Shown: positions 1 to 64,000 of the stretch, in pieces
Position numbering within the stretch: position 1 is the first letter of the stretch
How the letters are laid out: each line of letters begins with the position of its first letter
Source of the DNA: Sulfitobacter sp. DSM 110093
Lineage (GTDB): Bacteria; Pseudomonadota; Alphaproteobacteria; Rhodobacterales; Rhodobacteraceae
Length of the DNA: 64,000 nt
NCBI RefSeq assembly: GCF_022788715.1
Contig: NZ_CP085167.1
Location: forward strand, 1,423,001-1,487,000
Direction of reading: 5' to 3'
Program-made: the position numbers and the translations under genes
The notes under the pieces: generated by a model
Told to the model about the DNA's origin: nothing
Database searches by the model: none
Seen by the model: only the letters and a program-made list of their open reading frames with translations

Positions 1-99
1 AAGGCAGGCGGCGTAATGCTGCTGGAGCGTGACGCCTGTGTGGCGCTGGCCGATGAACTGGGGCTGGTGCTTTGGGTCCGAGAGGGGGACGCGGCGTGA
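1..99 (+). CDS. lpxI: UDP-2,3-diacylglucosamine pyrophosphatase LpxI, C-terminal end (partial)
   Basis: Only the last 32 codons lie in the window; the gene starts before base 1. The visible tail contains GGVMLLERDA followed by a hydrophobic strand and ends REGDAA. LpxI makes lipid X from UDP-diacylglucosamine in lipid A synthesis and replaces LpxH in Alphaproteobacteria. The assignment rests on this short tail and on position: its TGA stop (97-99) overlaps the GTG start of lpxB in a GTGA junction, the usual lpxI-lpxB order in this class. The fragment is too short for an independent family call. Confidence 0.7.
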   Translation, partial: KAGGVMLLERDACVALADELGLVLWVREGDAA

Positions 100-1247
100 A
101 AGTGTTCATTCTGGCAGGCGAGCCTTCCGGTGACCGGTTGGGCGGTGCGCTCATGACGGGGCTGAAAGAGCTTTGCCCGGAGGTGACCTTCGACGGCATC
201 GGCGGGCCGATGATGATGGCGCAGGGGTTGGAAAGCCGCTTTGACATGGACGAGCTCAGCGTCATGGGGCTGGCCGAGATCCTGCCGAAATACCGCGCGT
301 TGATGGCCCGGATCAATGAGACGGCGCAGACGGTGGTCGAGACGAAACCCGATGTGCTCATCACCATCGACAGCCCCGATTTCTCATTGCGCGTGGCGCG
401 TAAGGTGAAAGAGAAATCCGACATCAGAACAGTGCATTACGTGGCCCCAACCGTCTGGGCATGGCGCCCCGGCCGGGCCGAGAAGATGGCCCGTTCGGTC
501 GATCATGTGCTGGCGCTTTTCCCCTTTGAGCCGCCCTATATGGAAGCGGCGGGTATGGCCTGTGATTTCGTGGGGCACCCGGTGGTGGCCGAGCCTGTGG
601 CCGATGACGCCGCCGCTGCGGCCTTCCGCGCCGAACACCGTCTTGCCGATGCGCCGCTGCTGCTGGCTTTGCCCGGCTCGCGCCGAGGCGAGGTCACGCG
701 GCTGGCGCCAGTGTTCCAGCAGGTCGTCGCGCGGCTGGTCGAGGCAGAGCCGTCCTTGCGCGTCGTGGTTCCTGCGGCAAGTCCGGTGGCCGCTCTGGTC
801 AAACAGGTGACGCGCAATTGGGCGGGCAACCCGCTGGTGCTGGACCCGCGTGATATGGCGTCAGAAGAGTTCACCGCCACCAAACGCGCCGCCTTCCGCG
901 CGGCGGATGTGGCGTTGGCAGCGTCCGGCACCGTGTCGCTGGAATTGGCCGCGGTGAACACGCCAATGGTCATCGCCTATGACATGAACTGGATCAGCCG
1001 TCAGATCATCGGACGAATGCTGCGCGTTGATACGGTGACATTGGTCAATCTGGTCTCAGAGACTCGCGTGGTGCCGGAGTTCATCGGCGCCAACTGCCGC
1101 CCCGGACCGATTGCCGAAGGTGTTTTGCAGGTGTTGCGGGCACCGGGCGCACAAAAGGACGCGATGGCGCTGACCATGCAGCGCTTGGGGCGGGGTGGTG
1201 AGGCGCCGGGCCTGCGGGCCGCGCGCGCGGTTTTGGCGCGGCTGTAG
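96..1247 (+). CDS. lpxB: Lipid-A-disaccharide synthase
   Basis: Glycosyltransferase family 19 enzyme that condenses UDP-2,3-diacylglucosamine with lipid X to form the lipid A disaccharide at the inner face of the inner membrane. The product of 383 residues has the family's normal length. It shows the N-terminal KVFILAGEPSGD signature (2-13), HYVAPTVWAW (114-123) and the phosphate-binding LPGSRRGEV (192-200). I chose GTG at 96 because KVFILAGEPSGD must sit at the N terminus; a longer reading from 72 adds residues encoded inside lpxI. Translation is probably coupled to lpxI through the GTGA overlap. It converges on mnmA with a 7-base gap. Confidence 0.96.
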   Translation: MKVFILAGEPSGDRLGGALMTGLKELCPEVTFDGIGGPMMMAQGLESRFDMDELSVMGLAEILPKYRALMARINETAQTVVETKPDVLITIDSPDFSLRVARKVKEKSDIRTVHYVAPTVWAWRPGRAEKMARSVDHVLALFPFEPPYMEAAGMACDFVGHPVVAEPVADDAAAAAFRAEHRLADAPLLLALPGSRRGEVTRLAPVFQQVVARLVEAEPSLRVVVPAASPVAALVKQVTRNWAGNPLVLDPRDMASEEFTATKRAAFRAADVALAASGTVSLELAAVNTPMVIAYDMNWISRQIIGRMLRVDTVTLVNLVSETRVVPEFIGANCRPGPIAEGVLQVLRAPGAQKDAMALTMQRLGRGGEAPGLRAARAVLARL

Positions 1248-1254
1248 GGGAGGC

Positions 1255-2397
1255 TTAGCCCCGGTAGATCCAGCCGCCGCCAAAGATGCGCGTGCTTTCA
1301 GGATCATAGAACACACAAGCCTGACCCGGTGACACGCCTTCCTCGGCAGTCAGCAGTTCAACCTCGGCCTCGGTCGCACTGATCGGACGCAGGATCGCAT
1401 CGCGCGGCGGACGGGTGGAGCGCACGCGCACGGCGATGTTCCACTCTGACCGCGAGGTGAGCGGCTCATCCCCCAGCCAGTTGATCTCACGCACCGGAAT
1501 TTTCCGCGTGGCGAGCATTGATTTCGGGCCGACGACGACCTCTTTGCGATCGGCATCCAACTTTACCACATAAAGCGGATCGGCCAGACCGCCGATGCCC
1601 AAACCCCGGCGCTGGCCGATGGTGTAGTGGATCACACCTTCATGTTTCGCCAGCACATTGCCGTCGGTATCAACGATATTGCCCGGATCGGCGGCTTCGG
1701 GGCGCAGCTTGCGAATCACGGCAGCATAATCGCCATTGGGAACGAAACAAATGTCTTGGCTATCGGGTTTGTCGGCCACAACCAGCCCGTATTTCGCCGC
1801 CAGCGCACGGGTGTCATCCTTGCTGGGCAGGTGGCCCAGCGGGAAGCGCAGGTAGGAAAGCTGCTCTTCGGTGGTGGAGAAGAGGAAATAGCTTTGGTCG
1901 CGGTTGCCGTCGGCGGCGGCGTGTAGCTCTGGCCCGTTCTCGCCCATCTTGCGCTGGATGTAATGACCGGTAGCCATGCAATCGGCCTCCAGATCCTTGG
2001 CGGTTTCCAGCAAGTCCTTGAACTTGACCCGCTCGTTGCAACGGATGCAGGGCACAGGTGTGGCACCGCCGAGGTAGCTGTCGGCGAATTCATCTATCAC
2101 GGCGTCCTTAAAGACGTTCTCATAGTCCAGCACGTAATGCGGGAAGCCCATCTCTTCGGCCACGCGGCGGGCGTCCTGAATGTCGACGCCCGCGCAGCAG
2201 GCACCTTTTTTGGCCAGCGCGGCGCCGTGATCGTAAAGCTGCAGGGTCACGCCCACGACGTCATAACCTTCGTCGGCGAGCATGGCCGCCACAACGGAAC
2301 TGTCCACACCACCCGACATCGCCACGACGACCCGCGTGTCGGCAGGTGCCTTGGCAAAGCCAAGCGAATTGAGCGGCGGGGTCTGATCAAGGGCCAT
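1255..2397 (-). CDS. mnmA: tRNA-specific 2-thiouridylase MnmA
   Basis: ATP-dependent enzyme that puts sulfur on position 2 of wobble uridine 34 in tRNA Lys, Glu and Gln, using persulfide relayed from a cysteine desulfurase. The 380-residue protein has the PP-loop SGGVDSS (28-34), the first catalytic cysteine in [10 protein letters not shown] (Cys120) and the second in [13 protein letters not shown] (Cys217), so both redox cysteines are present. The C-terminal half has the expected [12 protein letters not shown] motif and beta-barrel. It is monocistronic, divergent from sciP. About 20 residues before the PP-loop are longer than in E. coli, as is usual in Rhodobacterales. Confidence 0.97.
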
Positions 2398-2517
2398 GGG
2401 TCTCTCCGGAGTTTGTGCGCGAATATAGGAAAATCCTACCTAGTCACAAGGGCAGGCTTCACGCCGCGTTAAGGCAGATGGGGGTTATTGGCCGCCAGAA
2501 CAATGGCGGATGATGCG

Positions 2518-2796
2518 ATGTACCTGAAAAAAGTCGATGGGCCACGGTCTGTTACCCTCGCTGACGGGAGCGTGATGTCCCGCGCCGATTTGCCCGGTGC
2601 AGATACGCGAAGGTGGGTCGCCTCGCGCAAGGCGGCGGTGGTGCGGGGGGTGGTCTATGGGCTGATCACCCAATCCGAAGCGCTGGAGCGTTATGGCATT
2701 AGCGATGACGAATTTATGGAATGGTTGCATGCGGTTACAGAGCATGGAGAGGCCGCGCTGAAGGCCACTGCCTTGAAAAAGTATAGACAACTTTAA
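2518..2796 (+). CDS. sciP: CtrA inhibitor SciP (DUF1153 family)
   Basis: Small helix-turn-helix protein that in Caulobacter binds CtrA and blocks transcription of CtrA-activated genes. The 92-residue product matches the family length and has the conserved core ADLPGADTRRWVASRKAAVV followed by the helical stretch SEALERYGISDDEFMEWL. I chose ATG 2518 (MYLKKVDGPR) because homologues start at that motif; ATG 2503 and TTG 2488 are in-frame alternatives adding 5 or 10 residues. It lies 93 bases upstream of ctrA on the same strand, so regulator and target are adjacent. A perfect palindrome overlaps its stop codon. Confidence 0.88.
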   Translation: MYLKKVDGPRSVTLADGSVMSRADLPGADTRRWVASRKAAVVRGVVYGLITQSEALERYGISDDEFMEWLHAVTEHGEAALKATALKKYRQL

Positions 2797-2802
2797 GTTG
2801 TC
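2786..2802. promoter_or_regulatory. Perfect 17-base palindrome at the sciP stop
   Basis: GACAACTT-T-AAGTTGTC has two perfect 8-base arms around one base. It spans the last sciP codons, its TAA stop and the first intergenic bases. It sits about 90 bases before the ctrA start, so it may be an operator for a dimeric regulator or an RNA hairpin. There is no T-run after it, so it is not a typical terminator. The binding factor is unknown. Confidence 0.5.
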
Positions 2803-2823
2803 AAGCTAGCCTATCTAGTATCG

Positions 2824-2840
2824 GTAACGGGTAGTTAACC
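2824..2840 (+). promoter_or_regulatory. Probable CtrA-binding site upstream of ctrA
   Basis: GTAA-CGGGTAG-TTAACC differs by one base from the CtrA consensus TTAA-N7-TTAA, with exact 7-base spacing and a following C. It lies 50 bases before the ctrA start, where autoregulation would act. The assignment uses the published Caulobacter consensus; occupancy is inferred. Confidence 0.6.
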
Positions 2841-2889
2841 TTTTTTGCTCAAGATTAGCCAATCGTCCTAGATGAGCCGGAGAAACCGA

Positions 2890-3597
2890 ATGCGTGTATT
2901 GTTAGTTGAAGATGACCCGACGACCTCTCGCAGTATTGAACTCATGCTGACCCATGCGAATCTTAACGTCTATGCCACCGACCTAGGCGAAGAGGGAATC
3001 GATCTGGCCAAGCTCTATGACTATGATTTGATCCTGCTCGACCTCGATCTGCCGGATATGAACGGCCATGATGTGCTGCGCCAATTGCGGCTGGCGCGGA
3101 TTGAAACGCCGATCCTGATCCTGTCGGGGTCCGACGATACGGAAAATAAACTCAGGGGATTTGGATTTGGTGCCGACGATTATTTGACCAAACCGTTTCA
3201 CCGCGAAGAATTGGTGGCCCGGATCCACGCCATCATCCGCCGTTCCAAGGGCCATTCCCAATCGGTGATTGAGACGGGGCAAGTCGCCGTGAACCTTGAT
3301 GCCAAGACTGTCAGCGTTAACGACAGCCCCGTGCATTTGACCGGTAAAGAATATCAGATGCTGGAACTGCTGAGCCTGCGCAAGGGGACGACCCTGACCA
3401 AAGAAATGTTTCTCAACCACCTCTATGGTGGCATGGATGAGCCTGAACTGAAGATCATCGATGTTTTTATCTGCAAGCTGCGCAAAAAGCTCAGCCAAGC
3501 CACAGGCGGAGAGAGCTATATCGAAACTGTCTGGGGCCGGGGCTATGTGCTGCGCGATCCCGAACCGGCGCAGATGGATCTGGCCGCCAGCGCCTGA
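2890..3597 (+). CDS. ctrA: Cell-cycle response regulator CtrA
   Basis: OmpR-type transcriptional regulator phosphorylated through the CckA-ChpT relay. In Rhodobacterales it controls motility, gene transfer agents and related traits rather than being essential. The 235-residue product has the receiver acidic pocket VEDDP (6-10), phospho-acceptor Asp51 in [10 protein letters not shown], switch Lys101 in LTKPF, and a C-terminal winged helix ending [11 protein letters not shown] chose ATG 2890 ([10 protein letters not shown]), preceded by GGAG; an upstream ATG at 2872 would add six residues not seen in the family. The neighbour sciP encodes its antagonist, and a CtrA-type box lies just upstream. 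Confidence 0.96.
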
Positions 3598-3665
3598 TCT
3601 GACATCAACCGGACCTGAAATCGCTAGACCTGCCCCTGATCGCCACCTATCTAAGCCACAGGTGA

Positions 3666-7891
<4,226 letters not shown>

Positions 7892-7919
7892 AACCTTATT
7901 GCGCTTTTTGTTCGCTAAT

Positions 7920-7934
7920 GTTCTCAGAAAGTTC
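7920..7934 (+). promoter_or_regulatory. LexA (SOS) box, GTTC-N7-GTTC
   Basis: GTTC-TCAGAAA-GTTC matches exactly the GTTC-N7-GTTC operator established for LexA in Rhodobacter and other Alphaproteobacteria. A third GTTC at 7910-7913 precedes it with a 6-base gap. The box lies 56 bases before the start of the small peptide gene at 7991, in the intergenic space after recG. LexA control of that peptide is inferred. Confidence 0.7.
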
Positions 7935-7990
7935 TTTACAGGTGAGGCTGAAAATGAGAACAAAGGAGCAACAAAGATAGGGAGGTACCG

Positions 7991-8119
7991 ATGATGACTT
8001 ACACTACGCTGAAATCTATCGCTCTTAGGTCACAGGCCACGTTGTTGCAGGATGCAGCAGGGGCCGCCGCTTTGATCGTGATGCTGGTCGTTGGTCTGCA
8101 TCTGCCCGCTTTTATCTGA
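7991..8119 (+). CDS. 42-residue single-span membrane peptide, probably SOS-induced
   Basis: Short gene of unknown function with a strong ribosome site (GGGAGG, 5 bases before ATG). The peptide has a polar N-terminal half (MMTYTTLKSIALRSQ) and one hydrophobic span (AAALIVMLVVGLHLP), suggesting an inner-membrane peptide with its N terminus in the cytoplasm. A LexA-type box lies 56 bases upstream and a terminator about 115 bases downstream, so it forms its own transcription unit. Caulobacter SidA (29 residues) is a LexA-controlled membrane peptide of similar design that blocks division. I see no sequence similarity strong enough to claim homology; the parallel is inference. ATG 7994 is an alternative start. 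Confidence 0.72.
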   Translation: MMTYTTLKSIALRSQATLLQDAAGAAALIVMLVVGLHLPAFI

Positions 8120-8233
8120 GTTCTGCCTAAGGCTCTCATGCCGCTTTGCCTGCATCCGTCCCAATTTGATGCACCGATTTGCCTGTCCGCATCGGCCTTT
8201 GGCAAAGTGGGTCCCACATGAGTTACGCCTACT
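8120..8233 (+). other. Structured 3' region with nested complementary segments
   Basis: Between the peptide stop and the terminator I see paired segments: CTCATG (8135-8140) with CATGAG (8217-8222), TTTGCC (8145-8150) with GGCAAA (8201-8206), and inside them GATGC (8168-8172) with GCATC (8189-8193), or alternatively CCGAT (8174-8178) with ATCGG (8191-8195). The nesting suggests a folded 3' untranslated region or a small RNA ending at the terminator. No open reading frame here looks real. Confidence 0.4.
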
Positions 8234-8272
8234 GACGCCGCCATCCCTTTTAGGATGTGCGGCGTTTTTTTT
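8234..8272 (+). terminator. Rho-independent terminator after the small peptide gene
   Basis: ACGCCGCCATCC pairs with GGATGTGCGGCGT (one bulge) around a CTTTTA loop and is followed by eight T residues. It is the strongest plus-strand terminator in this part of the window and closes the transcription unit of the 42-residue peptide. Confidence 0.9.
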
Positions 8273-8340
8273 GGCTTTGGGGGCTGAGGAAGGCCGCAGA
8301 GAGCCTGCAAGGGTAGGTTCGCAGCTGAGTGGCGCTCTAC

Positions 8341-8802
8341 TTAACGCTCGCCCGCTTCAACGGGGGCTACGGCCTGTTGCATCGCCTCGGTCAATGCTTC
8401 GATGCTGAGCATAATGGACGCGTGGCGGTTTTTATAAGCCGTGGCAGGGGTGAGCACTTCGAAACCGTCAAAGGGCGCGTCCGGCACGGGGCCTTCGCCT
8501 TTCAGCATGACGCGCAACTGATCGCGGGCTGTTGTGATCTGCGTAAATGAACTTCCGGGTGCCGCAGCGCCGACAACGGCGGCGGCAGCTTGGCCTAAAG
8601 CACAGGCTTTCACATCCTGCTTCATTTCGGCCAAATGCCCATCCTGCACGCGCACATCAACCGTCACGGTCGAGCCACAGAGCGGCGAGCGGCGTTTGAC
8701 GCTGGCCTGAGGGTCGTCCATGCGGCCCAGATGGGGGATCTCTGCTGCAAGCGCCAAGATACGCGCAGAGTAGAGCTTGATGAGGTCCGTCTCATCCGAC
8801 AT
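8341..8802 (-). CDS. NifU/IscU-like iron-sulfur scaffold-fold protein lacking one cysteine
   Basis: Protein of 153 residues with the IscU/NifU N-terminal fold. Two of the three scaffold cysteines are present, Cys42 in [11 protein letters not shown] and Cys67 in KACALGQAA. The third, normally in an HCS motif, reads RHAS here, so the cysteine is Ala128. It may be a specialised or degenerate cluster carrier, or a zinc or regulatory protein; true scaffold activity is doubtful. I chose ATG 8800-8802 because of the AAGGA ribosome site and because residues before it do not fit the family. It diverges from hisI. An upstream in-frame start would overlap hisI. Confidence 0.75.
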
Positions 8803-8876
8803 GGCTGTTCCTTTTCGTGCTGAAACCCTACATAAGCGCCGCTGACGCAGATGCAAATATTTCCACGAGGTGCCCG

Positions 8877-9236
8877 ATGACTTTTGATCCTGCAAGCCTT
8901 CAATTCAACGATGCGGGCCTGATCCCGGCGATTGCTCAGGACGCTCAGACCCATGAGGTGCTGATGCTGGCATGGATGAATGCGGAAAGCATCGCGCGCA
9001 CGTTGGAAACCTGCAAGGTGACTTACTGGAGCCGCTCACGGCAGGCGTTCTGGGTGAAGGGCGAAACCAGCGGGAACGTTCAGGAGCTCGTTGAGATGCG
9101 GTTGGATTGCGACCGTGATTGCTTGCTGGTCATGGTAAACCAAAGCGGGCCCGCCTGTCACACCGGGCGGCGCAGTTGTTTCTACACTGGTATTCAGGAT
9201 GGCCAAGAGGTCGAACTGATGAAGCCGATGGATTAA
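8877..9236 (+). CDS. hisI: Phosphoribosyl-AMP cyclohydrolase HisI
   Basis: Third enzyme of histidine synthesis, opening the purine ring of phosphoribosyl-AMP. The 119-residue monofunctional form has the magnesium triad Asp77, Asp79 and Asp81 in [10 protein letters not shown], and zinc cysteines including Cys94 and Cys101 in [12 protein letters not shown]. The start is ATG 8877 (MTFDPASL); an in-frame start at 8817 would lie in the divergent promoter region. No hisE is fused or adjacent, so histidine genes are dispersed here, as is common in Rhodobacterales. Confidence 0.96.
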
Positions 9237-9245
9237 GGGTGGCTT

Positions 9246-10103
9246 CTAAAGGCCTACCATATCACGAATTTCCCGCGGTGTGATGCCGTTCTCGCGATAG
9301 AGCGCGATGGCGCGGGCGTCGTCGCGTTTGGCAAGCCTCTTGCCAGCTTCATCGCGGATTAAACGGTGGTGGTGGTAGCACGGCTTGGGCAGGCCCAACA
9401 AAGCCTGTAGCACAACATGGATTTGGGTGGCCTCAAACAGATCGGCCCCCCGTGGGACCAGCGTAACTTTCTGTGCCGCGTCATCCAGCACCACAGATAG
9501 ATGATAGGATGTGCCCATGTCGCGCCGGGCCAGTACCACGTCACCAACAGTTGTAATAAGCTGATCGGGGGAAATCGTTTGCAGGCCGGTTTCGCCATTG
9601 GGGCCGTGGCCATTCTCCAGAAAGGTGAGCGGTGTGTTGCTGAGCGCTTCCAATGCCTTGGCCATATCTAGCCGCAGCGCGCCAGTCTCACGGTGGTGGC
9701 CTGCGGCGCGGCAGGTGCCGGGGTAGATGATGCCATCAGGGCCGATGATCGGCGCTGCGCCTTCTTGTGGGGCGCTGGTGGCTGCGGCGATGTCACGGCG
9801 GTTACAGGTGCAGGCGTAAAGCAAGCCGCGCGTCCAGAGATCATCAAGCGCGGCGCGGTAGCTCTCCATCCGGTCTGATTGCCGCATTACCGGGCGTGCC
9901 CAGTCTATGCCGAGCCAGTCGAGGTCTTGGTAAATCTGCGCTTCCCATTCCGGGCGGGCGCGGGATTGGTCGATATCTTCGATGCGTAAAAGAAAGCTGC
10001 CGCCCGCCACTTGGGCCAAATCATGTGCCAAAAGCGCGGAATAGGCGTGGCCAAGATGTAATGGGCCGGTCGGAGATGGGGCAAATCTGGTTGTAAGATT
10101 CAA
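9246..10103 (-). CDS. gluQ: Glutamyl-queuosine tRNA(Asp) synthetase
   Basis: Paralogue of glutamyl-tRNA synthetase without an anticodon domain; it attaches glutamate to queuosine at position 34 of tRNA Asp. The 285-residue protein has the N-terminal FAPSPTGPLHLGHA signature (7-20), zinc ligands CTC (98-100) and Cys131, and a KMSKS-like KRLAKRDDAR near the C terminus. Length and absence of a long C-terminal helical domain separate it from GltX. The upstream methyltransferase gene overlaps it by 4 bases (ATGA), so it is translated second in a two-gene unit. Confidence 0.93.
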   Translation of the reverse strand: MNLTTRFAPSPTGPLHLGHAYSALLAHDLAQVAGGSFLLRIEDIDQSRARPEWEAQIYQDLDWLGIDWARPVMRQSDRMESYRAALDDLWTRGLLYACTCNRRDIAAATSAPQEGAAPIIGPDGIIYPGTCRAAGHHRETGALRLDMAKALEALSNTPLTFLENGHGPNGETGLQTISPDQLITTVGDVVLARRDMGTSYHLSVVLDDAAQKVTLVPRGADLFEATQIHVVLQALLGLPKPCYHHHRLIRDEAGKRLAKRDDARAIALYRENGITPREIRDMVGL

Positions 10104-10714
10104 TTCTTTTCAATCAGATAGACGGTAGACTTCATGTTGATGCCGGGCAAATGCGCGCCTTCTTCGGCATGGAGCAAAATCGCTGCGCCACAGTCGGTCC
10201 ATTCATGGATCATGCCCAGTGCGCCGCGATCCTCCAGCGCTTTTTCATTTAGCGAAAACAGAAGTTTGCCGCCCTTTCCTAATCCATGCATCAGCGTATC
10301 GAACAAGGAAATTGGCGCGGCGCCGGGGCCGATTACCCCAATGGCGCTAATTGCATCATAAGCGCCGGGCTCGAATGGAAGCGGCGCGTCAACTTCAAGC
10401 TCTAAGAGGTTGCGGTAAATGTCTTTTTTTCGTGACTCGGCCAGCATCGCAGCCGAGACATCGCCCCCGTCAATCGTGGTAAAGCCGACGTGTTTAAGGG
10501 CTGCACCAGACAGCCCGGTACCACATCCGATGTCGAAAATCGGCAGATCTTTGTCATCGAGAAACTCCGCAAGCGTGACAGCGGCGCGTTCGGGGGTAGC
10601 ATAGCCCTGCGCTGTAATGTCGTCGTCGTAGCTGCTTGCCCATTCGTTGTAGAGGCTGCGGATGACTTCGGTGTCGCGTGCCGCATAGGCCTTGTCGAAA
10701 TAATGTTGTGTCAT
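10100..10714 (-). CDS. Class I SAM-dependent methyltransferase
   Basis: Rossmann-fold methyltransferase of 204 residues with motif I FDIGCGTGLSG (60-70) and the usual acidic motif after the next strand (GGDVSAAML). The N terminus LYNEWASSYDDD resembles small-molecule and Williams-Beuren type methyltransferases. Substrate is unknown. It is the first gene of a two-gene unit with gluQ (ATGA overlap), but gluQ's own job does not reveal a substrate. Its start codon and ribosome site sit inside a perfect hairpin (10713-10734), which suggests translational control. Confidence 0.8.
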   Translation of the reverse strand: MTQHYFDKAYAARDTEVIRSLYNEWASSYDDDITAQGYATPERAAVTLAEFLDDKDLPIFDIGCGTGLSGAALKHVGFTTIDGGDVSAAMLAESRKKDIYRNLLELEVDAPLPFEPGAYDAISAIGVIGPGAAPISLFDTLMHGLGKGGKLLFSLNEKALEDRGALGMIHEWTDCGAAILLHAEEGAHLPGINMKSTVYLIEKN

Positions 10715-10734
10715 CCCCCTAGAGTATGGGGGAT
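10713..10734 (-). promoter_or_regulatory. Hairpin sequestering the RBS and start codon of the methyltransferase
   Basis: On the minus strand the leader reads ATCCCCC, an 8-base loop, then GGGGGAT. The 7-base perfect stem takes in the purine-rich ribosome site and the first two bases of the ATG at 10714-10712. Such a stem would keep translation low until it is opened. The sequence is plain; the regulatory role is inference. Confidence 0.5.
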
Positions 10735-10767
10735 GGCACGAAGGGTCCAGTCTTAACCCGACCAGAG

Positions 10768-12108
10768 TTAACCTTGATTAAGCCAATTCTGCCATTCTGC
10801 TTTTGCGCGGTCAGTATAGGCTTTGTAGCGGTCTTTGCGCCCGCGACGGCCAGACTTGAGCCCTTCAACGGGGGGGAAGAGGCCGAAATTCACGTTCATC
10901 GGCTGGAAGGTCTTGGCATCTGCGCCGCCAGTGATGTGGGTGATCAGCGCACCCATAGCGGTGCTGTCAGGCGGGGTGGGCAGATTGCTGCCGTTGATCT
11001 CAGCCGCAGCCATACGGCCTGCGAGCATCCCCATCGCGGCGCTTTCAACATAGCCTTCAACGCCGGTGATCTGCCCAGCAAAGCGGATGTTGGGCTGGCT
11101 GCGCAGGCGCATTTGGTCGTCAAGTAACGTGGGCGAGTTGATGAAAGAGTTGCGGTGAATGCCGCCGAGACGGGCGAAACGTGCGTTCTCGAGCCCCGGT
11201 ATGCGTTTGAAAACATCAGTTTGCGCGCCGTACTTCATTTTGGTCTGAAAGCCGACGATGTTGTAAAGCGTGCCCAGCTTGTTGTCGCGGCGCAGTTGCA
11301 CCACGGCATGGGCTTTTATGTCGGGCTGGTGTGGATTGGTTAGGCCAACCGGCTTCATCGGGCCATGGCGCAGGGTCTCGCGACCGCGTTCGGCCATGAC
11401 TTCGATGGGCAGGCAGCCGTCAAAGTAGCCGGCGGTTTCACCTTCGCGGAATTCTGTTTTGTCAGCCTCAAGCAGCGCGTCGATGAAATCGTCGTATTGC
11501 TGCTTGTCCATCGGGCAGTTGAGGTAGGCAGTGCGCTCTTCCTCGGTTTCGCCCTTATCATAACGGGACTGCATCCATGCCTGTGACATGTCGATGCTGT
11601 CGAAATAGACGATGGGCGCAATGGCGTCGAAGAATGCCAGTGCTTCGGCCCCGGTTTCGGCGGCGATAGCCTCGGCCAGTGCGCCAGAGGTCAGCGGGCC
11701 GGTGGCGATGATCCATTTGCCGTCTTTTGGCAGTTCGGTGATCTCGCCATATTCGACGGTGATATTGGGGTGCGCGAGCAGCGTGTCGGTGACGGTCTGC
11801 GCGAAGGGATCACGATCAACGGCCAGCGCGCCACCAGCGGGGAGGCGGTTTTTATCAGCGCAGGCCATGATCAGCCCGTTTGCGGCGCGCATTTCCCAAT
11901 GCAGCAGGCCCACGGCGTTTTGCTCGTCATCGTCCGAGCGGAAGGAGTTGGAGCATACCATTTCGCCCAACAGCCCGGTCTGGTGGGCAAAGGTTTCGAC
12001 CTTTGGGCGCATTTCGTGGATGACCACCTTTACGCCCGCTTGTGCGGCCTGCCAGGCGGCCTCTGATCCGGCCATGCCGCCGCCGATGATGTGCAATGTA
12101 TCTGTCAT
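10768..12108 (-). CDS. trmFO: Folate-dependent tRNA (uracil-54-C5) methyltransferase TrmFO
   Basis: Flavoprotein that makes ribothymidine 54 in the tRNA T-loop using methylene-tetrahydrofolate, replacing SAM-dependent TrmA. The 446-residue protein starts with the FAD-binding [13 protein letters not shown] (6-18), has [11 protein letters not shown] with Cys52, and the second family cysteine in YLNCPMDK. The C-terminal stretch [16 protein letters not shown] is typical of GidA-family folds. I chose ATG 12106-12108 so that the dinucleotide-binding motif is N-terminal; a start 14 codons upstream adds unrelated residues. TrmFO is older annotated as Gid, a relative of MnmG. Confidence 0.96.
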
Positions 12109-12269
12109 GAGGGCGATGTAGGGCAGGGCAGCAGCGCGCGCAACCTGCAAGAGCAGGCTGGGCCAAACAACGCTGTAAGCAAGGGCTACAGATGTGATTT
12201 CGAGGTCGCCGCTGCGGGCATGGTCGGCCAGTGAGAGACTGACCCGGAGGGACCTTCCGCCATCGGCGA

Positions 12270-12302
12270 CCCAAAAACATCAAGGGCATTCTACCCCTGA
12301 TA
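12270..12302 (-). terminator. Probable terminator after the crotonase-family gene
   Basis: On the minus strand ATCAGGGG pairs with CCCTTGAT (one mismatch) around GTAGAATG-type loop bases and is followed by GTTTTTGG. It lies about 70 bases after the stop of the gene at 12374. The rest of the 265-base space to trmFO shows no gene that I can support. Confidence 0.55.
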
Positions 12303-12373
12303 TAACACTGCCACTATTTGGTCAGATTTGCCAGCTTGCGGTCGGCAACAATGTGGGAGGGTTTTGGAAACAA

Positions 12374-13159
12374 TCACTGTTTCCAATCGGGCGTGCGCTT
12401 TTTCAGAAAAGCGTCGATGCCTTCGCGGGTGTTGGTGTCGAGCATGTTGCGGACCATCACGTCGCCGGTGAAAGCATAGGCTTGGTCTGTAGGTAATTGC
12501 ATCTGTTGATAAAAAGCGCCTTTGCCGTAGGCGACGGCGGTGCCAAGTTTGGCTGCGATCCTTTCTGCCAGCGCGGTGGTCTCGGCGGCTAGCTGGTCGC
12601 CCGGCACGGCGCGGTTGATCAGGCCCAGTTCTGCGGCGCGGGGGGCGGTGATGAAATCGCCGGTGGTGAGCATCTCAAACGCTTGTTTTCGCGGGATGCT
12701 GCGGGTCAGCGCGACCATCGGGGTCGAGCAGAACAAGCCGATGTTCACCCCATTGACACCAAAGCGGGTATCTTCGGCGGCGATGGCCAGATCGCAGGTC
12801 GCGACAAGTTGACAGCCTGCGGCCGTGGCGATGCCGTGAACTTGGGCGATGACCGGTTGCGGCACGCTTTGAATGCGGGCCATTAGCGCGGCGCAGCGGT
12901 CAAAGAGGTCTTTGAAGGCTTCGGCGCCACCGTCTCCGGCTTGGCGCATGGCGGTCATCTGGCGCAGGTCATGCCCCGCGCAGAAGGCTTTGCCCGCGCC
13001 CGACAGGATGATGACTCGCGTTTGCCGGTCTTCGGCCAGTTGGTTGAGCGTTTCATGGAGGGCGGCGATCATTTCATCTGACAGAGCGTTCAGCCGCTCA
13101 GGCGCGTTCATGCGCAGATGGGTCACCGGCCCCTGTGCCGTAACGTCAAGAATTGCCAC
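12374..13159 (-). CDS. Enoyl-CoA hydratase/isomerase family protein (catalytic Glu residues absent)
   Basis: Crotonase-fold protein of 261 residues with the oxyanion-hole segment FCAGHDLRQM and the central helix HGIATAAGCQLVATCDLA. In classical hydratases two glutamates act, one in the GGGCELA region and one in the FGxPEI region. Here the equivalents read CQLV and FGVNGVNIG, so both are missing. It is therefore closer to the ECHDC3-like subgroup and should not be assumed to hydrate enoyl-CoA. The start is GTG 13157-13159 after GGGAGGG. It diverges from the thioesterase gene. Confidence 0.85.
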   Translation of the reverse strand: MAILDVTAQGPVTHLRMNAPERLNALSDEMIAALHETLNQLAEDRQTRVIILSGAGKAFCAGHDLRQMTAMRQAGDGGAEAFKDLFDRCAALMARIQSVPQPVIAQVHGIATAAGCQLVATCDLAIAAEDTRFGVNGVNIGLFCSTPMVALTRSIPRKQAFEMLTTGDFITAPRAAELGLINRAVPGDQLAAETTALAERIAAKLGTAVAYGKGAFYQQMQLPTDQAYAFTGDVMVRNMLDTNTREGIDAFLKKRTPDWKQ

Positions 13160-13217
13160 CTTGCCCTCCCCGGTTGATCACGCCAACGTTACGCCGAGGA
13201 AAGAGGGGAGAACAAGT

Positions 13218-13646
13218 ATGGCCGTGATGATGGATGCAGAGACGTTGCAGGCGTTCATGCGCGAAGTGTTTGATCAGGTGGCGGATGATTTCTCTATCGA
13301 TCATGTAGGTGAGAACGAGATTACCGTGCGCTTGCTGACCAATCGCAGCCATCTGCGCCCCGGTGGCACCGTCTCTGGCCCATCGATGTTCGCCTTGGCG
13401 GATGTCTCGGCCTATCTGGTCACATTGGCGATGATCGGGCCAAAGGCGTTGGCGGTGACGACGAATTGTTCGATTGATTTTATGCGCAAGCCCTTGGCGG
13501 ATGTGCCGTTGGTTGCCTATGCAAAGCTGTTGAAGCTGGGGCGGCAACTGTCGGTGACGGACGTGCTGATCTATTCCGAAGGCTCGGACAAGCCGGTGGC
13601 GCGGGCCGGGCTGACCTATGCGATTCCGCCAGCGTCGATGGGGTGA
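13218..13646 (+). CDS. PaaI-family hotdog thioesterase
   Basis: Protein of 142 residues of the acyl-CoA thioesterase hotdog fold. The family segment HLRPGGTVSGPSMFALAD carries the catalytic-loop region, and TTNCSIDFMRKP is the conserved second strand. The substrate is unknown; the divergent neighbour is a crotonase-fold protein, so a shared acyl-CoA pathway is possible. I chose ATG 13218 (MAVMMDAETL), preceded by GGGGAGAACAA; longer readings into the promoter region are antisense to the neighbour and unlikely. Confidence 0.87.
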   Translation: MAVMMDAETLQAFMREVFDQVADDFSIDHVGENEITVRLLTNRSHLRPGGTVSGPSMFALADVSAYLVTLAMIGPKALAVTTNCSIDFMRKPLADVPLVAYAKLLKLGRQLSVTDVLIYSEGSDKPVARAGLTYAIPPASMG

Positions 13647-13734
13647 GGAAGGGCCCGCGCCAACCCGCCGGGACGCGCAGGCGATGGCCCGGCGCCTGCG
13701 GCTTGATTTCGGGCTGTGATTCTACGCGAGAACA

Positions 13735-13763
13735 CGAAAAAAGGGCCGGGAATAACCCGGCCC
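13735..13763 (-). terminator. Rho-independent terminator after the DUF1127 gene
   Basis: On the minus strand GGGCCGGG-TTATT-CCCGGCCC is followed by TTTTTT. It lies about 30 bases after the stop of the DUF1127 gene. The space between 13647 and 13734 holds no other feature that I can support. Confidence 0.88.
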
Positions 13764-13795
13764 AAGGAAGAGGTCTGGCTGGCGCCACAGGGAAG

Positions 13796-14026
13796 TTACG
13801 CTTGCCAGAACACGCGGGAAGCCTCGGCCGAGGCTTGTTCCGGTGTAAGTCCCGCATCTTGCAATTCCCACGGCTCTAGCGCTGCAAGCGCGAGGCGGGT
13901 GCGTCGGCGGGCCGCCCATGTGGTCACGACCGCCGCAAAGCGCAGCGCGATCACCGCAGGGACCGGCAGGGCGCGGTATGTCATCAATGTCATTGCATCA
14001 GCGCTAAGAGGGCGAGCCTGTGTCAT
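13796..14026 (-). CDS. Small DUF1127 (YjiS-like) protein
   Basis: Basic protein of 76 residues. Its C-terminal half carries the DUF1127 pattern, an arginine-rich helix (AARRRTRLALAALEPWELQD) followed by AGLTPEQA. DUF1127 proteins are common in Rhodobacterales and some bind RNA; several are linked to stress, phosphate or carbon metabolism, but this one's role is unknown. The start at 14024-14026 follows AAGGAG. It shares a divergent promoter region with a MocR-type regulator, which suggests control by that regulator, and it has its own terminator. Confidence 0.82.
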   Translation of the reverse strand: MTQARPLSADAMTLMTYRALPVPAVIALRFAAVVTTWAARRRTRLALAALEPWELQDAGLTPEQASAEASRVFWQA

Positions 14027-14052
14027 GGGGGAACTCCTTGAATTTGCGTTGG

Positions 14053-14149
14053 CGAATTGTATTGACACAAAGTGTAGAAAGCCTACAGATAGAAAGGTAC
14101 AAAACGCGATACAATTTGACCACAGGAATATTGTAATGGGTACAATTTG
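14053..14149. promoter_or_regulatory. TACAATT repeats in the DUF1127 / MocR divergent promoter
   Basis: Three copies of a TACAATTyG half-site occur: CGAATTGTA (14053-14061, inverted), TACAATTTG (14110-14118) and TACAATTTG (14141-14149). The two direct copies begin 31 bases apart and the last overlaps codons 2-5 of the regulator gene. The AT-rich repeats stand out from the GC-rich surroundings. MocR/PdxR-type regulators often bind spaced repeats in divergent promoters, so autoregulation is plausible; binding is not shown. Confidence 0.5.
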
Positions 14150-15551
14150 GCAGCCGACGCTCGCCGATGGGCAGGGACCGAAGTACAAACTCGTGGCCCT
14201 GACCATCCGCGAAGGCATCAATTCCGGCGCGCTGGCGGTTGGCGATAAGCTGCCCCCGGTGCGGGAACTGGCGTGGCAGTTGGGGATCACCCCCGGCACC
14301 GTGGCGCGGGCCTATACGATTCTGACCGACGAAGGCCTGCTGGAGGCCGAAGTGGGCCGGGGTACCTTTGTCGCCCCGCCGCAGGCAGCCATCCGCGAAG
14401 ATGTCTGGAACCGCGAACAAGATAGCTGGATCAGAGAGTTAGAGATTTCAGATACGGATGCGGTGAGCCTGTTTAGTCCACGATTACCGGATATGGGGCA
14501 AGTGGCCCTGATCCGCAGCGCCCTGCGGCAGGTGGCGGATGTGCCGGGCGAAGAACTGATGAACTACCCGACCCGCGATGCCTATGCCCCGGTGCGCCAA
14601 GCGGTGGTCGACTGGCTGTCGCATCTCTCCCTCGGTCCGCTGAGCGAGCGCGACGTTGTGCTGTCACACGGCGGGCAAAGCGCGATTGTATTGGTACTTC
14701 AGGCCATCTTGTCGGGGCCAAAGCCGGCGATGCTGGTCGAAGACCTCTCTTATGCCGGGTTTCGTCGCGCGGCGGAGGTGCTGCGGGCCGAAGTGGTCGG
14801 CGTGGCGATGGACAAAGACGGCGTGTTGCCCGAGGCGCTGGACAAGGCCGCGCGCGACAGCGGGGCGCAGGTCTTTTGCACCACGCCGGAGGTGCATAAC
14901 CCCACGGGAAGCCACACTAGCCTTGAACGGCGGCGCGCGCTGCTGGAGGTCGCCAAGCGGCACGGCTTAGAGATTTTGGAGGACGATTGCTACCGCATGG
15001 GCTCTGCCCGCGCACCGAGCTATCGCTCGCTCTGGCCTGAGCATGTCTGGCATGTCTCGTCGATCTCAAAGGAATTGACCCCCGCGCTGCGCGTCGGCTT
15101 TGCGCTGGCCCCGGCGGGGCGGTCGGCGGACCTGCGGCGGGTGGCGGAATACGGATACTTTGGCCTTGCGCGCCCCTTGGCCGAGGCGACGCGCATTCTG
15201 CTCACCGATCCGCGGCTAAAGGGCATTTGCACGGATATCCGCGAGAGGCTGGCGGAATATGTAGAGGTCGCGGTTAACCATCTGGGCGGGCATGAATTGC
15301 AATGGTCGCGCGACGTACCCTTTTTATGGCTGCACCTGCCGCCGGGTTGGCGCGCAGCGGGCTTTTGCCGCGCGGCAGAGGCGCAGGGCGTGCAGATCCG
15401 ATCTGCCGATGAATTCGCCCTGCGCGATGGCCGCGCGCCCCATGCGGTGCGCATCGCAGTGAACGCCCATGTCTCTCTGCGCTCTTTTGAGGCGGCGATG
15501 CAGCGGCTGCGCTGTCTCTTGGACAATCCGCCAGAGCAGATCAGCGTGTAG
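14136..15551 (+). CDS. MocR-type regulator: GntR winged helix fused to PLP aminotransferase fold
   Basis: Protein of 471 residues. Residues 15-80 form a GntR winged helix (KLPPVRELAWQLGITPGTVARAY), and 110-465 an aminotransferase fold type I domain. PLP-binding residues are visible: HNPTGSH (Asn255), DDCYR (283-287) and the Schiff-base Lys312 in SSISKEL. Members include PdxR, GabR and TauR, sensing PLP with an amine or amino acid; the effector here is unknown. I chose ATG 14136 because the winged helix starts there; a much longer upstream reading crosses the promoter. The divergent DUF1127 gene is the obvious candidate target, besides itself. Confidence 0.88.
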   Translation: MGTIWQPTLADGQGPKYKLVALTIREGINSGALAVGDKLPPVRELAWQLGITPGTVARAYTILTDEGLLEAEVGRGTFVAPPQAAIREDVWNREQDSWIRELEISDTDAVSLFSPRLPDMGQVALIRSALRQVADVPGEELMNYPTRDAYAPVRQAVVDWLSHLSLGPLSERDVVLSHGGQSAIVLVLQAILSGPKPAMLVEDLSYAGFRRAAEVLRAEVVGVAMDKDGVLPEALDKAARDSGAQVFCTTPEVHNPTGSHTSLERRRALLEVAKRHGLEILEDDCYRMGSARAPSYRSLWPEHVWHVSSISKELTPALRVGFALAPAGRSADLRRVAEYGYFGLARPLAEATRILLTDPRLKGICTDIRERLAEYVEVAVNHLGGHELQWSRDVPFLWLHLPPGWRAAGFCRAAEAQGVQIRSADEFALRDGRAPHAVRIAVNAHVSLRSFEAAMQRLRCLLDNPPEQISV

Positions 15552-15621
15552 AAATATGGGGTATTATTATACCTAAATCGTAAGATGCTGTTTTTGCTGA
15601 TATAATCCGTGATTGCTCCGC

Positions 15622-15649
15622 TTGACCCGGCGATGCAGGTGGTTATAAC
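15622..15649 (+). promoter_or_regulatory. Sigma-70-type promoter for rplM-rpsI
   Basis: TTGACC (15622-15627), a 16-base spacer and TATAAC (15644-15649) form a near-consensus promoter 63 bases before the rplM start. Ribosomal protein genes are highly expressed, so such a promoter is expected. The leader between it and rplM shows no clear regulatory fold. Confidence 0.6.
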
Positions 15650-15711
15650 CCCTCCATCAGACACCGGACGGGGATTCCTCGTTCCGACCAACCTTAAACG
15701 GGAATTCATCA

Positions 15712-16173
15712 ATGAAAACCTTTTCTGCGACACCGGCAGATATCGACAAGAAATGGATCATCATCGACGCCGAAGGCGTCGTGCTGGGCCGTCTCGCATC
15801 GATCATCGCCACGCGCCTGCGCGGCAAGCACAAGCCGTCCTTCACACCGCATATGGATTGCGGCGACAACGTGATCGTCATCAACGCCGATAAGGTGCAG
15901 ATGACCGGCAAGAAGCGCGAAGAGCACTTCTACTGGCACACCGGCCACCCCGGCGGGATCAAATCGCGCACTAAGGAGCAAATCCTTGAAGGCGCGCATC
16001 CTGAGCGTGTTGTGACCCAAGCGGTCAAGCGCATGCTGCCCGGCAACCGCCTGAGCCGCCAGATCATGACCAACCTGCGCGTCTATGCAGGTAGCGATCA
16101 CCCCCATGAGGCCCAGAGCCCCGAAGTTCTGGACGTTAAGTCCATGAACAAGAAAAACACGCGGAGTGCATGA
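15712..16173 (+). CDS. rplM: 50S ribosomal protein L13
   Basis: Large-subunit ribosomal protein of 153 residues, slightly longer than the E. coli 142. It shows the family sequence [17 protein letters not shown] near the N terminus, [20 protein letters not shown] and [14 protein letters not shown]. It is the first gene of the L13-S9 unit. Its stop (ATGA at 16170-16173) lies 2 bases before the chosen rpsI start. Confidence 0.98.
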
Positions 16174-16175
16174 GC

Positions 16176-16676
16176 ATGGCTGACGAAATCAAAACACTTG
16201 AAGGTCTCGAAGCTGCTGTGACCGAGAACATCGGCGGCGTGCAGGGCACCGAAACCGAAATGACCCCTCGTGAGCCGGTTCGTGACGAACTTGGCCGCGC
16301 CTATGCCACCGGCAAACGTAAAGACGCGGTCGCCCGCGTTTGGATCAAGCCCGGCTCCGGCAAGGTCATTGTGAACGGTAAGCCGCAGAACGAATACTTC
16401 GCACGCCCCGTGCAGCAGTTGATCCTCGCGCAGCCGTTCGGCATCACCAACACCGAAGGCCAGTTCGACGTGTTCGCAACTGTCAAAGGCGGCGGTCTGT
16501 CCGGTCAAGCGGGTGCGGTTAAGCACGGCATCTCCAAAGCCCTGCAGCTTTATGATCCCTCCCTACGCGGCGCGCTGAAAGCGGCAGGCTTCCTGACCCG
16601 TGACAGCCGCGTCGTCGAGCGGAAGAAATACGGTAAGGCCAAAGCGCGCCGGAGCTTCCAGTTCTCCAAGCGTTAA
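16176..16676 (+). CDS. rpsI: 30S ribosomal protein S9 with N-terminal extension
   Basis: Small-subunit ribosomal protein of 166 residues. The S9 core starts at [18 protein letters not shown] and ends with the conserved basic tail [10 protein letters not shown], whose final arginine reaches the P-site tRNA. About 35 acidic residues precede the core, compared with about 130 residues in E. coli S9 overall; this extension is usual in Rhodobacterales. I chose ATG 16176 because GGAG lies 9 bases before it; ATG 16170, overlapping the rplM stop, is possible but only 3 bases from GGAG. Confidence 0.96.
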
Positions 16677-16696
16677 GCTTACCGATCAACTTTGCG

Positions 16697-16727
16697 AAAG
16701 GGCTACCCGATTGGGTGGCCCTTTTTC
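16697..16727 (+). terminator. Rho-independent terminator of the rplM-rpsI operon
   Basis: GGGCTACCC-GATT-GGGTGGCCC is followed by TTTTTC, 20 bases after the rpsI stop. The stem has nine pairs including one wobble. Confidence 0.92.
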
Positions 16728-16763
16728 GTTTGCGGGGTGGGCATTGCGACTTGGCAGCAGCGC

Positions 16764-16797
16764 ATGAAAAAGGCCGCTGCGGTTTCCCGCAACGGCC
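16764..16797 (-). terminator. Rho-independent terminator of the outer-membrane barrel gene
   Basis: On the minus strand GGCCGTTGCGG-GAAA-CCGCAGCGGCC is followed by TTTTTC. It has a stable GAAA tetraloop and lies 33 bases after the stop of the gene at 16831. Confidence 0.92.
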
Positions 16798-16830
16798 CTT
16801 GGTCAGGATCAGCGATGATCCCTTGCGGGA

Positions 16831-17520
16831 TTAGCCGCCGATTTCGTAGCTCACGGTAAAGCCCAGTACGCCGTCACCATCGTTGGTGTCTTCGTACAGC
16901 GCTTCAAAGCTGACGCCATCGCCGAAGTCATAGACGGCACCGGCTTCGGCATAGAGGTTGTCGTCGCGGTCGCTGTTGCCGATGAGGCCAACGGCGGTCC
17001 AACGCTCGGACAGGGGCGCTTCGAACGCCACTTCCTGATCGCTTTCGCCGTTGTCGGGGTTGATGATCACAGCGAATGCGCCAGAGATGTCGCGCCCAAC
17101 AGGGAAGCCCAGCGTCGCGGTGATTTCTTCTTCGTGATCTTTAGAATCGTTCAGCCAAATGTAGGAATAGCTCAGATCCCAGCTCATGCCTTGGCCAAAG
17201 TCCGCGCCATAGCCAAGATCGGCTTCGAATTCGACATCATCTGTGGGGTCTTGGTACAGGGAAGTCGCGCTCAGGCCGGTGTGAAAGCCACCGTAGGTCA
17301 ACTCAACAAAGCCTTCGATTTCGTTTTCCAGATGGTCGAAATCATCCGATGTGTTGAAGCGGGTCGCAGCAGAGACGCCTGCCGTCCAGCCGATTGCGGA
17401 GACGGTAGGGCGGTCGTCGATCACCGGGTCGAACCCGGTGGTGATGTTGTCTTGCGCATAGGCGGCAGTGGAGAGCAGCCCAGCGGTAAGGCCGAACCCG
17501 AGAAGTGTTTTGATTGTCAT
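16831..17520 (-). CDS. Outer-membrane beta-barrel protein, function unknown
   Basis: Secreted protein of 229 residues with a clear signal peptide (MTIKTLLGFGLTAGLLSTAAYA, cleavage after AYA). The mature part is acidic with alternating hydrophobic strands and aromatic residues (for example GMSWDLSYSYIWLNDSK), as in an 8- to 10-strand barrel, and ends VSYEIGG without the usual terminal phenylalanine. I do not recognise a named family; it resembles small porin-like proteins of Rhodobacterales. It stands alone, divergent from the LLM oxidoreductase across 237 bases that hold no other supported feature, and has its own terminator. Confidence 0.7.
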   Translation of the reverse strand: MTIKTLLGFGLTAGLLSTAAYAQDNITTGFDPVIDDRPTVSAIGWTAGVSAATRFNTSDDFDHLENEIEGFVELTYGGFHTGLSATSLYQDPTDDVEFEADLGYGADFGQGMSWDLSYSYIWLNDSKDHEEEITATLGFPVGRDISGAFAVIINPDNGESDQEVAFEAPLSERWTAVGLIGNSDRDDNLYAEAGAVYDFGDGVSFEALYEDTNDGDGVLGFTVSYEIGG

Positions 17521-17757
17521 GGCTTATGCCTAGTTTTGGACCTTGGCTCGTCGGTGACTGGCGCGGTCTGGTTGTTGATCCCCATCGCTTATGCCCGGCA
17601 CATATGCTCTGCAAGGGCCGTTTGTGCATAGCTGCTATACGTTAGAACATAACATTGTGAACGACGGAAATTTTAGGCAAGCCGTTGGTTTTTCTGCCCC
17701 GCGCGGTTCCGCGTTCAGGGGCGGCTGCCTATATGAGGCACAACACAGGAGACATTC

Positions 17758-18753
17758 ATGCAATATTCGGTTCTTGATCTTGCCCCGGTGCCGGAAGGGT
17801 CCGACACCCCGACGGCGATCCGCAACTCTGTCGCCTTGGCGCAACTGGCCGAGGCCAAAGGCTATCACCGGTTCTGGATGGCTGAGCATCACAACATGCC
17901 CGGCATCGCCTCGGCGGCGACATCGGTTTTGCTGGGGCATGTGGCGGACCATACGCAGAATATTCGCATCGGTGCGGGCGGAGTGATGCTGCCCAATCAC
18001 GCGCCTTTGGCGATTGCCGAACAGTTCGGTACGTTGGCTGCGATCCATGGGGGCCGGATTGACCTAGGGCTTGGCCGTGCGCCGGGCGGCGATCAGGCGG
18101 TGATGCGTGCCATGCGGCGCGGCATGAGTGGCGGCGATCACTTCCCCGATGATGTGGCCGAGTTGATGGCCTATCTGGGCGACGCCGATCCGCGCTCGCC
18201 CGTCCGTGCGCATCCGGGTGAGGGGACGCATGTACCGATCTGGATCCTCGGCTCCTCGCTTTATGGTGCGCAACTGGCGGCCCATTTCGGGCTGCCTTAT
18301 GCCTTTGCTTCTCACTTTGCGCCCGATGCGTTGGAGGAGGCCACGGCCATTTACCGTCGTGATTTCAAACCGTCCGAAGCCTGTCCCGCGCCGCGCTTTA
18401 TGCTGGCGGTGAATGTTTTTGCGGCGGATACGGACGAAGAGGGGGCCTATCTGCGCACCACCATGCAGCAGGCATTCGCCCGTCTGCGCACAGGCCGCCC
18501 CGGCAAGCTGCCACGCCCGGTGCGTGACATCGACGCCGAGATTGGCGCAGGGATGCGGCAGGGGGTGGATCATGCGCTGCGCGTGTCCGCCGTGGGCAGC
18601 CCTGAGACCGTGAAACGTCAGCTAGCGGCATTGATCGCGCAGCACCAGCCGGATGAGCTGATCTTGACCGGGCAGATCCACGATCACGCGGCGCGGCTGC
18701 GCTCGTTTGAGATTGCGGCGGATGTGATGCAAGACTTGAAGGTGGCGGCCTAA
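17758..18753 (+). CDS. LLM-class flavin-dependent oxidoreductase (YhbW-like)
   Basis: Luciferase-like monooxygenase family protein of 331 residues, using reduced FMN or F420; bacteria of this group have FMN. The start [14 protein letters not shown], the [10 protein letters not shown] segment (40-49) and [15 protein letters not shown] are typical of the YhbW subgroup, whose substrate is unknown. The fold is a single TIM barrel of usual length. AGGAG precedes ATG 17758. It converges on the tetR gene with a 15-base gap, so the two are not co-transcribed. Confidence 0.87.
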
Positions 18754-18768
18754 GGGCCGCCGCCGCCC

Positions 18769-19386
18769 TCACTCGTCAGGGCTGACCAACCCCAGCCCGC
18801 GCAGGTAAATCCCGATCCCGGTTTCCAGCAGATCGTCTGCTGGAAAGGGCGAGGCGCGACCGGGGGAATTGCGGGCGAAAAGTTCGACCACGCCGTGGCT
18901 CATCGCCCAGATATGGGCCGAGAACATCGAAGCCGGCGGGCGTTTGTCTGCCGGAATATGCTGGCTGAGGTCGGATGCCGCGCGTTCCAGCACGCCATTG
19001 GCGCGGTTGGCGGCATGGGCCAGTTCCGGCGTGCGGTTGACCGAGATACCGGATTCGAACATGGCGATGTAATGGCCGGGGTATTTCCGCGCGAATGCGA
19101 GATAGGCGCGGCCCGTCGCCTCGAACGCCTTCAGCGCCGAGGGCTGGCCGGATTCGTAAGCAAACTCCATCAATTCGGCAAAGATATCATAGCCTTGGTG
19201 CGCGGCCTCGGCGATCAAGTCTTCGCGGCCCTCAAAATGTCGGTAGACCGCAGCCGGGGTGACGCCTGCGCGTTTGGCGGCCTCTGACAGGGTGAAACCC
19301 GTCGGGCCGCGCTGCTCGATCAACTCAAGGGCGGCGTCAATCAGGGCTTGGCGCAGGTTGCCGTGATGGTAGCCGCGTTTAGGCAT
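18769..19386 (-). CDS. TetR/AcrR-family transcriptional regulator
   Basis: Repressor-type protein of 205 residues. The N-terminal helix-turn-helix is clear ([22 protein letters not shown]), followed by an all-helical ligand domain. The chosen start (19384-19386, [13 protein letters not shown]) matches homologues and gives an 8-base overlap with the end of ppk2 (ATGCCTAA), so it is translationally coupled to the polyphosphate kinase. Regulation of the ppk2 operon by this protein is a reasonable guess; the ligand is unknown. Confidence 0.88.
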
Positions 19387-20248
19387 CCCAGATGTCCGGC
19401 CCGCCGCAGATTTCATCGTCGATTTTGCCAATCGCTTTGGCGTCTTTCTGCGGATAGTCGAAGGCGTGTAGCACATGGCGCATCGCTGCCAGCCGGGCGC
19501 GGCGCTTGTCGTCTGAACGGATCACCGTCCAAGGGGTCTTGGCCGTGTGGCTGCGCGAAAGCGTGTCCTTGATCGCGGTTGAATACGCGTCCCACTTTGA
19601 CAGACCCTGCACATCGATCTGGCTGAGTTTCCATTGCTTTAGCGGATCGGATTCACGCGCCAGCATACGGCGCAACTGCTCTGCTCGGCCGACATTCAGC
19701 CAGAACTTGAACAGGTGAATGCCATCTTCGACCAACATCTGTTCAAAGGGGGTGACCTGTTCGAAGAAATGTTCGCGTTGGGCAGGCGTGCAAAAGCCAA
19801 ACACCGGCTCGACCACGCCGCGATTATACCAAGAACGGTCATAGAACACCATTTCACCCGAAGTAGGTAGGTGTTTGATGTAGCGTTGAAAATACCATTC
19901 GCCCTGTTCGGTTTCGGTGGGTTTGGATAGGGCCACCACCCGCGCTGCACGCTGGTTTAGATTGTCACGCATCCGCCGGATTGTGCCGCCTTTGCCAGCG
20001 GCATCGCGGCCTTCAAACACCATAACCACCCGCTGGCCCGTGTCACGCACCCAAGATTGCAGTTTAACCATTTCGATCTGCAATCGGTCATAGTCGCGCT
20101 CGTAGGTTTTGCGCGACAGACGTTCGTCATGCGGATAGCTGGGCGAGAGGATGTCGTCCTTATCGGAGCGGCGGATTGCCTTACGAATGTCTTCGGGGGC
20201 GTCGTTTTCAAAAAAGGCGCTGATCGCGCCGTCAAAGGGCAGGTCCAT
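19379..20248 (-). CDS. ppk2: Polyphosphate kinase 2 (PPK2 family)
   Basis: Enzyme of 289 residues that transfers phosphate between polyphosphate and nucleotides. It shows the Walker [10 protein letters not shown] (80-88), the Walker B and lid region [13 protein letters not shown] (137-149) and the C-terminal [13 protein letters not shown] segment ([10 protein letters not shown]), all standard for one-domain PPK2. Ruegeria pomeroyi enzymes of this family have been characterised; whether this one prefers ADP or GDP cannot be read from sequence. It lies 49 bases after the alpha/beta hydrolase gene and overlaps tetR by 8 bases. Confidence 0.94.
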
Positions 20249-20297
20249 GGGCGCTCCTTGCTGGGTGTTCTTGTTTCAATATGGGATGTTAAGGCGC

Positions 20298-21278
20298 TTA
20301 ACGCAAACCCGCACGAGTGGCGGCGCGGTCGATTGTGTCGACCACAGCCTGCGGGTCAGCGTGATGGGGCATATGGCCCATGCCGGGCAGTCGGGTCAGG
20401 GCACCGTTGGGGATGTCTTTGATGAGTTCTTCGGCGTGGATATGCATCGGCACAATGGTGTCGGCATCGCCGTGGATGATCTCGACCGGCATGGTCAGGC
20501 GGTCATATTGCGCCGCCATTTCAACCACATGGGGGCGAAGCTGGTGCACCTGCTGGGCATTGGCGCGGCTGGCGCTGCGGCGCAGGGTCAGCCCGGTGCC
20601 GATGTGCTCGGCATAGCCTTCGGGCGCGGGCTGCGGGGCAAAGATCGCTTCAATACTGCTTTGCACCACGCTTTCGGGGACAAAGGCGGTGACGGCGGGG
20701 ATGAAAAGCGCACCGCCAAGCCGCGAGGCGCTGACGTTGTAAAGCCAGCCCAGACCGCCCGGCCAAGGCTCGGACACAGCAGAGACGAGCACCAGCGCGG
20801 CGGTGTCCTTGGGGCGCTGAAGCCCCCACGCCAGCGCCACAGCGCCGCCAAAGGAATGGCCCAGCACGATGGGGTTTTCGACGCCCAGTTGATCGGCAGC
20901 CTTTTGCAGCAGCGCGGCCTGTTCTTGGGGCGATTCCCCCAGCGGGTTCCACGCGCCGCGTGCACCGGGCAGGCGGGCGGTATACCCCATGCCGGGGCGG
21001 TCGAACATGATAACGCGGTAGCGATCACTCAGCCGTTCCGCGAACCCCATGGTGAAATCACGCAGGTTGCCGCTGGCCCCGTGGATCAGCACCAGATCCG
21101 GCCCGTTGCCGATAACCTTGGCATGGACCGGCAGGCCATCCACCGTGATGATCTCGCCCTCGGGCGGATGGCTGGCTTCGGCGCGCGCCTCGTGCCGCGC
21201 GGCGCGCCATTGGACAAGCGCGGTGAGCAGCGCCAGCCCAAGGAGGAAGGCGAGAAGCAGCTTAATGACCGATCTCAT
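20298..21278 (-). CDS. Membrane-anchored alpha/beta hydrolase
   Basis: Protein of 326 residues with an N-terminal hydrophobic anchor (5-23) followed by an alpha/beta hydrolase fold. It has [10 protein letters not shown] (66-75), the nucleophile elbow GHSFGGA (Ser142) and a C-terminal [11 protein letters not shown] carrying the catalytic histidine. The anchor suggests a periplasmic-facing active domain. Substrate unknown. Its start overlaps the end of metA by 17 bases, so it is coupled to methionine synthesis; metX-type acyltransferases have the same fold, but the anchor and the different motif context argue against a MetX role. Confidence 0.87.
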
Positions 21279-22179
21279 TCATATCAAAGGGGGTGGTTTG
21301 GTATATTTCGTTGATCCAATTGCCATAAAGCAGATGCGCATGGCTGCGCCAGCGGTTCACCGGGGTGCGCGATGGGTCATCATCGGGGTAGTAGTTGCAG
21401 GGCACGTTGATCGGCACGCCATTCTCAACGTCGCGGTCATACTCTTGTTTCAGCGTGTCGCGGTCGTATTCGAAATGGTTAAAGACATAGAGCGCCCGGT
21501 GCGCGGGGTCTTCGATCAGGCAGGGGCCGACTTCGTCACTGCCCAGAAGCGTGGTGAGGCCCGCGTGCGTGTTCACTTCGTCTTGGCGCATCTCGGTCCA
21601 GCGGGAGACGGGCACGGTGCAATCGTCCGAAAACCCGCGCAGATAGGGGGATGCGGGCGCAAGGTTGCGGTGGCGGAAACAGCCGAAGGCTTTTTCGGGC
21701 AGGATGTGTTTCTTGACCCCGTGGAAATGGTTGATCATCGCCATGCCGCCCCAACAGACGCCAAAGGTGGAGTGGACGTTGGTCTGGGTCCATTCCATCA
21801 CCTCGCCCAACTCGTCCCAATAGGTCACCTCGTTAAATTCAAGATGCTCAATCGGGGCGCCGGTGATGATCAGACCGTCGAACTTCTCGGCCTTCATTTC
21901 CTCAAACGGGCGGTAGAAGCTCTCCATATGTTCGGCGGCGGTATTGCGGGCTTGGTGGTCGGACATGCGGATGAGGCTGAGTTCAATCTGCAGGGGCGTG
22001 GCACCGATGAGCCGGGCAAACTGGTTCTCTGTCTGGATTTTCTTGGGCATCAGGTTCAGCAGGGCGATGCGCAGCGGGCGAATGTCCTGTCGCGATGCCA
22101 GCTCCTCGTCCAGCACCATGACCCCTTCGTTGCGCAGAACGTCAAAGGCGGGCAGGCGGGAGGGGATCTTGATGGGCAT
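21262..22179 (-). CDS. metA: Homoserine O-acyltransferase MetA, predicted acetyl-CoA type
   Basis: First committed enzyme of methionine synthesis, acylating homoserine. The 305-residue protein has the catalytic Cys142 in [10 protein letters not shown] and conserved HHEYDR-type histidine region ([11 protein letters not shown]). Position 111 is Glu in [11 protein letters not shown]. In MetA proteins Glu111 has been shown to favour acetyl-CoA, while Gly111 in E. coli favours succinyl-CoA, so this is likely homoserine O-acetyltransferase despite the usual succinyltransferase label. It is 56 bases after the ATPase gene and overlaps the hydrolase gene by 17 bases. Confidence 0.94.
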
Positions 22180-22235
22180 GAGACAGGTCTTTCAGGGCTA
22201 GCCAGAGCAGTCAGGTAATCTTGGGCGTGGTGGGT

Positions 22236-23096
22236 TCAACCGCCCGAGGGTAGGTGGCGGGCGATAAGATCGGTAAAGTCTTCGGGAGCTTTTAGTGTGT
22301 CGATGTCGGCAGGGGTGATGGTGACGCCCCATTTCGACATGGCAGCATAGCGCGGCTGGCGGTGTGACAGCGCGGCGGCATAGGTCCAGCGGATGAAGTC
22401 GTCGGGGTTCACGGAGTCTTCGGCGATGTTCTTTTCGGCCAGATAGTCGGTCCATGCGCGGGCAAGGAATTCGGGTTGATAGGCCATCGGCTTGGGGGCT
22501 TTGTCGAAACGGCGGATGAGTTCTTCGGTATGGGCCTCATCGCCCTTGATCCAGACCAGTAGGCATTCGTCGGAGAGCTGCCGGAGCAAGGGATCGTTCG
22601 GGTCTTCGGGGTCGACCCATTCGCAGATCGACCCACCAGTGTCGCAGATAAAATGCGGATAGCCGTAGAGCTGCTCGGCGCGGGTGGCGAAATAGGCGGT
22701 GTCTTGTAGCGCGTTGATCTCGGCCCGGCGAAAGGCCTCTTGGCGTTGGGCATAATCCGGCATCGGCAGCCCGCCGCGCGACGGGTCGCCCGGCTTGCCC
22801 AGCCATGTGGCCACGGGCGAGAGATTGTCGAAGGTGATGTTGGACCCGATGTAGATGCTGTCGCTGAGCAGCAGATCACGCAGAAACGGCACCTTCATCG
22901 CCTCGGCCTTGGCGTTGTCGGCGATCAGCTCTCCCAGATAGCGGGTGCCGATGCGGTAATCGATGGAGTAGTGAAACCAATCCCCGCTGGCGCGCAGCAG
23001 GCTGGACAGATGGGTTTTGCCCAAGCCCGACATGCCGAAGATCAGAACTTTGCGGCGCGGGGCCGCGCGCCAGTCGTCAGCCGTGGGGTAGAGCAT
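22236..23096 (-). CDS. P-loop ATPase of unknown function
   Basis: Protein of 286 residues with an N-terminal Walker A GMSGLGKT (21-28) close to the N terminus, as in small kinases. Downstream I see FICDTGGSICEWVDP, a plausible Walker B and metal region, and a helical C-terminal third. I know of homologues in Rhodobacterales labelled only ATPase. It lies 12 bases after the EamA exporter gene and upstream of metA in the same directon, but no shared function is evident. A kinase-like activity on a small molecule is possible, not shown. Confidence 0.68.
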   Translation of the reverse strand: MLYPTADDWRAAPRRKVLIFGMSGLGKTHLSSLLRASGDWFHYSIDYRIGTRYLGELIADNAKAEAMKVPFLRDLLLSDSIYIGSNITFDNLSPVATWLGKPGDPSRGGLPMPDYAQRQEAFRRAEINALQDTAYFATRAEQLYGYPHFICDTGGSICEWVDPEDPNDPLLRQLSDECLLVWIKGDEAHTEELIRRFDKAPKPMAYQPEFLARAWTDYLAEKNIAEDSVNPDDFIRWTYAAALSHRQPRYAAMSKWGVTITPADIDTLKAPEDFTDLIARHLPSGG

Positions 23097-23108
23097 GTAT
23101 CACCAAGG

Positions 23109-24041
23109 TTAAGTGCTTCGTTTCCCCTGAGTACCCCAGTGTTTGACCAGACGCCAGATGCGGCCATCTAGCACCAAAAGCCCAAGCGCCAGAAGGGCAA
23201 AACCGCTGTAGGCGGCAGGGCGCAGGGTTTCATCGCGCAGCCAAGCGCCCAAGAGGATCGCGACCGGGGCGACCAGTAGCGTCACCAGCATCAGATTGCT
23301 GCTGCCCGCCATCCCCAGCACCCGGTAATAAAGCAGATAGGCCAGCGCCGTGGCAGCCAGCGCGTAATAGGCGATGGCCATGAGCGTGGCCGGGGCAAGG
23401 TCGAGCGTCAGCGGCCCTTCGACCACCCATGCCAACGGCAGCATGATCAGCGTGGCCCCTGTCAGCATCCCGGCGGCGGCCAGTTGCGGCGGTTGGCCCG
23501 GCAGCAGTTTGCGCGCGCAGACACCCGCCATGGCATAGGACATCGCCCCGCCCAGGACGGCAAGCTGCGCAAGGCTGCCAAGGTCGAAATTCGTGAGGTT
23601 TTCCAAACCGATGGCGGTGCTAACACCGGCAAAGCCAAGGCAAACGCCAATCGCCTTACGCGGGGTGATGCGCTCATCCGCCAAAAAGATCGCGGCGGCC
23701 AGCACGCCAAAGATCGCGGTGGCCGCATTGAGGATCGAAGTCAGGCCAGAGGGGATATGCAACTGCCCCCACGCCATCAGCGAAAAGGGGATCACATTGT
23801 TCAAAAGCCCCATCAGCAGGAAGGCCGCCCAGATGCGCGGGTCGCGCGGTAACGGCAGACGCATCACCACCACGGCAGCCCAAAGCACCAACATAGCCCA
23901 GAACACCCGATGCGCGACCGAGGTCAGCGGCCCGATTTCATCCAGTGCCACACGCACAGCGACAAAGGATGCGCCCCATAGAAGGGCAAGAAGGCTCATT
24001 TCGAGCCACGCGCGCGGCGGGATGGTTCTTTGTGCAATCAT
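23109..24041 (-). CDS. EamA-family (DMT) transporter
   Basis: Inner-membrane protein of 310 residues with ten predicted spans and two EamA repeats, each of five spans (for example LLALLWGASFVAVRVAL and ALAATALAYLLYYRVLG). The family exports amino acids, nucleotides or other metabolites; the substrate is not readable. It is the first gene of a six-gene minus-strand run (exporter, ATPase, metA, hydrolase, ppk2, tetR) with short gaps or overlaps. Confidence 0.9.
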   Translation of the reverse strand: MIAQRTIPPRAWLEMSLLALLWGASFVAVRVALDEIGPLTSVAHRVFWAMLVLWAAVVVMRLPLPRDPRIWAAFLLMGLLNNVIPFSLMAWGQLHIPSGLTSILNAATAIFGVLAAAIFLADERITPRKAIGVCLGFAGVSTAIGLENLTNFDLGSLAQLAVLGGAMSYAMAGVCARKLLPGQPPQLAAAGMLTGATLIMLPLAWVVEGPLTLDLAPATLMAIAYYALAATALAYLLYYRVLGMAGSSNLMLVTLLVAPVAILLGAWLRDETLRPAAYSGFALLALGLLVLDGRIWRLVKHWGTQGKRST

Positions 24042-24095
24042 GGGATGGGTTTAGGCGGTTCGGCAAGGCTGGACGACCCGAAAGATGCGCAACCA

Positions 24096-24128
24096 TAAAA
24101 AACGCCGCCCGAGGGTGTCGGGCGGCGT
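24096..24128 (-). terminator. Rho-independent terminator of the FadL-like gene
   Basis: On the minus strand ACGCCGCCCGA-CACCC-TCGGGCGGCGT is followed by TTTTTTATGG. It has an 11-base perfect stem and lies 27 bases after the stop of the gene at 24155. Confidence 0.94.
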
Positions 24129-24154
24129 GATTATTGCAGGTTGATCTATGTGGA

Positions 24155-25255
24155 TCAAAAGGTGAAACCGACTTTCACACCAAAGGCCACCGCGTCGTTG
24201 TCTTCAAAGTCGGCTGCGGGTGCAAAACCGGGAATGGCCGTCTCTGCGTCACCGATGTTGACGTAGCGCACGCCGGTGGTGATTTTCATGTTGTCGCGGG
24301 TATAGACGGCAGCCAGCGCAATGCTTTTGTTGCCATCGGTCGGGCCGAGGTTCGAAGCGAAACCGCCGTTGGATTTCTCGTAACCGACGGAGGCCGAGAC
24401 TGACCAGTTGTCGTTCAGACGGCGGCCCACACCCAGCGAGTAGGTGAACACGTCGTCGTCATAGCTGACGAGGGAGCCGCCGCTTGTCAGCGTGTCGTAG
24501 TTCGTCGGGGAAATGTCGAAGTCGGACCAATCGACCCAGCGGACGCCACCAAAGAGAAGTGTATCGGCAGCGATCCCCGTTTGGAACTCAAGGTTAAGCG
24601 ACTGCGGTGTTTCAATCTCCGTTTCCGAAGTGGTGGACCCGAGTGCAACAGAGTTCTCGCTGGTGTCGAGGTCGTGCTTGATCTTGGAGTTATAGGTCAA
24701 GGACACGCGCATGGCGATGTCGGGGCGCTCATAGGCAACGCCAGCAGAATAGCCGACACCGATATCACGATCACCGGTCACGCTATAGTTCGAAACGAAG
24801 GGCACAGCCGCTGTGGCTTCGATAGACTGCACACGCAGGCCGCCATGAACGCTGAAGTTGTCGTTCACGCGGTAGCGCATGAGCCCGGTCAGCGCATGGC
24901 TGTCAAGATCGGCCTGTGACCCAGCCGCGTAGTAGCCCGTGCCAGCGGGGTAATCGACATCTGCGCCAAACGGTTGATCGTAAATGATCGCATAAGACCA
25001 TTTCTCGTTGATATCGGCTTTGTATGCTGCGCCGAACTGCAAGAAGTTTTCTGTCGCATTGCCTGAATCGCGGCTGCCAAGCCCAGCCACCGAAGTACCC
25101 GATGTATCGGGCGAGATATGCCCGAAGCTAAACTCTGCATAACGCCCGCTTTCGAACAGGGCGTTGATGGACTGACCAGAGCGGTCAATGCCGCCCGCAT
25201 GTACGGCGGCGGTCGACGCCAGAAGCGCCGGAAGTGCCAAGAAATGTGATTTCAT
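24155..25255 (-). CDS. FadL/OmpP1-family outer-membrane protein
   Basis: Outer-membrane channel of 366 residues for long-chain fatty acids or other hydrophobic compounds. It has a signal peptide (MKSHFLALPALLASTAAVHA), an N-terminal plug segment (GGIDRSGQSINALFESGRY) and alternating barrel strands ending in FGVKVGFTF with the terminal phenylalanine needed for BAM assembly. It is shorter than E. coli FadL (about 420), common in this order. It stands alone with its own terminator; a perfect 17-base palindrome 83 bases upstream of the start suggests specific control. Confidence 0.88.
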   Translation of the reverse strand: MKSHFLALPALLASTAAVHAGGIDRSGQSINALFESGRYAEFSFGHISPDTSGTSVAGLGSRDSGNATENFLQFGAAYKADINEKWSYAIIYDQPFGADVDYPAGTGYYAAGSQADLDSHALTGLMRYRVNDNFSVHGGLRVQSIEATAAVPFVSNYSVTGDRDIGVGYSAGVAYERPDIAMRVSLTYNSKIKHDLDTSENSVALGSTTSETEIETPQSLNLEFQTGIAADTLLFGGVRWVDWSDFDISPTNYDTLTSGGSLVSYDDDVFTYSLGVGRRLNDNWSVSASVGYEKSNGGFASNLGPTDGNKSIALAAVYTRDNMKITTGVRYVNIGDAETAIPGFAPAADFEDNDAVAFGVKVGFTF

Positions 25256-25337
25256 GTTTCTCTCCCAAGGTTCTGCGGCGATCCTCCTCGGCGCAGGTTG
25301 GAACGATCTAAGCGGATTGCTGCCGTTTGCGTCAATT

Positions 25338-25354
25338 CCTGACCTAAGGTCAGG
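25338..25354. promoter_or_regulatory. Perfect 17-base palindrome upstream of the FadL-like gene
   Basis: CCTGACCT-A-AGGTCAGG has perfect 8-base arms. It lies between the FadL-like start (25255) and the stop of the upstream EamA gene (25373), 83 bases before the FadL-like start. The shape suits a dimeric TetR- or GntR-type repressor. The regulator is unknown, and a fatty-acid response is only a guess. Confidence 0.55.
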
Positions 25355-25372
25355 CGCATATCTGTGACAAAA

Positions 25373-26242
25373 TTACTGAATGTGTGGTTTGCGGGTCTCG
25401 AACCAGATGTTGAGATAGTTGCCTGCAAAGATGATCCCGGCACCGATGAACACCCAGACATCCAGCGCTTCACCATAGAGTAACATCCCCACCACCGCGA
25501 TGGCCGGAAGGCGGACAAAATCGATCGGCACTACCACGGTCGCAGGGGCAATGCTAAGCGCGTTGGTCAAGCAGTAATGGGCCAGCAGGCCGCAAGCGCC
25601 GACCAGCAGCAGGAAGGGCGCTGTTTCCGCTGTGGGCAGCGCGACATCTCCGTCATATCCGGCGGCGATGAGGCCGAAAACCAGTTGCAGTGTGGTGAGG
25701 TAGAACAGGATCGTAGTGATCCCTTGGCTGCGCGTTAACCGTTTCGTTAGTACATTGGTCAGCGCAAAGAAGACGGCACATGCCGCAGCCGCCAGAATGC
25801 CGGTGTTAAGGTTGCCAATGTCGGGCCGTGCGACGATCAGAATGCCGATGAACCCCATAATCCCGGCCAGCGCCCGTGTCGCGGTCAGCCGTTCCCCCAA
25901 CAAAAAGATCGACAGGACGATGACCCAGAGCGGGGAGGTGAACTCAAGCGCGAAGACCTGCGCCAGCGGGATTAGCGACACCGCCAGGAACCACAGGTTT
26001 TGCCCGGTGAAATGCGCAAGGTTGCGGATAAGTTGCAGACCGAAGTTGCGGGTGTTGATCTGCCGCCATGCGCCGGTGGCGCCTGCAAGTGTAACGACGA
26101 TGATCACGCCGATCACACTGCGGTAGAGCATCACCTCAAACGTATCGAACCGCGCCGAAAGCTCGCGCCCCGCAACCGCCATGGTTGAGAAGGAGCCGAT
26201 AGACCCGATCATCCAAAGGGCGGCGCGGAAGGTGGGGGTCAT
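25373..26242 (-). CDS. EamA-family (DMT) transporter
   Basis: Inner-membrane protein of 289 residues with ten predicted spans in two EamA halves (for example LYRSVIGVIIVVTLAG and ALAGIMGFIGILIVARPDIG). Substrate unknown. It overlaps the upstream monooxygenase-fold gene by 4 bases (ATGA), so it is the third gene of the guaA unit. It is only distantly similar to the other EamA gene at 23109, so this is not a tandem duplicate. Confidence 0.9.
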   Translation of the reverse strand: MTPTFRAALWMIGSIGSFSTMAVAGRELSARFDTFEVMLYRSVIGVIIVVTLAGATGAWRQINTRNFGLQLIRNLAHFTGQNLWFLAVSLIPLAQVFALEFTSPLWVIVLSIFLLGERLTATRALAGIMGFIGILIVARPDIGNLNTGILAAAACAVFFALTNVLTKRLTRSQGITTILFYLTTLQLVFGLIAAGYDGDVALPTAETAPFLLLVGACGLLAHYCLTNALSIAPATVVVPIDFVRLPAIAVVGMLLYGEALDVWVFIGAGIIFAGNYLNIWFETRKPHIQ

Positions 26243-26517
26243 GCAGGGCTCGTGATCTGATAGTCGCGTGTGATCCCGGCGGTAAGCGTGGCCCAGTCTG
26301 ATGCAGCGGCGCGGGCTTGGTGGGCGTCAAAGGCGGTGCGGTCGGTGAACAATTCGGTCACCTGCCAGACAAGGGGATCATCGGTGGGGGTCACGTCGAA
26401 CCGCAAACATCCTGGCTCGGCACGGGTGAGACGCAGATGCGCGTCAAGCCCTGCGCGCACCCGATCCGCCTCGGCCCGGGTGGCGCAGCGAAGGTGGCCG
26501 CTGAGGACCACCTTCAT
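26239..26517 (-). CDS. Putative quinol monooxygenase (ABM fold)
   Basis: Protein of 92 residues with the antibiotic-biosynthesis-monooxygenase dimeric ferredoxin fold: strand MKVVLSGHLRC, the core LTRAEPGCLRFDV and WQVTELFTDRTAFDAHQAR. YgiN-type members act on quinols or have detoxification roles, but many are uncharacterised. I chose ATG 26515-26517 (MKVVLSG), where the first strand begins. It lies 2 bases before the guaA stop and overlaps the EamA gene by 4 bases, so all three are probably one mRNA. Confidence 0.75.
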   Translation of the reverse strand: MKVVLSGHLRCATRAEADRVRAGLDAHLRLTRAEPGCLRFDVTPTDDPLVWQVTELFTDRTAFDAHQARAAASDWATLTAGITRDYQITSPA

Positions 26518-26519
26518 GT

Positions 26520-28082
26520 TTATTCCCACTCGATGGTACCCGGAGGTTTCGAAGTGATGTCATAGGTGACACGGTTGATGCCCGGCACCTCGTTGATGAT
26601 CCGCGTGGCGGTTTCGCCAAGGAAGTCATGGGTGAAGGGGTAGTAGTCCGCGGTCATACCGTCCACGGAGGTCACCGCGCGCAGGGCGCAGGCGAAGTCA
26701 TAGGTACGGCCATCGCCCATCACGCCCACGGTACGCACTGGCAGGATCGCCACGAAGGCTTGCCAGATATCGTCATAGAGGCCGTGGCGGCGGATTTGGT
26801 CGATATAGACCGCATCGGCCTCGCGCAGGATCGCCAGTTTTTCACGGGTGATCTCACCGGGGCAGCGGATCGCGAGGCCCGGCCCGGGGAAAGGGTGGCG
26901 ACCAATGAACGATGGCGGCAAACCGAGTTCACGGCCCAACTCGCGCACTTCATCCTTGAAGAGTTCACGCAGCGGCTCGACCAGTTTCAGGCCCATCTTT
27001 TCGGGCAGGCCGCCGACATTGTGGTGGCTTTTGATCGTCACCGAAGGACCACCCGAGAAGCTGACGCTTTCGATGACATCGGGGTAGAGCGTGCCTTGTG
27101 CCAAGAAGGTCGCATCGCCGACATCTTTTGCGTGTTTCTGGAACACATCGATGAAAAGCTTGCCGATGATCTTGCGCTTGGTCTCGGGGTCAGAGACGCC
27201 GTCCAACTCGCCCAAGAAGAGCTCCTGCTCGTCGGCGTGGATCAGCGGCATGTTGTAATGGTCGCGGAACATGGTGACGACCTCTTCGGCCTCACCCTTG
27301 CGCAGCAGACCGTGGTCGACAAAGACGCAGGTGAGCTGATCGCCGATCGCTTCGTGGATCAGCACGGCGGCGACGGAACTGTCGACGCCACCCGACAGAC
27401 CGCAGATCACCTTCTGGTCGCCCACTTGCTCACGAATGGCGGCAATCGCCTCATCGCGGTAGGCGCTCATGGTCCAGTCGCCCTTGAAGCCTGCCAGACG
27501 CACGAAATTCTCATAGAGGCGCGGGCCGTTGGGGGTGTGGTGCACCTCGGGGTGGAACTGCACGGCGTAGAAGTTGCGCGACACGTCGCCGGTAATGGCG
27601 AAAGGCGCGTTGGGGGAGGTGCCATAGACCTCGAACCCCGGAGCAATCTTGCTGACGTGGTCGCCGTGGCTCATCCAGACCTGTTCGCGATCTGTGGCGA
27701 ACCAGCCTTCCAGCAGTTCAAGCTGTTGGCCTGTGGGGGTTACGAAAGCCCGGCCAAACTCGGCGGTGCCGTGGCCACGCTCCACATGACCGCCAAGGCA
27801 ATGCATCATGACCTGCTGGCCATAGCAGATGCCAAGGATCGGCACGCCCAGTTCAAACACAGCCTGCGGCGGCATTGGCGCGCCTTCGGCAAACACAGAA
27901 GACGGGCCACCCGACAGGATCACCGCCTTGGGCGCGAATTCCTTGAGGAAAGCATCGTCCACCGTGTTGAATGGGTGGATTTCGCAAAAGACATTCAGCT
28001 CCCGCAGGCGACGCGCGATAAGCTGCGTAACCTGGCTGCCGAAGTCGATGATGAGGAGGCGGTCATGGGTGATATCTGTCAT
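26520..28082 (-). CDS. guaA: GMP synthase (glutamine-hydrolysing)
   Basis: Converts XMP to GMP with ATP and glutamine. The 520-residue protein has a class I amidotransferase domain with Cys86 in GICYGQQ and the FHPEV histidine/glutamate pair, then a PP-loop ATP pyrophosphatase domain ([10 protein letters not shown]) and a C-terminal dimer domain ending PPGTIEWE. I chose ATG 28080-28082 ([10 protein letters not shown]); a start 12 codons further upstream lacks support. It is the first gene of a unit with the ABM and EamA genes. The 199 bases to the next divergent gene hold no other feature I can support. Confidence 0.98.
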
Positions 28083-28281
28083 GGGGGTGTGATTAGGCCC
28101 GAGAGGCTGCTGTGGCAAGTCTCAAGCGGGCCGAAGACAGGCACCTGCGGCGTTTAATCCGCGGAGGAGGCGCGCGGGCGGCACGCGATGTCGCTTTTTG
28201 CCGCTAGGGGACGTTATCCGCGCGAAGGGGGCGCTGGGAATGGGCTAGTGACAGGTCAAGAGTTGCGGGAAGGAATGAGCA

Positions 28282-29820
28282 ATGGCGGAATCAGCACGAC
28301 GGGCACGCGGCGGCGGAGGTGCGGCACGGCGCGCGGCACGCACAGCGGTCTCCTTTGAGACAGCGCGCTATATCGAGCGTAATATCCCGAACTTCGAAGT
28401 GCTGACTGAAGAAGCGTTGAAGATCATCGAGCATAACGCCGACACGGTGCTTGAAGAGATCGGCGTGAATTTCCCCGATAATCCCGATGCGCTGGCACTC
28501 TGGCGTGAGGCCGGTGCTGATGTGCAGGGGGAGCGGGTACGTATCCCACGGGGGTTGGCCCGCAAGCTGTGCTCTACGGCACCGTCAACGATCACCCAAG
28601 TGGCGCGTAACCGGGAGCGGGATGTTGTGATCGGGGGTAAAAGCCTTGTCCTCGCACCGGTCTATGGCCCGCCTTTCGTGCGCGATGCCGCCGGGGGACG
28701 CCGTTATGCCACGATGGCGGACTTCGAGAAATTCGTGAAGCTGGGCTATATGTCGAAATGGCTGCATCACTCGGGGGGGACGGTATGCGAGCCGACCGAT
28801 ATCCCGGTGAACAAGCGCCACCTCGATATGCTGCACGCGCATATGACGCTGAGCGACAAACCCTTCATGGGTTCGGTGACCGAACCTTCGCGGGCGCAGG
28901 ACAGTGTCGATATGTGCGGCATCCTTTTCGGTAAGGACTTCGTGCAGGAAAACACGGTGATGACCTCGCTCATCAACATCAATTCGCCGATGACTTTTGA
29001 CGATGTGATGATGGGCGCGCTCAAGGTCTATGCCGAGAACAATCAGGCCTGCATCATCTCTCCCTTCATCGTCGGGGGGGCTATGGCGCCGGTAAGTGTT
29101 GCCGGGACACTGACGCAGGTCTTGGCCGAGACACTGGCCGGCATTGCCTATAGCCAGCTTGTCCGCCCCGGTGCGCCTGTCATCATGGGGGCCTTTGTGA
29201 CCTCCATTGACATGAACAGTGGTGCGCCGACCTTTGGCACGCCGGAGGCTGCGCATATCACCTATGGCGCTGGGCAATTAGCACGGCGTTTGAACCTGCC
29301 ATATCGCAGCGCTGGGTCGTTCAATGGCTCGAAGCTGCCCGATGCGCAGGCAGCTTATGAAACCTCGAACAGTCTGAACATGGGCCTGTTGTCTGGGGTG
29401 AACTTTATGCTGCACGCCTGTGGCTGGCTGGAAGGGGGGCTTGTGTCTTCGTTCGAGAAGTTCGTCATGGATGCGGATCAACTGGGCACGCTGCATCACC
29501 TCGCCCGGGGGGTAGAGATGGACGAGAACGCCCAAGCGATGGACGCGATCCGTGAGGTCGGGCCGGGGGGGCATTACCTTGGCTGCGCGCATACGCAAAA
29601 CAACTTTCGCGAGGCGTTTTGGAAATCCGACCTGCTGGATTACAAACCCTTCGAGACTTGGTCAGACGAAGGCGCGCGCGATACACAAGCGCTTGCCTCC
29701 GCACGGGTGGAAAAGTTGCTGGCCGATTACCAGCAACCAGCGTTGGACCCGGGCATTCGCGAAGCCCTTGATGCCTTTGTAGTTGAGCGCAAAGCCGCAG
29801 AACCCGATAGCTTTACGTAG
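28282..29820 (+). CDS. MttB-family (non-pyrrolysine) trimethylamine methyltransferase-like protein
   Basis: TIM-barrel protein of 512 residues of the MttB superfamily. The reading frame has no in-frame amber codon, so it lacks the pyrrolysine of archaeal MttB and belongs to the group that includes the MtgB glycine betaine methyltransferases. Segments such as HHSGGTVCEPTDIPVNKRHL and TFGTPEAAHITYGAGQLA are typical. A basic, glycine-rich N terminus (RRARGGGGAARRAAR) precedes the barrel. No corrinoid protein or reductive activase lies beside it, so its partner must be elsewhere. GGAAGG precedes ATG 28282. The substrate is unproven; quaternary amines are the usual guess. Confidence 0.88.
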   Translation: MAESARRARGGGGAARRAARTAVSFETARYIERNIPNFEVLTEEALKIIEHNADTVLEEIGVNFPDNPDALALWREAGADVQGERVRIPRGLARKLCSTAPSTITQVARNRERDVVIGGKSLVLAPVYGPPFVRDAAGGRRYATMADFEKFVKLGYMSKWLHHSGGTVCEPTDIPVNKRHLDMLHAHMTLSDKPFMGSVTEPSRAQDSVDMCGILFGKDFVQENTVMTSLININSPMTFDDVMMGALKVYAENNQACIISPFIVGGAMAPVSVAGTLTQVLAETLAGIAYSQLVRPGAPVIMGAFVTSIDMNSGAPTFGTPEAAHITYGAGQLARRLNLPYRSAGSFNGSKLPDAQAAYETSNSLNMGLLSGVNFMLHACGWLEGGLVSSFEKFVMDADQLGTLHHLARGVEMDENAQAMDAIREVGPGGHYLGCAHTQNNFREAFWKSDLLDYKPFETWSDEGARDTQALASARVEKLLADYQQPALDPGIREALDAFVVERKAAEPDSFT

Positions 29821-29829
29821 GATAATCCG

Positions 29830-29849
29830 GCGGGGGGCAATCCCCCCGC
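29830..29849. terminator. GC hairpin between convergent genes
   Basis: GCGGGGGG-CAAT-CCCCCCGC is a perfect 8-base stem between the stops of the MttB-like gene (29820) and the DUF6477 gene (29857). No T-run follows on either strand, so it is a weak or factor-dependent terminator at best. Confidence 0.4.
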
Positions 29850-29856
29850 GATCGGG

Positions 29857-30153
29857 TCACGCGCTGGGGGTTTGGGTGGTTTTGAGAAAACGCGCTTCCC
29901 CCACCATTGCGATCAGCACATCAACATGGCGGATCAGGCTATAACTCGCATCTGCGGCTTTGCGCTGGGTATTCAAATCGGCCTCAATCTCGGTCAATTT
30001 TAGCAACGCGGTACCGTGACGCGGCAGGATCCCGAACCCCAATATACGGGGCAAATGGGTGCCGCGTTGATAGTCTTCGGCACCGATCCGCGCGGCGCGC
30101 ATCAACAGGCGCGGGCGGTGAAGTTTTGTCAGCATGGTCAGCAGATCTTGCAT
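29857..30153 (-). CDS. DUF6477 family protein
   Basis: Helical protein of 98 residues, mostly charged (MLTKLHRPRLLMRAARIGAE at the start). I match it to DUF6477, a family known from Rhodobacterales with no assigned function. I see no enzyme motif or membrane span. ATG 30151-30153 was chosen over an upstream start because residues before it are not conserved-looking. It diverges from the DUF6456 gene across a 279-base spacer with a CtrA-type site, which hints at shared control. Confidence 0.7.
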   Translation of the reverse strand: MQDLLTMLTKLHRPRLLMRAARIGAEDYQRGTHLPRILGFGILPRHGTALLKLTEIEADLNTQRKAADASYSLIRHVDVLIAMVGEARFLKTTQTPSA

Positions 30154-30304
30154 TACACTCTCTCCGGTTGAGGGGCGGTGAATCACCCCGACAAGTGAAG
30201 TGTTTCACAACCTTTCCGGGTGTTGCGTGTTGCGTATTCTCGCCGTGCGGCGCGTTCCCTTGCTGTTTACCATTTGGAAACAATGATCTCCAAACGCGAT
30301 GATT

Positions 30305-30319
30305 TTAACGAACGGGTAA
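30305..30319. promoter_or_regulatory. CtrA-type site between the DUF6477 and DUF6456 genes
   Basis: TTAA-CGAACGG-GTAA differs by one base from TTAA-N7-TTAA and is the mirror form of the site before ctrA (2824). It lies 114 bases before the DUF6456 start and 152 bases before the DUF6477 start. Matching consensus is not proof of binding. The remaining 30154-30432 sequence holds AT-rich promoter-like stretches but no gene I can support. Confidence 0.45.
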
Positions 30320-30432
30320 CCAAAACATCCATAGGTTGTGAACATCTCCGAGGATAACTCCTCGGCTTGGGGACCCGCCAAAATGGAAGTGGCAGTCAAT
30401 TGAAGGCGCATCACCAAACCCAACAGACAGTC

Positions 30433-31521
30433 ATGCCGGGATGGGTGCCGCATGGGGCCCTGCATTACCTCGCACATACGGAGACCGGCGCACCGATCCG
30501 GGCTTTGGCACGCCAAGCTGGCTGTCATGCCTCAACGATCATGCGACAAATTCGCCGTATCGAGACTCGGCGCGACGATCCGCTGGTGGATGCAGCCCTG
30601 CGCAGGCTCGGCGCGGTGCGGCGTGGCTTGGATTGTACTGCTGGCCCCCCAGCAGGAAAGACAGTGACAATGAACAAGCGTTCGGCACAACTTCCCGATG
30701 AAATGACGTTCGCCGCCGAGGCGTTGCGCGTCCTACGTCGCTTGCATGAGACCGGCGCCGTGTTGGCCGTGGCCGAGGGCATGGAAAAGGCCGTCGTGGT
30801 GCGCGAGACAGAAACTGGCCCCGGCGCGCGGACTGCCGTAGTCGATAGCGCCGTGGCGCAGGCGATGGCGCTGAAGGATTGGATTGCGCCGGGAAGCTCA
30901 GGGCGGGTGACACGCTATCATATCACCAGCGCGGGCCGAGGCGCATTGCGCCGCATGATGGCCGAACAAGGTGAGACACCGGCAGGCGGCTTTGCCGAGG
31001 ATCGGGCCACGTTTTCAGGTATGCCCTGCGATCAATCAGGTGAGGAGGGTACAGCTGGTGCGCAGCCGCGCCGCAGCCGCTATTGCCTATCGGAAAGCCC
31101 GCTTTCCGCGCTTGCGCGGCGGCGCGACAAATCTGGCACGCCTTTCTTGGAGGAGGGAATGGTGCACGCAGGCGAACGGCTGCGTGAGGATTTTGAATTG
31201 GCGCAGATGGGCGGTGGCATAACACAAAACTGGGATAATTTTCTAACCCCCGGTGCAAAACCAACCGCGCGTGGCGATAATTCGGGCGTCATGGCAGCAG
31301 CCGAGGCACGCAAGCGGGTAGCCGATGCCATGGCCGATCTTGGCCCCGGTCTGTCGGACGTGGTGCTGCGCTGTTGTTGCTATCTGGAAGGGTTGGAAAC
31401 CACGGAAAAGCGGCTGGGATGGTCGGCACGCTCCGGCAAGATCGTGCTGCGGATCGCGCTCATGCGGCTCAAGCGGCATTACGACGAAACCGTAGGGCCG
31501 GGTGGCCCGATGATCGGATAA
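30433..31521 (+). CDS. DUF6456 protein with N-terminal helix-turn-helix
   Basis: Protein of 362 residues. Near residues 10-50 there is a helix-turn-helix (GAPIRALARQAGCHASTIMRQIRRIETRR). A central winged-helix-like part ends RYHITSAGRGALRRMM. The C-terminal third, from FLEEGMVHAGERLREDFELAQM to ALMRLKRHYDE, is the DUF6456 region, with a final helix pair resembling a DNA-binding module. I infer a DNA-binding or regulatory role; function is unknown. ATG 30433 is the first strong start; TTG 30367 is in frame and would add 22 residues. It converges on katA. Confidence 0.72.
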   Translation: MPGWVPHGALHYLAHTETGAPIRALARQAGCHASTIMRQIRRIETRRDDPLVDAALRRLGAVRRGLDCTAGPPAGKTVTMNKRSAQLPDEMTFAAEALRVLRRLHETGAVLAVAEGMEKAVVVRETETGPGARTAVVDSAVAQAMALKDWIAPGSSGRVTRYHITSAGRGALRRMMAEQGETPAGGFAEDRATFSGMPCDQSGEEGTAGAQPRRSRYCLSESPLSALARRRDKSGTPFLEEGMVHAGERLREDFELAQMGGGITQNWDNFLTPGAKPTARGDNSGVMAAAEARKRVADAMADLGPGLSDVVLRCCCYLEGLETTEKRLGWSARSGKIVLRIALMRLKRHYDETVGPGGPMIG

Positions 31522-31555
31522 AAAAGGGGCGGCAGGGTAAATGCCCTGCCGCCCC
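31520..31555 (-). terminator. Rho-independent terminator of katA
   Basis: On the minus strand GGGGCGGCAGGG pairs perfectly with CCCTGCCGCCCC around a 6-base loop and is followed by TTTTTTATCC. It starts 8 bases after the katA stop and overlaps the TAA stop codon of the convergent DUF6456 gene. No T-run follows on the plus strand. Confidence 0.93.
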
Positions 31556-31562
31556 AATCGTC

Positions 31563-33059
31563 CTAGTCAGCGACTTTGGTCGGTGTTTCATCTGTCACCG
31601 AAATCGCTACTTCGTCTTTCTCGCAAGCGTTACGCACACCGGCGGCATAGTCGGGGTGCACTTTTTCCAGCACCGCATACCAGCGTTCTTTTACCTGCTG
31701 CGAACAAGGCGCCATGGCACCGGCCATGTTCTCATGCAGACGGTCACGCTGCGCCTGATCGAACACCTCGGTATAGAGCTTGCGCGGTTGAACGTAATCG
31801 GCGTCCGTCTCCTCTTGGACATAGCGATCTGCATCGCCCGAGATGCGCAGCGGTGGTTCTTGCACCGACGGGTCGGGGCGGGCCGATTCCTCATACTGGT
31901 TCGGCTCGTAATAGGCATCCGGGTGGCCGGTCTGCTGCGGGAAGAACCGCATGGAGCCGTCCTTGTGGTAGTGGTGCATCGGCGCGGCCTTGGGCGCGTT
32001 GGCGGGCAGGGCCTCGTAATGCGTGCCAAGACGGTAGCGGTGCGCATCCGCATAGGAAAAGACCCGTGCTTGCAACATCTTATCGGGTGAGAAACCGATT
32101 CCCGGCACCTTGTTCGAGGGCGAATAGGCAGCGTTCTCGATGCTTTGGAAGTAGTTGTCGGGGTTGCGGTTGAACTCCAGCATGCCAACCGGGATCAGCG
32201 GGTAATCCGCATGCGGCCAGACTTTGGTCAGATCAAAAGGGTTGAAACCGCAGGTCTCGGCCTCTGCCTCGGGCATGACTTGGATGTTCAGCTCCCATTT
32301 CGGGTGGTCGCCGCCTTCGATTGCGTTGAAGAGATCCTCTTGGAAGTTTTCACGTGTCGAGCCGATCAGCTTTTCCGCGTCTTCATTGGTGCGGTTGCGG
32401 ATTTCCTGCTGGCAGCGGAAGTGGAATTTCACCCAGTGCCGCTCGCCCTTGGCGTTCCACATCGAATAGGTGTGGCTGCCGTAGCCGTGCATGTGCATCG
32501 GGTTCACCGGAATGCCGCGGTCCGACATCAGGATGGTGACCTGATGCACCGACTCAGGCTGTGCGGCCCAGAAGTCGAACATCGCCTCGGGCGAACGCAG
32601 GTTGGTGCGCGGGTGGCGTTTCTGGGTGCGGATGAAGTCCGGGAATTTATAGGCGTCGCGCACAAAGAAGATCGGGGTGTTGTTGCCCACAACGTCCCAG
32701 TTGCCTTCTTCGGTGTAGAATTTCACCGAGAAGCCGCGCACGTCACGCTCACTGTCGGCCGCGCCCAATTCGCCCGCCACGGTGGACCAGCGCGACAGGA
32801 TTTCGCAGGTCTTGCCGACCTGCGAGAAGATCGCGGCACAGCTATATTCGCTGATGTCATGTGTCACGGTAAAGGTGCCTTCGGCGCCCCAACCCTTGGC
32901 GTGAACGGCACGCTCTGGAATACGCTCGCGGTTTTGGTGCGCCAGCTTTTCGATCAGTTGGTAGTCGTCGAGCAGCACCGGGCCACGGCTGCCGGCGGTT
33001 TTGCTGGTTTCATTGGTCGGCATCGGTGCGCCGGCGGTGGTGGTGAGACGCTTGCTCAT
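31563..33059 (-). CDS. katA: Heme catalase (monofunctional)
   Basis: Cytoplasmic catalase of 498 residues that disproportionates hydrogen peroxide. It has the distal histidine in [10 protein letters not shown], the asparagine in [12 protein letters not shown] and the proximal tyrosine in [14 protein letters not shown]. The segment after the catalytic histidine reads [11 protein letters not shown], where most small-subunit catalases have HAKGSGAxGTF; this is odd but leaves key residues intact. I chose ATG 33057-33059 (MSKRLTTT). It is divergent from oxyR over 95 bases, the classic arrangement for peroxide induction. Confidence 0.96.
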
Positions 33060-33110
33060 CTTGGGTTCCCCTCGGTTACTGTCTGACGGCAACATGATCC
33101 ATTCCGCTCA

Positions 33111-33125
33111 TAATTTCCAATTGCA
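33111..33125 (-). promoter_or_regulatory. CAATTGGAAA element before katA (katA/oxyR divergon)
   Basis: On the katA strand TGCAATTGGAAATTA lies about 50 bases before the katA start. The 10-base core CAATTGGAAA plus TTA recurs before the peroxiredoxin gene at 34776-34790 in the same orientation. An AT-rich motif shared by two peroxide genes in a GC-rich genome suggests a common operator, with OxyR the obvious candidate. Binding is inferred. Confidence 0.5.
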
Positions 33126-33154
33126 GTTTTGTAAAATTGCGATAGGTAAAAGTT

Positions 33155-34072
33155 ATGAACTTCACGCTAAAGCAGCTCGAATATTTCCGTGCACTGGCGA
33201 CCTTGGGCAACTTCGGTCGGGCGGCGGAGGCGAGCAATATCTCTCAGCCTGCGCTTTCCGTGCAGATCCGCACCTTGGAGGAGTCGCTTGGCGGGCGGTT
33301 GATTGAACGGCAAAGCCGCGCCTCGGTGCTGACGCCTTTGGGGCGCGAGGTGCTGACCCGCGCCGAGGATATTCTACGCCGTGCCAAGCTGTTGGAGGCC
33401 ACCGCGCGGGAGCAGGTCGGGCTGGCGGGCACGTTGAACCTTGGGCTGATCCCGACGGTGGCGCCCTATCTTTTGCCCGGTGTGCTGGCCGCCCTGCGCG
33501 CACAGGATATTTCCCTGCGGGTCGAGGTGCGCGAGGCGCAGACCGATCAATTGCTGGCCGATCTGCGGGCCGGGGCGCTGGATGCGGCGGTGATGGCGGT
33601 GCCAACAGGCGAAACCGGACTGGCCGAACTACCCCTGTTCGAAGATCGCTTTTTGCTGGCGGGCTCTGCTGAGCGGATGGCGGGGGCGGAAGTTGTCCGT
33701 CCGACCGATCTGGCCCGCACGCCGCTGATGCTGCTGGAAGACGGTCACTGCCTGACCGATCAAGCGCTGGAGGTCTGTCAGCGGGACCGGACGCAGGCGG
33801 GTATCCACACAGGCGCTTCGTCCCTCGCGACCCTGTCGCGGCTGGTGGAGGCGGGGTTTGGCATGACCTTGATGCCCGAGATCGCCGCCAAGACTGAACT
33901 TGATGCCGCGCCGGGCCTACGGCTGCACCGTTTCGGCACACCGGAGCCTGCGCGGCAAATCGGGCTCGTGCGCCGGGCGGGCACGCCGGGCAGCGGTTGG
34001 GCGGCGCAATTGGCCGAGACGTTGACGGAGGTGGGGGAAGGGCTGACCGGGCAGCTGCGCGCGACATACTAG
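33155..34072 (+). CDS. oxyR: Hydrogen peroxide-sensing LysR regulator OxyR
   Basis: LysR-family regulator of 305 residues. The winged helix is N-terminal (NFGRAAEASNISQPALSVQI, 19-38). The two redox cysteines sit at exactly the E. coli numbers, Cys199 in DGHCLTDQAL and Cys208 in LEVCQRD, so disulfide sensing should work. It diverges from katA, its expected target, and lies near a peroxiredoxin gene. The ATG at 33155 gives the normal LysR length. Confidence 0.93.
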   Translation: MNFTLKQLEYFRALATLGNFGRAAEASNISQPALSVQIRTLEESLGGRLIERQSRASVLTPLGREVLTRAEDILRRAKLLEATAREQVGLAGTLNLGLIPTVAPYLLPGVLAALRAQDISLRVEVREAQTDQLLADLRAGALDAAVMAVPTGETGLAELPLFEDRFLLAGSAERMAGAEVVRPTDLARTPLMLLEDGHCLTDQALEVCQRDRTQAGIHTGASSLATLSRLVEAGFGMTLMPEIAAKTELDAAPGLRLHRFGTPEPARQIGLVRRAGTPGSGWAAQLAETLTEVGEGLTGQLRATY

Positions 34073-34137
34073 GCGCGGGCGGGGCAGCGGGGTCAAAGGG
34101 ACCGGGCCAAAAGGCCCGATCCGGTCACTCAAAGGGC

Positions 34138-34686
34138 TTAGGCCGCTTCGGTCTGTTTCTGATTTTCGAGGTATGCCAGCACGGTCTCGGGGCTGGACAC
34201 GCCGTAGGGGTCATCGCCGTGGTTGTCACTGATGCCGGGCTCTTCGAACCATGCTTCGATCTGACCGTCGTTGACGATCGCCGCATAGCGCCAGCTGCGC
34301 GCGCCAAAGCCGAGGTTGTCCTTGGCGACCAACATGCCCATGCGGCGGGTGAATTCGCCCGACCCATCAGGGATCACGTCGATGTTCTGGACGCCCTGCA
34401 TCTCTTTCCATTTGTTCATGACAAAGCTGTCATTGACCGACAGGCAGTAGATGCCGTCGATGCCATGCTCTTGGAACGCGGCGAAGTTGTTCTCAAAACC
34501 GGGCAGCTGGTAGGTGCTGCATGTGGGCGTGAAGGCACCGGGAAGCGAGAACAGGACAACGCGCTTGCCTTTGAAGAAATCTTCGCTGGTCTTGTCTTCC
34601 CAGCGGAAGGGGTTGGAGCCTTCGATGCTTTCGTCGCGCACGCGCGTCTTGAAGGTGACGTTGGGAACTTGAATACCGGGTTTCAT
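34138..34686 (-). CDS. Peroxiredoxin (Prx5 subfamily)
   Basis: Thiol peroxidase of 182 residues. The peroxidatic cysteine is Cys56 in PGAFTPTCSTYQLPG, the Prx5 signature, and a second cysteine lies at 81 in IYCLSVND. Reduction by glutathione or glutaredoxin is usual for this group, but no fused glutaredoxin domain is present. I chose ATG 34684-34686 (MKPGIQVPNV); a start 37 codons further upstream lies in the promoter region. It converges on oxyR and shares the CAATTGGAAA element with katA. Confidence 0.93.
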   Translation of the reverse strand: MKPGIQVPNVTFKTRVRDESIEGSNPFRWEDKTSEDFFKGKRVVLFSLPGAFTPTCSTYQLPGFENNFAAFQEHGIDGIYCLSVNDSFVMNKWKEMQGVQNIDVIPDGSGEFTRRMGMLVAKDNLGFGARSWRYAAIVNDGQIEAWFEEPGISDNHGDDPYGVSSPETVLAYLENQKQTEAA

Positions 34687-34775
34687 CGCGTCTCTCTTTC
34701 TCGGATTGGAATCTTTGTCGGTTGGTAGCCCATATAGGCAGCCTGAGCAACTCTCGCGATGCTGCAACTGCATTG

Positions 34776-34790
34776 TAATTTTCCAATTGA
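34776..34790 (-). promoter_or_regulatory. CAATTGGAAA element before the peroxiredoxin gene
   Basis: On the gene's strand TCAATTGGAAAATTA lies about 90 bases before the start codon and shares the exact core CAATTGGAAA with the katA leader (33111-33125). Likely part of a common peroxide response, by inference. Confidence 0.45.
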
Positions 34791-34928
34791 AAAACAACGC
34801 TCTAAATAAAGGCGCGGGGGCGATGCCGCTGGTGCATGGCAGCCTTGTCGTGGGGGCGCATGCTGTAGGTGGTCATCGGGTTAAGGACTGTGATAAACAG
34901 GGTGCGACACAATGATCAGAGGCCCCCG

Positions 34929-35882
34929 ATGCGCGATCTGAAGATACCCGAACAGCGCCACCCCGAAAAGGCGCGCAAGCCCGACAACGCCCAGCCGAAA
35001 AAACCGAGCTGGATCAGGGTCAAAGCGCCCGGCGGCAAAGGCTATGCCGAGACAGCGCGCATCATGCGTGACAATAAGCTGACCACGGTCTGCGAAGAGG
35101 CGGGCTGCCCCAATGTGGGCGAATGCTGGTCTCAGGGTCACGCCACGATGATGATCATGGGCGAGGTTTGCACCCGCGCCTGTACTTTCTGCAACATCGC
35201 CACCGGCAAGCCGCCCGAGGCGCTGGATGTGTTCGAGCCGGGACGTGTGGCTGATGCGGTCTCCAAACTGGGGCTGAACCATGTGGTTATCACGAGCGTT
35301 GACCGCGACGATATCGAAGACGGCGGGGCGGAACATTTCGCCCAGACCATCCGCGCCGTGCGCCACCGCAGCCCCGACACGACGATCGAAATTCTGACAC
35401 CGGATTTCATCCGTTGCGGCCCGGAAGCCCTTGAAAAGGTTGTCGAAGCGCGGCCGGATGTGTTCAACCACAACCTTGAAACCGTCCCCGGCCTCTACCC
35501 CGAAGTGCGCCCCGGCGCGCGCTACTTCCACTCCCTCCGCCTGCTTCAGCGGGTAAAGGAACTGGACCCGTCAATGTTCACCAAATCGGGCATCATGGTG
35601 GGCTTGGGCGAAGACCGCCAAGCGGTCATTCAGGTGATGGAAGACATGCGCGCCGCCGACATCGATTTCCTGACCATCGGCCAATATCTACAGCCCACGC
35701 CCAAGCACCATGCGCTGGACCGTTTCGTCACGCCGGAGGAATTCACCTCTTACGAAAAAGCAGCTTACGGCAAGGGGTTCCTCATGGTCTCCGCCACGCC
35801 GCTGACCCGGTCGAGCTATCACGCAGGCGACGATTTCGCTCGTCTGCGCGAGGCGCGGAACCGCAAGCTGGGTATCGCGTAA
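34929..35882 (+). CDS. lipA: Lipoyl synthase
   Basis: Radical SAM enzyme of 317 residues that inserts two sulfurs into protein-bound octanoate. Both iron-sulfur clusters are represented: the auxiliary [12 protein letters not shown] (Cys55, 60, 66) and the radical [11 protein letters not shown] (Cys81, 85, 88). The C-terminal serine ligand lies in [11 protein letters not shown] chose ATG 34929 ([10 protein letters not shown]); a start 20 codons upstream has no family match. No lipB or lipoyl-domain gene is adjacent. Confidence 0.97.
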
Positions 35883-35887
35883 TTCTA

Positions 35888-35917
35888 AAAAGATGTGCCC
35901 GGCGTTAGCCGCCGGGC
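35888..35917 (-). terminator. Possible terminator overlapping the diheme cytochrome stop
   Basis: On the minus strand GCCCGGCG pairs with CGCCGGGC around a loop containing the TAA stop, followed after a few bases by TTTTTAG. The stem overlaps the end of the cytochrome gene. The gap between stem and T-run lowers confidence. Confidence 0.45.
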
Positions 35918-36792
35918 AGGGCCTGGAGGTAGGCCGCAATTGCTTCGCGGTCGCTCTCGGGAAGTTGGGCAAGGTTACTGACCACCTCGGCCATCTCTCC
36001 GCCCGCGCTGTCGTATTCCGGCGTGAAGCCGGAGGTGAAATATTCCACCAGATCGGCCTTGGACCACTCAAGATGTGCGGGGGTGATGCCGGGGATGCGC
36101 CCCTTGCCCGAGGGGTTCGGCGCGCCGGTTAGCCAAGCGTCCTGCTCTAACCCGCCCAAGGCATTGCGCGGCGTGTGGCATTCGCCGCAATGGGCCAGCC
36201 CTTCGACAAGGTAGCGCCCGCGCTCCACCTGTGCATCTGACGCATCGGCCAGCACGAAATCTTCGTTAAAGAACATAACCTTCCACGCGCCAAGCCCCCG
36301 ACGGATGTTGAAGGGAAAGCCCACCTCATGCGGCAGGCTCGGCACCTCTGCGGCAGGTAAGGTCTGCATATAGGCGAATAGGTTCACCACATCCTGCGGG
36401 GCGAGATGCTGGTAGGCCGTATAGGGAAAGGCGGGATAGTAGTGCTGGCCTTCGGGCGAAACGCCGCGCGTCACGGCGCGGGCGAATTCCGGCAAGCTCC
36501 ACTCACCGATGCCGTGGGTCGGGTCTGGTGATATGTTGGGCGCGTGAAAGGTGCCGAAATCGCTGGGGAAGGGCAGGCCACCGGCCAAAACCAGCATCTC
36601 ATCCCCCTCACTCTCAGGGGCGGCATGGCAGGAAACGCAGCCGCCTGCGGCAAAGACCAGCGCACCCGCTTCGGGTTCAGGCGTCAGCCCCGCGCCGTAG
36701 GACGGCTCAAGCGGATCGGGCCGGGTAATGACCCAGCCAAGGGCCGCGCCAAGGACGGCACAGCCGAGCAGTGCAGGAATTACACGGCGCAA
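35905..36792 (-). CDS. Diheme c-type cytochrome
   Basis: Periplasmic protein of 295 residues anchored by an N-terminal hydrophobic segment (3-22). Two CxxCH heme sites are present: CVSCH (52-56) and CGECH (202-206). The segment TFHAPNISPDPTHGIG resembles cytochrome subunits of membrane alcohol, aldehyde or gluconate dehydrogenases, but no dehydrogenase gene lies beside it. It follows the cytochrome c' gene on the same strand by 3 bases, so the two are probably co-transcribed and may form a small electron-transfer module. Confidence 0.87.
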   Translation of the reverse strand: MRRVIPALLGCAVLGAALGWVITRPDPLEPSYGAGLTPEPEAGALVFAAGGCVSCHAAPESEGDEMLVLAGGLPFPSDFGTFHAPNISPDPTHGIGEWSLPEFARAVTRGVSPEGQHYYPAFPYTAYQHLAPQDVVNLFAYMQTLPAAEVPSLPHEVGFPFNIRRGLGAWKVMFFNEDFVLADASDAQVERGRYLVEGLAHCGECHTPRNALGGLEQDAWLTGAPNPSGKGRIPGITPAHLEWSKADLVEYFTSGFTPEYDSAGGEMAEVVSNLAQLPESDREAIAAYLQALPGG

Positions 36793-36795
36793 GGA

Positions 36796-37275
36796 TCAGT
36801 TCTTTGGGCCGCGGTAATCGTCATGACAGGCGCCACAGGCTTTGCCCACAGCACCCATGCCGGCCTTTAGCGCATCAAGGTCGGTGCCTGCGGCTTCGAT
36901 CATATCCGCGCTGGCGGTTTCCAGCGCCATGAAAGCATCGTTAAACCCTTCAGAATCGGACCAGATTTCTGTCTTGGCCCGAGAACCTTCGACGGCCCCT
37001 TGCTCGGTCCCTTCAAGCCATAGCGTGCCCGGCGCAAACCCTGCAGCGGCATGAAGGTTGGTCGCGGCAGCGGTGGCCATGTCGGCATTGTATTCCGTCT
37101 CGCCCTTGGCCATGCCGCCCAAGATGCCGGTGTGATAGGCGATCAATTGCATCTGCGCGTGGCGCGCGTTGACGGCGGCGCTGGCGGCTTTTTCACTGTG
37201 GCTGGCGGCGAAGCCAGCGGTCGCGATCATCGCGGCGCCGATGCCGATGGCGGTAATGCTCTTTGTCAAATGCAT
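36796..37275 (-). CDS. Cytochrome c'
   Basis: Periplasmic four-helix heme protein of 159 residues with a signal peptide (MHLTKSITAIGIGAAMIATA, cleaved near AGFA). The single heme site is C-terminal, CGACHDDYR (147-155), the hallmark of the c' family, which binds nitric oxide and can protect against it. I chose the ATG at 37273-37275 because GGGAG lies 6 bases before it; a second ATG two codons upstream has no usable spacing. It precedes the diheme cytochrome gene. Confidence 0.9.
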   Translation of the reverse strand: MHLTKSITAIGIGAAMIATAGFAASHSEKAASAAVNARHAQMQLIAYHTGILGGMAKGETEYNADMATAAATNLHAAAGFAPGTLWLEGTEQGAVEGSRAKTEIWSDSEGFNDAFMALETASADMIEAAGTDLDALKAGMGAVGKACGACHDDYRGPKN

Positions 37276-37368
37276 GGTCATCTCCCTTTTCTTGTCGCAG
37301 CGTAACATGGGCGCGGCTTGCAACAAAAAACAAAAACGTGATCAGCGGAATAAGGGGCGCGGTTCAGC

Positions 37369-37545
37369 TTAGAACCGGCGGGGGATGCGCTCTGCTGTGG
37401 CCCAGTCAGGCCAGTAGCCCAGCCATTCGATCAAGCCGATGGCCAAGGCCGCCGCAATGATCGCGAAGACCACGATCACGCGTTTCGTGGACGGTGGATT
37501 GCGCGCCCATTGGGACATGCGCAGCAGCCACCGTGGGTCAATCAC
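37369..37545 (-). CDS. 58-residue membrane protein coupled to hpt
   Basis: Small single-span protein with no known function. Its start is a GTG overlapping the hpt stop as GTGA, giving [19 protein letters not shown], a basic cytoplasmic segment, then the span [20 protein letters not shown] and a short tail. A later ATG (37516-37518) is possible but leaves the arginine-rich segment untranslated. The coupling to hpt suggests both are made from one mRNA. I recall similar peptides after hpt in other Rhodobacterales but cannot verify conservation here. Confidence 0.65.
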
Positions 37546-38078
37546 GTAAAGCGCACCTTGCCGATGAAGGGCAGGTTGCGGTTGCGTTGGGCAAAGTCGA
37601 TGCCGTAGCCCACAACAAATTCATCGGGAATCTCAAAGCCGGTCCAATCGGCCTTGAGATCAACCTCACGACGGGTGGGTTTGTCGAGCAGGGCAATGGA
37701 TTTCAACCGGGCAGGTTCGCGCGAGCGCAGCAGGTTGGTGACATGGTGCAGCGTGTGGCCTGTGTCGACGATATCTTCGACGACCAGCACGTCGCGCCCT
37801 TCGATGGCGCCGCGCAAGTCCTTGAGAATACGCACTTCTCGGCTGCTCTCCATGCCGTCGCCATAGCTGGAGGCTTCGAGGAAATCGACTTCGATCGGCA
37901 GGTCTAGTTCGCGCACCAAATCGGCAATGAACACGAAAGAGCCGCGCAGCAGGCCGACGACAACTAGTTTGTCGGTGCCGGTAAATTCGCTGTGAATCTC
38001 GCGGCAGAGGTCTTCGATCCGGGCCGCGATGGCCTTGGCCGAGATCATTTCATCGATGACGTAAGGCCGTTGTGCCAT
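37542..38078 (-). CDS. hpt: Hypoxanthine phosphoribosyltransferase
   Basis: Purine salvage enzyme of 178 residues that converts hypoxanthine (and often guanine) to the nucleotide with PRPP. It shows the PRPP loop [14 protein letters not shown], the earlier GLLRGSFVF and the C-terminal [12 protein letters not shown] 38076-38078 ([11 protein letters not shown]) gives the standard length. Downstream, a small membrane protein overlaps its stop by GTGA. Confidence 0.95.
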
Positions 38079-38146
38079 GGTTTTGCCCTTGAATTTGCGG
38101 GGTCGAACAGTGAGATAGGAGGTAACTCGCAACGCAACGGAACGCA

Positions 38147-38599
38147 ATGCCCACCCATTCTGAGACCCGCCAATTGCCCTATAGCGCGCAACAGATGTAT
38201 GATCTGGTTGCCGATGTGGGCCGCTATCCTGAATTTCTGCCTTGGACCGCTGCGGCACGCATCCGTAGCGACGAAGATCGGGGCGACCATCGGGTGATGG
38301 ACGCAGATCTGGTGATTTCATTCAAAGTGTTCCGCGAGCGATTCACCAGCCGTGTGGTGCTGTGGCCCGAGGCCAAGAAGATCGACACTGAATATCTGGA
38401 TGGCCCGTTCAAATATATGAAATCGAACTGGCATTTTGAGGATAGCCCCGAAGGCTGTCAGGTGCATTTCTTCGTCGATTTTGAGTTCCGCAACGCGATC
38501 CTGCAAAAGCTCATTGGTGTCGTCTTTAACGAGGCGATGCAGCGGATCGTGCGGGCCTTTGAAGCGCGGGCAAAGGAACTCTACGGGCCGCAGGGCTAA
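38147..38599 (+). CDS. Coq10/RatA-type START-domain protein
   Basis: Protein of 150 residues with the polyketide-cyclase/START fold of the ubiquinone-binding Coq10 family: [20 protein letters not shown] near the N terminus and [20 protein letters not shown] centrally. In Alphaproteobacteria this family is thought to bind ubiquinone and aid respiration. The database label RatA toxin is inherited from one E. coli study, and no antitoxin partner is present, so I prefer the quinone-binding role. It stands between hpt and the convergent cinA gene. Confidence 0.88.
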
Positions 38600-38602
38600 C
38601 GC

Positions 38603-39076
38603 CTATAGCGCCTCATAGCCGCGCAATAAAAGGCCAAGCGCATGGTCACGGGCTGCTAGGCGCACCGCGTCGCGGCCTTGTGCGCCGAAATCCATGGTTT
38701 CCGTTTGAACGCCCGCCGCTGTGGCAAGGCCAAAGCAGACGCGGCCTTCGGGCTTATGCTCTGACCCGCCGGGGCCTGCGATGCCGGTGATCGACACGGC
38801 GATTTGCGCCTCGGAGAGAGCCAATGCGCCTGTGGCCATCTCCTGAGCCACCTGTTCTGATACCGCGCCCCATTGCGCAAGCGTCGCCTCTGACACGCCC
38901 AACATCGCTGTTTTCGCAGCATTGGTATAGGTAACGAAGCCGCGCTCCAGCAGGGCCGATGACCCCGGCAGATCAGTCAGCGCGGCGGCCACCATTCCGC
39001 CCGTGCAACTCTCCGCGCAGGCGACCATCGCGCCGGTTTCGCGGGATTTTTCGAGAAGCTGCGCGGCGAGGCTCAT
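38603..39076 (-). CDS. CinA C-terminal family protein (NMN amidohydrolase type)
   Basis: Protein of 157 residues corresponding to the PncC domain of CinA, which deamidates nicotinamide mononucleotide in NAD salvage. The signature CAESCTGGMVAAALTD and the SITGIAGPGG motif are present. The N-terminal CinA domain is absent, as in the single-domain bacterial form. It abuts pgpA (TAA-ATG) and follows it on the minus strand, forming part of an ispDF-pgpA-cinA run. Confidence 0.93.
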   Translation of the reverse strand: MSLAAQLLEKSRETGAMVACAESCTGGMVAAALTDLPGSSALLERGFVTYTNAAKTAMLGVSEATLAQWGAVSEQVAQEMATGALALSEAQIAVSITGIAGPGGSEHKPEGRVCFGLATAAGVQTETMDFGAQGRDAVRLAARDHALGLLLRGYEAL

Positions 39077-39568
39077 TTACAGGACCCCGTGATACAGCGC
39101 GGCCAGCGCCATGACGCCAAGTGCCGCGAATACCCCGGCAAAAATATCGTCCAGCATCACGCCCCACGGCCCGCCCTGACGGTCAGCCCAGCCGATGATC
39201 AGCGGTTTGGTGATATCAAATAGCCGGAACAGCGCAAAAGCGGCGATCCAACCGGGCCACATGGCAAGGATCGGTATCTGCATTGACCACGCAGCGTAAG
39301 AGAGCGGCAAGAGCGCGATCCACTGGCCCACCAACTCGTCGACCACCACCTCGCCAGGATCATGATCCGGCCCGCCTGCCGTGTAGCGTGCAGTTGCCCA
39401 CCAGCCCAAGGGGATCGCCACGAGGATCCCGATCACCAGCAGGGGAAAGCCCCCCAGCACATGCAACAGCCACGCATAGGGCAGGGCGATCAGTGAGCCC
39501 CATGTGCCCGGTGCGGGACGGATATGGCCGACGCCCAAAAGCGTCGCGATCAGATGAGCAAGGGTCAT
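39077..39568 (-). CDS. pgpA: Phosphatidylglycerophosphatase A
   Basis: Inner-membrane phosphatase of 163 residues that makes phosphatidylglycerol. It has the N-terminal segment [20 protein letters not shown], the acidic [12 protein letters not shown] and several membrane spans, and a C-terminal [14 protein letters not shown]. Length is usual. It overlaps ispDF by 4 bases and abuts cinA, so the three are probably one mRNA. Confidence 0.94.
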
Positions 39569-40695
39569 GTTTTCACCAATGTTGCTGTGGCCATACAGGC
39601 AATGCCTTCGCCGCGCCCGGTAAAGCCGAGGCGCTCGCTTGTGGTCGCTTTAACGGATACGCGGTCGATCTCAAGTCCCAGCATCTCGGCCATGGAGGCG
39701 CGCATCGGTTGCACATGGGGCCCGATCTTGGGTGTCTCGCATATGAGGGTGCAATCGACATGGGTAAGGGCGAATCCCATGTCGCGCGCCATCCGTGCGG
39801 CATGACGCAGGAAAATATCACTGCGCGCGCCTTTCCACTGCGGATCACTCGGCGGGAAATGCTGGCCGATGTCGCCGCGCGCCAGCGCGCCATAGATCGC
39901 ATCGGTCACCGTGTGCAGCGCCACATCGGCGTCGGAATGGCCGACCAGCCCGTGGGTGTGCGGAATGTCGATGCCGCAGAGCGTCACGTGGTCTCCGGGG
40001 CCGAAGGCGTGCACGTCAAATCCGTTGCCGGTGCGAATGTCCATGCGGGTCTCCAATATACGGGCGGCGCGGGCAAAATCCTCGGGCCGTGTGATTTTCA
40101 GGTTATCGGCGCTGCCTTGGGTGATGGCAACGGTCAGGCCCGCGGCGCGAGCCACTTCGACATCATCCGCCGCCGCGCCACCATAGCTGGCATGGGCGGT
40201 GCGGATCGCGGCAAGGTCAAACCCCTGCGGCGTTTGCGCAGCATAAAGGGCGCTGCGGTCCTGTGCGCCAGTAACTAGTCCGTTGGTGCCCTGCCATAGG
40301 GCGTCTGTCACGGGCAATCCGGGGGCTGCGGCTTGATTTTGATCGAGTGCGCTAATCACGCTGGCAATGATCTCAACCGATACGCAGGGCCGCGCGGCGT
40401 CATGTATGAGCACCTTTTCGGCCTGCCGGATCGCCGCAAGACCGCGCTGGACCGAGGCGGCACGCTCGGCCCCGCCAGTCGTCACGGTGATGCCCTGAGC
40501 CGCAAAAGCCTTGGCCTGATCCATTTCATCTTCGTGCAGTACCAGAACAATTTCGGTAATTTGTGGCAGCGCCCGAAAAGCAGCGAGCGTGTGGTCGATC
40601 ACCCGCGCGCCAGCAAGTGCCTGCCATTGTTTTGGCTGTGGGCCGCCCGCGCGGCTGCCACGCCCGGCGGCGACGATCAGGGCTGCGATACTCAT
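39565..40695 (-). CDS. ispDF: Bifunctional IspD/IspF of the MEP isoprenoid pathway
   Basis: Fusion of 376 residues covering two non-consecutive steps of isoprenoid synthesis. The IspD cytidylyltransferase half (to about 215) shows [20 protein letters not shown] and HDAARPC; the IspF half (from about 221) shows [25 protein letters not shown] and the metal-binding histidine region of FPPSD. Such fusions are typical of Alphaproteobacteria. I chose ATG 40693-40695 ([10 protein letters not shown]); residues further upstream are non-coding. It overlaps pgpA by 4 bases. Confidence 0.96.
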
Positions 40696-40769
40696 AAGGG
40701 CGTTCCGGATAATATAGGGGTCATGGCCCTGTCTAGGCAAAGCGGGGGCAGGGTGCAATCTGGGGGCGC

Positions 40770-40786
40770 TGCCTAAAAATTAGGCA
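40770..40786. promoter_or_regulatory. Perfect 17-base palindrome upstream of dusB-ntrB-ntrC
   Basis: TGCCTAA-AAA-TTAGGCA has perfect 7-base arms in the 184-base space between ispDF and dusB, 94 bases before the dusB start. It may be an operator for the nitrogen-regulatory operon or for ispDF. It does not match the classic NtrC site (TGCACC-N5-GGTGCA). The binding factor is unknown. Confidence 0.5.
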
Positions 40787-40879
40787 ATTGCTTGGCGCAT
40801 AGCTGCTTTTCTAGCTTGTTTTATTGAGGTCGCCCGGTGGCAGGTCTACACAGCAGGGGACCGCACAAGGATTAAGCAT

Positions 40880-41872
40880 GTGACCGCCGACCCTCTAGAT
40901 TTTGACCCGCCGGTTTTCCTCGCCCCGATGGCCGGGATCACCGATTTGCCCTATCGCAGCCTCGTGGCGCGATTCGGAGCCGGGTTGGTCGTGTCCGAGA
41001 TGGTCGCCAGCCAAGAACTGCTCAGCCGCCGCCCCGGTACCCGCGAGAAGGCGGAATTGGGATTGGACGTCATTGGCACCTCGGTACAACTGGCGGGGCG
41101 CGAGGCCGAACCGATGGCCGAAGCCGCACGGATGGTCGAGGCGATGGGCGCGCGGATCATCGATATCAATATGGGATGCCCGGCCAAGAAAGTGACGCAG
41201 GGGGCTTCCGGCTCCGCGCTGATGAAGACGCCAGATCACGCGCTGCGGCTGATCGAAGCGGTGGTCGGCGCGGTGAACGTGCCGGTGACGCTGAAAACCC
41301 GGCTGGGCTGGGACGACAATATGCTTAACGCAGCACCTATCGCCAAACGAGCCGAGGACGCAGGCGTGCAGATGATCACCATTCACGGGCGCACGCGCTG
41401 TCAGTTCTACAAAGGCCGAGCCGATTGGGCTGCGATCCGAGCGGTGAAAGAGTCCGTGAATGTCCCCGTCATCGCCAATGGTGATATCATCGGCAGCAAA
41501 GAGGCACGGACAGCACTGCGCCTGTCGGGCGCAGATGGAGTGATGGTTGGGCGCGGTGCGCAAGGGCGGCCTTGGCTGCTGGCGCAGATCGCCCATGACC
41601 TGCACGGGCGCCCTGCACCGATGATCCCCAAAGGGGCGGCAATGGCCGAGATGGTTGCAGAGCATTACGACGAAATGCTGCGCTTCTACGGGGCCGATCT
41701 GGGGGCCAAGGTGGCGCGAAAACATTTAGGCTGGTACATGGATCATTGCGATACCCCCTCTGATCTGCGCCGCGCCGTGCTGACCGCGCGAGAAGTGAAC
41801 ACCACCTTCGATTTGATCGCAGAGGCGATGCAGTATGATGCCGCAGCCACGCAAACCCCGGTTGCAGCATGA
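40880..41872 (+). CDS. dusB: tRNA-dihydrouridine synthase DusB
   Basis: FMN enzyme of 330 residues that reduces uridines in tRNA. The catalytic Cys100 is in INMGCPAKKV, with PMAGITDLPYRSL at the N terminus and the conserved ITIHGRTRCQFY. The GTG start at 40880 follows AAGGA; the neighbouring ATG is out of frame. It is the nifR3 gene of older Rhodobacter literature, at the head of the ntrBC operon, and overlaps ntrB by ATGA. Confidence 0.96.
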   Translation: MTADPLDFDPPVFLAPMAGITDLPYRSLVARFGAGLVVSEMVASQELLSRRPGTREKAELGLDVIGTSVQLAGREAEPMAEAARMVEAMGARIIDINMGCPAKKVTQGASGSALMKTPDHALRLIEAVVGAVNVPVTLKTRLGWDDNMLNAAPIAKRAEDAGVQMITIHGRTRCQFYKGRADWAAIRAVKESVNVPVIANGDIIGSKEARTALRLSGADGVMVGRGAQGRPWLLAQIAHDLHGRPAPMIPKGAAMAEMVAEHYDEMLRFYGADLGAKVARKHLGWYMDHCDTPSDLRRAVLTAREVNTTFDLIAEAMQYDAAATQTPVAA

Positions 41873-42954
41873 GAGCCGAGACACCGGAACGGCAGATTTG
41901 GAGTTCTCTGCCGGTGCCCGCCTTTATCATTGGTGCCGACGACCGGGTTGATGATCTGAACCCCTCTGCCGAAGGTTTCCTTAACGCGTCTGCCCGCGCG
42001 ACGATTGGTCAATCGCTTTGGCATCTGATCGCGGTGGATCACCCGCTAGAGGCTGCTTTTGCCCGCGCGCGTCTGCAGGGTACGCCGCTGTTTGTGAATG
42101 ACGTGGATGTCGGCGCGATGCAGCGGGCGCCTTTGCAATGCGGTCTGCAGATTGCGCCGCTGGCGGGCGGGGACGGGCAGATGATCTTGATGATCACACC
42201 GCGCGAATTGGCAGGGCGCATCACGCAAGACCACAGCGTAAAATCCGCCGCCAAATCCGCCATCGGCATGGCCGAGATGCTGGCCCATGAGATCAAGAAC
42301 CCGCTGGCAGGGATCACGGGGGCGGCACAGCTCTTGTCAATGAATCTGTCCAAAAGTGACCTGGAACTGACGGATCTTATCGTCGCCGAAAGTCGTCGCA
42401 TCGTAAAACTGCTGGAACAGGTCGAGCAATTTGGCAACCTGATGGCACCGGAGCGGAAGCCGGTGAACCTGCATGATGTGCTTGACCGCGCCCGCCGTTC
42501 GGCGCTGTTAGGATTCGGCTCGAAAATGAGGATTATCGAGGACTACGATCCCTCGCTGCCGCCTGCGCTTGGCGACAAGGATCAGCTTTTGCAGGTCTTG
42601 CTGAACTTGATCCGCAACGCTGCTGAGGCCGCGGGCGACGCCGGTGGTACGATCCGGTTGCGCAGTTTTTATGAACACGGGTTCCAGTTGCGCCGTGCTG
42701 ATGGCAATGGCCAGCTCCTGCCCCTGCAGATTGAGGTGATCGACGATGGCCCCGGCCTGCCGGAGCATATCCGCGCCGATGTTTTCGACCCATTCGTCTC
42801 GGGTCGTGAGAATGGCACCGGGCTCGGCCTCGCCTTGGTGAGCAAGATTATCTCAGACCATGGAGGCTGGATTTCTGTCAGTTCCGCCCCCGGTCGAACC
42901 GCATTTCGCATCTCGTTGCCGCGTGCAGGCGCTGCAGCCCTTAAGGAGAATTGA
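41869..42954 (+). CDS. ntrB: Nitrogen sensor kinase NtrB
   Basis: Soluble histidine kinase of 361 residues that phosphorylates NtrC when nitrogen is scarce, under PII control. It has a PAS-like N terminus, the phospho-histidine His140 in [13 protein letters not shown] and the HATPase boxes [18 protein letters not shown] and [12 protein letters not shown]. No membrane span is seen. It overlaps dusB by ATGA and is followed by ntrC after one base. Confidence 0.95.
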
Positions 42955-42955
42955 C

Positions 42956-44335
42956 ATGGATGGCACCATCCTCGTCGCCGATGACGACCGTACAATCCGC
43001 ACCGTTCTGACCCAAGCGCTGACCCGCGCGGGCTGTAAGGTTCATGCGACCTCAAGCCTGACCACCCTGATGCGATGGGTCAGCGAGGGCAAGGGCGACG
43101 CGGTGATCTCTGACGTGGTCATGCCCGATGGCAACGGTCTGGAAATGCTGCCGAAAATCGCGCAGGATCGCCCCGGCCTGCCGGTGATCGTCATTTCAGC
43201 GCAGAACACAATCATGACAGCGATCAAGGCGGCAGAGGCCGAAGCCTTTGACTATTTGCCCAAACCCTTCGACCTGCCGGACCTGATGAAACGCACCGCC
43301 CGTGCCTTGGAGCAGCGCACGACGCTCAGCCGCAAAACGGCCCCCGACGACAGTGCCGAGATCGACGCGGAGCGTGACGATCTGCCGATGATTGGCCGCA
43401 CTCCGGTGATGCAGGCGCTCTACCGCACCGTGGCGCGGGTGATGAACACCGATCTGCCGGTGCTTATCTGGGGCGAGAGCGGATCGGGTAAGTCACTCAT
43501 TGCACGCGCGATCCATGATTTTTCCGACCGACGCAGCCTGCCTTTTGTGACAGTTACCGATGCTGATCTTGCAGACATCGAGGGCCCGGCACGGGTGCTG
43601 GCGCGGGTGGGCGGTGGCACCCTGATGATCGATGAGATCGCGGACTTCCCTCAGGATATTCAGGCCCGTTTGGTGCGGATGATGGACGCGCCGGGCGATG
43701 ACGCGCCGCGCTTTATGGCGACCAGCCAGAGCGATCTGGATGCCGCAATGCAAGACGGCAGGCTGCGGCGCGATCTCTATTATCGCCTGTCAGGGGCGAC
43801 CCTCGAAGTGCCCGCACTGCGCGACCGTGTCGAAGATATCCCGCTGTTGGCCGATCATTTCTTGGCCCGTGCCAATCCCGGCCCAGCGTCACCGCGCAAA
43901 CTCTCTGATAAAGCGTCGCAAATTCTGCTCAAATTCCCATGGCCCGGAAATGTCCGCCAATTGGAACATGCGATGCGCCAGTTGGCGCTGGCCAGTCAGG
44001 CAGCAGAAATCCCAGCGAGTGAGGCCGAACTCTTGCTTGGGGCGCAGACCGGCCCGGCGCCCATGCAGACTGAGGCCGATACCGAACGTCTGGGCGCGTC
44101 GGTCGAGCGGCATTTGCAACGCTACTTTGATTTGCACGGCTCTATGTTGCCGCCTCCGGGGCTTTACGCGCGGATATTGCGTGAAGTTGAACTGCCGATG
44201 ATTGAAATCGCACTGGCTGCAACCGCAGGTAATCAAGCAAAATGTGCCGCTCTGTTGGGGATAAACAGAAATACTTTGCGCAAGAAGATCACAGACCTCG
44301 ATATTGAGGTGACACGGGGCCGCAAGATGATGTAA
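42956..44335 (+). CDS. ntrC: Nitrogen response regulator NtrC, GAFTGA-less
   Basis: Response regulator of 459 residues with receiver (Asp53 in [12 protein letters not shown]), AAA+ domain (Walker A GESGSGKS, 173-180; Walker [10 protein letters not shown]) and a C-terminal Fis-type helix-turn-helix. Between the Walker motifs the sigma-54 contact loop with GAFTGA is missing; the protein runs from [14 protein letters not shown] directly to GGGTLMIDE. Rhodobacter capsulatus NtrC has the same gap and activates sigma-70 RNA polymerase, so this one likely does too. ATG 42956 was chosen for the receiver start. Confidence 0.95.
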
Positions 44336-44430
44336 AAGAGCCACATAACAGTGGCCATCGGGGTACTATCCCGGTCAGGACCACATAATATGGCGGTTGA
44401 TGTAGCGATGCATCACAACATCGGTGAGGT

Positions 44431-46686
44431 ATGGGGGTGGCAACCCGGTCACGCAGGTTCAAGCTCGAGCGGTTGGGGCGTCTCAGGCGGGTCAAACGGC
44501 TGCGCAATTGGTCCACCTTTGGACTGGTTGTGTTGGGGCCGGTCTTGGCACTGGCGACCTATCTGGCGCTCGGGCCGCTAGGGCAGGGGGCGGATACGCT
44601 CAACCTGCGGCTCATTCTGTTGTCCGATCTGGTCTATGTGCTGCTGGTGGCGGCGCTGGTTCTCATTCAGGTCGGGCGGCTGATCTCAGCGCGCCGCGCT
44701 AAATCGGCGGGCTCTCGGTTGCACCTGCGATTGACGGGTGTCTTCGCGCTGATGGCGTTGATCCCCACGGTGACAGTAGCGATATTTGCGGGGCTGACAG
44801 TAAATGTGGGCCTCGAAGGCTGGTTCTCTGACCGGGTCAGCGGCGTGGTTGGCTCTTCGCTCGCTGCGGCAGAGGCCTATGAGGCCGAGCAGCGCGAAGG
44901 CCTGATCTTAGATGCGCAAACCCTTGCCCGCAGCATCGATAGCGCCCGTGCGCAGGGGATCAACCTCAGCGACAGTGAGCTTTTGGGCGAGGGCCAGCGG
45001 CAAATTCAGCGCGGCCTGCGCGAAGCCTTCCTGATTGACAGTACTGCGCAAATCCGCGCCCGCGGTGATCGGTCTTATCTGTTTGATTTTGAGGCCCCCA
45101 CCGAGGCGCAGCTTGAAGCCGCCAGCGAAGAAGGCCTTCTGGTCATCGAAGATTGGCCCAACAACGAATTCCGCGCACTGGTGCCGATGGATGCCTATGT
45201 GGATCGCTTCCTCTATGTGTCCCGCGCCGTGGATGGTGAGATTCTGGCCCTGCTGGATGAAACCAAAGAAACGGTGCGTCTGTATCAACAGCTTGAATCC
45301 GAACGCGGGCGGCTGCTGTTTGAATTTGCGCTGGTCTATCTTGGCTTTGCAGTGATCCTGATACTGGCCGCTGTCTGGTTGGGCCTGTGGTTTGCTGAAC
45401 GGCTCTCCGGCCCGGTTGGGCGCTTGACCGGCGCCGCGCAACAGGTGGGTGCGGGTGATCTGAACGTGCAGGTCCGCGAAGAAGAGGGCGATGACGAAAT
45501 TGCCATGCTGGGACGTTACTTCAACCAGATGACGCGGCAGTTGAAAGGCCAACGCGAGACGTTGCTGGAAAATACCGACCAGATTGAGCGTCGCCGCCGC
45601 CTGTTCGATTCCGTGCTAAGCTCGGTCACCTCTGGCGTGGTGGGGCTGGACCCGGAGGGGCGCGTGACCTTCGTCAACCGCTCTGCCATGCGGCTGTTGG
45701 ATTGGTCCGAAGATCAGCAAAGCCTGCCGCTGACCCTTGCGGTGCCCGAGTTCGGGCCGCTGTTTGAAACAGTGAAAACCGCAACAGATGAGGTGGCGCA
45801 GGCCGAGGTCAAGGTGTCGCGCCAAGGGGCGATGGAAAACTTGCTGGTTCGCATGGCCACGCGCCGCGCCAAGGATGGCAACCTCGAAGGCTATGTGGTG
45901 GCCTTTGACGATGTGACCGATCTGGTCAGCGCGCAGCGCATGGCCGCATGGGGCGATGTGGCACGCCGTATTGCCCATGAGATTAAAAACCCACTAACGC
46001 CGATCCAGTTGAGCGCGGAGCGTATTCGCCGCAAGTTCGGCCCTAAAATGGCCGAAGGGGATGACGACGCGCTAGAGCAGATGACGGGCGTTATCATCCG
46101 TCAAACCGGCGATCTGCGGCGCATCGTCGACGAATTCTCAAAATTTGCGCGAATGCCAGAACCGGAAACCAGCCGTCAGGACATCACGCAATTGCTACGC
46201 GATGCGGTTATGTTACAGCAAAGCCGGCAAGAGGACGTGGGTATCAAGATAGAACTGCCCGCGCAGCCGGTCATGGCCAATATCGACGGCACGATGATCT
46301 CGCAGGCGCTGACCAATCTGATCAAGAACGCGGGCGAAGCCATTGATAGCCTGAAGAAAGACGGCGCGCCCGAGGGGCATGTGCCGCAAATCCGCGTGGC
46401 GCTTACACCGGATAACCGGCTCTTGCGGCTGACCATTGCCGACAATGGCATCGGTCTGCCCGAAGACCGCGCACGGCTGTTTGAGCCCTATGTGACCACG
46501 CGCAGTGAAGGTACCGGGCTGGGGCTGCCGATCGTCAAAAAGATTATCGAGGAACATGGCGGGAGCCTGACGCTCGAAACCGCGCCCGCGTTCGACGGGC
46601 AAGACCATCACGGGGCCATGGCGGTTATTACGCTGCCGCTGGCAATCGACACAACGACAGACCAAGGGGACAAGGCAGATGAGTGA
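44431..46686 (+). CDS. ntrY: Nitrogen regulation sensor kinase NtrY
   Basis: Membrane histidine kinase of 751 residues with three N-terminal spans (30-50, 62-84, 103-125), a periplasmic domain, a fourth span (297-320), HAMP, PAS and kinase domains. His516 lies in [17 protein letters not shown]-binding boxes NLIKNAGEAID and GTGLGLPIVKKI follow. NtrYX systems act in nitrogen, redox and cell-envelope responses in Alphaproteobacteria. It overlaps ntrX by 8 bases. The 95 bases before it hold a GCCAC-ataaca-GTGGC hairpin but no clear terminator. Confidence 0.95.
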   Translation: MGVATRSRRFKLERLGRLRRVKRLRNWSTFGLVVLGPVLALATYLALGPLGQGADTLNLRLILLSDLVYVLLVAALVLIQVGRLISARRAKSAGSRLHLRLTGVFALMALIPTVTVAIFAGLTVNVGLEGWFSDRVSGVVGSSLAAAEAYEAEQREGLILDAQTLARSIDSARAQGINLSDSELLGEGQRQIQRGLREAFLIDSTAQIRARGDRSYLFDFEAPTEAQLEAASEEGLLVIEDWPNNEFRALVPMDAYVDRFLYVSRAVDGEILALLDETKETVRLYQQLESERGRLLFEFALVYLGFAVILILAAVWLGLWFAERLSGPVGRLTGAAQQVGAGDLNVQVREEEGDDEIAMLGRYFNQMTRQLKGQRETLLENTDQIERRRRLFDSVLSSVTSGVVGLDPEGRVTFVNRSAMRLLDWSEDQQSLPLTLAVPEFGPLFETVKTATDEVAQAEVKVSRQGAMENLLVRMATRRAKDGNLEGYVVAFDDVTDLVSAQRMAAWGDVARRIAHEIKNPLTPIQLSAERIRRKFGPKMAEGDDDALEQMTGVIIRQTGDLRRIVDEFSKFARMPEPETSRQDITQLLRDAVMLQQSRQEDVGIKIELPAQPVMANIDGTMISQALTNLIKNAGEAIDSLKKDGAPEGHVPQIRVALTPDNRLLRLTIADNGIGLPEDRARLFEPYVTTRSEGTGLGLPIVKKIIEEHGGSLTLETAPAFDGQDHHGAMAVITLPLAIDTTTDQGDKADE

Positions 46687-48091
46687 CATCCTAATTGTAG
46701 ATGACGAACGCGACATCCGTGAGTTGATCTCGGATATCCTTCAGGACGAAGGCTTTGCCACGCGATTGGCCAGCAACTCAGACGAGACGATGGCAGAAAT
46801 CAACACCGAGGCACCGGCGCTGATCATCCTCGACATTTGGCTGAAAGACAGCCGGATGGACGGGATCGACATTCTCAAAACCGTCAAACGCGACAACCCG
46901 GATGTGCCGGTGGTGATTATCTCAGGCCACGGAAATATCGAAATTGCCGTCGCAGCGATCAAACAAGGTGCCTACGACTTTATCGAAAAGCCCTTTAACA
47001 TTGACCAACTGTTGGTGGTGATCCGCCGCGCGATGGAAACCTCGCGCCTGCGCCGGGAGAACCAGAACCTCAAGCGCCGCGATGTTGCCACCTCTGAGAT
47101 GATCGGCACCTCCGCGCCCTATCGCGCCTTGCTGAGCCAGCTCGACAAGGTGACCAAATCCAATGGCCGCGTGATGCTGACCGGCCCCGCCGGATCGGGC
47201 AAGGAAGTGGCCGCGCGCTATATTCATGCCCATTCCGCCCGCGCCTCTGCGCCCTTTATCACCGTCAATTGCGCCGGGGTGGCCCCGGACCGGATGGAAG
47301 AGGTGCTTTTTGGCCGCGAGACGCCGGACCGGGGGATCGAGCCAGGGTTGTTGGAACAGGCGCACGGCGGGGTGATCTACTTTGATGAGGTCGCGGACAT
47401 GCCGCTTGGCACCCAGTCCAAGATCCTTCGGGTGCTGGTGGACCAACAGTTCACCCGCGTCGGCGGGACCGACAAGGTGCGGGTTGATCTGCGGGTGATT
47501 TCGTCGACCAATCGCGATCTGGATCAGGCAATCAAGGCCGATACATTCCGCCAAGAGCTTTACCACCGCCTTAACGTCGTGCCGATTGCCGTGCCCTCGC
47601 TCGAAGAACGGCGAGAGGACATTCCGTTTTTGGCCGAGCATTTCATCGCCGAATTCAAAGCCTCGCAAGGTCTGCCCGAGCGCGCGTTGACAGACGATGC
47701 CGTGGCCTTGATGCAGACGATGGTCTGGCCCGGCAATGTGCGGCAACTCAAAAACCTTGTCGAGCGGGTTCTGATCCTTGGCGATGGCACCGGCCCGATT
47801 GAGGCCCGCGAGTTGCCCGGAGAGGAAGAAGCAGGCGGCGACGATGGGCGTGTGGTGCTTTCGGGCGCATTGGCAACACTGCCGTTGCGCGAAGCGCGCG
47901 AGGCCTTCGAGCGGGAATACCTGCTGACTCAGATCAACCGTTTTGGCGGCAACATTAGCCGCACCGCGAATTTCGTCGGCATGGAACGCAGCGCCCTGCA
48001 CCGTAAGCTGAAATCGCTTGGCGTTGTGACCTCGGCCAAGGCAGGTGTGCGGATCGCGCATGTGGACGAAGAGGTGGAGGCGACGGGTTAG
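46679..48091 (+). CDS. ntrX: Response regulator NtrX, GAFTGA-less
   Basis: Response regulator of 470 residues with receiver (Asp52 in IILDIWLKDSRMDG), AAA+ domain (Walker A GPAGSGKE, 169-176; Walker B VIYFDEVADMP) and a C-terminal helix-turn-helix (NRFGGNISRTANFVGMERSA). As in NtrC, the GAFTGA loop is missing: after EEVLFGRETPDRGIEPG comes GGVIYFDE. Sigma-54 activation by the usual mechanism is therefore unlikely. It overlaps ntrY by 8 bases. Confidence 0.95.
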   Translation: MSDILIVDDERDIRELISDILQDEGFATRLASNSDETMAEINTEAPALIILDIWLKDSRMDGIDILKTVKRDNPDVPVVIISGHGNIEIAVAAIKQGAYDFIEKPFNIDQLLVVIRRAMETSRLRRENQNLKRRDVATSEMIGTSAPYRALLSQLDKVTKSNGRVMLTGPAGSGKEVAARYIHAHSARASAPFITVNCAGVAPDRMEEVLFGRETPDRGIEPGLLEQAHGGVIYFDEVADMPLGTQSKILRVLVDQQFTRVGGTDKVRVDLRVISSTNRDLDQAIKADTFRQELYHRLNVVPIAVPSLEERREDIPFLAEHFIAEFKASQGLPERALTDDAVALMQTMVWPGNVRQLKNLVERVLILGDGTGPIEARELPGEEEAGGDDGRVVLSGALATLPLREAREAFEREYLLTQINRFGGNISRTANFVGMERSALHRKLKSLGVVTSAKAGVRIAHVDEEVEATG

Positions 48092-48107
48092 ACCCCGCCG
48101 GACGCGC

Positions 48108-48128
48108 GCGAGGGGTGCGCCCCCTCGC
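48108..48128. terminator. GC hairpin between ntrX and the convergent lipoprotein gene
   Basis: GCGAGGGG-TGCGC-CCCCTCGC is an 8-base perfect stem between the ntrX stop and the convergent gene at 48138. No T-run follows on either strand, so termination is uncertain. Confidence 0.4.
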
Positions 48129-48137
48129 ACATTCGAT

Positions 48138-48632
48138 TTAACCGCGCGTAACGATCTGGAAAGATCCGTTGTTATTGCGGATCACGCAAGAGTTAGAGTT
48201 CAGCGCAGGCAGGGTTGTGGTTGCGCGCGGTGGTGCGGCGCGGGCGACGTTGTTTGGGCATGCGGGGATCGACACCGGGGCAAAGCCCTGATCGGCCATA
48301 CATTGCCCTTCAACCCGGTTGCGGAGCCCTTCGTTGGGGTCAAACGTCTCCACCCGGCCGGGCACGTAAAAGCCCCCCGTGTACCTGCATTTATTGTCTG
48401 CATTACAGCGGCGACGCTGGGGCACATAGCGCGGCGGGCCGCGGCGCACTTGGGTTGAGATCGGCACATCGCGCAGTGCCTTAACCTCGCAAGCTGTTGT
48501 CGCACGGTTGACCTGCGCAACACTGGCGCCGGGCTTGTAATAGGTGTTCAGCGGCGCGCAGGCAGCAGCCCCCAAGGAGACGAGCATCAGGGCAAAGGCG
48601 GTGCGGGACGGGCGAAGCGATATCGGTTTCAT
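48138..48632 (-). CDS. Putative lipoprotein, function unknown
   Basis: Protein of 164 residues with a lipoprotein signal: basic start, hydrophobic core and lipobox LGAAAC, giving lipid-modified Cys25. The mature part is rich in arginine, asparagine and proline and contains six further cysteines (for example RRRCNADNKCRYTGG), which suggests disulfides. I do not recognise a named family. It is convergent with ntrX and divergent from trkA. I chose ATG 48630-48632 for the signal; residues further upstream are antisense to trkA's promoter. Confidence 0.7.
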   Translation of the reverse strand: MKPISLRPSRTAFALMLVSLGAAACAPLNTYYKPGASVAQVNRATTACEVKALRDVPISTQVRRGPPRYVPQRRRCNADNKCRYTGGFYVPGRVETFDPNEGLRNRVEGQCMADQGFAPVSIPACPNNVARAAPPRATTTLPALNSNSCVIRNNNGSFQIVTRG

Positions 48633-48758
48633 AGCGCCATCATGCCGTTGTTGTGGGGTAAACACAATTGATTTGACCCTTGCCAACCCATCTGTCATGC
48701 CCTCTAACCGACCTAAGACAACCCTCACACGATCTTTGCTCAGGGTAAGGAAGCCTTC

Positions 48759-50135
48759 ATGAAAATCATCATTTGCGGCGCAGGGCAGGTGGGTTGGCAG
48801 ATTGCCCGTCACCTCAGCGGAGAGCGCAACGATGTGACCGTGGTCGACAGCAATGCCGAATTGATCCGCCGCGCCACCGATACGTTGGATGTGCAGGGCA
48901 TCGCCGGTTTCGCCAGCTACCCCGACGTGTTGGACCGTGCGGGCGCGCGGGACGCCGAGATGATCATCGCCGCGACCCACTCGGACGAGGTCAATATGGT
49001 GACCTGTCAGGTGGCGCATTCGGTCTTTGGCATCAACCGCAAGATCGCCCGTCTGCGCAGCCAATCCTATCTGGATGCGATCTACTCCGACCTTTACCGC
49101 CGTGATCACATGCCGATCGACGTGGTGATTTCCCCTGAGAAAGAGGTCGCCACCGCAGCCCTTCAGCGTCTCAGCGCGCCCGCCGCCTTTGACACAGAGA
49201 TTTTCATGGACGGGCAGGCGCAGCTTCTCGGGATTTCCATCGATAGCGATTGCCCGGTAGTGAACACGCCGTTGCGGCAGTTGACTGATCTCTTCTCGAC
49301 CCTACGCGCGGTTGTTGTAGGCGTGCGCCGCGATGGCACGCTGTTCGCGCCCGAGGCGAAGGATCAGCTTTTCGTTGGCGATGACTGCTACGTGTTTTCG
49401 CATCACGACGACATCGCCCGCACGATGGAGATTTTCGGCAAGCAGACCACCAAGCAAGAGCGTGTCGTGCTAGTGGGCGGGGGCAATGTCGGCCTGACCG
49501 TGGCGCAGCACCTTGAGGCCGGGCCGCTGCGCGTGCGCACCAAGATGATCGAGAAAAACCGCAAATGCGCCGAACGCGCCGCTGAAGGCTTGGAGCGGAC
49601 CATCGTGCTGAATGGCGACGGGCTTGATGCCGCGCTGCTGGCCGAGGCGGGCATCAGCCGTGCCGATGCGATGCTGGCGGTGACGGATGACGACAAGACC
49701 AACATGCTGTCATGTGTGCGCGCCAAGGCCGAAGGCTGCCCCTATGTCATCGCGCTGATCAATGACCCGACGCTGGTGCCGCTGATGACCCACCTTGGCA
49801 TCGACGCCTATATCAATCCGCGCGCCACGACGGTCAGTTCGATCCTGCGCCACATCCGCCATGGGCGGGTGCGGGCGGTCTATTCCATCGGCGATGCCGA
49901 GGCCGAGGTGATCGAGGCCGAAGTGCTGTCGACATCGCCCCTCGCGGGCAAAAAAGTGTCGGAAATTGACTTCCCTGAGGGCGTGTTGATCGGCATGCTG
50001 CGCAAAGAAGGCAAGGTGATCCGCCCCATGGGCAGCACCCGAATTGACGAAGGCGATGTTGTCGCCCTCTTTGCTTTGGCCGAAGATGTGCCACGGGTTG
50101 AGCAGCTTTTGCAGGTCTCGATCGACTTTTTCTAA
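48759..50135 (+). CDS. trkA: Trk potassium uptake regulator TrkA
   Basis: Peripheral membrane protein of 458 residues that gates TrkH by NAD(H) binding. It has two RCK units, each a Rossmann domain (KIIICGAGQVGWQIARHL and RVVLVGGGNVGLTVAQHL) followed by a TrkA-C domain. Length is standard. trkH follows after 15 bases. A lone TTGACC occurs about 80 bases before the start, but I see no convincing partner -10. Confidence 0.96.
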   Translation: MKIIICGAGQVGWQIARHLSGERNDVTVVDSNAELIRRATDTLDVQGIAGFASYPDVLDRAGARDAEMIIAATHSDEVNMVTCQVAHSVFGINRKIARLRSQSYLDAIYSDLYRRDHMPIDVVISPEKEVATAALQRLSAPAAFDTEIFMDGQAQLLGISIDSDCPVVNTPLRQLTDLFSTLRAVVVGVRRDGTLFAPEAKDQLFVGDDCYVFSHHDDIARTMEIFGKQTTKQERVVLVGGGNVGLTVAQHLEAGPLRVRTKMIEKNRKCAERAAEGLERTIVLNGDGLDAALLAEAGISRADAMLAVTDDDKTNMLSCVRAKAEGCPYVIALINDPTLVPLMTHLGIDAYINPRATTVSSILRHIRHGRVRAVYSIGDAEAEVIEAEVLSTSPLAGKKVSEIDFPEGVLIGMLRKEGKVIRPMGSTRIDEGDVVALFALAEDVPRVEQLLQVSIDFF

Positions 50136-50150
50136 GCGCAGGAGCGCCGC

Positions 50151-51704
50151 GTGACGCAACCGACCAGCATCCGACCGACCGGCATCCGCCGAGAGATCGT
50201 GCAGCTGCCGCTGTTCCTGCAATTGTTCGGCGTCTCTGCTGTATCCATGCTTTTGCCGTCGATCTACGGGTTGGTGGTGAATGATCATCAGGCCAGCCGC
50301 GCGTTCCTTTATGCTGGAGTTCTGGGGCTTGTCGCTTTCACCCTGATTGCCATCGCCCATGCCGGGCGCAAACCTTTGGACGGCGCATTGGGGCCGCTGT
50401 TGTCCCTGCTCTCGGCTTTTGTCTTTCTACCAGTGTTTTTCGCGATTCCCTTTCTTGAGGCACTGCCGACCACCCGTTTTGTGAATGTCTATTTCGAGAT
50501 GGTCAGCGCCTTGACCACCACTGGGGCGACGATGTTTGAAAACCCCGCCCGGTTGAGCAATACGCTGCATCTCTGGCGTGCGCAGGTCGGCTGGATGGGC
50601 GGCTTGCTTATGTGGGTCACAGCGTCGGCAATTCTGGCGCCCCTGCACTTGGGGGGATTTGAAGTGACCGCTCAGGCCGAACCCGGACGGCCCGACGACC
50701 GTATCGGCGCCCGGATGGGCAAGATCACCCCGCGCCAGCGTTTGCTACGAACAACACAGGCGTTGCTGCCGATATACACCGGGTTGACGTTGCTGCTGTG
50801 GCTCTTGCTCGTGATCGGTGGAGAGACGGCATTGGTTGCCCTTTGTCATGCGATGTCGGTCTTGGCGACATCGGGCATTTCCCCGGTCGGCGGGGTGGAT
50901 AACGCGCAGATTGGTGCCTCTGGCGAAGCGGTGATGATGCTTTTCATGCTGTTCGCGCTTTCACGTCTCACCTTTTCCAAAGACACAATTACGGCGACCC
51001 AAGGCGGGCTGATGACCGATCCTGAGTTCCGCATCGGCCTTCTTGTGGTGATCGGCGTGCCTTTGCTGCTTTTCGCCCGCCATTGGATTGGCGCGTTCGA
51101 GGTTGAGGTTGAGGTCGATGGCGCCCGCGCGCTTCAGGCGCTTTGGGGTGGGCTGTTTACCGTGCTCTCCTTCCTGACGACCACCGGTTTTGTGTCAGAG
51201 CATTGGTCGGATGCGCAGAACTGGTCGGGCCTGCGCACGCCGGGCCTGGTTCTCATGGGGCTTGCCCTGATCGGCGGCGGCGTGGCCACTACGGCGGGCG
51301 GTGTGAAACTGCTGCGGGTCTTTGCGCTTTATCAAAATGGCGTGCGCGAGATGGACCGTCTGGTCTATCCCAATTCCGTAAGCGGGGCCGGTGCGGCGGG
51401 ACGGCGGCTGCAAAGTAACGGCGCGTTCATCGCGTGGATCTTCTTTATGCTCTTTGCGATGTCGCTGGCCGGGGTCACATTGCTGCTGACCCTAACCGGT
51501 ACATCATTCGATGCTGCTGTGGTCATGTCGGTTGCGACACTATCGACCACCGGGCCGCTGATCGAACATGCCGCCGATACACCCATTCGTTTGATTGAAC
51601 TGGGATTGGCCGCGAAAATCATTCTCAGCGGCGCAATGGTGCTGGGTCGGTTGGAAACTTTGGCGATTATTGCGCTAATGACCCCGAATTTGTGGCGCGC
51701 TTGA
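50151..51704 (+). CDS. trkH: Trk potassium transporter TrkH
   Basis: Integral membrane protein of 517 residues with repeated membrane-pore-membrane units; filter-like segments read STTTGATMF-type (SALTTTGATM), ATSGISPVGG, LTTTGFVSEH and STTGPLIE, the four pore loops of the family. It carries potassium with TrkA. The start is GTG 50151 after AGGAG-like GCAGGAGC. The last gene before hfq; trkH homologues in this order sit at the same place. Confidence 0.94.
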   Translation: MTQPTSIRPTGIRREIVQLPLFLQLFGVSAVSMLLPSIYGLVVNDHQASRAFLYAGVLGLVAFTLIAIAHAGRKPLDGALGPLLSLLSAFVFLPVFFAIPFLEALPTTRFVNVYFEMVSALTTTGATMFENPARLSNTLHLWRAQVGWMGGLLMWVTASAILAPLHLGGFEVTAQAEPGRPDDRIGARMGKITPRQRLLRTTQALLPIYTGLTLLLWLLLVIGGETALVALCHAMSVLATSGISPVGGVDNAQIGASGEAVMMLFMLFALSRLTFSKDTITATQGGLMTDPEFRIGLLVVIGVPLLLFARHWIGAFEVEVEVDGARALQALWGGLFTVLSFLTTTGFVSEHWSDAQNWSGLRTPGLVLMGLALIGGGVATTAGGVKLLRVFALYQNGVREMDRLVYPNSVSGAGAAGRRLQSNGAFIAWIFFMLFAMSLAGVTLLLTLTGTSFDAAVVMSVATLSTTGPLIEHAADTPIRLIELGLAAKIILSGAMVLGRLETLAIIALMTPNLWRA

Positions 51705-51834
51705 CACGTTTGGCAACCGATCCGCCCTAGTCCGCTGATATTGGGGCTGGAAACTCGCGCTTGTGCACTCCATACTTGACGCAATGGGGGGGTCCGGTAC
51801 GCGGACGCCAGCAAGAAAAAAAGGCGAGACTACC

Positions 51835-52074
51835 ATGGCGTCAGACAGACAGAACCTTCAGGATGCGTTCCTAAACCACGTTCGCAAGACCAAGGTCCCG
51901 GTGACAATTTTCCTGATTAACGGCGTTAAGTTGCAGGGTGTGATTACTTGGTTCGACAACTTCTGCGTTCTGCTGCGCCGTGACGGTCAATCGCAACTTG
52001 TCTACAAACACGCGATTTCGACCATCATGCCAAGCCAGCCGATCAGCCTTTATGAGGGCGAAGACGCTTCTTGA
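51835..52074 (+). CDS. hfq: RNA chaperone Hfq
   Basis: Sm-like hexameric RNA-binding protein of 79 residues that pairs small RNAs with mRNAs. It has the Sm1 segment [17 protein letters not shown] and the Sm2 motif YKHAISTI. The acidic tail is short, as in Rhodobacterales. ATG 51835 ([10 protein letters not shown]) was chosen; a longer frame adds 24 residues with no support. Its TGA overlaps the TTG start of hflX. Confidence 0.97.
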
Positions 52075-53369
52075 GCCGTCCAGCATTTCAGATCGACAAC
52101 AGCGATGGGCCCCGCGTAACGCGCGCTTGGGTGCTGCATCCTGATATCAAAACCGACAACGACCGGCGCGCGCCAGAACCCGCGCTGGCCGAAGCTGTGG
52201 CATTGGCCGAAGCGCTCCCTGAACTTGAGGTGGTGGGGTCCGAAGTCGTGCCCCTGCGCACCGTCCATGCCGGAATGCTGTTCGGCAAAGGCAAGATCGA
52301 AGAGTTAGAGCAGCGCATGAAGGCCGCCGAGGTCGAGCTTGTGCTGGTTGACGGCCCCGTAACGCCGGTGCAGCAGCGCAACCTTGAAAAAGCGTGGGGC
52401 GTGAAACTGCTTGACCGCACCGGGCTGATTCTTGAGATTTTCAGCGACCGCGCCGCCACCCGCGAAGGTGTGCTTCAGGTCGAGATGGCCGCGCTAAACT
52501 ACCAGCGCACGCGTCTGGTGCGGGCTTGGACCCACCTTGAGCGTCAGCGGGGCGGTTTGGGCTTTGTCGGTGGTCCGGGTGAGACCCAGATCGAGGCGGA
52601 CCGCCGCGCCATCGACGACCAGTTGGTGCGTTTGCGCCGCCAGTTGGAAAAAGTCGTGAAAACACGCGCGCTGCACCGCGCCGCGCGTGCCAAGGTGCCT
52701 TTCCCGATTGTCGCATTGGTGGGCTATACCAACGCCGGGAAATCCACGCTTTTCAACCGCTTGACCGGGGCAGAGGTGATGGCCAAAGACATGCTCTTTG
52801 CCACGCTCGACCCGACCATGCGCAGTCTTGTGTTGCCGGACGGGCCTGAGATCATTCTCAGCGACACGGTGGGTTTTATCAGCGATCTGCCCACCGAACT
52901 TGTCGCGGCCTTCCGCGCCACCCTCGAAGAGGTGCTGGCCGCCGACATCATTTGTCACGTGCGCGATGTGTCCCACGCCGAGACCGAAGAGCAGGCCCAG
53001 AACGTGCGCGATATCCTCGCATCCTTGGGCGTCCCGAAAGAGACCCGCAGTTTCGAGATTTGGAACAAGCTGGACCTGCTCCCCGAAGACCGCGCGGACG
53101 CAATGCGCGCACGGGCTACGCGCAACGACGATGTGCTGGCAATCTCGGCCATCACCGGTGAGGGGCTAGAGGCGTTTCAGGAAACCATCGCCGAAGCGCT
53201 GCAAGGCGCGGTGCGCGAGGCCGAATTGACCCTTGGCTTTGCCGAAGGCAAGAAACGCGCATGGCTGTTCGCACAGGACGTGGTAGAAGGTGAGCGTCAG
53301 ACCGAAGACGGGTTTGAGATCACCGTGCGTTGGTCCGCGCGCCAAGAGGCTGAATTCCAGCAGATTTAA
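52071..53369 (+). CDS. hflX: Ribosome-associated GTPase HflX
   Basis: GTPase of 432 residues that acts on stalled or stressed ribosomes. The N-terminal domain has [12 protein letters not shown] and [19 protein letters not shown]; the G domain has G1 GYTNAGKS, G3 DTVGFI and G4 NKLD. The best start is TTG 52071, in a TTGA overlap with hfq, because no later start keeps the domain whole. The hfq-hflX order is conserved widely. Confidence 0.95.
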
Positions 53370-53386
53370 AAGCTACGGCGCAGTCT

Positions 53387-53403
53387 GGGGCAATTTTTGC
53401 CCC
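53387..53403. other. Hairpin between hflX and the DUF2177 gene
   Basis: GGGGCAA-TTT-TTGCCCC is a perfect 7-base stem about 20 bases after the hflX stop. No T-run follows it, so it is a weak terminator candidate or a mere hairpin. Confidence 0.3.
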
Positions 53404-53468
53404 GGCAAGCATCGAAATCGGCACGCTGCGTCGCATATGGTGAAACGACCTTTTGCGGAGCGCGCCAC

Positions 53469-53870
53469 ATGACCCTTATCATCCTGTATATCTCAACCGT
53501 CGTTATCTTTCTCGGGCTGGACTACCTTGGGCTGACCTATCTTATCAAACCTGCGTTTGAACGCGATATCGGAGACTGGTTGCTGGATGAATTTCGAGTC
53601 GCCCCGGCGCTGATCTTCTACGCCTTCTTCGTAGCGGTGGTGCTGTGGTTCGTGTCTTGGCCCGCGATGGTGCAGGATCACTCGCTGCTCTGGGCTTTTG
53701 GCAATGCGCTGCTGATCGGCGCGATGGGCTATGGCACCTATGAGTTCACCAATCTGGCGACGCTCAAGGATTGGACATGGGCCATGGTGGCGCGGGATTT
53801 CACTTGGGGGTCGATCCTGACCGGCACGGCGGCGACGGCAGGTGTGGCGATCACCCGCGCACTGACCTAA
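53469..53870 (+). CDS. DUF2177 membrane protein
   Basis: Inner-membrane protein of 133 residues with about four spans, including [20 protein letters not shown] and [20 protein letters not shown]. It matches DUF2177, a widespread family with no known function. ATG 53469 was chosen because the first span starts there; a longer frame adds residues with no support. It converges on the RluE-type gene with a 4-base overlap of stop regions. Confidence 0.88.
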
Positions 53871-54433
53871 CGGCCGGTTTCGGTAGACCAGCGCCAAGCG
53901 CCGGGTTGCAGCCCGGCCAGTTCCCAATCGCCCACACTGGCGCGGATCAGCCGCAGGGTGGGCAGCCCCACATGCGCCGTCATGCGCCGCACTTGGCGGT
54001 TGCGCCCCTCGCGGATGGTGATGCGCAGCCAGGCATCGGGCACGGTTTTGCGAAAACGCACGGGTGGGTCTCGTGGCCAGAGGGGCTCAGGCGCGTCGAT
54101 CTGATCCACATCTGCCGGGGCGGTTTTGCCGTCTTTCAGCATTACGCCTTTGCGCAGCGCGGCGAGGGCGGCCTCATCCGGGGTGCCTTCGACCTGCACC
54201 AGATAGGTTTTAGGGCGTTTGTATTTGGGATGCGCGATGCGGGCCTGCAACGGGCCATGGTCGGTCAGTACCAGCAACCCTTCGCTGTCGCGGTCCAAAC
54301 GCCCTGCGGGGTAGAACCCTTTTTCGTCAATGTAGGCCGACAGGGTGGGCCGCGTGCTGCCCTCGGTGCCTTTGTCAGTGAATTGCGATAGAACGCCGTA
54401 GGGTTTGTTCAGCAGGATCACGCGGGCGGTCAT
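53867..54433 (-). CDS. rluE: RluE-type 23S rRNA pseudouridine synthase
   Basis: RsuA/RluE family enzyme of 188 residues. The catalytic Asp lies in [16 protein letters not shown], with the start [13 protein letters not shown] and the C-terminal [10 protein letters not shown]. It lacks an S4 domain, as in RluE, which modifies U2457 in the peptidyl transferase region of E. coli 23S rRNA; the exact site here is inferred. It overlaps the upstream acylase gene by ATGA. Confidence 0.85.
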
Positions 54434-56898
54434 GGGGCAGGCTCCAATCGGGTTACGCCCACGGCAGCAGCGCGGGCCAATTCGGCATCAAGCGACATCG
54501 GGATATATTCACCGCGCCGCCAGAGTTGCGCCATGTCGTCGTAATGGCGCGATAGGAAATGCCCCGATTGCCCGGTGGAGGTGACAAAGACCGAACTGTC
54601 GGGATCGGCAAAATCATAAACTCCACGATAGCCCGCGCCATGCACATTATAAAACGGGTCTTTGCCGGTGCCGCGCGTCAGCCCGCGTTGCAGGGTGTTG
54701 TCTCCGCCCGATGTCGATTGCCGAATGTTCACGAAGTAACGCAGCAGGGGGACTTCACCCAGTACGGGATGGTCATGTGTCGCTTGATGCGCGTCACCCC
54801 AGCGAAGCGATTCAAGCTGCGTGCCCCATGTTTCATTAATCCACAGCAGTGCGTCATCGAGCGCGAGGCGGGCCATGTCATGGCAGGTCTCGACCGGGGC
54901 GGACTGGCGCACGTCGCACCATTTGGCGGCGCCCTGCACATCGCGGAACGCGCGTTCGATAAAGAGCGGTTGAACGTGAGTGAATTCTTCGGCCAGTGGC
55001 CCCAGTTCATCGCGGATCAGACGGTCCTGCAGGGCGCGGAACCATGCGGCATAGATCAGCGGCTCGGGCAGGTGTTCGTTCATCTCACCCGACCAGCCCG
55101 CCAGCAGATCCAGCGCGCGCTGGCGCTGGCGTTCGGGCGTGCCATCGGGCGCGGCCTCTCCGGTGAACCACAACTCAGCGCCGATCAGCGGCAAGAGCGC
55201 GCGGGCCGTGGGGCTGACCGTATCAAGCTGCGCTTCGATGAAACTGTCGCGGGTATGTACCTCGCGGTTCTGCATCAGCCTCTGCCAGCGTTGCACCCGC
55301 TGTGTGTCGCCCCAGACGAAAGAGACATGGTTGGGAAAGGGCCGATCGACGGTCTTGTTGTTGGTATTGCCAAGGATGCCGCCCGCGGGGGCGATGAACT
55401 CAGGGTTGGCGGTATAGGGCAGCATCCCATCCCAACGGTTTGCGGAGATCCAGCCGGGGCTGGGCATGCGCCCCTCGCTTTGGTGATTGGCGTCGCGGCG
55501 CGGCATGGCGCCGATGGTTTTCATGGCGATGGTGTCGCGGTCCACCAGCGTCAGGTTCTGTGCCGGGGCCACATAGTCTGTCGCCGCATTGATCGCCTGC
55601 TGCACCGATTTCGCGCGCATCACCTTCATTGCGGCGGCAAGCGATGTGTCCTCTTCGGTAAAGAGGGTCGAGGCGACAGAGGCCACATGCCCCGGCGGCG
55701 TGATGCTGCCAAGGTTGTAGTGGCTGCCCGGCAGCACGGGGCCATTGTCGGTCCAACGCAGGGTGACGGTGATGGGGTCAGCATCGGCGATATTGATGAT
55801 GGATGAGCGTTTGCGGAATTTCTTGAACCCGTCGGGGGTGCGGTATTCTTCGGTGTTGTCGGTGTTCAGCTCTTCGATATAGACGTCTTGGTCATCGACA
55901 TAGGCGGTGGTCAGCCCCCAGCCCAGATCGGCGCTGCGGCCCGTTAGCACCACAGGCATGCCGGGTATCGTGCCGCCGATCACGCCGCCGGTCTCAAGCT
56001 CCAGCCGGGCAAGATACCAGATCGCCGGGGCGGTGAACCCCAAGTGCGGATCATTGGCCAAAAGCGTGCCGCCCGCAGCAGAGCGCGACGGCGCTGCGGC
56101 CCAAGCGTTGGAAGCCCCGGCGAAAGCCTGCCGCTTGAATGGCGACAGCGGATGGCTGTCCATCGGCGCTGCGGCGGCGTGGCGCGTTGTCACGTCAGGA
56201 AAGAGAGCGGCATATTCGGGCAGGGCGGCGACCCCGCTGCCCGGCGCATCCGGCAGGATGTCGCGCAGACGGTCCTGGTCGCTTAGCTCCAACGACACCC
56301 GCGCGCGCAGCACTTCCGCCTCCAGATGGCCCGACATTTGCAGGCCCATCAGCTTGGTCACCGCCAGTGAATCCGCGGGCCGCCACGGGGCCATGGGCGC
56401 GTTGAACAGCCACATCTCTGGCGCACCGCGGCCCAAGGCTTCGGTGTTGATCTGATCTAGCCGCGCGTTGATCCCGGCGGAATAGGCTTCAAGCGCTGAT
56501 TTAGTTTCGGGATCAAGCTTATCCGCAGAGGCCACGGCGAGCCGATAGATATCATAGCGCCGCATCAGTTTGTCGGTGGTCACGGTGGCGGGGCCAAAGA
56601 CCTCTGACAGCCGCCCCTGCGCGGTGCGGCGCAGGGTGATCAACTGCCAGAGGCGGTCTTGGGCGTGGGCAAAGCCAAGGCCGAAAAACACATCCGCGTC
56701 CGTCTCACCAAAAATATGCGGCACATTGGCATTGTCGCGCACGACCTCCACAGGGGCAGTGACGCCGCGCACCTCAACCGTATCGTCATAGTCGGGCAGC
56801 GACCGCGCGGCGAACCAGTAGACCAGTAGCAAAACCACGACGCTCAACGTGACGAGAAACACCGCCAATCGGATAAGCCAGCGAAACATCAATGCCAT
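54430..56898 (-). CDS. Penicillin acylase family protein (Ntn hydrolase)
   Basis: Precursor of 822 residues with an N-terminal hydrophobic segment (8-31), so membrane-anchored or secreted. Ntn-hydrolase features are clear: an alpha part, a spacer, then the beta subunit starting at Ser263 in FAGASNAWA, the site of self-cleavage and the catalytic nucleophile. The family hydrolyses amides such as penicillin G or acyl-homoserine lactones; the substrate here is unknown. I chose ATG 56896-56898; an in-frame reading further upstream is not supported. It overlaps rluE by ATGA. Confidence 0.9.
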
Positions 56899-56994
56899 CG
56901 GGGGGTCCTCGGCTGGCGCGCAGATTGACCGGAGCGCGCAGGGTGGTAGGTGTTGTGACAGGGAATAACGCAACTGAATGATAAGGAAAAGCAC

Positions 56995-57867
56995 ATGGCA
57001 AAGCTCGCGTTTTTGGGACTGGGGGTCATGGGGGCTCCGATGGCGGGGCATCTTCAAAAGGCGGGCCACGAAGTGACCGTCTATAACCGCACCGAAGCCA
57101 AGGCCGAAGACTGGGTGAAAGCCTATGGCGGCGCCATGGCCAAGACCCCGCACGCGGCGGCAAAGGATGCGGATTTCGTCATTGCCTGCGTAGGCAATGA
57201 CGATGACCTGCGCTCGGTCTGTTTGGGAGAGGACGGGGCCTTTGGCGGCATGACGGCGGGGGCGATCTTTGTCGATCACACGACCGTTTCTGCGGCGGTG
57301 ACACGCGAACTTTATGCCGCCGCCGATGATGCGCAGGTGAGCTTTGTCGACGCGCCGATTTCGGGCGGTCAGGCAGGAGCGGAAAACGGCCAATTGTCGA
57401 TCATGTGTGGCGGAGATGAGGGTGCATTTGACAGGGCGCTGCCAATCATGGAGGTCTATTCAAAGATCTGCCGGCGCATTGGTGACAGCGGCGCGGGCCA
57501 GATGACCAAGATGTGTAACCAGATCGCCATCGCCGGGCTAGTACAGGGGCTGTCAGAAGCGCTGCACTTTGCTGAAAAAGCCGGGCTTGATGGCCGCGCG
57601 GTGGTTGAGGTGATCAGCCAAGGTGCCGCGGGGTCATGGCAGATGGAAAACCGTTATGAGACGATGCTGGACGATAAGTTCGAGCATGGTTTCGCCGTTG
57701 ATTGGATGCGCAAGGATCTGGGCATCTGTCTGGACACGGCGGATGAGACAGGGGCGAGCCTGCCGGTCACGGCACTCGTCGATCAGTTCTATAAAGACGT
57801 GCAAAAGCAAGGCGGCGGGCGTTGGGATACGTCGAGCCTGATCAAACGCTTGCGCGCCATGGGCTAA
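56995..57867 (+). CDS. Beta-hydroxyacid dehydrogenase family oxidoreductase
   Basis: NAD(P)-dependent enzyme of 290 residues of the 3-hydroxyisobutyrate / tartronate semialdehyde reductase group. It has the Rossmann start AFLGLGVMGAPMAGHL (5-20), NRTEAKA suggesting NADP use (Arg after the second strand), DAPISGGQAGA and the catalytic Lys172 in GQMTKMCNQ. Substrate not certain. It diverges from the acylase gene and converges on the SYLF gene. Confidence 0.88.
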   Translation: MAKLAFLGLGVMGAPMAGHLQKAGHEVTVYNRTEAKAEDWVKAYGGAMAKTPHAAAKDADFVIACVGNDDDLRSVCLGEDGAFGGMTAGAIFVDHTTVSAAVTRELYAAADDAQVSFVDAPISGGQAGAENGQLSIMCGGDEGAFDRALPIMEVYSKICRRIGDSGAGQMTKMCNQIAIAGLVQGLSEALHFAEKAGLDGRAVVEVISQGAAGSWQMENRYETMLDDKFEHGFAVDWMRKDLGICLDTADETGASLPVTALVDQFYKDVQKQGGGRWDTSSLIKRLRAMG

Positions 57868-57886
57868 GCCAAACGGCAAATGGAAA

Positions 57887-57916
57887 GGGCAGCGCCTGCA
57901 TGAACTGGCGCTGCCC
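57887..57916. terminator. Hairpin between convergent genes at 57.9 kb
   Basis: GGGCAGCGCC and GGCGCTGCCC form a perfect 10-base stem around a 10-base loop between the dehydrogenase stop and the SYLF gene. On the minus strand only TTTCC follows, so it may act weakly on both strands. Confidence 0.5.
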
Positions 57917-57942
57917 CTCAAAGACCATTGGTCTGCCCCGAT

Positions 57943-58509
57943 TTAGGGAATGATCCGCGTGTATTTCGTACCTTCCAGCGTGGCGCCAAGGCGCAGGCCC
58001 GCGCGGCCAAAGACCGCCGCCAGCACTGGGGCCATGACGGTGGTCGTGTCAGCGCTTACGCTGTCGCCCTTGTCGGAAATCACATATTCCAAACCGGCGC
58101 CAGCAGCCCAACCGGGCGAGCTGCGGAAATCGCGCAGCGCGGGTTCGGTCATGAAGAACAGCACATGCGCATATTGCTGCGCGCCGATCTGCAACCCGCC
58201 CGAAGCTTTGGTTACTGAATAGTAGTCCACTGTCACGTCGTTGACGCGCAGCGCGCCGCGCCCGTATGCACCGCCAAAGCCTAGGCCCGCTTCGGTGACC
58301 AGCGGCATGACCAACATACCATTGGCCTTTTCCGCCAGCTGCCGTGTGTTGGGATAGCCGCGGTACATTTCGGCCAGTGTTGCGTCGACGCGCGCGTCGA
58401 TCATGGCGCTGCCGCGCCCGCCCACGCCGTTGCCGCATGCCGCCGTCACGCCAAGCGCCGAAAGGGCGCCCAAGGTCACAATGCGCCGATTGTATGTTCG
58501 ATTGCTCAT
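57943..58509 (-). CDS. SYLF-domain (YSC84-like) lipoprotein
   Basis: Protein of 188 residues with a lipobox (GVTAAC, Cys25) and a SYLF-type domain covering the rest: EKANGMLVMPLVTEAGLGFGGAYGRGAL and DYYSVTKASGGLQIGAQQY. SYLF domains bind phospholipid in eukaryotes; in bacteria the role is unknown. I chose ATG 58507-58509 (MSNRTYNRRI) for the lipoprotein signal. It follows hemB on the same strand at a distance of 124 bases. Confidence 0.85.
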   Translation of the reverse strand: MSNRTYNRRIVTLGALSALGVTAACGNGVGGRGSAMIDARVDATLAEMYRGYPNTRQLAEKANGMLVMPLVTEAGLGFGGAYGRGALRVNDVTVDYYSVTKASGGLQIGAQQYAHVLFFMTEPALRDFRSSPGWAAGAGLEYVISDKGDSVSADTTTVMAPVLAAVFGRAGLRLGATLEGTKYTRIIP

Positions 58510-58633
58510 GTTATCTGCCTGTATATTAAGATCGTTTGCCTGCTGCCGGTTTTCCCGACTTGAGCGGAGATTACGCATAATCACGCGCTTTGTCATGTTG
58601 ATTGGACCCTTTGCGCAGATTTACGCCCTTAGG

Positions 58634-59638
58634 TCACGCGCTTTTGGCCAATAGCCGGGCAACATCGGGGGCAAAGTAGGTCAGCACCCCATCACAACCT
58701 GCGCGCTTAAAGGCCAAAAGGCTCTCCATCATTGCGCGTTCGCCGTCGATCCACCCTTGGTCAGCCGCGCCCCGGATCATGCTGTATTCGCCGGATACCT
58801 GATAGGCGAAGGTCGGCGCGCCAAAGGTGTCTTTCACACGGCGGCATATGTCCAGATAAGGCATGCCGGGTTTGACCATGACCATATCCGCGCCTTCCGA
58901 CAGGTCGCGCGCCACCAGCCGCAGCGCTTCATCGCTGTTGGCGGGATCCATCTGATAGGTCTTCTTATCGCCGGTCAGGGCCGAAGAGGCACCCACCGCA
59001 TCGCGGAACGGGCCGTAAAAGGCGCTGGCGTATTTGGCGGCATAGCTCAGGATCATCACGTCATGGTGCCCTGCGGCCTCAAGGGCGTCGCGGATCGCGC
59101 CGATGCGACCATCCATCATATCTGACGGTCCGATGATATCGGCCCCCGCTTCGGCTTGGGCCAGCGCCATCTTGACCAGCGCCTCAACCGTGCGGTCATT
59201 CACGATGATGCCGTTTTCGACAAAACCGTCGTGGCCGTTAATGTTATAGGTGTCCAGCGCCACATCGGTCATCACCACCATCTGCGGCATGGCTTCTTTG
59301 ATCGCCGCGATGGCGCGGTTGGTGGCGTTTTGCGGATCCCATGCGCGGGCGCAATCCTCGGTCCGGTCCTCGGGGCCGGTATAGGGAAAGACGCAGATCG
59401 TGCCGATGCCCAGTTCCGCCGCCTCGCGCACCGCCGCGACCAGCTTGTCAACCGAGCGGCGCATGACACCGGGCATGGAGGGGATCGGCTCTTCGACGCC
59501 ATCGCCTTCGCGCACGAACACCGGCCAGATCAGATCGCCCAATTGTAGGTCATTCTCGCGCACCAGCGCGCGGATACCGGCGTTGGCACGGGTGCGGCGC
59601 AGGCGTGTGGCGGGGAAGGGGGCGTAGACGGGTTGCAT
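58634..59638 (-). CDS. hemB: Delta-aminolevulinic acid dehydratase (porphobilinogen synthase)
   Basis: Enzyme of 334 residues that joins two aminolevulinate molecules in tetrapyrrole synthesis. Both active-site lysines are present, Lys202 in SYAAKYAS and Lys256 in MVMVKPGMPY. The zinc-cysteine cluster of E. coli HemB is absent: the equivalent reads DVALDTYNINGHDG, the aspartate-rich form usually linked to magnesium or metal-independent enzymes. ATG 59636-59638 gives the family length. Confidence 0.97.
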   Translation of the reverse strand: MQPVYAPFPATRLRRTRANAGIRALVRENDLQLGDLIWPVFVREGDGVEEPIPSMPGVMRRSVDKLVAAVREAAELGIGTICVFPYTGPEDRTEDCARAWDPQNATNRAIAAIKEAMPQMVVMTDVALDTYNINGHDGFVENGIIVNDRTVEALVKMALAQAEAGADIIGPSDMMDGRIGAIRDALEAAGHHDVMILSYAAKYASAFYGPFRDAVGASSALTGDKKTYQMDPANSDEALRLVARDLSEGADMVMVKPGMPYLDICRRVKDTFGAPTFAYQVSGEYSMIRGAADQGWIDGERAMMESLLAFKRAGCDGVLTYFAPDVARLLAKSA

Positions 59639-59727
59639 CAAAATTACCTCAGAATGGCTCGGCACGGGCTTGCCATGTATTTTTGAACGCCTCAACCCTA
59701 TGAATCGCCGCGCCGGACAGCTAAGAG

Positions 59728-60285
59728 ATGCGAACTTTAATTTCGGACGAGCACGCCTTGGACTGGTATCAGACCCTTTTCGAAATGATCGACATGCGCT
59801 CTTTCTCGAACCTATGGTTCTGGATCGCGCTGGCGGTGATGTGGTCGACCGCAAGCCATTGGGTGCTGGGCGTGCCCTTTGACATGGTGCTGCGCGCCCG
59901 CCGTCACGGGGGTGAGGCGCAGACCGATCTTGAAGACATTGTTCGGATCAACGTGAACCGGATGCTCTATATCTCTCAAGTTTCAGGGCTTTGGCTATTG
60001 GGTCTGGGTTTCTTCGCGCTGAGCACTTTGGTGCTTTTGGGCTTTGCCTATGACATCGAATTTGCCCAAGCTCTGCTTCTGCTCGGCTTTCCCATGTCGT
60101 TGGTTGGGCTGCTGAGCCTGTCGACCGCGCGGCTGATCCGCATGGAAGGGTCCAGCGGCGACGTGTTGCAGCGACGTCTGATGCGTCACCGCCTCTATAC
60201 CCAGATCATCGGCATGGTCGCGATCTTTGTGACGGCACTCTGGGGAATGTATCAAAATCTAAACCTTGGCCCGCTCGCGGGTTGA
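59728..60285 (+). CDS. Membrane protein annotated as component of SufBCD complex
   Basis: Inner-membrane protein of 185 residues with about four spans (for example [19 protein letters not shown] and LLGLGFFALSTLVLLGFAY). It resembles a Rhodobacterales family labelled component of SufBCD complex. I see no Suf gene nearby and no iron-sulfur motif, so that label is not supported by context. It lies 31 bases before mfd on the same strand and diverges from hemB. Function unknown. Confidence 0.7.
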   Translation: MRTLISDEHALDWYQTLFEMIDMRSFSNLWFWIALAVMWSTASHWVLGVPFDMVLRARRHGGEAQTDLEDIVRINVNRMLYISQVSGLWLLGLGFFALSTLVLLGFAYDIEFAQALLLLGFPMSLVGLLSLSTARLIRMEGSSGDVLQRRLMRHRLYTQIIGMVAIFVTALWGMYQNLNLGPLAG

Positions 60286-60316
60286 CAGGCCACGCCGCAG
60301 GCCCAATTGAGACCCG

Positions 60317-63300
60317 ATGAACGATCCGCGCAATATCACCCTCTCCGGCGTTCCCGAAGGCTTTGATGCCCGCGCCATCCTTGATGAAATCGCCAAGGGC
60401 GGCCAGCCGGTGACCCATGTGGCGCGCGATGACAAGCGCATGGCCGCGATGCAGGCCGCACTGCGCTTTCATGCGCCTGATATGCCGGTGTTCACCTTCC
60501 CAAGCTGGGATTGCCTGCCCTATGACCGTGTGTCGCCCAATGCGGATATCTCCGCGCAGCGCATGGCGACCTTGGCGGCGCTGGTGCATGGGATGCCGGA
60601 TCAGTTTGTTCTACTGACCACGCTGAACGCAGCCAGCCAACGCATCCCCGCGCGGGACACCCTGCGCGATGCCGCCTTTGCCGCGCGTGTCGGTAGCCGG
60701 ATTGACGAAAAAGCACTGCGCGAATTTTTGGTGCGCATGGGCTTTGTGCAAAGCCCCACGGTGATGGAGCCGGGTGACTACGCCGTGCGGGGCGGGATCA
60801 TCGACATCTACCCGCCGGGCGACCTTGGCCCGGTGCGGCTTGATCTTTTCGGGGATGTGCTGGACGGCGCGCGGCGGTTTGACCCGGCGACGCAGCGCAC
60901 CACGGAAAAGCTTGATCTGGTGGAGCTGGCGCCGGTCAGTGAGGTAATCCTCGACGAGGCGGCGATCACTCGTTTCCGACAGAACTACCGCATTGAGTTC
61001 GGCGCAGCGGGCACCGATGATCCACTTTATGAGGCGATCAGCGCGGGCCGCAAACATCAAGGCGCGGAACATTGGTTGTCGTTTTTCCACGACAATCTCG
61101 AAACGCTCTTTGACTATCTGCCGAAGGCCACGATCACGCTGGACGATCAACTGACGCCCATGCGCCTCGCGCGGTGGGACACGATTGCCGACCAATATGA
61201 GACGCGACAACTGGCGATGAAGACGCGCTCTAAAATGGACAGCGTCTATAAACCCGCGCCGCCCGAAGGGCTATATCTGACCGACGACGCTTGGAACGAG
61301 GCGTTGATTGGAAAACGGGTAATCCAGTTCAACCCATTGCCGCAGCCCACTGGGCCGGGCGTGTTGGACGCAGGTGCGCGGATCGGACGCAACTTTTCGC
61401 CCGAACGCCAGCAAGAATCTGTCAGCCTTTTTGGTGCTTTGGCTGCGCATATTAAGGCAAAGCTTGAAGTGGGGCCGGTGCTGATCGCCAGCTATTCCGA
61501 AGGCGCACGCGAACGCCTGACGGGGCTGATAGAAGACGAAGGGTTGGCCGAAGCGATCCCGGTTACTGATGCCACGCGGATCGGTAAACGCGGGCTGCAT
61601 CTGGCCGTTTGGGCGCTGGAGCATGGCTTTGAAGCGCCGGGGATGACGGTGATTTCCGAGCAGGACGTGCTGGGCGACCGCCTCATCCGTGCGCCGAAAC
61701 GCAAACGCCGGGCCGAGAATTTCCTGACCGAGGCGCAAAGCCTCAGCCCCGGCGATCTGGTGGTTCATGTGGACCACGGCATCGGGCGCTATCACGGCAT
61801 GGAGGTGGTGACCGCCGCCGGTGCTGCGCATGAATGTCTCGTGCTGGAATATGCCGAGCAATCTAAGCTTTATCTGCCAGTTGAAAATATTGAACTGCTG
61901 TCGCGTTATGGCCACGATGAAGGTCTGCTGGACAAGCTCGGCGGTGGCGCGTGGCAGTCCAAGAAAGCCAAGCTCAAAGAGCGCATCCGCGAGATGGCGG
62001 ATAAGCTGATCCGTATCGCCGCCGAACGCGCGCTGCGCAAAGCGCCAGTGCTCGATCCGCCGCCCGGCATGTGGGACGCATTCTCGGCCCGGTTCCCTTA
62101 TACAGAGACCGACGATCAGCTGCGCGCCATTGGTGATGTGGTGGATGACCTGACCTCTGGAAATCCAATGGACCGTCTGGTTTGCGGCGATGTCGGCTTT
62201 GGTAAGACCGAAGTCGCCATGCGGGCGGCTTTTGTTGCGGCGATGTCGGGTGTTCAGGTCGCGGTGATCGCGCCGACAACGCTGTTGGCGCGGCAGCACT
62301 ACAAAAGCTTTGCAGAACGTTTTCGCGGTTTCCCGATAGAAGTGCGCCAACTCAGCCGCTTCGTCTCGGCCAAAGAGGCCGCGACGACGCGCGACGGGAT
62401 GGCTAAGGGCACGGTCGATATTGTCATCGGTACGCATGCTCTGCTGGCTAAAGGCATTCGGTTCAAAGACCTCGGCCTGCTGGTGATCGACGAAGAGCAG
62501 CATTTCGGTGTGACCCACAAGGAACGGCTGAAATCACTGCGGACCGATATCCATGTGCTGACACTGACGGCCACGCCCATCCCGCGCACTCTGCAATTGT
62601 CGCTGACCGGGGTGCGCGATCTGTCGGTAATCGGCACACCGCCCGTCGACCGCCTTTCGATCCGCACCTACGTCAGCGAGTTTGACGCGGTGACGATCCG
62701 CGAGGCGTTGCTGCGTGAGCATTACCGGGGCGGGCAGAGTTTCTATGTGGTACCCCGCCTGAGCGATCTGCGCGAGATCGAGGATTTCCTTCAGGCGCAG
62801 CTACCGGAACTCTCCTACGTCGTCGCCCATGGGCAGATGGCACCGGGGGAGTTGGATGACCGGATGAACGCTTTTTATGATGGGAAATTCGACATTCTGT
62901 TGGCGACGACAATTGTTGAATCCGGGCTCGACATTCCGACCGCCAACACCATGGTCGTGCACCGCGCCGATATGTTCGGCCTTGCGCAGCTCTATCAAAT
63001 TCGGGGCCGCGTGGGCCGCTCCAAAACACGCGCCTATGCGTACCTCACGACCAAGCCACGTGCCAAACTGACCGATACCGCGCAGAAACGTCTGCGGGTG
63101 TTGGGCAGCCTCGACACGCTCGGCGCGGGCTTTACGCTCGCATCCCAAGACCTTGATATTCGCGGGGCGGGCAACCTGCTGGGCGAAGAGCAATCCGGCC
63201 AGATGCGCGATGTGGGCTTTGAACTGTATCAGTCGATGCTGGAAGAGGCGATTGCCAAGATCAGAGCTGGCGAGATGGAAGGCCTGAGCGAAGCCGACGA

Positions 63301-63787
63301 GCAATGGGCGCCGCAAATCAACCTCGGCGTGCCCGTGCTGATCCCCGAAGATTACGTGCCTGATCTCGACGTGCGTTTGGGCCTCTATCGACGCCTGAGT
63401 GAGCTATCGACCAAGGTGGAACTCGAAGGTTTTGCCGCAGAGTTGATCGACCGTTTCGGCAAGTTGCCGAAGGAAGTTAACACGCTCATGCTGGTGGTGC
63501 GGATCAAGGCGATGTGCAAACGCGCCGGGATTGCCAAGCTTGACGGCGGGCCTAAAGGGGCGACGATCCAGTTCCACAATGATAAATTCGCTTCACCCGA
63601 AGGGCTGGTGCAATTTATTCAGGATCAGCGCGGGCTTGCAAAGGTTAAGGACAACAAGATCGTCGTGCGCCGCGATTGGAAATCGGATGCCGATAAGATC
63701 AAAGGTGCCTTTGCCATCGCGCGTGACCTTGCCGAACATGTGATCGCCAAGGAAAAGCTTGCGAAGAAGGCAAAAGCCAAGGGCTAA
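60317..63787 (+). CDS. mfd: Transcription-repair coupling factor Mfd
   Basis: DNA translocase of 1156 residues that removes stalled RNA polymerase and recruits UvrA. It shows the UvrB-homology module (FPSWDCLPYDRVSPN), the RNA-polymerase interaction domain (GDLVVHVDHGIGRYHGMEV), Walker A GDVGFGKT (near 623-630), the DEEQH box (near 725-729), the translocation motif and the C-terminal D7 domain (PEDYVPDLDVRLGLYRRLSE). ATG 60317 gives the family length. Confidence 0.98.
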   Translation: MNDPRNITLSGVPEGFDARAILDEIAKGGQPVTHVARDDKRMAAMQAALRFHAPDMPVFTFPSWDCLPYDRVSPNADISAQRMATLAALVHGMPDQFVLLTTLNAASQRIPARDTLRDAAFAARVGSRIDEKALREFLVRMGFVQSPTVMEPGDYAVRGGIIDIYPPGDLGPVRLDLFGDVLDGARRFDPATQRTTEKLDLVELAPVSEVILDEAAITRFRQNYRIEFGAAGTDDPLYEAISAGRKHQGAEHWLSFFHDNLETLFDYLPKATITLDDQLTPMRLARWDTIADQYETRQLAMKTRSKMDSVYKPAPPEGLYLTDDAWNEALIGKRVIQFNPLPQPTGPGVLDAGARIGRNFSPERQQESVSLFGALAAHIKAKLEVGPVLIASYSEGARERLTGLIEDEGLAEAIPVTDATRIGKRGLHLAVWALEHGFEAPGMTVISEQDVLGDRLIRAPKRKRRAENFLTEAQSLSPGDLVVHVDHGIGRYHGMEVVTAAGAAHECLVLEYAEQSKLYLPVENIELLSRYGHDEGLLDKLGGGAWQSKKAKLKERIREMADKLIRIAAERALRKAPVLDPPPGMWDAFSARFPYTETDDQLRAIGDVVDDLTSGNPMDRLVCGDVGFGKTEVAMRAAFVAAMSGVQVAVIAPTTLLARQHYKSFAERFRGFPIEVRQLSRFVSAKEAATTRDGMAKGTVDIVIGTHALLAKGIRFKDLGLLVIDEEQHFGVTHKERLKSLRTDIHVLTLTATPIPRTLQLSLTGVRDLSVIGTPPVDRLSIRTYVSEFDAVTIREALLREHYRGGQSFYVVPRLSDLREIEDFLQAQLPELSYVVAHGQMAPGELDDRMNAFYDGKFDILLATTIVESGLDIPTANTMVVHRADMFGLAQLYQIRGRVGRSKTRAYAYLTTKPRAKLTDTAQKRLRVLGSLDTLGAGFTLASQDLDIRGAGNLLGEEQSGQMRDVGFELYQSMLEEAIAKIRAGEMEGLSEADEQWAPQINLGVPVLIPEDYVPDLDVRLGLYRRLSELSTKVELEGFAAELIDRFGKLPKEVNTLMLVVRIKAMCKRAGIAKLDGGPKGATIQFHNDKFASPEGLVQFIQDQRGLAKVKDNKIVVRRDWKSDADKIKGAFAIARDLAEHVIAKEKLAKKAKAKG

Positions 63788-63796
63788 ACCCGATGG

Positions 63797-63817
63797 GGCG
63801 GCGGTTATTCCGCCGCC
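63797..63817. terminator. Hairpin between mfd and the exporter gene
   Basis: GGCGGCGG-TTATT-CCGCCGCC is a perfect 8-base stem with the exporter's stop codon (TTA on the plus strand) in its loop. No T-run follows on either strand. Confidence 0.4.
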
Positions 63818-64000
63818 GCCGGCTGCCGATTTTCCACCCGCCCCATGTAGAGCATCAGCGCATAAGCGACGATTGCCATAAAGAGCATCGCCAACGCCAG
63901 CGGCTTTGTCGTGCCGTCAAACATGAGGCCCACCGGGGAGGCAATGAGGGCGGCCAACACCGTGGAGATCGCCCCCACGATGGATGCCGCCATGCCCGCA
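63805..64000 (-). CDS. Bcr/CflA-type MFS multidrug exporter, C-terminal end (partial)
   Basis: The gene continues beyond base 64000; only about 65 C-terminal codons are seen. They show two hydrophobic spans, AASIVGAISTVLAALIASPVG and LALAMLFMAIVAYALMLYMG, and a short polar tail. The pattern AGMAASIVGAISTVLAALI is close to the end of Bcr/CflA-family drug exporters. The call rests on this tail alone. Confidence 0.55.
   Translation of the reverse strand, partial: AGMAASIVGAISTVLAALIASPVGLMFDGTTKPLALAMLFMAIVAYALMLYMGRVENRQPAAAE

Follow-up and report, generated by a model that had tools for sequence, protein, structure and literature searches.

Sulfitobacter sp. DSM 110093 carries, after its recG gene, a 42-codon open reading frame (ORF) preceded by an apparent LexA box. 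Is this ORF a real gene, is it controlled by LexA, and could its product act on cell division when DNA is damaged, as a preliminary description of the sequence had proposed? To address these questions we analyzed a 64,000-nucleotide stretch of this genome (the window) and compared the locus with its counterparts in related genomes. Its features are as follows.

5801-7891, forward strand: recG, a 696-aa ORF, the conserved upstream neighbor of the peptide gene
7910-7913, forward strand: extra upstream GTTC half-site, 6 nt 5' of the main box
7920-7934, forward strand: LexA box 1, GTTCTCAGAAAGTTC, an exact GTTC-N7-GTTC
7935-7940, forward strand: TTTACA, a putative -35 element
7955-7972, forward strand: second, inverted LexA-like site, TGA followed by GAACAAAGGAGCAAC, of the form GAAC-N7-CAAC
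7980-7985, forward strand: Shine-Dalgarno sequence GGGAGG, 5' of the ATG at 7991
7991-8119, forward strand: predicted membrane peptide gene of 42 codons, MMTYTTLKSIALRSQATLLQDAAGAAALIVMLVVGLHLPAFI, an ORF starting at ATG 7991
8234-8272, forward strand: intrinsic terminator by folding energy, with a hairpin at 8234-8266 and a T run to 8272

The recG locus and the limits of a single genome

The recG product displayed 40-84% identity to its counterparts in other alphaproteobacterial genomes among the matches listed. The sequence of the peptide was 100% identical in S. dubius, and the annotations of its relatives, where given, read 'hypothetical' or 'uncharacterized' protein. The preliminary description had the gene ended by a strong terminator. 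That element exists, its 61-nt stretch folding at -27.3 kcal/mol with none of 200 shuffles equally stable, but it starts 114 nt 3' of the peptide stop codon and hence outside the interval 7910-8119 to which it had been assigned; a strict terminator scan did not include the 8234-8272 hairpin among its calls. The 114 nt separating stop codon and terminator (8117-8233) could themselves pair into an extended, imperfect hairpin, the z value for 8117-8260 being -1.9. Since the next long downstream ORF (8341-8895) lies on the opposite strand, the peptide gene is probably transcribed alone, as one unit.

Taken by itself, a lone GTTC-N7-GTTC box in this genome is at chance level. The window contained 2 matches compared to 1.75 expected, while the whole Sulfitobacter genome contained 96 compared to 194 for a reversed-pattern control, meaning that the box was rarer than the control. 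We inspected 50 of the 96 genome boxes, comprising the 30 first listed and 20 picked as A/T-rich or otherwise LexA-like; by a crude filter 24 of the 50 fell outside long frames, and 7 box-adjacent ORFs were scanned against Pfam. The majority of the 96 boxes are thus probably due to chance. The case for a regulatory switch upstream of the peptide gene therefore rests on comparison with relatives.

Conservation of the operator and the peptide in Rhodobacteraceae

We compared upstream regions in two sets of orthologous loci, the first drawn from the better-scoring peptide matches, with weaker matches sampled by way of recG loci and the operator pattern. The first set (120 loci) gave 114 unique upstream regions, of which 112 had the exact box within 250 nt 5' of the start codon; in the enlarged set (200 loci) this was so for 169 of 173. 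The exceptions had lost one spacer base (L261), carried CTTC instead of GTTC (L268), displayed three GTTC at 6-nt spacing (L205) or lacked the box (L227). The ribosome site claimed for this gene recurred as well, with a Shine-Dalgarno-like tetramer within the last 18 nt before the start in 166 of the 173 unique loci, as did the placement after recG: in 150 of them a RecG-like C terminus lay no more than 400 nt 5' of the gene.

A strict 53-bp pattern describing the compound operator was found in exactly one copy in 38 of 61 family genomes, and its reversed form, used as a control, gave 0 matches in the same 61. We fetched 20 of the 38 single-copy loci, and in each the operator was followed by a 38-47-aa ORF of the peptide type. 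Of the 23 genomes that the strict pattern missed, at least 7 (G001, G004, G018, G031, G044, G049 and G058) nevertheless have GTTC-N7-GTTC 5' of the peptide or after recG. We also inspected the region after recG in 25 family genomes where the peptide match was marginal or absent, 22 of which yielded a full-length RecG locus. In 18 of these 22 the box was followed by a diverged ORF of 31-45 residues with one hydrophobic span; the remaining 4 lacked the box, and one of them (G056) has operator and peptide on a different contig. In loci L334, L338 and L339 of genus g24 the peptide is cut to 31 residues with the operator kept, and in loci L326, L327 and L329 of genus g310 it is altered, again with the operator kept. 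The box lies 963 nt after recG in L338, its position being unchanged in the other g24 and g310 loci.

In other alphaproteobacterial families, no box was present within 400 nt of recG on either strand in 26 of 27 loci, the 27 being the top scorers among 177 genomes from outside the family that gave a match; the lone exception (L371) lies in GC-rich DNA and the other operator parts are absent. A translated search of 394 family genomes for the peptide detected it in 249 at E≤1e-3, the number rising to 285 at E≤0.01 and to 339 at a lenient threshold (E≤1), and a profile search of a draw of genomes from the order detected it in 262 of 292 at E≤0.1, with 14 of these above 1e-3. A class-wide search with a profile built from Rhodobacteraceae peptides gave matches in 33 of 385 genomes at E≤0.1, convincing only in 5 genomes of the same family; the 28 non-family matches had E values of 0.0018 or worse and spanned no more than 33 of the 42 positions, with 21 lying inside frames of more than 200 codons.

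The ORF is really coding and under purifying selection: over 1828 pairs, restricted to peptides of the same length that shared 70% identity or more, mean pN was 0.16 and mean pS 0.64 (pN/pS 0.25). The preliminary description had staked its case in part on a conserved peptide and box in related genomes, and both were found. A chance box upstream of a spurious ORF, the reading to which the single-genome counts lend themselves, is contradicted by the fact that box, spacing and protein are all conserved in Rhodobacteraceae, and we find it hardly credible. An origin in a phage or other mobile element was also rejected, as no viral-contig relative was confirmed and none of three proteins matched PHROGs.

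The peptide was not detected in the LexA-bearing family genomes G014, G015, G017, G090, G095 and G109. Three of 39 genomes had no LexA-domain match (G029, G059 and G033), and in these peptide and operator were also missing. G029 and G059 are 97% complete and likewise without a full-length RecG match, while G033 is 74% complete. Several SOS and repair parts (RecG, LexA, peptide and operator) may have been lost jointly in G029 and G059.

Anatomy of the compound operator and its assignment to LexA

We aligned 207 unique operators. The extra upstream GTTC half-site was present in the register of position 7910 in 175 of them, and box 1 was followed directly by TTTAC in 187 and by TTGAC in 6. A second site of the form GAAC-N7-NAAC was present in 202 of 207, a count that includes 20 loci fetched with a pattern containing it. 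Of these 202 sites, 193 lie at a distance of 23 nt from box 1, and in 193 operators TG stands three bases 5' of the site. Its sequence is GAAC-N7-CAAC in 181 of the 202 and exact GAAC-N7-GAAC in 9; since it is thus mostly a degenerate LexA site, binding of LexA there is something we infer. The promoter would consist of TTTACA as the -35 element, a 17-nt spacer and a TG-extended -10 element, although the hexamer at the putative -10 is a poor match and a sigma-70 scan called no promoter here. Box 1 would then abut the -35 element, and the inverted site would cover the -10 and start region. Comparison of these sequences has shown a conserved compound operator, made of the direct box, the usual half-site and the inverted site, which brackets the TTTAC...TG of the putative promoter. 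A single LexA box is the arrangement at ~97% of the SOS promoters of Caulobacter (PMC12700426, excerpts), which makes the doubled site unusual.

Within the second site a reading of the type 'MRTK.QQ' (ATG/GTG/TTG-AGA-ACA-AAx) recurs, and we considered whether it marks a conserved leader peptide. This was rejected, as differing frames and stops follow. Across 112 operators, moreover, the last base of its AGA and ACA codons is A in 98%. Conservation of that A despite free synonymous change at ACA, together with the differing frames, argues for a DNA element, namely the second LexA-like site.

That boxes of this type belong to LexA is supported by their position at other SOS genes. Within the genus, GTTC-N7-GTTC lies ~48 nt 5' of the LexA-domain match in 15 of 17 lexA-type loci and ~134 nt 5' of the RecA-domain match in 15 of 16 recA loci; the loci without a box are L123, L137 and L164, two of which are on short contig ends. 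In the Sulfitobacter genome the same box type also precedes uvrA, uvrD, an SRAP gene and an mmcB-like gene. R. sphaeroides LexA may activate recA as well. Together with the description of GTTC-N7-GTTC as the alphaproteobacterial LexA site (PMC3323433, excerpts), sequence comparison indicates that LexA boxes in this clade are of this type. We also noted one LexA box at L169 in the Sulfitobacter genome (C1:1977500-1979700), with the SRAP-domain gene on one side and, on the other, a divergently oriented ORF of 244 aa that has no Pfam match and looks imuA-like by eye. At L165 and L058 the boxes GTTCGCATAAAGTTC and GTTCTGTGAAAGTTC lie 5' of an AAA-ATPase ORF and of an 86-aa ORF without a Pfam match, respectively, and these two ORFs are candidates for further SOS genes.

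The operator could in principle be bound by a regulator other than LexA, placing the peptide gene outside SOS control. Its layout of three GTTC followed by GAAC-N7-CAAC is richer than the boxes of lexA and recA, and the N7 of the peptide-gene box (TYAAAAA) is unlike the N7 of either. Against these peculiarities stand the occurrence of the box type upstream of lexA, recA, uvrA and uvrD and the absence of peptide and operator from G029 and G059, which have no LexA-domain match, although full-length RecG is missing from these two genomes too. We judge control by another regulator to be very unlikely. The claim of LexA-type control made at the outset is instead strengthened, and on the strength of the conserved box and its occurrence at lexA, recA, uvrA and uvrD, the peptide gene is very likely under LexA-type (SOS) control.

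An in-silico LexA scan of Dinoroseobacter shibae reported lexA, recA, dprA, pde2, flagellar, GTA and pilus promoters; the excerpts name no gene after recG, and the main text does not contain the word 'recG' (PMC6473078, excerpts). In a comparative study of the SOS response with R. sphaeroides and P. denitrificans among its species (PMC3323433), the excerpts mention no such peptide. A non-exhaustive search of titles and abstract starts of non-subscription papers returned nothing on this gene or its damage-induced expression, and the literature so found reports no SOS division inhibitor for Rhodobacteraceae.

The peptide and its possible role in division

By eye, and as originally described, the 42-aa peptide is polar over its N-terminal half and has a single hydrophobic span. 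The 203 distinct peptides we collected are 31-47 residues long. In an alignment of 204 rows (the 203 peptides, with that of the window entered twice) the most conserved residues were D21 (203), G24 (202), L36 (197), P39 (194) and L28 (188). For 38 of the 203 peptides the ORF had been hand-picked after the box by its ribosome site and hydrophobic span; without these rows (n=166) the corresponding counts were 166 for D, 166 for G, 166 for L36, 165 for P39 and 161 for L28. The common motif, D-x2-G-x3-L...L-x-L-P, falls on one helix face, and conservation followed a helical periodicity of 100 degrees, with a shuffle p of 0.008 over residues 17-40 and of 0.018 over residues 19-39. This signal was absent from N-terminal residues 5-20 (p 0.16). 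The predicted fold is one continuous helix covering residues 2-41 (mean pLDDT 91.3, pTM 0.50). No peptide has K or R in its last six residues, and the mean net charge of the N part is +1.3, from which an N-in/C-out orientation is predicted. Together, these results suggest a predicted N-in/C-out membrane span with one face recognizing a partner.

Comparison with known families gave few leads. Scans of three proteins each against Pfam, NCBIfam and PADLOC returned no family above cut-off; one of three relatives gave a sub-threshold Pfam match to ThrE_2 (E 0.028) and the other two no match, and neither a LysM nor a SulA domain was found by Pfam in the three proteins. The PDB, queried by sequence and by fold, and viral folds yielded no match, a single helix being an uninformative query. 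No divisome gene was noted beside the peptide gene, and we found no sequence feature specific to division at the locus or in the peptide.

The case for a division step is inferred from analogues, namely SidA and DidA, YneA and Caulobacter ΔlexA cells, together with the operator, the predicted topology and the conserved helix face. SidA of Caulobacter crescentus is a 29-aa, SOS-induced protein that interacts with FtsW (PMC4211646, excerpts). Like SidA, the recG-linked peptide is alphaproteobacterial, has a GTTC-N7-GTTC box for LexA control and is a very short membrane peptide, as predicted here. It differs from SidA, which we compared by description, in its length of 31-47 aa, the D-x2-G-x3-L...LxLP motif, its location mostly after recG and the doubled operator. 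DidA of Caulobacter is likewise a small, single-span, damage-induced inhibitor of division; however, at 71 aa it is larger, and it is SOS-independent via DriD, whereas the recG-linked gene has LexA-type boxes (PMC4211646, excerpts). The damage-induced small membrane division blockers YneA (B. subtilis), ChiZ (M. tuberculosis) and SosA (S. aureus) are similar by description, yet a LysM domain is present in both YneA and ChiZ, and the helix of SosA is extended, while the recG-linked peptides have almost nothing beyond the span (PMC13396833, excerpts). As for targets, excerpts of the same sources place the action of SidA and DidA on FtsW/I/N (PMC4211646) and that of YneA on FtsW, with low-confidence models putting SidA, SosA and ChiZ at FtsW TM7 (PMC13396833). 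Caulobacter ΔlexA cells filament because sidA is expressed (PMC12700426, excerpts).

SOS-induced membrane peptides need not act on division. TisB and DinQ of E. coli also belong to this class, and DinQ, a 27-aa single-span SOS peptide, depolarizes the membrane (PMC3567139, excerpts). The SOS control, small size and single hydrophobic helix of the recG-linked peptide would suit a toxin of this kind, which would depolarize the membrane, lower ATP and impose dormancy after damage. However, TisB and DinQ are type I toxins with antisense RNAs, the dinQ locus being a type I toxin-antitoxin locus (PMC3567139, excerpts), and no such partner was seen at the recG-linked locus: no Rfam family exceeded threshold there (one sub-threshold match, E 0.75), and a sigma-70 scan of both strands of 7400-8700 gave no sigma-70-type site, although an uncharacterized antisense RNA could escape so light a probe. 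Moreover, the start region has little predicted structure (-1.8 kcal/mol), and a gene that is widespread in one family, mostly at one locus, and has a near-invariant D and G would be unlike the patchy toxin-antitoxin genes. We hold a TisB/DinQ-like toxin to be unlikely.

The same sequence evidence is also compatible with an SOS-controlled peptide that tunes another inner-membrane protein, such as a protease, a transporter or a respiratory or envelope-stress protein, leaving division not directly affected. The conserved helix face implies a specific partner but not its identity, and many small bacterial membrane proteins bind and tune inner-membrane partners. Arguing against this view, the damage-induced small membrane proteins so far investigated in several phyla block late division (PMC13396833, excerpts), and SulA, the sole other inhibitor family we looked for, gave no match in the Sulfitobacter genome in a search that recovered the E. 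coli control. A target other than division strikes us as rather unlikely.

By analogy, a SidA-like division block remains the best mechanism for the peptide. LexA would keep the promoter tightly closed, and the doubled operator fits a product that has to remain off. DNA damage would lead to RecA-stimulated self-cleavage of LexA, opening the promoter, and the 31-47-residue peptide would enter the inner membrane, its N terminus remaining cytoplasmic. Its conserved face (D21-G24-L28-L32-(35/36)-P39) may dock on a membrane-spanning helix in a protein of the late divisome, either FtsW or its partners FtsI and FtsN, so that septal wall synthesis would be delayed until repair was complete. Judged by the analogues, we lean slightly towards a Rhodobacteraceae-wide SOS gene, usually right after recG, that encodes a SidA-like peptide braking late division. 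The division checkpoint raised in the preliminary description is plausible, with the balance tipping neither way. The fullest form of this model, an undescribed Rhodobacteraceae division brake with two opposed LexA sites outconserving the peptide and an Asp-Gly helix face meeting the divisome, has in our estimate an even chance of being correct.

Rhodobacteraceae are among the common marine bacteria, and the peptide is a strong candidate for their missing division brake during DNA breakage. The locus illustrates that a gene of 40 codons that matches nothing in the profile libraries scanned can be a widespread member of a family's SOS regulon, and that searching for the operator first recovers diverged copies missed by a protein search. 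For the family itself, it offers a precise one-gene candidate for an SOS division inhibitor, with a conserved switch and defined residues to mutate.
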